From an uncultured Mycoplasmatota bacterium (GTDB taxonomy: Bacteria > Bacillota_I > Bacilli_A > RF39 > UBA660), in NCBI GenBank assembly GCA_946530475.1, contig CAMNAC010000005.1, positions 1 through 34,938 on the forward strand: a stretch of DNA of 34,938 nt, written 5' to 3'. The notes beneath the pieces were generated by a model. That model saw nothing but the letters and a program-made list of their open reading frames with translations. It ran no database searches and had not been told where the DNA came from. A program made the position numbers and the translations under genes. The first letter of the stretch is position 1, and each line of letters begins with the position of its first letter. Shown piece after piece: positions 1 to 34,938 of this stretch.

Positions 1-2
1 CG

Positions 3-623
3 ATTAAAAATGGAGAATTTAAAATTGTAACAACGGGTGATCCAAATTCTGATTCCGCAAAAGGATTGAAAGCAGGAACTTCGATCGTAATTGAAAATGG
101 AAGTTATACCATTGATGCAACAGATGATGGAATTCATTCCAATGGAGATATCACTATAAATGGTGGAACAATTACTGTTACAAGTGATGATGATGCAGTT
201 CATGCAGATGGAAAAGTGGAAGTAAATGGTGGTACATTTACCCTTGATGCTCATGAAGGACTAGAAGCAACCTATGTTAAAATTACTGATGGGACTGTAA
301 ATATTGATGCAACAGATGATGGAATCAATGCAGGAAATAAATCAAATCAATATGAGACAACAATTGAAATAACTGGAGGTTCTATTAGCATTAATATGGC
401 TAGTGGTGATACAGATGGAATTGATTCCAATGGGAATTTATATATTACTGGAGGAACGATTAATATCAATGCACAATCACCATTTGATTATGATGGAGAA
501 GGAAAATTTACCGGTGGAACTTTAATTGTCAATGGACAAGAAGTGACCAGTCTTACCAATCAAATGATGGGAGGCGGAATGCCAGGAGGCATGAATGGTA
601 TGCCAGGTGGTTTTCGAAGATAG
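3..623 (+). CDS. Carbohydrate-binding domain-containing protein (DUF4353-like beta-repeat), 5'-truncated
   Basis: Frame is open from the window edge (IKNGEFKIVTTGDPNSDSAKGLKAG...). Repeated 'INGGTI/ITGGTI..DATDDGI' strands, then a GGGMPGGMNGMPGG tail. Stop TAG at 621-623. Confidence 0.7.
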   Translation: MKNGEFKIVTTGDPNSDSAKGLKAGTSIVIENGSYTIDATDDGIHSNGDITINGGTITVTSDDDAVHADGKVEVNGGTFTLDAHEGLEATYVKITDGTVNIDATDDGINAGNKSNQYETTIEITGGSISINMASGDTDGIDSNGNLYITGGTININAQSPFDYDGEGKFTGGTLIVNGQEVTSLTNQMMGGGMPGGMNGMPGGFRR

Positions 624-647
624 ACGAATAAAAATTCGTCTTTTTTT
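622..647 (+). terminator. Rho-independent terminator overlapping the stop codon
   Basis: AGACGAAT-AAAA-ATTCGTCT followed by T6-7. Confidence 0.85.
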
Positions 648-694
648 GTAGGAGAAAAAAAGAAAATCCTCTATCATTCTATTGGAGGGATTCT

Positions 695-2896
695 ATGGAT
701 TATTTGGATCATTTATTTGATGGTATTGATGATTCGATTCATTTAGATAAAGAACAAAAAGAAGCAATCTTGTGTGAAGATGACAAGGTTATGGTTGTTG
801 CAGGTGCAGGAAGCGGAAAAACAACAACGATGGCAGCAAAAATAAAATACTTAGTGGAACAAAAAAATATCCCGCCTAATGAAATATTATTAATTTCTTA
901 TACGAATAAAGCAGTCTTAGAGTTAAAAGAACGAATTCAAAAGGAATTTCATCTAGACGTAGAAATTATGACTTTTCATAAACTAGGATATGAAATTTTA
1001 AAAAAGCTAGGTTTTCATGGAAACATTTTATCTCATTCGGATGAATTATTAAAACAAATTTTTTTTAATCTATTGAGTCATGATGAGAACTTTCAAAAAA
1101 AAGTCTTTGAATATTTTTTATATGAATCCAATTATCCAAAGGTAAAAAAAATTACTTATTGGAGTTTAAAAGGAAGATTATATCAGTATCAAAAAAAAGA
1201 ATTAAAAGAATTTGAAAATTATCATTTAACATTATTAAAAGAGGTAATGTTTCAAAAAGAAGAAGCTGAAATAGCAAATCAATTATTTTTCAAAAATATT
1301 ACTTATTATTATCGAAAAGAATACCCTTTTAATCATTCTTATATACCTGATTTTACAATTGAAAACAATGGAAAAATATATTATTTGGAACTATTTCCAC
1401 AAAAGGAAAGTATAAAAGATTGGATCCTATTAGAAAGAAAAAAAAGAATCATTCGTAAAATTCATGAAAAATATCAGACTACTTTATTAGAATTAGAATT
1501 AAAAGGGAATTATTTATCCACTTTTTCTGCTCTATTAAAAAATCATAATATATCAGAAAAGCCAAAAACAAAAAAAGAAATATTTGATGCAATTCAATCA
1601 TTAAAACAGGATATGATTTATAAAGAATTAGTTAAAAACGTAATTTCATATATTCATAATTATCGGATAAATGGATGTAAGAAACAAAAATCAAATCAGA
1701 AAAAACAGTTATTTTTAGAGATTACTAAAATCATTTATGAAAACTATCAATTGAAGTTGATACAAAATAATTGGATTGATTTTGAAGATATGATTCAAAA
1801 GTCCTATGAACGATTAAAAGATAATAATCCATTTCATTTTCAATATATTATTGTTGATGAATATCAAGATATTTCGAAAAAAAGATATGATTTTTTAGTG
1901 AGACTTGTAACTACTAATCAATCAAAATTAACTGTAGTAGGGGATGATTTTCAATCTATTTTTTCCTTTGCAGGGTCTGATATTTCTTACTTTTTTCAGT
2001 TTCAAAAAGGAAATACGAAAGTATTAAATATTACAAATACATACCGAAATAGTCAAACTTTGATTGAAGAAGCAGGAAAATTTGTCATGAAGAATAAAAG
2101 ACAATGGAAGAAGAATCTTCATTCGGATAAAAAATTAGAAAATCCTATTCGAGTTTATTATTATAAAGATCCTAAAAAATGTTTCAAAAAAGTATTAGAA
2201 CAATTAGTAAAAGAGTATGGAGAAGATTTGAATATAGTGTTATTAGGGAGATTTCATTTTGATTTAAAAGAGTATCTTAATTATCCGTTATTATTTTTAG
2301 AAAATGGGAAACTAAAGTCCAATACTTTTCCACAGATTACATTTACTTTTTTAACTGTTCATGCTTCCAAAGGATTGGGTTTTCCACATGTTATTCTTTT
2401 AAATGCGAAACAAGGAATATATGGGTTTCCTTCTTTAAAAGATTATCCCATGGAATTAGAAGATGTGATGATAAAAGATGATAGTTACCCTTTTGCAGAA
2501 GAAAGAAGATTATTTTATGTTGCATTAACCAGAACAAAGAACACTGTTTCTATTTTATGTCCTTTTGATTCTGTTTCACCTTTTGTATTAGAATTAGATC
2601 ATAAAAAGGAATATTTTTTAGAAAAAATTACTTCTTATCAGAACCCTGAATGTCCAAATTGTGGATATCCTTTGATTCGAAATTATTGGAATTCGAAAGG
2701 AATTGAACCTTTATACGAATGTGTGAACCATAGAAAAAAATGTGGATTTCAAACAAATCATTTGAAATATCGAATACCAATTCAATCCTGTAAAAAATGC
2801 CAAAACGGGTATTTAATTGTAAAGGAAAATAAAGAGTCAGTTTTGTTACAATGTACCAACTGTGATAATCATTTTCTGATTCAAAAAAAGACTTAG
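695..2896 (+). CDS. UvrD/HelD-type superfamily 1 DNA helicase with internal nuclease-like insert and C-terminal zinc ribbons
   Basis: Walker A AGAGSGKTTT, IVDEYQDIS, VVGDDFQSIFSFAGS, VHASKGLGFPHVIL, RRLFYVALTRTK; C-terminal CxxC pairs. Confidence 0.88.
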   Translation: MDYLDHLFDGIDDSIHLDKEQKEAILCEDDKVMVVAGAGSGKTTTMAAKIKYLVEQKNIPPNEILLISYTNKAVLELKERIQKEFHLDVEIMTFHKLGYEILKKLGFHGNILSHSDELLKQIFFNLLSHDENFQKKVFEYFLYESNYPKVKKITYWSLKGRLYQYQKKELKEFENYHLTLLKEVMFQKEEAEIANQLFFKNITYYYRKEYPFNHSYIPDFTIENNGKIYYLELFPQKESIKDWILLERKKRIIRKIHEKYQTTLLELELKGNYLSTFSALLKNHNISEKPKTKKEIFDAIQSLKQDMIYKELVKNVISYIHNYRINGCKKQKSNQKKQLFLEITKIIYENYQLKLIQNNWIDFEDMIQKSYERLKDNNPFHFQYIIVDEYQDISKKRYDFLVRLVTTNQSKLTVVGDDFQSIFSFAGSDISYFFQFQKGNTKVLNITNTYRNSQTLIEEAGKFVMKNKRQWKKNLHSDKKLENPIRVYYYKDPKKCFKKVLEQLVKEYGEDLNIVLLGRFHFDLKEYLNYPLLFLENGKLKSNTFPQITFTFLTVHASKGLGFPHVILLNAKQGIYGFPSLKDYPMELEDVMIKDDSYPFAEERRLFYVALTRTKNTVSILCPFDSVSPFVLELDHKKEYFLEKITSYQNPECPNCGYPLIRNYWNSKGIEPLYECVNHRKKCGFQTNHLKYRIPIQSCKKCQNGYLIVKENKESVLLQCTNCDNHFLIQKKT

Positions 2897-2915
2897 GATT
2901 TTTGTTCTAAGTCTT
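2888..2915. terminator. Bidirectional terminator between convergent genes
   Basis: AAGACTTAG / CTAAGTCTT inverted repeat. The left arm contains both the + stop (TAG 2894-2896) and the - stop (2893-2895). Confidence 0.75.
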
Positions 2916-3474
2916 CTTGCTCTTGTAAAAATTTTTGTATTTGTTTAAAGTTGATTTCATAAGTTAAAGTTAAGTTTTCTAAGTCTTCGATTCTTTTTTT
3001 TAATTGTTCATTTTCTTCACATTCTTTTTCATATAGTACTTGATAATTTGTTTTCTTTTGAGGAGTGGTAGGAACTCTTTTTGCTTCTTTTAAAGAAGGA
3101 AACTGAGGTTCTTCAAAGTCCTTAATAAAATAAGGAAGATTTTCTTTACTTAAACTTAATAGTTTATAGTCACTAATAATGACTCCTTTTAATTTTTTAA
3201 AATCCAAATCATGAATATCCATCTCTTTTTCTTCTTTCGTAGAATATCCAATCATTCGTAAGTATTGATAGATATCAACCCATTCAGAATCTAATATTTT
3301 AATCGAAATTTTATTTCTTAGTTTCGTTACATAAATACTAATTCTTCCGTTTTCTAGTGGTTTATCTAAATAGCAATAAACAAAATATTCTTGCCCTTGA
3401 TATTCAAAATAACGAATAATCGAAACATATTCTGCTTTTTTATGAATAGGATCTAGTATTTTCACTTTTTCCAT
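2893..3474 (-). CDS. Hypothetical protein with C-terminal coiled coil
   Basis: Open frame. Start chosen at MEKVKILD because GTGATactATG precedes it (ORF-track start is 3492). Confidence 0.6.
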   Translation of the reverse strand: MEKVKILDPIHKKAEYVSIIRYFEYQGQEYFVYCYLDKPLENGRISIYVTKLRNKISIKILDSEWVDIYQYLRMIGYSTKEEKEMDIHDLDFKKLKGVIISDYKLLSLSKENLPYFIKDFEEPQFPSLKEAKRVPTTPQKKTNYQVLYEKECEENEQLKKRIEDLENLTLTYEINFKQIQKFLQEQEDLEQKS

Positions 3475-3584
3475 AGTATCACTATCTTTCATATATATTT
3501 TATAATAAAGTTAGTATGTATTTCAAGTTTTTTAGTGAAATTCCTTTCAAAATAAGATATAATGAAATTTGAAGTGAGGAATAC

Positions 3585-4883
3585 ATGTTAAAAAAGTCAA
3601 TTAGTTCTATCTTTTATTTTATAGTAGCGCTTTTCTTTATCATCTTAGGATTCTTTTTAATTTTTTCTTCAGAAAGTACTATGAAAACGATTTTAATGAT
3701 TCTTTCAATAGGAATGATTGTAGTTGCTTTCCTACGCTTTTTTGTGACTTTTTTTCAAAAGAAAAATCGAAATGGAATATGGATTCGCAGTTTTTTAGAA
3801 TTGATTTTTGGATTTTATTTGACCTTTCATATTGATAAAACAATTGACGTCATTACAGTTTTATTTGGCTTTTATCTTTTGTGTCATGCTTTTTTACACT
3901 ATATGAATCACTATCTTTATCAATTAGACCGAATTCCTAATCGTCTTGGAATTTTAATCAATGGATTGATCGATATGATATTTGGGTTTTGTTTGATTTT
4001 TAATCCTGATCAAAACTTAAAGTATGCCGCAATTGTGATTGGTATTTATTTTATTTTCTATGGACTTATGAATTTTAATGACTTCTTATCAGAGATAGTA
4101 CCTAAGAAATATCAAAATCGATTTAAAAATAAAATTCGAATTCCACTCCCTATTATTTTTACTTTTCTTATCCCTCAACAATTATTAAATTCCATTAATG
4201 ATTCTTTAAAAACCAAACAGGATTCTAGTATTTTATCCATGAAAAAAGAAAAAGGAAAAACAGATTTATCGGTATTTATTCATCTTGCGAAAACAGGAAG
4301 TGCTTCCTTTGGACATGTAGATCTTTCTTATAAAGGAAAAATCTATTCTTACGCCAATTATGATAAGCATTCTAGAAGATTTATGGATGCTGTAGGAGAT
4401 GGAGTTATTGCGGTCTGTAATAAGAAAAAGTATATTGAATATATGACGACAAAAAAAGGACGCTATTTAGTAGAGTTTGGAATTTCTTTATCAGATAAGC
4501 AAAAAGAAAAAGTAGAAAAAAAGATTGAAGAATTAATTCATTGGAATACGATTCCTTATGAACCAGATTTACAACTAGCCGATAAAGGAATGATTCCTAG
4601 AGAAGAATTTAAAGATATGGCGAGTGAGTTATATAAATATGCCAATGCAAAATTTTATAAAATTATGAAAGGAAAACACAAAACATATTTTGTATTTAAA
4701 ACAAATTGTGTAGTAGTAGTGGAGTCTGTATTAGGAAGTTTAGGAACTTTTCTTCCGCAAAACGGGATTATTTCTCCTGGAACTTATTATGATTATTTAA
4801 ATAATGAGTTTATGAAGAAAAATAGTAAAGTTATTTCTAGAAAAATCTATACAAAGGAAAGTTTAAGAGGGAAACAAGAATAG
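3585..4883 (+). CDS. HdeD/DUF308-like membrane protein fused to a C-terminal possible permuted NlpC/P60 (papain-fold) domain
   Basis: Multiple TM helices in residues 1-200. The C-terminal part has 'FGHVDLSYKGKIYSYANYD' and later 'FKTNCVVVVESVLG' (His before Cys). Confidence 0.6.
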   Translation: MLKKSISSIFYFIVALFFIILGFFLIFSSESTMKTILMILSIGMIVVAFLRFFVTFFQKKNRNGIWIRSFLELIFGFYLTFHIDKTIDVITVLFGFYLLCHAFLHYMNHYLYQLDRIPNRLGILINGLIDMIFGFCLIFNPDQNLKYAAIVIGIYFIFYGLMNFNDFLSEIVPKKYQNRFKNKIRIPLPIIFTFLIPQQLLNSINDSLKTKQDSSILSMKKEKGKTDLSVFIHLAKTGSASFGHVDLSYKGKIYSYANYDKHSRRFMDAVGDGVIAVCNKKKYIEYMTTKKGRYLVEFGISLSDKQKEKVEKKIEELIHWNTIPYEPDLQLADKGMIPREEFKDMASELYKYANAKFYKIMKGKHKTYFVFKTNCVVVVESVLGSLGTFLPQNGIISPGTYYDYLNNEFMKKNSKVISRKIYTKESLRGKQE

Positions 4884-4920
4884 TTTTTCTCTTTTTTGTT
4901 CAAAAAATAGGAAAAAACAC

Positions 4921-4949
4921 TTGTCAAAATGCATAAAATAATGTATACT
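4921..4949 (+). promoter_or_regulatory. Sigma-A-type promoter for the tRNA cluster
   Basis: TTGTCA-17 bp-TATACT upstream of tRNA-Leu. Confidence 0.85.
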
Positions 4950-4975
4950 TTTAATTGTTCGAATTAGTTTTAGAT

Positions 4976-5064
4976 GCCTGAGTGGCGGAATTGGTAGACG
5001 CACAGGACTTAAAATCCTGCGAAGGTCACACTTCATGCCGGTTCAAGTCCGGCCTTAGGCACCA
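4976..5064 (+). tRNA. tRNA-Leu(UAA)
   Basis: Class II cloverleaf, anticodon TAA, T-arm GTTCAAGTCC, encoded CCA. Confidence 0.95.
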
Positions 5065-5071
5065 TTCTTTT

Positions 5072-5163
5072 GGAGGAATACCCAAGTTGGTTGAAGGGAC
5101 TGGTCTTGAAAACCAGCAGGTCGTGCAAGCGGCGCTAGGGTTCGAATCCCTATTCCTCCGCCA
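5072..5163 (+). tRNA. tRNA-Ser(UGA)
   Basis: Class II with long variable arm, anticodon loop CTTGAAA, GTTCGAATCC, encoded CCA. Confidence 0.95.
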
Positions 5164-5177
5164 TTTTATTTTTATAT

Positions 5178-5254
<77 letters not shown>

Positions 5255-5257
5255 TAT

Positions 5258-5333
5258 GGTTCCGTGGTGTAGCGGTTATCACGTCTGCCTGTCACGCAGA
5301 AGATCGCGAGTTCGATTCTCGTCGGAACCGCCA
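5258..5333 (+). tRNA. tRNA-Asp(GUC)
   Basis: Acceptor GGTTCCG/CGGAACC, anticodon GTC, encoded CCA. Confidence 0.95.
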
Positions 5334-5341
5334 TTTTTTTT

Positions 5342-5417
5342 GGCTCTGTAGCTCAGTCGGTAGAGCAAGGGACTGAAAATCCCTGTGTCGATGGTTCGAT
5401 TCCATTCGGAGCCACCA
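5342..5417 (+). tRNA. tRNA-Phe(GAA)
   Basis: GGCTCTG...CGGAGCC, anticodon GAA, encoded CCA. Confidence 0.95.
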
Positions 5418-5426
5418 TTCGAGATT

Positions 5427-5447
5427 AAGAACATTTTGTTCTTTTTT
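5427..5447 (+). terminator. Intrinsic terminator of the first tRNA operon
   Basis: AAGAAC-ATTTT-GTTCTT followed by T tract. Confidence 0.75.
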
Positions 5448-5471
5448 ATTTATAAAAAGTGAATGAAATGA

Positions 5472-5500
5472 TTGACTTCTATTATAATTTGTGGTACCAT
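5472..5500 (+). promoter_or_regulatory. Promoter for tRNA-Arg/tRNA-Pro
   Basis: TTGACT-17 bp-TACCAT. Confidence 0.65.
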
Positions 5501-5523
5501 TTAAATTGTCTTGAAGTGGACAT

Positions 5524-5600
5524 GCGCCCTTAGCTCAATTGGATAGAGTGTTTGACTACGGATCAAAAGGTTAGGGGTTCGACTCCCTTAGGGCGCACCA
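5524..5600 (+). tRNA. tRNA-Arg(ACG)
   Basis: GCGCCCT...AGGGCGC, anticodon ACG, encoded CCA. Confidence 0.95.
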
Positions 5601-5605
5601 TAAAT

Positions 5606-5682
5606 CGGGAAATAGCACAACTTGGTAGTGCACGTGGTTTGGGACCATGAGGTTGCAGGTTCAAATCCTGTTTTCCCGACCA
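5606..5682 (+). tRNA. tRNA-Pro(UGG)
   Basis: CGGGAAA...TTTCCCG, anticodon TGG, encoded CCA. Confidence 0.95.
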
Positions 5683-5693
5683 TTTTGATAAGA

Positions 5694-5725
5694 AATAACA
5701 TCTCAAAAAATGAGGTGTTATTTTT
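5694..5725 (+). terminator. Intrinsic terminator after tRNA-Pro
   Basis: AATAACATCTCA-AAAAA-TGAGGTGTTATT then T tract. Confidence 0.85.
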
Positions 5726-5753
5726 ATGCCTTTAAAACGTAAAAAATAGAAAT

Positions 5754-5776
5754 AAAAAGGGGTTAATCCCCTTTTT
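5754..5776. terminator. Symmetric terminator with the methyltransferase stop codon in its loop
   Basis: AAAAAGGGG-TTAAT-CCCCTTTTT; the - strand stop is 5763-5765. Confidence 0.75.
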
Positions 5777-6536
5777 TTTGTAAAATATCCAAAATATGTC
5801 TAGATGCTCCTAGTAACTCTTTTCTTTCGCAAGTTTCTAAATGATATTGAAAAAAATGTTGAAAGGTTTCTTCATCCATTTGATTGATTTCTTTTTTTAA
5901 ATATTCTGTAGGACCATCTTGAGCAATGATAGAAATTCTTTTTAAAAAAGTTTCTTCTTTTAATTGATCAATTTCTTCAATTCTTACAAAAGAATATAAA
6001 TCATTTGGTTTTGATAATACATGAAATGAAGAATCTAATTTGTTTTCTTTTAAAACCTTTTTAATAAAGTTTTCCCGAAAAGCATGCGTGATAACTGCAT
6101 ATTCATTCATACAGTAACTAATAAAAATGTAACCATTCTTTTTTGTAACACGTTTAGCTTCTTCTAAAGCTTTTTTCTTTTCTTCAAAAGATATCAAGTG
6201 ATACATTGGACCAAATAAAAGAACAATGTCAAAAGATTGATCTTCAAATTTGGATAGATCCAATGCATTACCCAAAACTGCCTTTATATTTTTTTTCTCA
6301 ATTTCTTTTAAGTTATGTTTTACAAGTTCTAATGCAGTAACGTCATATCCTTTTTCTTGAAAATAGAAAGAGTATTTTCCGGTCCCCGCACCAACATCAA
6401 GAATTTTATCTCCTTTCTTAAGATATTTTTCAATATAGTGTATCGCTGTTAAGAATTCTACTCTTCCATGCCTTGTATTTAAACGTTTTTCTTCATTAAA
6501 CTTGTTGTAATATTGTATTAATTCTTTTTCATTCAT
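5763..6536 (-). CDS. SAM-dependent methyltransferase (class I)
   Basis: Motif I ILDVGAGTGKYSFYF; FDIVLLFGPMYHL. Confidence 0.88.
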   Translation of the reverse strand: MNEKELIQYYNKFNEEKRLNTRHGRVEFLTAIHYIEKYLKKGDKILDVGAGTGKYSFYFQEKGYDVTALELVKHNLKEIEKKNIKAVLGNALDLSKFEDQSFDIVLLFGPMYHLISFEEKKKALEEAKRVTKKNGYIFISYCMNEYAVITHAFRENFIKKVLKENKLDSSFHVLSKPNDLYSFVRIEEIDQLKEETFLKRISIIAQDGPTEYLKKEINQMDEETFQHFFQYHLETCERKELLGASRHILDILQKKGD

Positions 6537-6578
6537 GGAATGATTATAACATTTTTTTGATTTTTTTTCAAAAAATAC

Positions 6579-6607
6579 TTGTCAAATTTAAAAAAATAGT
6601 GTATACT
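6579..6607 (+). promoter_or_regulatory. Sigma-A-type promoter driving a putative ncRNA
   Basis: TTGTCA-17 bp-TATACT; nearly the same form as the tRNA-Leu promoter. Confidence 0.85.
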
Positions 6608-6613
6608 TGACCT

Positions 6614-6972
6614 AGTTAGTAGAAAAGTAAATAAAATTATGAGATAGAAACATTCTTAGTAATGGTTGAATCTTTTGATTCTTCCGTTATGAGTGTTTCT
6701 AGTATCATATGACTTTTATTTCTATAACGAATATCATAGAAACACTTTTTTAGTAATGGTTATAATGGCCTGCATTAAGTTGTGGGCGCTAATCGTGAAA
6801 GAATTGATGTAGTGATTAGTAGAGATAGGAATAAAATACTATTTACAATCAAGATATTAACTATTGTGCGCAATGTGGGCCTTGATAACAGATCTTTAGG
6901 AAAAGCTGTCACTTTGATAATTGATCTGTACGAATCCACACGAAGGATGTTCTTTGACAGAGAACATTTTTT
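6614..6972 (+). ncRNA. Unidentified structured non-coding RNA (~360 nt)
   Basis: Bounded by a strong promoter and an intrinsic terminator. Contains extended hairpins, a duplicated AUAGAAACA...UUAGUAAUGGUU module, and alternative pairings. No convincing ORF. Confidence 0.65.
6947..6972 (+). terminator. Intrinsic terminator of the putative ncRNA
   Basis: ATGTTCT-TTGACAG-AGAACAT followed by T6. Confidence 0.88.
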
Positions 6973-6995
6973 GTTGGAAAAATTGAAAAAAAGTG

Positions 6996-7024
6996 TTGAT
7001 TTCCTTTTTATTTTATGTTATTAT
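6996..7024 (+). promoter_or_regulatory. Promoter for tRNA-Ala
   Basis: TTGATT-17 bp-TATTAT. Confidence 0.7.
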
Positions 7025-7057
7025 GAATATGCATTCCGAAAAGGGAGGCAGCAAAAT

Positions 7058-7134
7058 GGGGGATTAGCTCAGTTGGCTAGAGCATCTGCCCTGCACGCAG
7101 AGGGTCGCGGGTTCGAGTCCCATATCCTCCACCA
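7058..7134 (+). tRNA. tRNA-Ala(UGC)
   Basis: GGGGGAT...ATCCTCC, anticodon TGC, encoded CCA. Confidence 0.95.
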
Positions 7135-7144
7135 TTTTGATAAT

Positions 7145-7170
7145 AACCGTTGAATATCAACGGTTTTTTT
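7145..7170 (+). terminator. Intrinsic terminator after tRNA-Ala
   Basis: AACCGTTG-AATAT-CAACGGTT T-tract. Confidence 0.9.
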
Positions 7171-7192
7171 GTTCTCTTACGAATAAAAGGCA

Positions 7193-7217
7193 TAAAAAAA
7201 ATGCCCATAATGAGCAT
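7193..7217 (-). terminator. Intrinsic terminator of the minus-strand tRNA operon
   Basis: On the minus strand: ATGCTC-ATTAT-GGGCAT then T7. Confidence 0.75.
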
Positions 7218-7229
7218 AAATTCAAAAGA

Positions 7230-7305
7230 TGGTGTCCTGTAGCAGATTCGAACTGCTGACCCTTTGATTAAAAGTCAAATGCTCTACCGACTGAGCTAAC
7301 AGGAC
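7230..7305 (-). tRNA. tRNA-Lys(UUU)
   Basis: GTCCTGT...ACAGGAC, anticodon TTT, encoded CCA. Confidence 0.95.
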
Positions 7306-7314
7306 ATTAAAAGA

Positions 7315-7390
7315 TGGCTGCCTCGGCTAGATTCGAACTAGCGCAATGCCACAGTCAAAGTGTGGTGCCTTACCACTTGGCTACGAGGCA
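7315..7390 (-). tRNA. tRNA-Gln(UUG)
   Basis: TGCCTCG...CGAGGCA, anticodon TTG, encoded CCA. Confidence 0.94.
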
Positions 7391-7402
7391 ATCTAATTAA
7401 AG

Positions 7403-7486
7403 TGGTGGAGGGGAATGGATTTGAACCATTGAACCCGAAGGAACAGATTTACAGTCTGCCGCGTTTGACCACTTCGCTACCCCTCC
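7403..7486 (-). tRNA. tRNA-Tyr(GUA)
   Basis: Class II, GGAGGGG...CCCCTCC, anticodon GTA, encoded CCA. Confidence 0.95.
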
Positions 7487-7491
7487 AAAAA

Positions 7492-7567
<76 letters not shown>

Positions 7568-7573
7568 ATAATC

Positions 7574-7650
7574 TGGTGGGGGATATAGGACTCGAACCTA
7601 TGACCCCCTGCTTGTAGGGCAGATGCTCTAACCAACTGAGCTAATCCCCC
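7574..7650 (-). tRNA. tRNA-Val(UAC)
   Basis: GGGGGAT...ATCCCCC, anticodon TAC, encoded CCA. Confidence 0.95.
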
Positions 7651-7669
7651 AGACCTTCAGACGTATTTA

Positions 7670-7698
7670 ACTATAACATTTATATCATTCTTTGTCAA
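7670..7698 (-). promoter_or_regulatory. Sigma-A promoter for the minus-strand tRNA cluster
   Basis: Minus strand TTGACA-17 bp-TATAGT. Confidence 0.88.
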
Positions 7699-7709
7699 TA
7701 AAAAAACTT

Positions 7710-8063
7710 TCAATTTTTTGATTTTTTTAAATTTTCTTCAATCCATATTGGCAATTTGTACGCTAAAGTTTTGAAACCTAGACTAGTTTCTTGTATTTTT
7801 CTTTTTCTATGATACCCTTTTTTATAGGGAATATCCTTAATACTTAATTTTAAGTGACTTGTTTCTTCATCCACCTCTAGAATTTTTACATAAATAATGT
7901 CGCCTATATTTACAAAATCAGTAATATTTTTTACAAATCCGTGTGATATTTCGGATATATGAATTAAGCCACTGTAATAATTATCAAATGTTAAAAACAC
8001 TCCGTATGATTCTATTCCAGTAACAGTCCCTTTAACGATTGACCCTTTTTCAAATTTTGTCAC
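7710..8063 (-). CDS. S1 RNA-binding domain protein (general stress protein 13/YugI-like)
   Basis: KGSIVKGTVTGIESYGVFLTFDNYYSGLIHISEIS is an S1 domain. Probable GTG start with GAGGTG RBS (ORF-track start is 8093). Confidence 0.82.
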   Translation of the reverse strand: MTKFEKGSIVKGTVTGIESYGVFLTFDNYYSGLIHISEISHGFVKNITDFVNIGDIIYVKILEVDEETSHLKLSIKDIPYKKGYHRKRKIQETSLGFKTLAYKLPIWIEENLKKSKN

Positions 8064-8113
8064 CGTTAACACCTCAACCCAATTATAACACAATTTTTAT
8101 AAAAGAAAAAGTA

Positions 8114-8142
8114 TTTACTCAAAAATAAAAGTATTGTATAAT
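8114..8142 (+). promoter_or_regulatory. Promoter upstream of the nifU-like gene
   Basis: TTTACT-17 bp-TATAAT. Confidence 0.7.
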
Positions 8143-8159
8143 AACCGCAGGTGATGGAA

Positions 8160-8390
8160 ATGAAAGCAGAAGAAAAGATTATAGAAATCATTGATAAACT
8201 AAAACCGTTTTTAATAAATGATGGTGGAAATGTGGAATTTGTAAAATATGAAGACCATAAAGTATATATTAAAATGATGGGAGCTTGTGCGAATTGTTAT
8301 ATGCTTGATCTTACTTTAAAAGATGGGATAGAAGCAGCTATTCAAGAAGAAGTTCCTGAAGTAGAAGAAGTGATCAATCTTTTGGACTAA
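8160..8390 (+). CDS. NifU C-terminal domain protein (Fe-S scaffold, YutI-like)
   Basis: KPFLINDGGNVEFV...GACANCYMLDLTLKDGIE; CxxC motif; AGGTGAT RBS. Confidence 0.85.
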   Translation: MKAEEKIIEIIDKLKPFLINDGGNVEFVKYEDHKVYIKMMGACANCYMLDLTLKDGIEAAIQEEVPEVEEVINLLD

Positions 8391-9285
8391 GCCAAGAGAT
8401 TGTTGGAATAGAAACTTTACTTTTGATAAAAAGGTAAAGTTTTTTTAATAGGATTTCATATTCTTTGTTTTTATTAATTATAAATTGAATAGAATGTTCT
8501 TCTTTTCCATCTAACAATATCTCTTCAAATAAATCAAAGTAATAGGTAGGAAACAGCATTCGGATAAAAAATAAAATCCATTCTTCTTTTGTTAAAGTAG
8601 TATAAGATAAATAAAGGATGATCTCATCTAAAACAAATGGATTTGTATAAAACTTTGATTTAAAATATTCCGCTACTTCTCTAACTCTTGTATCAAAAAT
8701 AAAATTTAAAGGATTATAATAATCAGTAATAGTATCGTAATAGTGAATTCTTCTCCTAGAAAGGGTGATTGGATATTTATTAAAAGCTACTTGATTTAAC
8801 AAAGAAATTGCATTTTCTGCAAGTCCTACATAATAAGGAAAACTTTCAAAAATGAGGGGATACTTTTTACCAAATTGACTCCATTGATATTCAAAATAGT
8901 CTATTTTTTCGCACCACATTTCATACCAGTGATTTCTACTTAGTTCTTCAATCGGATAGAGAAATCTAGATTGGATGGAATAGGAAGATATAAGGGATAG
9001 ACTAATAAGCTCTTTGCTTGTAGTAGAAAGTTTTAGTAAGAGGTAGGGTGTTTCATGGATGACAGTAATAAACTCATTTTTTATATTTGGTATAATTTCA
9101 TGACACTTACAACGTCTTTTTTTTAATTCTTGTATTACGGTATTGATTAATTGAATGTATGATTCAGAAAAGAATGTTGGAATTAAGCAATAATTTTGCG
9201 TGTTGCTTTGAAAGTGATATTGATTCTTTTTTTGTACAAAATGTGTGCATTCTATTCGATAGTAAAATAAAATCGCATTGATCAT
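8374..9285 (-). CDS. Hypothetical protein, possibly a YutH/CotS spore-coat kinase-like family member
   Basis: 'FLYPIEELSRNHWYEMWCEKIDYFEYQ...YPLIFESFPYYVGLAENAI' resembles YutH; overlaps the convergent nifU-like gene by 17 bp. Confidence 0.5.
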   Translation of the reverse strand: MINAILFYYRIECTHFVQKKNQYHFQSNTQNYCLIPTFFSESYIQLINTVIQELKKRRCKCHEIIPNIKNEFITVIHETPYLLLKLSTTSKELISLSLISSYSIQSRFLYPIEELSRNHWYEMWCEKIDYFEYQWSQFGKKYPLIFESFPYYVGLAENAISLLNQVAFNKYPITLSRRRIHYYDTITDYYNPLNFIFDTRVREVAEYFKSKFYTNPFVLDEIILYLSYTTLTKEEWILFFIRMLFPTYYFDLFEEILLDGKEEHSIQFIINKNKEYEILLKKLYLFIKSKVSIPTISWLSPKD

Positions 9286-9377
9286 TTTATCACCCTATTT
9301 CATTTTATGATAATAAGGTTTAATTTTTCTTATTTCATAAAGTTTTTATAAAACAATAAAATAAAGTAGGTGGGATT

Positions 9378-9581
9378 ATGCTTCGAGTTTTTCTTTTTTT
9401 GATTGGATTTGGTCTATCTGTAATTGGATTTGTTTATATCATTAGTTATTTGAATTTATTAACAATTGGGTATAATTTTGGGGAATATGTTCAATTTATA
9501 ATTAGACAAGTAGAATGTCTATTTGCATTCATTGGCATTGGGTTGATTTTAATTGCCATCTATTTACCGGGGGAAAAATAA
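9378..9581 (+). CDS. Small hypothetical membrane protein (two TM helices)
   Basis: 67 aa, two hydrophobic stretches, TAGGTGG RBS. Confidence 0.6.
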   Translation: MLRVFLFLIGFGLSVIGFVYIISYLNLLTIGYNFGEYVQFIIRQVECLFAFIGIGLILIAIYLPGEK

Positions 9582-9582
9582 T

Positions 9583-10221
9583 ATGAATGAAATCTATGAT
9601 ATATTAGTGAATTGGAATACTAATCTTTTTGAATTTTATGAATGGAATTTGAATGATGAAATTACACATATTAGAAAAGTTCCAATTATGAAAGTAACAA
9701 GTCAAGTATTAAGGGATTTATTTTCCAAAAAAGTATTGGTATCAAAAGAGTTTTTAAATAAGATTTTTCACAAGTGTGAATCTTATTCAAAAAAAAGGAA
9801 AGAACAAAATTACGTTTCTTTATTTAGTGATGGGAAAACAGTATTAGCAGTTCAATTTGATGAAGAAGGAAAGAGCATTTTAAAAAGTCGTTTATTACTA
9901 GATGAAGAAGAGGAGATATTAGAGTTAGCAGTAAGAATGAAGGAAGATGATTTTTCATATAAGATTCTGGAATCTGAGAAACAAAGGACACAGACAAGGT
10001 ATGAATTAGAATTAGAATTGTATTTAAAAAAAGAATTATTTGAGCTTCAAAAAAAGGAGAATCTTCCGAAACTGGAATACTTATTTTATGATTGTTATGA
10101 TGCAAAAGAAAGAAGCAAAGAAGAAATGTTGCTAAGACTAAGGAACGATTTATTGAGTCATAAGACAAAGGTAATAAAAAAAATGGAAGAGTTTTTTAAG
10201 AAAACCTCTTTTAATAAATAA
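9583..10221 (+). CDS. DUF3603-like protein
   Basis: 'YDILVNWNTNLFEFYEWNLNDEITHIRKVPIMKV... DGKTVLAVQFDEEGKSILKSRLLLDEEEEILELA' matches the recalled DUF3603 pattern. Confidence 0.6.
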   Translation: MNEIYDILVNWNTNLFEFYEWNLNDEITHIRKVPIMKVTSQVLRDLFSKKVLVSKEFLNKIFHKCESYSKKRKEQNYVSLFSDGKTVLAVQFDEEGKSILKSRLLLDEEEEILELAVRMKEDDFSYKILESEKQRTQTRYELELELYLKKELFELQKKENLPKLEYLFYDCYDAKERSKEEMLLRLRNDLLSHKTKVIKKMEEFFKKTSFNK

Positions 10222-10252
10222 GGTAGAATGTTATACTGATAATAGGTGAAGT

Positions 10253-10888
10253 ATGGATAGTATTTATGAAATTATTGATGAAAACAAAAAAAATCATAGT
10301 AGAGTAGTCACAAAAATTGAAAAATCAAATTCGAAATATCTTGTAAAAGAAGTCATTTATGAAAAAGAAAAAGAAAGTACTACTTTTCATTTTTGGTATG
10401 ATCAAAACGGAAGAATGACAAGTATTTCTACAAGGAAAAGCAGTATCCCATTTGTTCATAGAACTGACTTTTTTGATTCTTATGATGGGAATATTTATTA
10501 TGCAATCATAGAAAAGGATTTAAGAGAATCTGAATTATCCTTTCTCTATTGTAATTTAATGAAACGGAATGGAACTCCAATTTATGAATATGAAAAATAT
10601 GAATGGCAAGAAATTCATCACTTACATCCAATTCCTGAACATCTCATTCATACAGAAACCTATCACAAAATGAAAGAACACTGGAAAAAAAAGAAATTTG
10701 TTTTAAAACAAAGAAATCAAGAATCTGTGTTTTCTTCTGAAACTTTTTTTGCTTCTTTTGACGAATTTTTAGAAATGAAAGTAATTGAATATGCAAAAAA
10801 AATGAATGCGAAAGAAAAACTGATTACTGATTCTATGACATTGGTAAAAAAACTTGACAAAAACATTCAAATTGCGTATGATAATTAA
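10253..10888 (+). CDS. Hypothetical protein
   Basis: Open frame preceded by TAGGTGAAgtATG. Confidence 0.6.
   Translation: MDSIYEIIDENKKNHSRVVTKIEKSNSKYLVKEVIYEKEKESTTFHFWYDQNGRMTSISTRKSSIPFVHRTDFFDSYDGNIYYAIIEKDLRESELSFLYCNLMKRNGTPIYEYEKYEWQEIHHLHPIPEHLIHTETYHKMKEHWKKKKFVLKQRNQESVFSSETFFASFDEFLEMKVIEYAKKMNAKEKLITDSMTLVKKLDKNIQIAYDN
10854..10882 (+). promoter_or_regulatory. Sigma-A promoter for T-box-asnS, inside the upstream CDS
   Basis: TTGACA-17 bp-TATGAT; ends 6 bp before the last base of the upstream CDS. Confidence 0.8.
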
Positions 10889-10899
10889 AGAAAAACAAA

Positions 10900-11108
10900 G
10901 AAGCAGAGAGTACTATTTTTCCTTAATTTTAAGCGAGTTAGGTATGGTGTGAGCTAACATTAAGTAAATAGGAAAAACACTGTGGAGTTGCTTATCTGAA
11001 ATAAGTAGGATAATGCCGGTAAAATCCGTTATTCAATGAAGATCATAAAGTTATGATAAATTAAGGTGGTACCGCGATTTTCGCCCTTAGTCTCATAACT
11101 TTTTTTGT
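10900..11108 (+). promoter_or_regulatory. T-box leader (tRNA-Asn-responsive)
   Basis: AAGCAGAGAGTA; candidate specifier AAC at 10976-10978; core AAGGTGGTACCGCG; terminator arms AAAGTTATGA/TCATAACTTT plus T tract. Confidence 0.92.
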
Positions 11109-11125
11109 TAGAAAGAAGGAATTAT

Positions 11126-12514
11126 ATGAAAGTAATAGACGTGAAAGATATTTATGAACAAATTGATGAATTAATGGAAAAGGAAGTCATGGTTCAAGGT
11201 TGGATAAGAAATCATAGGAAACAAAAAGAATTTGGATTTATTGACTTTAATGATGGAACCTCTTTTCAAACCATTCAAATTGTATATGATAATAAGGTAA
11301 AAAACTTTGATGAAATCCAAAAAATAAGAGTAGGTTCTTCTATTGAAGTAAAAGGAAAAGTAGTACAATCACCTGCAAAAGGACAAGCGTTTGAAATTCA
11401 ATTAAAGTCTTTGAAATTATTAGGAGATAGTCCAGAAGATTACCCTATTCAACCAAAAAGACACACAAGAGAATTCTTAAGAGAACTTGCTTATTTAAGA
11501 CCAAGAACCAATTTGTTTGGAGCAGTATTTCGTGTAAGAAGTGTAACCGCTATGGCAATCCATGAATATTTTCAGTCACATAATTATGTCTATGTACATA
11601 CGCCACTTATCACAACAGCAGATTGTGAAGGCTCTGATCAGATGTTTAAAATTACCACTTTAGATATGAATCATTTACCAAAGTGTGAGGATGGAACTGT
11701 TGACATGAGCAAAGATTTATTTGGAAAACTAGCATTTGTGACAGGAACTGGACAATTACATGGAGAAGCTTTCGCACTAGCGTATAAGAAAATTTATACC
11801 TTTGGGCCAACTTTCCGAACTGAAAACTCGAATACAAAAACACATGCGAATGAATTCTGGATGATTGAACCAGAAATCGCTTTTTGCGATTTAGAAGGTT
11901 TGATGGATATTGAAGAAGAAATGTTAAAATATGTGGTTAATTATGTATTGGAAAAATGTCCAAATGAAATTAATTTCTTTGATTCATTTGTAGAAAAAGG
12001 ATTGAAAGAAAAACTTACAAAATTAGTAAAATCAAAGTTTACTAGAATTTCACATCATGACGTGGTAGATATCTTAAATAAATCTGGAAACAAATGGGAA
12101 TTTACTCCAACTTATGAAGATGATATTGCGAAAGAACACGAAAAATACATTACTGAGTATTTTAATGGTCCTGTGTTTATTACCAACTGGCCAAAAGATA
12201 TTAAAGCTTGGTATATGAAAACAAATGAAGATGGAAAAACAGTTGCTGCAGTAGATCTTGAAGTACCAGGTGCAGGAGAATTAATGGGAGGTAGTCAAAG
12301 AGAAGAAGACTATGACAAATTAATTGCTCGTATGAAGGAAATGAATGTAGATGAATCTACGGTTGATTGGTTCTGTAATTTAAGAAAATATGGTGGATGT
12401 TATCATTCTGGTTTCGGTATGGGATTTGAAAGATTATTAATTTATTTGACTGGAGTTGAGAATATCAGAGATGTTATTCCATTTCCAAGAACACCAGGGA
12501 ACTGTGATTATTAA
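11126..12514 (+). CDS. asnS: Asparaginyl-tRNA synthetase
   Basis: OB fold VMVQGWIRNHRKQKEFGFIDFNDGT; class II motifs (TFGPTFRTENSNTKTHANEFWMIEPE, GFGMGFERLLIYLTG); T-box with Asn codon. Confidence 0.96.
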   Translation: MKVIDVKDIYEQIDELMEKEVMVQGWIRNHRKQKEFGFIDFNDGTSFQTIQIVYDNKVKNFDEIQKIRVGSSIEVKGKVVQSPAKGQAFEIQLKSLKLLGDSPEDYPIQPKRHTREFLRELAYLRPRTNLFGAVFRVRSVTAMAIHEYFQSHNYVYVHTPLITTADCEGSDQMFKITTLDMNHLPKCEDGTVDMSKDLFGKLAFVTGTGQLHGEAFALAYKKIYTFGPTFRTENSNTKTHANEFWMIEPEIAFCDLEGLMDIEEEMLKYVVNYVLEKCPNEINFFDSFVEKGLKEKLTKLVKSKFTRISHHDVVDILNKSGNKWEFTPTYEDDIAKEHEKYITEYFNGPVFITNWPKDIKAWYMKTNEDGKTVAAVDLEVPGAGELMGGSQREEDYDKLIARMKEMNVDESTVDWFCNLRKYGGCYHSGFGMGFERLLIYLTGVENIRDVIPFPRTPGNCDY

Positions 12515-12538
12515 AAAGGAATTAGTTCCTTTTTTTTT
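12513..12538 (+). terminator. Intrinsic terminator overlapping the asnS stop
   Basis: AAAAAGGAA-TTAG-TTCCTTTTT. Confidence 0.85.
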
Positions 12539-12581
12539 GTATAGTTTGATAGAAACAATCCATATTATAAATGGTGATACT

Positions 12582-13124
12582 ATGAAAAAAATAATTTGGA
12601 TTTCATGTTTTCTTCTTTTATTAACAGGATGTGATTTTGGAAAAGAAATGGTAAACACTCCAACAAAACAGGTAGAACTTTTTTTAATGAAATATCAGAT
12701 GGTAGATGAAGATATCATGAAGGATTTAAATTATGTTGTTGCAGAAGAAGAATTATTTAATACAAAGCAAAGAGAGGCTTATAAAGAAATTATGAAAAAC
12801 CATTTTAAAAATTTATCCTATGAAATCAAAGATGAAAGAATTGATAAAGATCAAGCAGTTGTAACTGCAGAAGTAAAAGTAAACAACCATGCAAGTGTAT
12901 TAGAACAAGCAGAAAAGTATTCTCAAAAAAACGAATCTGAATTCTATGATGAGAATGGAGAGTTTTCGCTTTCCAAATATACAGACTATCGATTAGAAAA
13001 ACTAAAACAATCAAAAGAAAGAGTTACTTATACTATTGATTTCACGTTAACAAAAGATGGAAAAGAATGGAAATTAGATCCTTTATCTTCTGAAAACCAG
13101 AAAAAAATAAATGGTATTTATTAA
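12582..13124 (+). CDS. Putative lipoprotein
   Basis: MKKIIWISCFLLLLTGC lipobox; GGTGATactATG start context (ORF-track start is 12456). Confidence 0.7.
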   Translation: MKKIIWISCFLLLLTGCDFGKEMVNTPTKQVELFLMKYQMVDEDIMKDLNYVVAEEELFNTKQREAYKEIMKNHFKNLSYEIKDERIDKDQAVVTAEVKVNNHASVLEQAEKYSQKNESEFYDENGEFSLSKYTDYRLEKLKQSKERVTYTIDFTLTKDGKEWKLDPLSSENQKKINGIY

Positions 13125-13148
13125 AACTTTACTTAGTAAAGTTTTTTT
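13123..13148 (+). terminator. Intrinsic terminator overlapping the stop codon
   Basis: AAAACTTTAC-TTA-GTAAAGTTTT then T tract. Confidence 0.85.
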
Positions 13149-13204
13149 TATTGCCTTTTTAAAAAAAAGACATATAGTATAGTAGATTAAAATAAGGAGG
13201 ATTT

Positions 13205-13438
13205 ATGAATTTAAGCGAATTAGAAATTGGAGAAAAAGGAATTATTTCAAAGATAGAATTAGAAGGAATGATGAAAAGAAGAATACTAGATTTGGGTTTT
13301 ATAAAAGGGACAAAAGTAGAGTGTGTGTTAAAAAGCCCATTAAAAGATCTTAAAGCTTATTTGATAAGAGGAAGTGTTTTTGCATTGAGGAAAGAAGAGG
13401 CTGAAAAAATAGAGATTCGAGTGAATCATTATGCATAA
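13205..13438 (+). CDS. feoA: Ferrous iron transport protein A
   Basis: SH3-like FeoA domain (MMKRRILDLGFIKGTKVECV) overlapping feoB. Confidence 0.9.
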   Translation: MNLSELEIGEKGIISKIELEGMMKRRILDLGFIKGTKVECVLKSPLKDLKAYLIRGSVFALRKEEAEKIEIRVNHYA

Positions 13439-15470
13439 ATACAAGATTGCATTAGCAGGAAATCCAAATGTAGGAAAAAGTACTGTTTTTAATGCTTTAA
13501 CAGGACTTCATCAGCATACAGGAAATTGGCCAGGAAAGACAGTGGAAAATGCAGTGGGAAGTTTTTTTTATCATGATAATGAATATACAATTTATGATTT
13601 ACCGGGAACCTATTCCTTACTATCTCATTCAGAAGAAGAGGAAATTGCTAGAAATTTTCTTTGCTTTGAAAAACCAGAATTGGTAATTGTCGTATGTGAT
13701 GCAACTTCCTTAGAAAGGAATCTTTCTTTTGTATTACAAGTAAAAGAAATTCATTCCAATGTTCTTGTTTGTGTCAATTTATTAGATGAAGCAAAAAAGA
13801 AAAAAATTGAAATCAATCTTTCTAAATTGTCCGAATTATTAAATACTCCAGTTGTTGGTATTTCTGCAAGAAAAAAAGAAGGATTTGATGAATTATTAAA
13901 TACCATTGAATCATTATGTTTGACACCAAATGAAGAGTATTTCGAATTGTCCTATGGAAAAGAAATTGAATATGCAGTTTCCATTATCGAAAATGAGTGG
14001 AATCAATATTATGATAAATATAAAAGGTCTCATTATTTTTGTCTTCAATTATTAGATGATACAGAATTAAAACATACTATATATGAAAAATATCCAATAC
14101 CTAATATCGAAAAAGCTGTTCAAAAAGCGAAAGGATATCTTTTTTTAAAAAAAATAGATTGGAAAGAAATCATAGCAGAGCAATTCATAAAAAATTCAGA
14201 AATGATTTCAAAAGAAGTAATTACTTATAAAAAAGGTAATATATTTGAAAAAGAAAAAAAGCTTGATCAAATTCTAACAAGCAAAAAATATGGATTTCCT
14301 ATCATGATTTTATTATTAATTTTAATTTTTTGGATTACGATAGAATTCGCAAATATACCATCTAATCTTTTATTCTCTTTTTTTCAAATACTAGGAGAAT
14401 ATCTTTCAAAAAGTCTTTCCTTTTTACCAAGATGGCTTCATGAGTTACTTTTTTCAGGAATTTATAAAACTTTAACATGGGTTGTATCTGTTATGTTACC
14501 ACCTATGGCTATTTTTTTCCCTCTTTTTACATTATTAGAAGATTTTGGATATTTACCAAGAATTGCATTTAACTTAGATTATTATTTTCAAAAATGTAAG
14601 GCTTGTGGAAAACAGGCACTGACTATGTGTATGGGATTTGGATGTAATGCAGTAGGGGTAACAGGAGCAAGAATAATTGATTCAAAAAGGGAACGACTTA
14701 TGGCAATCATTACCAATGTGTTTGTACCTTGTAATGGAAGATTTCCAACAATTGTTGCTTTGATTACGATGTTTTTTGTGGGATTTTCAAATGATTTTTT
14801 CTCTTCCATTTATAGTACATTTTTACTTTGCATTGTGATCTTACTTGGTGTTTTTTTGACTTTTTTCATATCTTTTATTTTGTCAAAAACAGTTTTAAAA
14901 GGAATTCCATCTTCTTTTACGTTAGAACTTCCTCATTACCGAAGTCCACAATATAAAAAAGTATTGATTCGTTCTATTCTGGACCGCACTTTATTTGTAC
15001 TTGGAAGAGCAGTTGTTGTTGCGATACCAGCGGGTCTTATTATTTGGCTATTTGCTAATTTCAAAATAGGTAATAATAGCCTACTAATTCATGTTTCCAA
15101 TTTTATAGATCCTTTTGGGAAATTAATAGGACTAGATGGAATTATACTCCTATCTTTCCTTTTGGGATTCCCGGCTAATGAAATTGTTTTTCCGATTATG
15201 ATTATGGCTTATATGCAAACAGGATCGATTGCAGAGTTTTCTGATTTGAGTATGTTGAAAGAACTTCTCATAAAGAATGGATGGACTTCTATAACTGCAG
15301 TTTGTACGATTTTGTTTTGTTTGGTTCATTTTCCTTGTTCTACTACATTACTTACTATTAAAAAGGAGACTGGAAGTTTTAAATGGACGATGCTTAGTTT
15401 TTTGATACCAACGTTATGTGGAGTTCTTTTATGTTTCATAACATCTTCTTTCTTAAGACTTTTTTCATAG
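13431..15470 (+). CDS. feoB: Ferrous iron transport protein B
   Basis: G1 GNPNVGKST, DLPGTYSL, NLLDEAK; Gate motifs; GFGCNAVGVTGARI. Confidence 0.96.
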   Translation: MHKYKIALAGNPNVGKSTVFNALTGLHQHTGNWPGKTVENAVGSFFYHDNEYTIYDLPGTYSLLSHSEEEEIARNFLCFEKPELVIVVCDATSLERNLSFVLQVKEIHSNVLVCVNLLDEAKKKKIEINLSKLSELLNTPVVGISARKKEGFDELLNTIESLCLTPNEEYFELSYGKEIEYAVSIIENEWNQYYDKYKRSHYFCLQLLDDTELKHTIYEKYPIPNIEKAVQKAKGYLFLKKIDWKEIIAEQFIKNSEMISKEVITYKKGNIFEKEKKLDQILTSKKYGFPIMILLLILIFWITIEFANIPSNLLFSFFQILGEYLSKSLSFLPRWLHELLFSGIYKTLTWVVSVMLPPMAIFFPLFTLLEDFGYLPRIAFNLDYYFQKCKACGKQALTMCMGFGCNAVGVTGARIIDSKRERLMAIITNVFVPCNGRFPTIVALITMFFVGFSNDFFSSIYSTFLLCIVILLGVFLTFFISFILSKTVLKGIPSSFTLELPHYRSPQYKKVLIRSILDRTLFVLGRAVVVAIPAGLIIWLFANFKIGNNSLLIHVSNFIDPFGKLIGLDGIILLSFLLGFPANEIVFPIMIMAYMQTGSIAEFSDLSMLKELLIKNGWTSITAVCTILFCLVHFPCSTTLLTIKKETGSFKWTMLSFLIPTLCGVLLCFITSSFLRLFS

Positions 15471-15521
15471 ACATTCTTTCGAAAATTTGGTATCCTTAAT
15501 ATAGAACAAGGATGTGAGATT

Positions 15522-16571
15522 ATGGATTCAACTGCATTATCAAATACTTGTCCTGCTTGTGGAGCAAAGATTACATTTAATCCAAAACTTCAAAAGTGGG
15601 ATTGTGAATTCTGTGGATCTAAATTTACATTGGAAGAGATGCAGAAGGCGAAGAATGCTTCAAGCAAAGAAGCCAATATTAAAACATTACCTAAAAGTAA
15701 CAAAAAAATAGATGCTTTTCGATGTGAAAACTGTGGAGCAGAAATTGTCGCAGATGAAAATACAGTAGCGACATTTTGTGTTTATTGTGGAAGTACCGCA
15801 ATCTTAAAAGCAAAAATAGATGAAGGGGTTTCTCCTACATTAATTATTCCGTTCAAAAAAGTGAAAGAAGATGCAGTAGAAGCATTCAAAAAAGTCGTTA
15901 TGAAGCCACTTACTCCAAGAGCATTTAAGAGTTCTGAAAACATTGAAAAAATTACAGGAGTTTATATTCCATTTTGGGCCCATGATATTGTAGGAGATGG
16001 AAAAATGGATTTTTCCGCAAAGGATATTAGAACGTGGTATTCAGGAGATTATATGAATACGGAAACAAGAATTTATAATGTGACAGTAGAAGGACATTAT
16101 GAATTTGATAAAGTATTATCAGACGCATCTTCAAGATTTGATGATGATTTAATGGATTCTTTAGAACCTTTTGATTTTAATGATTTAGTAGATTATAATC
16201 ACGCATACTTATCTGGATTCTTTGCAGAAAAATATGATGTAGAACAAGAAAAAGGTTATGAAAGAGCAAGACAAAGAGTAGTGAATAGCTCCATAGATTT
16301 AGCAAAATCGAAAGTCGGACATCAAACGAGTACTGTTTCTAATAATTCAGTAAGTTTAAAAAATGAAAATTGTTACTGCATTATGTTACCAGTGTGGATG
16401 GTGAATATTACATACAAAGGAAAAATGCATACATTTGCGATGAATGGAGACACTGGAAAAATTGTTGGAAATATTCCAATTGGTGTTAAAGAAACAGTTT
16501 TATGGAGTATTGGTTTATTTATTCTATTTTTTGCGCTTTGTTTTGCGATAGTATATTTTGGAGGGATTTAA
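15522..16571 (+). CDS. Zinc-ribbon membrane protein, YdjG-like
   Basis: Two CxxC zinc ribbons (CPACGAK..CEFCGS; CENCGAE..CVYCGS), C-terminal TM; followed by TPM and SPFH genes as in B. subtilis ydjGHI. Confidence 0.78.
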   Translation: MDSTALSNTCPACGAKITFNPKLQKWDCEFCGSKFTLEEMQKAKNASSKEANIKTLPKSNKKIDAFRCENCGAEIVADENTVATFCVYCGSTAILKAKIDEGVSPTLIIPFKKVKEDAVEAFKKVVMKPLTPRAFKSSENIEKITGVYIPFWAHDIVGDGKMDFSAKDIRTWYSGDYMNTETRIYNVTVEGHYEFDKVLSDASSRFDDDLMDSLEPFDFNDLVDYNHAYLSGFFAEKYDVEQEKGYERARQRVVNSSIDLAKSKVGHQTSTVSNNSVSLKNENCYCIMLPVWMVNITYKGKMHTFAMNGDTGKIVGNIPIGVKETVLWSIGLFILFFALCFAIVYFGGI

Positions 16572-17485
16572 TGAAAAAGATTGTTACAGGAATCGTAGTA
16601 TTTTTCATAGGAATACTTCCAATATTTGCTTCTACCAATACCTATGAAAGAACGGAAGAAGATTATAGAGTTCCAAATGATGTTATTGTTACAGAGGAAA
16701 GAATTCCTTATATTATGACAACTCCATCTGTAAATGCTGAAGAAAAAATTTACGATTTTGCAGATTTATTTACTGATGAAGAAGAAAGAGCACTATATCA
16801 AGAAATGCAATCATTTATTTCAAAGGATCAAACAGACCTTGTCTTAGTAACCATTAATGAAAATCCTAAATATAAAGAACTTAGAATCTATGATAAAGAT
16901 CAAGCGGATATGGTTTATGCAGATGATTTTTATGATTACAATGATTTCGGATATGCAAATACAAGAGATGGTTTACTGATTTTAATTGATATGGATAATC
17001 GATATGTATATATATCTGGTAGTGGAGAATCAAGATTTATTTTTACAGATGAGAAAATTCCACATATTACAGATAGTATTTCTTCTTATCTAAGTTCAAA
17101 ATCTTATAAAAATGGAATTAGTAAAATGATTGTAACATTAGATGAATATTATCACTTAGGTACAAAAAGTGATAGAGGATATCGAATTGATAAGAATGGA
17201 AAATTAGTTCGTGATTATCATTTTCTAATCCTTTCCTTTATTTCTTTTGTATGTACTTCTGTTGTGATGCTAATTCTATACTTTAAAAATAAAATGGTTA
17301 GAAAAGCAACTTCAGGAAGAAATTATTTGAATGAAGAGAAAACAAATTTGACAAAAACAAAAGATCAATTTGTAAATGTTTTTGTAACCAGAACCAGAGT
17401 TCATAGTGATTCTTCTTCCGGTGGCGGAGGAGGCCACAGCGGTAGTAGTGGATTTAGTCACAGTGGAGGTGGAAGTCATTTCTAA
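16571..17485 (+). CDS. TPM domain protein, YdjH-like
   Basis: Signal peptide; 'YDFADLFTDEEERALYQEMQSF...DLVLVTINENP..' TPM fold; TM; SGGGGGHSGSSGFSHSGGGSHF tail. Confidence 0.82.
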   Translation: MKKIVTGIVVFFIGILPIFASTNTYERTEEDYRVPNDVIVTEERIPYIMTTPSVNAEEKIYDFADLFTDEEERALYQEMQSFISKDQTDLVLVTINENPKYKELRIYDKDQADMVYADDFYDYNDFGYANTRDGLLILIDMDNRYVYISGSGESRFIFTDEKIPHITDSISSYLSSKSYKNGISKMIVTLDEYYHLGTKSDRGYRIDKNGKLVRDYHFLILSFISFVCTSVVMLILYFKNKMVRKATSGRNYLNEEKTNLTKTKDQFVNVFVTRTRVHSDSSSGGGGGHSGSSGFSHSGGGSHF

Positions 17486-17491
17486 TTATTC

Positions 17492-17520
17492 TTGAAAAAG
17501 AATTTAAAATGTGAGATAAT
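17492..17520 (+). promoter_or_regulatory. Possible separate promoter for the SPFH gene
   Basis: TTGAAA-17 bp-GATAAT. Confidence 0.6.
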
Positions 17521-17571
17521 AAAAGCGTAATAAGGGATGATTAAGTCCCTAGAAAGAAAAGAGGTAGAAAT

Positions 17572-18720
17572 ATGGGTTTAATTAGAGCCGCAGTAGGTGC
17601 TGTTGGAAGCACATTACATGATCAATGGAAAGATTTTATCCGTTGTGAAGATTTAGGTCAAGACATTTTAATGAAGAAAGTAACGACATCAAATGGAATT
17701 ATTTCGAAGGATAGTGCAATTATTGTTGCACCTGGACAAATTGCAGTCATCTATGATAGTGGAAAAATATTAGATGCAACTGCAGAAGATGGAACATATA
17801 CTTTTGATGCATCTTCATCTCCAACTTTCTTTGCTGGACAATTTGGACCAGTGTTTAAAGAAATGTGGAATCGTTTTGTATACAATGGAAAACCTGCAAA
17901 AGAACAAGCAGTATTCTATTTGAATGCAAAAGAAATCATGGATAACAAATTTGGAACACCTGCACCAATTCCTTTTCAAGATTGGTCACATCCAATTCCA
18001 AATCAAATGACAAATTCTATTACACCACTTAGTGTAAATGTTAAATGTTTTGGAAAGTATACATTTAAAATTGCAGATCCATCATTATTCATGAGCCAAG
18101 TAGCAGGAACTGCTGATGAATTCCGTAAAGATAGTTTAGTAGAACAAATGAGAAGTGAAGTTATTGGAGCATTCCAAAATGTATGTAATGCATTAGGAAA
18201 TTCCCAAAACAAAGTTCCAGTATTAGAACTTCCAAGTAATACAGGAAAAATCAAACAACTTATGGATGAACAAGTATTTGATCAACCTATTCGTAATAGG
18301 GGATTAAACATTGTAGGATTCGTTGTAGAATCTGTTACTCTTGATGATGAATCACAATCTAAAATTGATAACTATGAACTTTCTTCAAACAGCTTTATGC
18401 AAAAAGGTACTCTTACAGGAGCTTATGCAAATGCTGTTCAAGATGCTGCCAAAAATGCAAATGGAGCTGCAAATGGATTCATGGGTATTGGTATGATGAA
18501 CATGGCATCTGGAGGAATGGTTGGAGGTGCTGTTACTGGACCTCAAAATCTAGAAGGAGCAACTACAACATTAGATCCATATGCACAAAATGTACAACCA
18601 CAACAAGTAGCAGTAGCGCAAGCACCTGCAGGAGAAGCAACCGCTTTCTGCCCACAATGTGGAAAACCTGTTGGAGCAACTAATTTCTGCGGAAACTGTG
18701 GAGCAAAATTAGGAGAATAA
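17572..18720 (+). CDS. SPFH-domain protein with C-terminal zinc ribbon, YdjI-like
   Basis: QWKDFIRCEDLGQDILMKK..., SPFH-like body, C-terminal FCPQCGKPVGATNFCGNCGAKLGE. Confidence 0.82.
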   Translation: MGLIRAAVGAVGSTLHDQWKDFIRCEDLGQDILMKKVTTSNGIISKDSAIIVAPGQIAVIYDSGKILDATAEDGTYTFDASSSPTFFAGQFGPVFKEMWNRFVYNGKPAKEQAVFYLNAKEIMDNKFGTPAPIPFQDWSHPIPNQMTNSITPLSVNVKCFGKYTFKIADPSLFMSQVAGTADEFRKDSLVEQMRSEVIGAFQNVCNALGNSQNKVPVLELPSNTGKIKQLMDEQVFDQPIRNRGLNIVGFVVESVTLDDESQSKIDNYELSSNSFMQKGTLTGAYANAVQDAAKNANGAANGFMGIGMMNMASGGMVGGAVTGPQNLEGATTTLDPYAQNVQPQQVAVAQAPAGEATAFCPQCGKPVGATNFCGNCGAKLGE

Positions 18721-18729
18721 TAATGCTTA

Positions 18730-18758
18730 AAAAGTAGACAAAGTCTACTTTTTTATTT
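18730..18758 (+). terminator. Intrinsic terminator
   Basis: AAAAGTAGAC-AAA-GTCTACTTTT TTATTT. Confidence 0.88.
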
Positions 18759-18830
18759 GCACAAAATCGAAGAATTGAAAAAATTGATATTATCATAATT
18801 TCTAATTCATATATTGATATAGGTGAATTT

Positions 18831-19919
18831 ATGAAAAGAATATGGATAATTATAATGGTTATACTATTGTTACCATTTCCTGTAAAAGCATTCTCTTCTT
18901 CTGCAACTTCCACTGTTTTAATGGACATGGATAGTCATCGAGTACTCTATTCAAATAATCGAAATCAAGTAAGAAGTGTCGCTTCCATTTCTAAAATAAT
19001 GACCGCAATTCTTGCAGTAGAAAGTGGGAAACTAGAAGAGGAAGTTGAAATAGGGGAGGAAATTCTAAAAGCGTATGGGTCTGCTATTTATATCAAAGTA
19101 GGAGAACATATGAAATTAAAAGATCTTGTGTATGGGCTTATGCTTAGAAGTGGAAATGATGCGGCTCTTGCAATTGCGAATTATGTTGGAGGAAGCGTAG
19201 AAAGATTTGTTCTCATGATGAATGAAAAAGCAAAAGAGATAGGAATGTCCAATACAACTTTCCATAATCCAAGTGGATTGGATGAAACAGACAAGGGAAA
19301 TCTGTCTACAGCTTATGACATGGCTCTTTTAACTTCTTATGCAATGAAAAATGCGGAATATAAAGAAATTGTAAAAACAAAAAAACATAGTGTAAAAACA
19401 GATTGTAACTATTATATTTGGCACAATAAAAATAAAATGTTATCGATATATCCATATTCTACTGGTGGTAAAACAGGATATACAGAAATCGCCAAAAGAA
19501 CTCTTGTCAGTACAGCCTCTAAAAACGGTTTAAATCTAGTTGCTGTGACATTAAATGATGGAAATGATTGGAATGATCATAAAAACCTTATGGAAGAAGC
19601 TTATGAAACTTATACTAATTATCCGATTTTAAAAAAGGGAGAAATTATAATTGATGAAGAAACTCATTATCTAAATGAAACACTATATATTAAGAATGAT
19701 GTTACTTATCCAATCAAAGAAACGGAAAAAAATATGATTTCTATCAAATATGAATTAGAAAAGAAAAAAGACTATAATAACCATGATTCTATTGGGAAAG
19801 TAATGATTTATTTCGGCGATGAACTGATAAAAGAAGAGCCAGTTTATATTCAAAAAGCGAAAGAAAAGAAGGAACCTTTTCTAAAAAAGTTAAAGAAATG
19901 GTTTGATTCCTTATGGTAA
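18831..19919 (+). CDS. dacB: D-alanyl-D-alanine carboxypeptidase (DacB/DacF-like PBP)
   Basis: Signal peptide; SxxK (SISK), SGN, KTG motifs; linked to spmA-spmB-rluB as B. subtilis dacB is. Confidence 0.82.
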   Translation: MKRIWIIIMVILLLPFPVKAFSSSATSTVLMDMDSHRVLYSNNRNQVRSVASISKIMTAILAVESGKLEEEVEIGEEILKAYGSAIYIKVGEHMKLKDLVYGLMLRSGNDAALAIANYVGGSVERFVLMMNEKAKEIGMSNTTFHNPSGLDETDKGNLSTAYDMALLTSYAMKNAEYKEIVKTKKHSVKTDCNYYIWHNKNKMLSIYPYSTGGKTGYTEIAKRTLVSTASKNGLNLVAVTLNDGNDWNDHKNLMEEAYETYTNYPILKKGEIIIDEETHYLNETLYIKNDVTYPIKETEKNMISIKYELEKKKDYNNHDSIGKVMIYFGDELIKEEPVYIQKAKEKKEPFLKKLKKWFDSLW

Positions 19920-20503
19920 ATATGATATGGGGATGTTTTATTATAATTGGAATTCTTTCCTTTTTTATACAAGGTGATTTTTCTTTATTAAATGAAACAA
20001 TATTAAAAAGTACCAAAAATGCATTTGATTTGACCATTCAATTATTTCCAATGATGGCATTATGGTTGGGTATCATGAAAATTGCATCTTCCTCTGGATT
20101 GCTTCAAAAATTAAGTCATTTATTGTATCCATTATTATCGAAACTATTTCCAGAAATCCCTAAAAATGATGAATCTTTTTCCTTTATTGCTTCTAATATC
20201 ATTGCAAATTTATTTGGATTAGGGAATGCAGCAACACCATTTGGGCTTAAAGCAATGAAGTCTTTGCAAACGATCAATAAAAAGAAAGATACCGCTTCTA
20301 GAAGCATGATTACTTTTTTAGCGATTAATACAAGTGGTTTAACGATGATACCCACTACAATCATTTCCATGCGTCTTATGTATGGGAGCAAACATCCTAC
20401 TGAGATTGTATTTGCTTGTATTTTCGCGACAGCTTGCTCTACTATAGCTGCTCTATTATTAGATCGATATTATGCAAAAAAGGAGGAAAAAAAGTGCAGA
20501 TAA
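19913..20503 (+). CDS. spmA: Spore maturation protein A
   Basis: Gate/nucleoside-recognition domain; order dac-spmA-spmB. Confidence 0.85.
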   Translation: MVNMIWGCFIIIGILSFFIQGDFSLLNETILKSTKNAFDLTIQLFPMMALWLGIMKIASSSGLLQKLSHLLYPLLSKLFPEIPKNDESFSFIASNIIANLFGLGNAATPFGLKAMKSLQTINKKKDTASRSMITFLAINTSGLTMIPTTIISMRLMYGSKHPTEIVFACIFATACSTIAALLLDRYYAKKEEKKCR

Positions 20504-21000
20504 TATCCAGTTTTCTACTTCCTTTTTTGATTTTAGTCGTTATTTTTTATGGAATTATAAAAAAAGTTCCGATTTATGATGTTTTTATAGAAGGAGCAAA
20601 AGAATCCTATGAAATGATTCTAAGTTTATTTCCTTGTATGCTAGGAATGACTTTAGGAGTAAATTTATTGCTAAAAGGAAATTTGATTTCTTTTTTGTTA
20701 TCTTATCTTTCTTTTCTTCCGATTCCAAAAGAAGTCATTCCAATGACATTACTACGTTCTATTTCAGGAAGTACAACACTTGCATTTATGAATCACCTTT
20801 TTGAATTATATGGACCAGATAGTTTAATTGGAAGACTTGCATCTGTAATTCAAGGATCGACAGATACTACTATTTATATTTTAACTTTGTATTTTGGAAG
20901 TATTGGAATAAAGAAAACAAAGTATGCACTTAAAGTAGGACTTTTTGCAGATTTGATTGGAATCATCGCAAGTGTTATTGCAGTAGAGTTGTTTTTTTAA
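20494..21000 (+). CDS. spmB: Spore maturation protein B
   Basis: SpmB-like membrane protein; GTG start 8 bp after AAGGAGG (ORF-track start 20416 is upstream). Confidence 0.82.
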   Translation: MQIISSFLLPFLILVVIFYGIIKKVPIYDVFIEGAKESYEMILSLFPCMLGMTLGVNLLLKGNLISFLLSYLSFLPIPKEVIPMTLLRSISGSTTLAFMNHLFELYGPDSLIGRLASVIQGSTDTTIYILTLYFGSIGIKKTKYALKVGLFADLIGIIASVIAVELFF

Positions 21001-21034
21001 AAGTAATTTTGTATAATAAATCCAGGTGATTTTT

Positions 21035-21757
21035 ATGGAACGTTTACAAAAATTAATCGCACAGTCTGGTTATTGCTCAAGAAGAAAAGCGGAAGAAGAA
21101 ATTCAAAAAGGACATGTTACTGTAAATGGAGAAATTGTAAGAGAAATGGGAGTTCAAGTATCTTCAAGTGATCAAGTTATGATTAACGGAATTCTATTAA
21201 AAAAAGAGGAAAAAGAATATATTTTATTAAATAAACCAAGAGGAGTCGTTACTACAACAAGTGATGACAAGCATAGAAAAACAGTATTGGATTTGATTGA
21301 TACCAATAAAAGATTATATCCAGTAGGTAGATTAGACTATGATACGACAGGAATCTTACTTCTTACAAATGATGGAGAATTATCGAATTTGATGATGCAT
21401 CCGAAAAATCAAATTGACAAAGTATATATCGCTAAAGTAGATGGAATTCTTACAGGGGAAGCAATCAATTCTTTAAAAAAAGGTATCGTTTTAGATGGAA
21501 AGAAAACCGCACCTGCAAAAGTCAAAATTCGAAAGAAAGATTTGAAAAAGAAAACTTGTATGGTAGAACTAACCATCCATGAAGGAAGAAATCATCAAGT
21601 AAAAAGAATGTTTGAAGCAGTAGGATATCGTGTGGAAAAACTAAAAAGAGAACGTATTTCTTTTCTTGATTTAAAAGGATTAAATTCAGGTGAATACCGT
21701 TACTTAAATCCCAAAGAAGTAAAAAAATTATACTTTGAATTACAAAAGAACGATTAA
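21035..21757 (+). CDS. rluB: 23S rRNA pseudouridine synthase B
   Basis: S4 domain MERLQKLIAQSGYCSRRKAEE; GRLDYDTTGILLLTNDG; EGRNHQVKRMF. Confidence 0.92.
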   Translation: MERLQKLIAQSGYCSRRKAEEEIQKGHVTVNGEIVREMGVQVSSSDQVMINGILLKKEEKEYILLNKPRGVVTTTSDDKHRKTVLDLIDTNKRLYPVGRLDYDTTGILLLTNDGELSNLMMHPKNQIDKVYIAKVDGILTGEAINSLKKGIVLDGKKTAPAKVKIRKKDLKKKTCMVELTIHEGRNHQVKRMFEAVGYRVEKLKRERISFLDLKGLNSGEYRYLNPKEVKKLYFELQKND

Positions 21758-21767
21758 GTTCTTTTAT
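21744..21767 (+). terminator. Intrinsic terminator with the rluB stop in its loop
   Basis: AAAAGAAC-GATTAA-GTTCTTTT. Confidence 0.75.
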
Positions 21768-21814
21768 TTTGTATAAGAATAAAAACTCGTGTTACAATAT
21801 CATTAGGTGATTCT

Positions 21815-22864
21815 ATGAACTATTATTATTTATTGGAATTTATAATTTATGTATTATTAACACTTTGCTTGACATATCAAGTAATGAAAAAATCATTTTT
21901 TAGTGACAAAAAAATGTCGATTGTTGTGTCAATCCTTTTTTCATTCTTTTTGATGCTTCTTTTTCCACTGGATTTTTTTAACGCATCCATTTCTTTAGGT
22001 GTTTTTCTTATTCTTTGGATTTTCTTTGATTTGTTATTAAAGAAAAAAATAGATTCCAGATTGATATTAGGAATCAGTTCTATCATTTGTTTTACATTTT
22101 TAGGATATGCCTATTATTGTAAAAATCATGTTATAGAGACACATTATAGAATAAAAACAGATAAAGAAATTGGAGAATCCTCTTTTCGTATTGCACAAAT
22201 CTCCGATAGTCATATAGGATTTTCTATGTCTAGTACTCGTTTTTTAAAATATATAAATAAGATTAATCAAGCACATCCAGATGTAGTCGTTATTACAGGG
22301 GATTTTGTAGATGATGATACTTCCAAAAAAGAAATGGAAAAAGCATCTTATGCCTTAAGTAAACTTAAAACAAAGTATGGAGTTTATTATGTTTATGGAA
22401 ATCATGATAGAGGGTATCATCAGTATCGAGATTTTAATGAAGAGGAGTTAAGAAAAGAACTGGGAAAAAATGGAGTAATAGTTTTACAAGATGAGGTTAT
22501 CCAATTGACAGATTATATTACATTGATTGGAAGGGAAGATCAAAGATATCCTAGAAAAGAAATAGAAGAACTTGTTAAAGAAGTTGATCCAGATTCTTTT
22601 CAAATTGTTTTAAATCATCAACCTACCGATTATGAAAACGAAAGTAAGTCAAATGTAGATTTGGTCCTATCAGGGCATACACATGGTGGACAGTTTTTTC
22701 CAATAGGACAAATGAGTGTATTACTAGGAATCAATGATAGTTACAAAGGAATAAAAACTATTCAAAATACCACTTTCATTGTAAATACAGGTTTAAGCGA
22801 TTGGGGATTCCAATTTAAAACAGGTACTTTTTCGGAATATGGGATTATTGATATTACAAATTAA
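21815..22864 (+). CDS. Membrane-anchored metallophosphoesterase
   Basis: N-terminal TMs; ISDSHIG, GDFVDD, YGNHD, LSGHTHGGQ. Confidence 0.88.
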   Translation: MNYYYLLEFIIYVLLTLCLTYQVMKKSFFSDKKMSIVVSILFSFFLMLLFPLDFFNASISLGVFLILWIFFDLLLKKKIDSRLILGISSIICFTFLGYAYYCKNHVIETHYRIKTDKEIGESSFRIAQISDSHIGFSMSSTRFLKYINKINQAHPDVVVITGDFVDDDTSKKEMEKASYALSKLKTKYGVYYVYGNHDRGYHQYRDFNEEELRKELGKNGVIVLQDEVIQLTDYITLIGREDQRYPRKEIEELVKEVDPDSFQIVLNHQPTDYENESKSNVDLVLSGHTHGGQFFPIGQMSVLLGINDSYKGIKTIQNTTFIVNTGLSDWGFQFKTGTFSEYGIIDITN

Positions 22865-22891
22865 AAAGAAGAGTAAAGACTCTTCTTTTTA
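22862..22891. terminator. Bidirectional terminator shared by convergent genes
   Basis: TAAAAAGAAGAGT-AAAG-ACTCTTCTTTTTA, perfect 13-bp arms; outer TAA triplets are the stop codons of both genes. Confidence 0.88.
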
Positions 22892-23581
22892 GTATTTTAA
22901 TTCTGATTTTTTTTCAACGGAACATAAAACCCAATTTTCTGTGTCCACTTGTTCAAAAGTCACATGATATAGGCATTCTAAAAAAGATTGCTTTTCCGAT
23001 AAATTTAATGCTTTTTGAGTCTCCATATTGACCTGATATTTTTTACATATCATTTGAAATTTTAGTTCTATCATTTGAGGGGCATGATCAGTCTGCTTTA
23101 AATTTAGTACATGTCCTTCTCTTAATTTTACATTTTCAATTACTAATGTTCTTTTTTGCATGTTTAATGTGTTTATTTTATCGAAATACATTTGATATAC
23201 TTTTGGACTTGTTTTTTGCTTTAGATAATCCAAATCTTTTTTCGAAACGGCATCTAAAAAATTAGAAAACTCTTTAAAAAAGTAATTCACTGATTCGAAA
23301 CGATCAAACTCGTTTCGTTCTTTTTGTTCCGTTGGTTTGAATAAATCATGTTCTCTTTCTTTTTGCTCTAAGAAAAAAGAATAAAGTACAAGAATTGGAT
23401 AAATCCCTGGCAAAAAAATGATTCCCAAAAGCGTAAGAATAATGTCTCTCAATCGAAAAGTACTGACACCATATTTTTGAATTTGTTTTTGACGAAGAAA
23501 CAATATCAAAGCAAGAGAAATCATGTCAAAAATGATGAAAAAAGCAGCATATTCCTGTGCGAATTTAATTACTATTTTCAT
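22889..23581 (-). CDS. Membrane protein with possible Tim44/NTF2-like C-terminal domain
   Basis: Two N-terminal hydrophobic helices; 'FSNFLDAVSKKDLDYLKQKTSPKVYQMYFDKI...'. Confidence 0.5.
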   Translation of the reverse strand: MKIVIKFAQEYAAFFIIFDMISLALILFLRQKQIQKYGVSTFRLRDIILTLLGIIFLPGIYPILVLYSFFLEQKEREHDLFKPTEQKERNEFDRFESVNYFFKEFSNFLDAVSKKDLDYLKQKTSPKVYQMYFDKINTLNMQKRTLVIENVKLREGHVLNLKQTDHAPQMIELKFQMICKKYQVNMETQKALNLSEKQSFLECLYHVTFEQVDTENWVLCSVEKKSELKY

Positions 23582-23786
23582 TTTCTAATGTAATCGCACT
23601 TACAGGACATCCCTCTAGTGCATCCATTGCTTCATTTAATTCTTCTTCATTTAAATTATCTTTTTCTTTTTTTCCTTCGATTGTTTCTGCTAATCCATCT
23701 TCTCCAAATTGAAAAGTAGAAGGTGCAACTGCTGTGCAAGCACCACAACCGATACAAACATTTTTGTTTACTTCAAATTTTTCCAT
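23565..23786 (-). CDS. [4Fe-4S] ferredoxin
   Basis: CIGCGACTAVAPSTFQF...EGCPVSAI. Confidence 0.9.
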   Translation of the reverse strand: MEKFEVNKNVCIGCGACTAVAPSTFQFGEDGLAETIEGKKEKDNLNEEELNEAMDALEGCPVSAITLENENSN

Positions 23787-23891
23787 AACTTACCTCCTAA
23801 ATTTATTATAAAAAAAATCATTTTAAAAAGCAATACAAAGAGTTTTCAAAAGTGTAAAATTGTGATATTATTATGATAGCGGGGTGATGGT

Positions 23892-24656
23892 ATGCCGACT
23901 AGAATGGAACGATATTATAATTCTGAAACAGAAGGTAGAAGAACTTCTAGAAATGAAGACTTATATAAGTCAATTTATGATGAAACGGATTATTCTAATA
24001 TTGAAGCTGTCACTTCATTGGGAGAAGCAAATGAAATTAATATTTCCAAATTAAAAGAAATGTTAAAAAGTAGAGAAGAATATCAAAAGGAGAAAGATAT
24101 TCGAAACATTGTAAAAAGAGAGAAAAAAGTGGAGATACCTGTCCTTGAAGAAGAAAAAGATCGTACTTATGATATAAGGGATGTTTTAACAAAAGCAAAG
24201 ACAGAAAGAACGGATGACCATAAGAGTCGAAGTTTAAAAAATACGCAATATGATATTTTAAAAAATATTCATATAGATTCAAATTATGAAGAACTAGAAA
24301 AAGAAAACAAAGAATTAAAAGAATTGATTCATACCATTACGAGTACTAGTATGGTAAAAAAGGTAACTGATGCCGACTTAGATTTATTTGAAGATTTGAA
24401 ATCAGAAGATGGAACAATGGTAGGAAATCCAGAAATTGAAGAGTACGTAAAGCAAGAAAAAGAAGATACAAAAGAATTAATGGATCAATCTTTCTTCACT
24501 TCAAGCCTTGGAATTAATGAAACAGATTTTCAAGATTATGAAGAAAAAAAGAATGCAAGAAAAGAAAAAACAAAAAAAATATTTTTCATTCTATTTATCA
24601 TAATTTTATTAGCAGTGATTGCATTTGGAGTTTATTATTTTTTCATAAGAAAATAA
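23892..24656 (+). CDS. Hypothetical tail-anchored membrane protein
   Basis: Long charged N-terminal region and a single C-terminal TM (IFFILFIIILLAVIAFGVYYFF). Confidence 0.6.
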   Translation: MPTRMERYYNSETEGRRTSRNEDLYKSIYDETDYSNIEAVTSLGEANEINISKLKEMLKSREEYQKEKDIRNIVKREKKVEIPVLEEEKDRTYDIRDVLTKAKTERTDDHKSRSLKNTQYDILKNIHIDSNYEELEKENKELKELIHTITSTSMVKKVTDADLDLFEDLKSEDGTMVGNPEIEEYVKQEKEDTKELMDQSFFTSSLGINETDFQDYEEKKNARKEKTKKIFFILFIIILLAVIAFGVYYFFIRK

Positions 24657-24677
24657 AGATAATATTATCTTTATTTT
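24650..24677. terminator. Palindromic terminator-like element between convergent genes
   Basis: AAAATAAAGATAAT/ATTATCTTTATTTT, perfect 14-bp arms; both stop codons inside. Confidence 0.6.
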
Positions 24678-26092
24678 TTTTTGATTTTATCTTTTGGCTT
24701 TAGGTAACCAGGCCTATTTGTATCATTTTTTTTTGAAACTCTTATCCATAATTTCTTTACTTCTTCTTTTTGAAAAGGATATATTGGACTCAAGTATGGA
24801 ATATCTAAAGATTTCAAATGCATTAAGTGAAATAATAAAACAATAAATATTACAAAGACACCTATTAAACCTTGACAAGCTGCTCCTACTAAAAAAAGAT
24901 ATCTCCAAATACGAAGCGCATATACAAAATCGATATCAGAGAATAACAAGCCACTGATAGCGGTGATGGCAGTTATAATGACTGCAATACTGGAAACAAG
25001 CCCTGCGGATACTGCGGCATCCCCTAATACAAGCGCTCCTACCACTCCAATAGATGTCCCCATTTTATTTGGAATTCGAATATCGCTTTCTCTTAAAATT
25101 TCAAAAACGGTTACTAGCAAAAAGATTTCTAAAAATGCTGAAACAAAGAGTCCTTCTCTTTGAACAGTGAGTGTTTCATAGATGCTTTTTGATATGAGAT
25201 TTTTATTAAAGGTAATAATCGATACATAAATTGCAGGAGTTAAAAGTGTGATGAAAAAACAAAGAATTCTAAGAACTCTTGTAAAAGAACTATTAATAGG
25301 GCTCAAGTATTCATCTTCTGTATTATGAAGATAGTCAATAAAAAGCCCTGGAATAATAAGTGCAATTGGAGAATTGTCAACTAAAATTATAAACTTACCT
25401 TCTAACAAAGCCATTGATACTAAATCAGGCCTTTCTGTACTTAAGATAGTGGGGAAAGCTGTTTTCCAAGTACTTAAGAATTCTTTTATAGTACTACTAT
25501 CTAATATCGAATCAATATCAATATTATTCAGTTTTTTTTCAATTTGCTTTCTTTTTTTTTCATCAATTAAGTCTTTTAAATAAGAAAGTATTACTTTTGT
25601 CTTGGTTCTTCTTCCAATCACAAATTCTTGAAAACTAAGATTGGTATCTTTAATTCTTTTTCGAATGAGTCCCATATTCAGCAGAATATTTTCAGTAAAA
25701 CTATCTTTTGGACCACGTAATACTACTTCATTGTTGGAACTTTCAATTCCTCTATTTAAAGAGTTTTTTGTTTCAATTCCAATCGCATTTTGTTCTCCTT
25801 CTATAAAAATAATCGTGAATCCATTTTGTAGATAAAAAATGATTTCTTTCATGTCAGAAATTGTTTTTAATTTGTTGTTTGGAATGGTATTTTTTAAAGA
25901 AGAGAAGAGATTTGAATAATCAAATTTTGTGATTTCTTTCATAAAAAAATCACTTATTTTATCATCACTACATAGACTTTCTAATAATACATAGGATATT
26001 TTCTTTTGAATGGTTCGAACATAAAAATCACTAGAACATTGAAACACTTTTTTTAAAGTTTGAATGTTTTCTTCTAAATTTTTAGAAATCAT
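24671..26092 (-). CDS. Spore germination protein, GerA family (GerAA/SpoVAF-like)
   Basis: 'SSNNEVVLRGPKDSFTENILLNMGLIRKRI', 'EGLFVSAFLEIFLLVTVFEILRESDIRIPNKMGTSIGVVGALVLGDAAVSAGLVSS'. Confidence 0.92.
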   Translation of the reverse strand: MISKNLEENIQTLKKVFQCSSDFYVRTIQKKISYVLLESLCSDDKISDFFMKEITKFDYSNLFSSLKNTIPNNKLKTISDMKEIIFYLQNGFTIIFIEGEQNAIGIETKNSLNRGIESSNNEVVLRGPKDSFTENILLNMGLIRKRIKDTNLSFQEFVIGRRTKTKVILSYLKDLIDEKKRKQIEKKLNNIDIDSILDSSTIKEFLSTWKTAFPTILSTERPDLVSMALLEGKFIILVDNSPIALIIPGLFIDYLHNTEDEYLSPINSSFTRVLRILCFFITLLTPAIYVSIITFNKNLISKSIYETLTVQREGLFVSAFLEIFLLVTVFEILRESDIRIPNKMGTSIGVVGALVLGDAAVSAGLVSSIAVIITAITAISGLLFSDIDFVYALRIWRYLFLVGAACQGLIGVFVIFIVLLFHLMHLKSLDIPYLSPIYPFQKEEVKKLWIRVSKKNDTNRPGYLKPKDKIKKK

Positions 26093-26188
26093 AGTATCAC
26101 CCTAGTAGTAATATGGTTTTTCTTTATAAAAATATGAGCATCTATTTTCTTTTTTTGATATACTAGTATTAGAAATGAGAAGGTTTAT

Positions 26189-27418
26189 ATGAAAGTAAAA
26201 ATAGAAAAATTAGATCATCAAGGAAGAGGAATTGCAAGAAGTGAGGGACTTACTATTTTTGTAGAAAATGCTCTTCCAGAAGAAGTGGTAGAAATAGAAC
26301 TTACAAAAACAAAAAAGAAAATAGCAGAAGCACGTGTAATCAAATGGATTCAAAAAAGTAAAAATCGAGTTCTTCCTAAATGTCCATATTATGATAAATG
26401 TGGGGGATGTCATTTGATGCATCTAAATATAGAAGAGCAAAATTTTTATAAGGAACAAAAAATAAAAGAAATTTTAACACGATATGGAGAAGTACAAGAA
26501 GAAAGAATTAAAACTTTAATAAAGAATGAAACTCCATATTATTACAGAAATAAAGCCACCTTTCAAGTGAAAGAACAGTTGGGATTTTATCAAAAGAAAA
26601 GTTACGATATTGTATCAATTGATTCCTGTTTGATTGTGCACCCTAAAATTAATGAAATTCTTGCTTATTTAAAAAAATTATCCCTCAAAAATATTACACA
26701 AATTATAGTAAAATCAAGTGATAATGGTGAATATTCGATGGTTGTAATGGAAACGAACGGAAATGTTTCAAAAAAGAGTATTCAACAAGTATTAGAGGGC
26801 CATGTTACAACTTTAATCATTAATCAGGAAGTTGTTTTTGGAGATGGAGTAATTTATGAAAAAATGAAAGATAAAGTTTTTCAAATCTCTCCAAAGAGTT
26901 TTTTCCAGGTGAACACTAAAATGGCAGTAAAACTGTATGAGAAAGTATTAGAATATGCCTCTTTAACTGGAAAAGAAATAGTATATGACCTTTATTGTGG
27001 AACTGGTACAATCGGAATATTTTTGAGTGATAAAGCAAAAGAGGTAATTGGAATTGAAGTAAATGAAGATGCTATTTTAAATGCAAACCACAATAAAGAA
27101 ATCAATCAAGCAAGTAATGTAACCTTCTATGGTGGAGATGTATCTAAAAAAATAGATGAATTAAATCAAAAACCTGATGTAATTGTTGTAGATCCTCCAA
27201 GAGCAGGATTAGATATTCATACCATTCAAATGCTAAAGAAATTAAATTCTAAGCGAATAATTTATGTTTCTTGTGATCCTATGACTTTGGCAAGAGACTT
27301 AAAACTTTTGCAAGAAAACTATGAAATAAAAGAAGTAACTCCATTCGATCTTTTTACTCACACCTATCATGTGGAAAATGTTTGTTTACTTGAAAGGAAA
27401 TTACTATGGGTTTTATAA
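26189..27418 (+). CDS. 23S rRNA (uracil-5-)-methyltransferase, RlmCD/RlmD family
   Basis: TRAM-like N-terminus; CPYYDKCGGCHLMHL; DLYCGTGTIGIFL; VVDPPRAGL; YVSCDP. Confidence 0.92.
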   Translation: MKVKIEKLDHQGRGIARSEGLTIFVENALPEEVVEIELTKTKKKIAEARVIKWIQKSKNRVLPKCPYYDKCGGCHLMHLNIEEQNFYKEQKIKEILTRYGEVQEERIKTLIKNETPYYYRNKATFQVKEQLGFYQKKSYDIVSIDSCLIVHPKINEILAYLKKLSLKNITQIIVKSSDNGEYSMVVMETNGNVSKKSIQQVLEGHVTTLIINQEVVFGDGVIYEKMKDKVFQISPKSFFQVNTKMAVKLYEKVLEYASLTGKEIVYDLYCGTGTIGIFLSDKAKEVIGIEVNEDAILNANHNKEINQASNVTFYGGDVSKKIDELNQKPDVIVVDPPRAGLDIHTIQMLKKLNSKRIIYVSCDPMTLARDLKLLQENYEIKEVTPFDLFTHTYHVENVCLLERKLLWVL

Positions 27419-28083
27419 AAGAAGAACTATTAAAATTACAAGATTTAAAATATCGGGATTTTCAAGCAAAATTAATCCCAACAATTGATTTCAATCATGT
27501 AATAGGAGTTCGCACTCCAAATCTTAAAAAACTTGCAAAAAGAATGGTAAAAGAAAAAAGCTATGAACCATTTCTAAAAGAACTACCTCATATGTACTTT
27601 GATGAAAATCAGCTTCATGCTTTTATCATTTCAGAAATGAAAGATTATGATACCTGTATATCTTATCTCGATGATTTTTTACCTTACGTAGATAATTGGG
27701 CAACTTGTGACCAAATGTCTCCTAGAATATTTATAAAACATCATAGTGAATTATTAGAACATATAAAAAAGTGGTTGAAATCAAAAGAAACTTATACCAT
27801 TCGTTTTGGAATCAAGATGCTAATGCAACATTTTTTAGATGAAGATTTCAAAGAAGATTATTTAAGATGGGTAGCTAACATTCATTCGGAAGAATACTAT
27901 GTAAATATGATGATAGCTTGGTTTTTCGCAACGTCTTTATCGAAACAATATGCTTCTACTATTTCTTATTTGAAAGAACAAAAACTTGATAGTTGGGTTC
28001 ATAATAAAACCATTCAAAAAGCAGTAGAAAGTTATAGGATTACCGAAGAGCAAAAAGTATACTTGAAAAGTTTAAAAAAGTAA
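27406..28083 (+). CDS. DNA alkylation repair protein (AlkD-like HEAT-repeat)
   Basis: 'HVIGVRTPNLKKLAKRM', 'VDNWATCDQMSPRIF', HEAT-like helices. Confidence 0.8.
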   Translation: MGFIKEELLKLQDLKYRDFQAKLIPTIDFNHVIGVRTPNLKKLAKRMVKEKSYEPFLKELPHMYFDENQLHAFIISEMKDYDTCISYLDDFLPYVDNWATCDQMSPRIFIKHHSELLEHIKKWLKSKETYTIRFGIKMLMQHFLDEDFKEDYLRWVANIHSEEYYVNMMIAWFFATSLSKQYASTISYLKEQKLDSWVHNKTIQKAVESYRITEEQKVYLKSLKK

Positions 28084-28114
28084 TCAATAAAGCATAAAAT
28101 AGAAAGGCGAAAAA

Positions 28115-28378
28115 ATGAAATCAGATTTTATAATTTTTCTTTTTCTTTTTAATAGTTTTACATGTTTTCTTTGCTTTTATGATAAGTGGTGTAGTATTCA
28201 TAAAAAAAGGAGAATTCAAGAAAAAACATTTTTTCTTCTCTCTATTTTAGGAGGAAGTATAGGGTTACTGATCGGAATGTATTTATTTCATCATAAAACA
28301 AAAAAGAATCCATTTCGTTATGGGATTCCTTTACTCATTCTTATTCAGTTTGTTATAATGGGATTGGTGTTTTTATGA
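28115..28378 (+). CDS. DUF1294 family membrane protein
   Basis: 'FYDKWCSIHKKRRIQEKTFFLLSILGGSIGLLIGMYLFHHKTKK'. Confidence 0.82.
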   Translation: MKSDFIIFLFLFNSFTCFLCFYDKWCSIHKKRRIQEKTFFLLSILGGSIGLLIGMYLFHHKTKKNPFRYGIPLLILIQFVIMGLVFL

Positions 28379-29427
28379 AAGAATTAGAACAAATAATAGA
28401 ACCATTATTAGAATGGTTTCAAAAGAATAAACGTAGTCTTCCTTGGAGAAGTGATCCAACTCCTTATCATGTATGGATTAGTGAGATTATGCTTCAACAA
28501 ACTAGAGTAGAAGCAGTGAAAGAATATTACAAACGTTTTTTAAATCGTTTACCTGATATTCCTTCTCTTGCACAAGTAGAAGAAAAGGAATTGTTAAAAT
28601 TATGGGAAGGATTAGGATATTATAATCGAGCTAGAAATTTAAAAAAAGCTGCAATTATGATAGAAGAAAAGTATCAAGGAATCATTCCAAATTCTTATGA
28701 AGAATTAATGACACTTCCTGGAATTGGAAGTTATACGGCCGGCGCGATTTCTTCTATTGCATACAAGGAAAAAGTTCCAGCAGTAGATGGAAATGTATTA
28801 AGGGTTTTGATGAGAATCCTTGGTTGTAAAAAGAATATTGATGAACCAAAGACAAAAAAATGGTTAGAAGAGGAATTAAGGAATATTATGCCAAAGGATG
28901 CCTCTTCCTTTAATCAAGCACTTATGGAAATAGGGGCATTGGTATGTGTACCTAATGGAGAACCACATTGTGATTATTGTCCATTAAAAAAACAATGTGA
29001 GGCTTATCAAAAAGAGTTGATTTCAGAAATTCCTGTTCGAAAAGAAAAGAAAAAAAGAAAAATAGAAAAGAAAACAATTTTAATTTTTTATTCAAAAGGA
29101 AAGGTAGCAATTCAAAAAAGAAAAGAAAAAGGGCTTCTTGCTGGGTTGTATGAGTTTCCTAATGAAGATCGATATTTTACCAAAAAGGAGTTATTACAAT
29201 ATTTAAAAGAGAAAAGAATAGAAGCAATTAAAATAAAGGAATTAGAAGAAGCAAAACATATATTTTCACATATAGAGTGGCATATGAAAGCTTACCAGAT
29301 ACAATTAGATGATTTTTCTGTTTTAGGAGAATATTTGTGGGCAGATCTTAAGGATTTGAATAATGAATATGCAATACCATCTGCTTTTTCAACTTATTTA
29401 GAACTTGTAAAAGAAAAAATAGAATAA
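28375..29427 (+). CDS. mutY: A/G-specific adenine glycosylase
   Basis: LPWRSDPTPYHVWISEIMLQQTRVEAV, LPGIGSYTAGAI, Fe-S C-x6-C-x2-C-x5-C, C-terminal NUDIX-like domain. Confidence 0.94.
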   Translation: MKELEQIIEPLLEWFQKNKRSLPWRSDPTPYHVWISEIMLQQTRVEAVKEYYKRFLNRLPDIPSLAQVEEKELLKLWEGLGYYNRARNLKKAAIMIEEKYQGIIPNSYEELMTLPGIGSYTAGAISSIAYKEKVPAVDGNVLRVLMRILGCKKNIDEPKTKKWLEEELRNIMPKDASSFNQALMEIGALVCVPNGEPHCDYCPLKKQCEAYQKELISEIPVRKEKKKRKIEKKTILIFYSKGKVAIQKRKEKGLLAGLYEFPNEDRYFTKKELLQYLKEKRIEAIKIKELEEAKHIFSHIEWHMKAYQIQLDDFSVLGEYLWADLKDLNNEYAIPSAFSTYLELVKEKIE

Positions 29428-29482
29428 ATCTTTTCTTTTTTTTTTAAAATTGTTATAATGAAAATTAGAAGGTAGGGTTTAT

Positions 29483-30433
29483 ATGAAGGATGTTATATTG
29501 GAATATGAAAATGGAACTTTTATTCCCGCAACTGTTATTTGTTGTTTTAAGATTAATACAAATGACAAACGATATACATTCTATAGTTTAGGGGAAAAAG
29601 AAGGGGACCTTGAAAAAGTTTATGTTGGGGAACAATTAAAAATTAAGAATGAATTATTTATTGGACCAATATTAAAAGAAGATTTTGAAGAATTTCAAAA
29701 ATTACTTCAAGCGATGGTTCATTTGAATATAGCAAATGATGCAAGATATGAAACAAGATTATTTACCTTAGAAGGGAAAAAAATTAGAGTACAATCTCTT
29801 TCTGCAATCAAATTAAAGAAAGAAGTTATGGAAAAGTATTTTGAGCCCATTGGAGAAGCAATAGAAGAAGAACCAGAAGAAATCGTAATCAAAAAGAAAA
29901 AACCAGTATTTTTTATAAAACTTATTGTTATCTTAGTAATTCTTTTTCTAGTGGTATTCTTTGGAACTCCATTTGTAGTAAATTTAATTACAGAAAGATC
30001 GAAGAAAAGCGCATTTCAAGATCAGGCAATCAATGTTGTACAAGCGATGGAATATCGTGTTGTGTCTAAAATTGTTTTGAATCCAGATTATTATGAAGAT
30101 GTCGATTTATCAAAAGATTCATTAGGCCTTGTCTTTCCAAATACTATTAAAGGTCACGTTATTTCTTTAGGGGAAGGTAAAACCGCACTTGAAATGACAG
30201 ATGGTACATTCTGTGCAAGAAAAGAAGTGACAGATGATACACCGATTGTTACAAAACTTGGAAAAGAAACCTGTGATGGAGAAACATTATCCAAAAAATA
30301 TCAGCCAAAAGAAAACCCTAAAAGAGAAGATACAATTATTGAACAAGAAGAAAGCGAAGCTTCTTCTAACAAAAAAGAGACTGATTCTATAGGATCCGAT
30401 GAAGAATTCGAAGAGTTATTAAATGGATTATAA
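29483..30433 (+). CDS. Hypothetical single-TM protein, DUF1292-like N-terminus, extracytoplasmic C-terminal domain
   Basis: TM 'FFIKLIVILVILFLVVFFGTPFVVNLI'; acidic tail. Confidence 0.6.
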   Translation: MKDVILEYENGTFIPATVICCFKINTNDKRYTFYSLGEKEGDLEKVYVGEQLKIKNELFIGPILKEDFEEFQKLLQAMVHLNIANDARYETRLFTLEGKKIRVQSLSAIKLKKEVMEKYFEPIGEAIEEEPEEIVIKKKKPVFFIKLIVILVILFLVVFFGTPFVVNLITERSKKSAFQDQAINVVQAMEYRVVSKIVLNPDYYEDVDLSKDSLGLVFPNTIKGHVISLGEGKTALEMTDGTFCARKEVTDDTPIVTKLGKETCDGETLSKKYQPKENPKREDTIIEQEESEASSNKKETDSIGSDEEFEELLNGL

Positions 30434-30457
30434 GATTGATTTTTGATCAATCTTTTT
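30432..30457 (+). terminator. Intrinsic terminator overlapping the stop
   Basis: AAGATTGAT-TTTTG-ATCAATCTT then TTT. Confidence 0.8.
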
Positions 30458-30525
30458 CTTTTTTGATTAAAGTGACAAAATATTTAACATAATAGGCATA
30501 GAATGATTATGAAAGGATGATTTCT

Positions 30526-32844
30526 ATGTTTAGCAATTTTACAGAAGAAACCCAAAAAATATTAAATCAAGCAAAACAGGAAATGAAGGCATTGAGGCAT
30601 CCCTATGTCGGAAGTGAGCATCTATTACTTTCCATTCTAAAAGAAGAAAATCCAATAAGTGAAAAGTTAAAAGAATACGGACTAACTTATGATAGCTTTA
30701 GAGAAGAACTTATTGAAATAGTGGGAATAGGGAAAGAAGAAAGCGCTTGGTTTTTATTTACGCCTTTATTAAAAAGAGTCATTGAAAATGCCATTTTAGA
30801 TAGTAAAGAAAATAATAAAGGAGAAGTGACAGTTGAACATTTATTTTCTGCCTTATTAGAAGAAGGAGAAGGTGTCGCGATAAGGATATTACTCAGTATG
30901 AATATTGATGTAGATGAGTTGTACGGAGAATTTTCTTATCATTTAATAGATAGTAATCGATACAGAAACAAGCGAAAACTTCTCATTGATGAATTAGGAA
31001 TTGATCTTACAAAAAAAGCCATGAATGGAGAGTTGGATCCTGTTATTGGAAGGGAAGAAGAAGTAAAACGGGTATTAGAAATTTTAAGTAGAAGAACAAA
31101 GAATAATCCAATTTTAATTGGAGAAGCAGGCGTTGGAAAAACTGCAATCGTAGAAGAACTGGCACGTATGATATCAAATGGGGAAGTTCCGATGCCTTTA
31201 AGGAATAAAAGAATTATTTCTCTTGATATGGCAACTACTGTTGCGGGAACAAAATATAGAGGCGAATTTGAAGAAAGAATGCAGAAAATATTAAAAGAAA
31301 TAGAAGAAAACGAGGATATTATCTTATTTATTGATGAAATTCATACTTTAGTAGGAGCTGGAGGAGCAGAAGGAGCAATTGATGCATCAAATATTTTTAA
31401 ACCAGCTCTTTCTCGTGGAAAATTAAGATTGATAGGGGCGACTACTACGGAAGAGTATAAAAAATTTATTGAATCAGATCGTGCGTTAGAACGTCGATTT
31501 CAAAAAGTGGTAATCGAACCTCCTACTAAGCAAGTTTTAAAAAAAATCTTAATGAAATTAAAAAGTATTTATGAAAAATACCATGGGGTCGAATTACCAG
31601 AAGAATTAATTGATTTGATTATGGAATTGTCTAGTAAATATATTTATGATAGAAATGAACCAGATCGCTCAATTGATTTATTAGACGAAGTATGTGCAAG
31701 TGTAAGTTTAGAAGAAACAAAAGAATTAAAAGAGTACCGTAAATTAAATCGATTACTAAAAGAAAAAATGAAAGAAAAAAACAAAGCTTTAATAAATCAA
31801 GATTTTGAACAAGCAAAAAAAGAAAAGGAAAAAGAAAACGAAATTTTAAATCATATGAATGAATTAGAATTAAGTTTTTATAAAAAAGAGAAAAAGAAAG
31901 TTACGAAAGAAGATTTGGCACATTTAATACATTTTAAAACAGGAATTCCTGTATATGAAATATTGGGAGAAAACCAAGAAATGATTCATTCTATGAAAGA
32001 GTTTTTAAAAGAGAACATCATCGGTCAGGAAAAGGTTATTTCCTCTCTTATTAAGACAGCTCAAAAAATAAAACTAGGATTATCTGAAAAAAGATGCTTT
32101 TCCTATTTGTTTTGTGGACCTTCTGGGGTGGGAAAAACAGAACTTGCAATTTTATTTGGAGAACAATTAGTAGGAAAAGAAAATGTAATTCGGTTAGATA
32201 TGAGTGAATATAGAGAACCTCATACCATTTCTAAAATAGTGGGAGCACCTCCTGGTTATGTAGGATACAGTGATCATCATCATGTCCTTGAAGAAGTCAG
32301 AAATAAACCGTATTCTGTTATTATATTAGATGAAATCGAAAAAGCACATAAAGATGTATTAAACCTTTTTTTACAAGTGTTAGAAACTGGTTTTATGAAA
32401 GATTCTAGCGGAAGAAAAATATCATTTGAACATTCTATTATTCTTATGACATCAAATATAGGATATTTTGAAAACCATATGGGATATCAAAAGAAACAGG
32501 AAAAACAAATCGAACATAGCTTAAAAGATTATTTTAGTATTCCTTTTCTAAATAGATTGGATTCTATTTTCTATTTTCAGAAATTAACGGAAAAAGAGAT
32601 TAGAAAAATATTAGAATTAAAGATAAATGATTTTAAAAAGCAATATGAAAAGAAAGGAATTCAAATAAGAATATCTAAGAATGCAATATCGGAATTAATT
32701 TCCTTTTCTGAATATGAAGTCTTTGGGGCAAGAAAACTAGACAAACTGATAAAAGAGTATTATGAAAATGTTGTAATAGAAGCAATATTAAAAAATCAAA
32801 AACATGTTTTGATATCTTCTATTCAAACAGAAGTTTCCTCATAA
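30526..32844 (+). CDS. clpC: ATP-dependent Clp protease ATP-binding subunit ClpC-like
   Basis: Clp_N repeats; two AAA+ modules (GEAGVGKTAIVEELA, GPSGVGKTELA); C-terminal ClpB_D2 region. ORF-track start is 30517. Confidence 0.88.
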   Translation: MFSNFTEETQKILNQAKQEMKALRHPYVGSEHLLLSILKEENPISEKLKEYGLTYDSFREELIEIVGIGKEESAWFLFTPLLKRVIENAILDSKENNKGEVTVEHLFSALLEEGEGVAIRILLSMNIDVDELYGEFSYHLIDSNRYRNKRKLLIDELGIDLTKKAMNGELDPVIGREEEVKRVLEILSRRTKNNPILIGEAGVGKTAIVEELARMISNGEVPMPLRNKRIISLDMATTVAGTKYRGEFEERMQKILKEIEENEDIILFIDEIHTLVGAGGAEGAIDASNIFKPALSRGKLRLIGATTTEEYKKFIESDRALERRFQKVVIEPPTKQVLKKILMKLKSIYEKYHGVELPEELIDLIMELSSKYIYDRNEPDRSIDLLDEVCASVSLEETKELKEYRKLNRLLKEKMKEKNKALINQDFEQAKKEKEKENEILNHMNELELSFYKKEKKKVTKEDLAHLIHFKTGIPVYEILGENQEMIHSMKEFLKENIIGQEKVISSLIKTAQKIKLGLSEKRCFSYLFCGPSGVGKTELAILFGEQLVGKENVIRLDMSEYREPHTISKIVGAPPGYVGYSDHHHVLEEVRNKPYSVIILDEIEKAHKDVLNLFLQVLETGFMKDSSGRKISFEHSIILMTSNIGYFENHMGYQKKQEKQIEHSLKDYFSIPFLNRLDSIFYFQKLTEKEIRKILELKINDFKKQYEKKGIQIRISKNAISELISFSEYEVFGARKLDKLIKEYYENVVIEAILKNQKHVLISSIQTEVSS

Positions 32845-32857
32845 GTACGTAAATATG

Positions 32858-32890
32858 AGTAAGAAATCTTACAAATTTCTTACTTTTTTT
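32858..32890 (+). terminator. Intrinsic terminator of clpC
   Basis: AGTAAGAAAT-CTTACAA-ATTTCTTACT T-tract. Confidence 0.88.
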
Positions 32891-33027
32891 GGTTCAAAAA
32901 TCAAAATATGTGCTATAATAGGAAATAAGATGTGAAAATCATCACCACTAGTCATAATCCAAGATACATTTTTATTATTCAGTTTATAATAGAAAGGGTC
33001 TAAGTTTACTTAGAAGGTAACATAATT

Positions 33028-33567
33028 ATGATCGAACAGATTGAAGTTAGTCTACAAAATAACGAAAATTTAACCGATGATTTAAAAGGAGATCTATTTG
33101 AATTGATTTTGGTATTCCAAAAACAATTTCCAGATATTCGCCTTAAAAATTTAAATGAAAGATTAAAAACATTAAGAATTGAAAAAGCAAATCGATTTGT
33201 ACAACCAACTGTTTTAAAATATTTACCACAACAAAATGTGTTAAGCATCAATACGGTGGAACTTATGAAAGACCATGATGGAAAACATTTAATGATGTTT
33301 GCTCTTCTTCAAATGATTACCGCAAATGGCGTTAACACAGGTTTTGATGTAGATCATCAATTTGAAGCATTAAACAATGGATATACAGAACTTCTTGCAA
33401 ATCATTTAGTAGGAAATAGCAGTGAGCATCTCTATTATGCCAACGAATTCTTATATGCGAACATTATAGGAACGATTGTTGGAACAGAGAAAATGCAAGA
33501 AGCATATTTCTATAATAAGCCGACATCTATTATCAAATCTCTAGAGGAAGCGGGGGTAAATCTATAA
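33028..33567 (+). CDS. Hypothetical protein
   Basis: Open frame; extended -10 (TGCTATAAT) upstream near 32910. Confidence 0.6.
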   Translation: MIEQIEVSLQNNENLTDDLKGDLFELILVFQKQFPDIRLKNLNERLKTLRIEKANRFVQPTVLKYLPQQNVLSINTVELMKDHDGKHLMMFALLQMITANGVNTGFDVDHQFEALNNGYTELLANHLVGNSSEHLYYANEFLYANIIGTIVGTEKMQEAYFYNKPTSIIKSLEEAGVNL

Positions 33568-33568
33568 T

Positions 33569-33844
33569 ATGGGGAAGTCTTTTAGTGAATTAAACAAAGA
33601 AATGAATGCATATTGTACAATGCCAACAAATGATCCTAGAGTGAAAGGGGCTATTGAACAAATGCAATTAGGAATATGTTCTGCTTTAGGAAGTGCTGAA
33701 TTAACTTCCAATCAAAAAGAAAGCATCACTTCTTATGTGTCATGCTTTGGATTAGAGTCTGGGGTTACTATGTCGCCTGAAGTGAATGCTGCGATGGAAA
33801 CAATCGGTCGTTCTATTCAAAATGATAATGTAAAAACATTATAG
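33569..33844 (+). CDS. Hypothetical protein, probably co-transcribed with the preceding gene
   Basis: 91 aa, begins 2 bp after the preceding stop codon. Confidence 0.55.
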   Translation: MGKSFSELNKEMNAYCTMPTNDPRVKGAIEQMQLGICSALGSAELTSNQKESITSYVSCFGLESGVTMSPEVNAAMETIGRSIQNDNVKTL

Positions 33845-33865
33845 GAAGGGAAACTTCCTTTTTTT
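33843..33865 (+). terminator. Intrinsic terminator overlapping the stop
   Basis: AGGAAG-GGAAA-CTTCCT then T tract. Confidence 0.8.
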
Positions 33866-33887
33866 ATGAAAAAGTTCTAAAAAAAAG

Positions 33888-33915
33888 TTGACAAACATAA
33901 AATAAATGGTATAAT
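33888..33915 (+). promoter_or_regulatory. Sigma-A promoter of infC-rpmI-rplT
   Basis: TTGACA-16 bp-TATAAT. Confidence 0.9.
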
Positions 33916-33942
33916 CATTGTGTAATTGAAAAGGAAAGCAGT

Positions 33943-34035
33943 GTATCCACACTCACCTGATGACCATAGTCATGGGTATATGCCATTATTGATTGAATAT
34001 GGGATAATTGTGGATACGAGTGTATTCACTTTTTT
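33943..34035 (+). promoter_or_regulatory. Attenuator-type leader of the infC operon (L20-leader-like)
   Basis: GTATCCACA (33943-33951) pairs with TGTGGATAC (34009-34017). The alternative terminator is GTGGATAC-GAGT-GTATTCAC + T6 (34010-34035). Confidence 0.78.
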
Positions 34036-34051
34036 ATTGGAGGTGTCACAT

Positions 34052-34588
34052 ATCGCAAGTAAAGAGAGAGATTTGTTTATCAATGAACAAATACGTGCTA
34101 AAGAAGTAATGGTTATTGGACCAAATGGGGAGCAACTTGGAATTAAACCGTTAAAAGATGCTTTAACATTAGCTAGTTATGCAGGGTTTGATCTTGTATT
34201 AATTAGTCCAAATGCTACTCCACAAGTATGTAAAATTATGGACTATAATAAGTTCAAGTATGAAAACAAGAAGAAACAGAAAGAAAATATGAAACGCCAA
34301 AGAGAAAACAACTTAGATGTAAAAGAATATCGTTTTTCTGTAACAATCGATGTTCATGACTTTGATACAAGAGTTCGTAATGCGAAAAAATACTTGGAAA
34401 AAGGTCATAAAATCAAAGCTTCTGTAAAGTTCAAAGGAAGAGAAATGGCTCATACAGAACTTGGAAAAGACGTACTCGTTCGATTTGCGGAAGCATTAAG
34501 TGATGTTTCTATGATTGAACAAGCTCCAGCGATGGAAGGCGAGAGTCGTTTTATGAATATGTTGCTCGCACCGAAAAAAGAAAAATAG
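34052..34588 (+). CDS. infC: Translation initiation factor IF-3 (apparent ATC start)
   Basis: (I)ASKERDLFINEQIRAKEVMVIGPNGEQLGI; GGAGG 8 bp upstream of ATC; N-terminal extension of the ORF-track call (from 33926) is the leader RNA. Confidence 0.92.
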   Translation: MASKERDLFINEQIRAKEVMVIGPNGEQLGIKPLKDALTLASYAGFDLVLISPNATPQVCKIMDYNKFKYENKKKQKENMKRQRENNLDVKEYRFSVTIDVHDFDTRVRNAKKYLEKGHKIKASVKFKGREMAHTELGKDVLVRFAEALSDVSMIEQAPAMEGESRFMNMLLAPKKEK

Positions 34589-34597
34589 GAGGAAATT

Positions 34598-34786
34598 ATG
34601 CCAAAATTAAAAACACACAAAGGTACTAAAAAAGTAGCCAAAGTTCGTCCAGGAGGAACTGTTAAAATTGGACATCCTGGTACAAGACACAATACAGGAA
34701 AGAAAAATGCTGCTTCAAATAGAGCAGGAAGAAAAGCATCTACAATGAGTAGTGCAGATATCAAAAGATTAAAAAACATAATGTAA
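34598..34786 (+). CDS. rpmI: 50S ribosomal protein L35
   Basis: [36 protein letters not shown]. Confidence 0.95.
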
Positions 34787-34802
34787 TGAAGGAGGAAACA
34801 AA

Positions 34803-34938
34803 ATGGCAAGAGTAAAAGGTGGAACAATCCATCATGCAAGAAGAAAAAAGGTTTTAAAACAAGCCAAAGGATATTTTGGAAGTAAACATAGACTATATAA
34901 GACTGCAAATGAACAAGTAATGCATTCATTAAAATATG
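34803..34938 (+). CDS. rplT: 50S ribosomal protein L20 (3'-truncated by window end)
   Basis: [45 protein letters not shown]. Confidence 0.95.

Follow-up and report, generated by a model that had tools for sequence, protein, structure and literature searches.

A free-standing, pseudoknotted RNA family of RF39-like gut Bacilli, with probable kinship to PGK RNA and a predicted homodimer contact

An RNA gene and its surroundings

The window, the whole 34,938-nt stretch of DNA analyzed from an uncultured Mycoplasmatota bacterium, carries a stand-alone RNA gene at positions 6612–6972 of the + strand, with a methyltransferase-like gene on one side and a tRNA-Ala gene downstream. The gene, its promoter and the pairings predicted within it are laid out as follows.

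6579–6607, + strand: sigma-70 promoter TTGTCA-17-TATACT (−35 box at 6579–6584, −10 box at 6602–6607)
6613–6621, + strand: strand a of helix P1, TAGTTAGTA, just past the predicted transcription start; pairs with 6855–6863
6627–6633, + strand: 5' strand of P0, GTAAATA; pairs with 6840–6846 and closes the variable 5' domain
6634–6839, + strand: variable 5' domain, with a long hairpin near 6638–6709
6840–6846, + strand: 3' strand of P0, TATTTAC
6848–6853, + strand: 5' strand of P2, ATCAAG; pairs with 6881–6886
6855–6863, + strand: strand a' of P1, TATTAACTA, inside P2 and so forming a pseudoknot
6863–6874, + strand: self-complementary element AUUGUGCGCAAU, 12 nt in the window; predicted dimer contact
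6875–6878, + strand: strand d, GUGG; pairs with CCAC at 6936–6939
6881–6886, + strand: 3' strand of P2, CUUGAU
6889–6928, + strand: P4 hairpin, CAGATC/GATCTG, with an apical AAAG/CUUU stem and a hexaloop
6906–6911, + strand: loop k, CUGUCA, in the P4 loop; predicted to kiss UGACAG of the terminator loop
6936–6939, + strand: strand d', CCAC, beyond P4
6947–6972, + strand: intrinsic terminator, stem ATGTTCT (6947–6953)/AGAACAT (6961–6967), then T6
6955–6960, + strand: strand k', in the terminator loop UUGACAG

A sequence-only reading of this locus had described the TTGTCA-17-TATACT promoter, a T6 terminator with a 7-bp stem, and a transcript without a credible protein, and all of this was borne out. 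No protein-like open reading frame is found in the span, where the sole frame of at least 80 amino acids is a GTG frame that crosses the downstream tRNA-Ala gene. The window RNA folds to −96.7 kcal/mol compared with a shuffled mean of −70.9 ± 5.1 (z = −5.0), and none of 100 shuffles did as well. Its 5' domain contains an imperfect direct repeat, ATAGAAACA..TTAGTAATGGTT (6645–6668 and 6736–6761), that is not obvious in other members of the family.

The tRNA genes of several relatives form one continuous array, Val-Thr-Tyr-Gln-Lys-Leu-Ser-Met-Asp-Phe-Arg-Pro, with Ala included in locus L055. In the window the array is split (4976–5682 and 7230–7650), the part from Val to Lys is inverted relative to that from Leu to Pro, and the RNA gene, tRNA-Ala and the methyltransferase-like gene lie between the halves. 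The description of the locus as lying between tRNA clusters holds for the window, but it is not a trait of the family, as most of the 30 loci found in GTDB contigs (see below) have no tRNA gene nearby. Elsewhere in the window, a T-box leader (10889–11091, 124.6 bits) immediately precedes an asparaginyl-tRNA synthetase-like gene (11105) named from its translation. Translations read at 18831–21000 and 24671–26092 include SpmA/SpmB and DacB-like (spore maturation) and GerA-like (germination) genes; the genome that holds these sporulation- and germination-like genes is only ~0.9 Mb (incomplete).

Comparison of the span with Rfam gave nothing at the gathering threshold, and relaxing the E-value added only sub-threshold matches at chance level. 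RNase P RNA, tmRNA, and 6S RNA were rejected as identities: none has an Rfam match at the locus, and the check for rnpB, ssrA, and ssrS elsewhere found all three (RNase P RNA of type B) on other contigs of the same genome. For SRP RNA, the locus alone was searched and gave no Rfam match.

Distribution and covariation of the RNA family

Searches with BLASTN in 60 relatives returned only short chance matches, and those inspected were inside coding genes. Against 386 genomes of the bacterial family, the first true homologue was a pair of tandem copies upstream of rpsL in genome G355, where rpsL and rpsG were recognized from the sequence itself. A covariance model, R1, made from the 3' 130 nt of three sequences (the window and the two G355 copies) matched 31 of the 386 genomes, with E-values down to 1e-29, and the refined model, R2, matched 32 of 372 (~9%), in 18 of 150 genera. 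These prevalences are lower bounds, because the initial filter passes only a small number of candidates from each genome to scoring; when 36 family genomes were searched more sensitively, a further divergent copy, L172, emerged and was convincing. A match in G129 (E = 0.04) lies within a coding sequence and was rejected.

Only two of 395 genomes drawn from the class were matched, both belonging to the bacterial family, and this class-wide search gave no confirmed match outside it. With relaxed filters, 23 out-of-family genomes yielded one weak match, in G057 (E = 0.08), judged false since it lies beside a small coding gene and has none of the family hallmarks. A pattern scan of 11.3 million GTDB contigs matched 30, titled as uncultured Bacilli, Firmicutes, Mycoplasmatota, Tenericutes, Erysipelotrichaceae, Mycoplasma, or Bacillales MAGs. 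For the motif searched, 2.9 million viral contigs contained 0 copies. Among phages and plasmids nothing beyond chance matches of ~20–40 nt turned up, and tracing gene order along the tRNA array failed to locate the RNA in those relatives that were examined. The host clade is one bacterial family of small-genome gut Bacilli, inferred to be RF39-like on the basis of genome size, gut origin, and kinship. The patchy distribution (~9% of family genomes) would mean either that the RNA is dispensable in many relatives or that the search missed it. That the window RNA is a member of a real family is nearly certain. The genes found beside copies include rpsL, acpS, femAB, cyclophilin, RNase J, mutL, herA, and tRNA-Ala, none of them constant, and clustering of the neighboring genes gave limited synteny, chiefly among near relatives; the diversity of these housekeeping neighbors argues for action in trans.

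The family promoter (TTGnnn, a 16–17-nt spacer, and a TATAAT-like box) is present in 48 of 50 copies, 43 of them with a 17-nt spacer, and stands directly 5' of strand a, at the predicted 5' end of the RNA. At least 8 of the 9 pairs of P1 can form in 46 of the 50 copies; one position is C-G in 37 and G-C in 10, and further pairs have changed together in L119, L171, and L172. A helix equivalent to P0 occurs in most copies with a sequence that varies from copy to copy, and the region before strand b measures about 120–290 nt across the family.

The core was assessed in an alignment of 50 distinct rows, which includes the pseudoknots and leaves P1 and P0 outside. In this core 95.4% of cells are paired compared with 79.9% in shuffles, 40 of 43 pairs have changed on both sides, and doubly changed cells number 299, where shuffles average 73; sliding the registers brought pairing down to 34–43%. 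The P2 helix is paired in 97.9% of cells, with 8 of 8 pairs changed on both sides, P4 (helices 6 and 7) is 95–99% paired and every pair has changed on both sides, and the terminator (helix 9) is 99.3% paired with such changes in 9 of 9 pairs. Because the alignment had been fitted to P2, P4, and the terminator, it favors these elements. The model that produced it does not contain k–k', d–d', a–a', or the palindrome, and the fit therefore gives these no advantage.

Strands d and d' have changed in concert in L119, L124, L125, L130, L131, and L169, and the helix is only 78–86% paired in the 50-row alignment, partly through misalignment. The branch formed by L116, L119, L120, and L131 has a small additional hairpin, such as GGG-AAAGUGG-CCC, with strand d in its loop. 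This arrangement falls between two others, the GUGG form and the GAGAAAGAAAACUC hairpin that PGK-type members carry (see below).

The contact between the P4 loop and the terminator loop, k–k' (helix 8), is 97.7% paired. Its commonest form is CUGUCA/UGACAG, and six other complementary combinations are found in different genera: CUAUCA/UGAUAG (L115, L118, L151, L161), UUGUCA/UGACAA (L125), UGUCAG/CUGACA (L130), UAGUC/GACUA (L123), CUGACA/UGUCAG (L171, L172), and AUGUCGA/UCGACAU (L169). When partners were swapped between sequences, the difference in helix length was small (7.66 against 7.14 for k–k', 5.12 against 4.81 for d–d'), because most copies carry the same letters. The argument for both contacts is carried by the column-wise count and the individual variants, not by the swap. 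Strong evidence for a putative loop–terminator contact comes from the concerted variants, and such a contact would place the terminator hairpin within the mature fold. The existence of the family and its predicted fold are well supported by patterns of base substitution, with no structure or expression data. The view of this locus as a structured RNA has gained support from homologues in at least 18 genera, strong covariation that extends to tertiary contacts, and a conserved promoter-to-terminator layout.

Probable relation to PGK RNA

PGK RNA (Rfam RF03040) is located upstream of the phosphoglycerate kinase gene. One divergent member of the family, L171, scores 58.1 bits against its model (cut-off 50.8) and covers all 92 positions. 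R2 detected this copy independently, with E = 2e-5 for the genome that carries it; the copy has P1, the palindrome, the kissing loop, and the promoter. It shares with PGK RNA the helix P2 (CUUAUC/GAUAAG) and a P4 with a CUGA-type loop. The PGK RNA consensus has P2, a palindrome (ACAAUUGU), and P4 in the same order and place as in the family, and this layout, with the palindrome between P2 and P4, is met in both L171 and the window. A second copy, L172, shares the GAGAAAGAAAACUC element and scores weakly, at 19.3 bits. The Rfam model differs in having no promoter, P1, 5' domain, terminator, or kissing loop, and is typed Cis-reg.

The window itself gave no match to the PGK RNA model up to E = 10, and the other members tested are likewise beyond its reach. 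The window is accordingly counted as a variant and not as a PGK member, and its link to PGK RNA rests on L171 and L172 as intermediates. No pgk gene is adjacent to either of these in the stretches read, and the window has tRNA-Ala downstream. It is highly probable that PGK RNA is related to the window family, and we interpret this 92-nt ‘cis-regulatory’ motif as a core, cut short, from one branch of a larger family of free-standing RNAs. The sequence-only reading had left a choice between an uncharacterized family and a very divergent known one, and there is part of the truth in each, as the window matches no Rfam family while a divergent relative matches PGK RNA, a known motif that is itself poorly characterized.

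A predicted homodimer and its possible roles

The self-complementary element that follows a' is 10–18 nt long across the family and has no room for a loop. Self-complementarity of at least 10 nt without a loop is present in 50 of 50 copies, compared with 21% of shuffles. The adjacent columns 27 and 28 covary (CG 20, UA 16, UG 7, AU 4), and at least ten central tetramers occur, nearly all of them strict palindromes (ACGU, GUAC, CAUG, AAUU, GCGC, AUAU, UGCA, and UAUA, with wobble forms, and GAUC in L168); L169 departs from this in having a single central U. A hairpin would need only the outer pairs; the innermost cannot form within one chain, yet columns 27 and 28 covary. In a cryo-EM study of OLE, ROOL, and GOLLD, adjacent-base covariation in palindromic loops served as evidence for intermolecular pairing, and the self-complementarity test was used for the homodimer contacts in OLE and GOLLD (PMC12286853). 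The present family meets this covariation signature of homo-oligomeric ornate RNAs, in columns 27/28 and in its self-complementarity. Pairing of two RNA molecules through the element, giving a homodimer, is a likely inference from these data, although no dimer has been measured.

The tandem copies in G355 and in L112 have the same palindrome core within each tandem, so that they could pair together. Two unlinked copies in one genome, L168 (G174:C37) and L123 (G174:C36), have differing palindromes, UAUGAUCAUA and AGGUGUACACUU, which would favor like-with-like over mixed dimers.

ROOL is linked to phages and prophages, a trait not met here, with 0 viral contigs matched and housekeeping genes as neighbors. 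GOLLD and ROOL resemble the family in being stand-alone, pseudoknotted RNAs that form homo-oligomers through kissing loops (PMC12286853), but they have no Rfam match to it and the window family is roughly half their size or less. The raiA motif RNA is also a structured RNA of Bacillota with a complex tertiary fold; it too has no Rfam match here, and it was solved as a monomer (PMC12286853).

The best explanation as a whole, with a probability of roughly 0.6 and no expression or structure data behind it, is a free-standing, pseudoknotted RNA gene whose product acts in trans as a homodimer, with PGK RNA as one branch. Sequence and comparison show the segment 6612–6972 to be a single-copy gene with its own sigma-70 promoter and a terminator that forms part of the fold. 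The fold that they support is a chain of interlocked pseudoknots, in which a pairs with a' inside P2, GUGG inside P2 with CCAC beyond P4, and the P4 loop with the terminator loop. Joined through the 12-nt element in the core, the homodimer is inferred to be stable, compact and resistant to exonucleases. It may act in trans, with an OLE-like function as a scaffold or the core of an RNP as the likeliest role; such a role is tentative and somewhat short of an even chance, being inferred by analogy without an assay.

Action in trans would be favored over regulation of a neighboring gene in cis. In the latter case the RNA would be a leader or attenuator of the downstream gene, with the loop–terminator contact controlling read-through, and the interaction of the terminator loop with an upstream loop, the Cis-reg type given to PGK RNA by Rfam, and the many copies that lie upstream of a same-strand gene are all compatible with it. 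This is improbable, as the downstream genes vary by genus and several are convergent (for example, an acpS-type gene in 7 loci), the window has tRNA-Ala in that place, and no pgk lies beside the two PGK-like members in the stretches read. Furthermore, a strong terminator is conserved, with a hairpin that enters the fold intact. Harder to set aside is a monomeric RNA whose palindrome serves some other purpose, for example as a DNA-binding site or as the site for a protein dimer, since a protein could recognize a perfect palindrome in the DNA and the homodimer itself is only predicted. We consider it unlikely nonetheless, because the palindrome has a fixed place inside the conserved RNA core and its sequence shifts between genera with self-complementarity kept, unlike a fixed protein site.

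The RNA might also be a highly divergent OLE RNA. OLE, a large ornate RNA of Bacillota including RF39, likewise has a symmetric palindromic kissing loop at a supposed dimer contact (PMC12286853; PMC11332333), and the host clade is probably the same, as RF39 genomes are reported to carry an OLE ‘variant 2’ without P7 and P8 (PMC11332333). The OLE covariance model nevertheless found no match in the window, even at relaxed thresholds, or in the divergent members, whereas the variant 2 RNAs that have been published reach 235 bits or more against the model used in that work (PMC11332333). The window RNA is also much shorter, and no constant neighbor such as oapA was seen, which leaves this identity very doubtful. 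The region is AT-rich and offers many possible stems, so a chance structured intergenic stretch or a decayed gene might be envisaged, but the z-score of −5 and the covariation across many genera speak against this, and the pair covariation in the 50-row alignment refutes it.

To our knowledge, natural RNAs known or suspected to work as homo-oligomers are few, and their roles are open. The odds lean slightly towards the RNA described here being a new class of natural homodimeric RNA, ~300–360 nt long, with an interlocked-pseudoknot core locked by a loop–terminator kiss and a palindrome that has taken on at least ten different sequences without losing its self-complementarity; PGK RNA would be a fragment of one branch. 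Members of the family are short enough for routine biochemistry, and evolution has left an unusually clear mark on the supposed dimer contact. It is also suggested that the PGK RNA of Rfam, filed as cis-regulatory, corresponds to a free-standing RNA gene truncated to its core, in a family that is widespread in uncultured gut bacteria yet almost undescribed.
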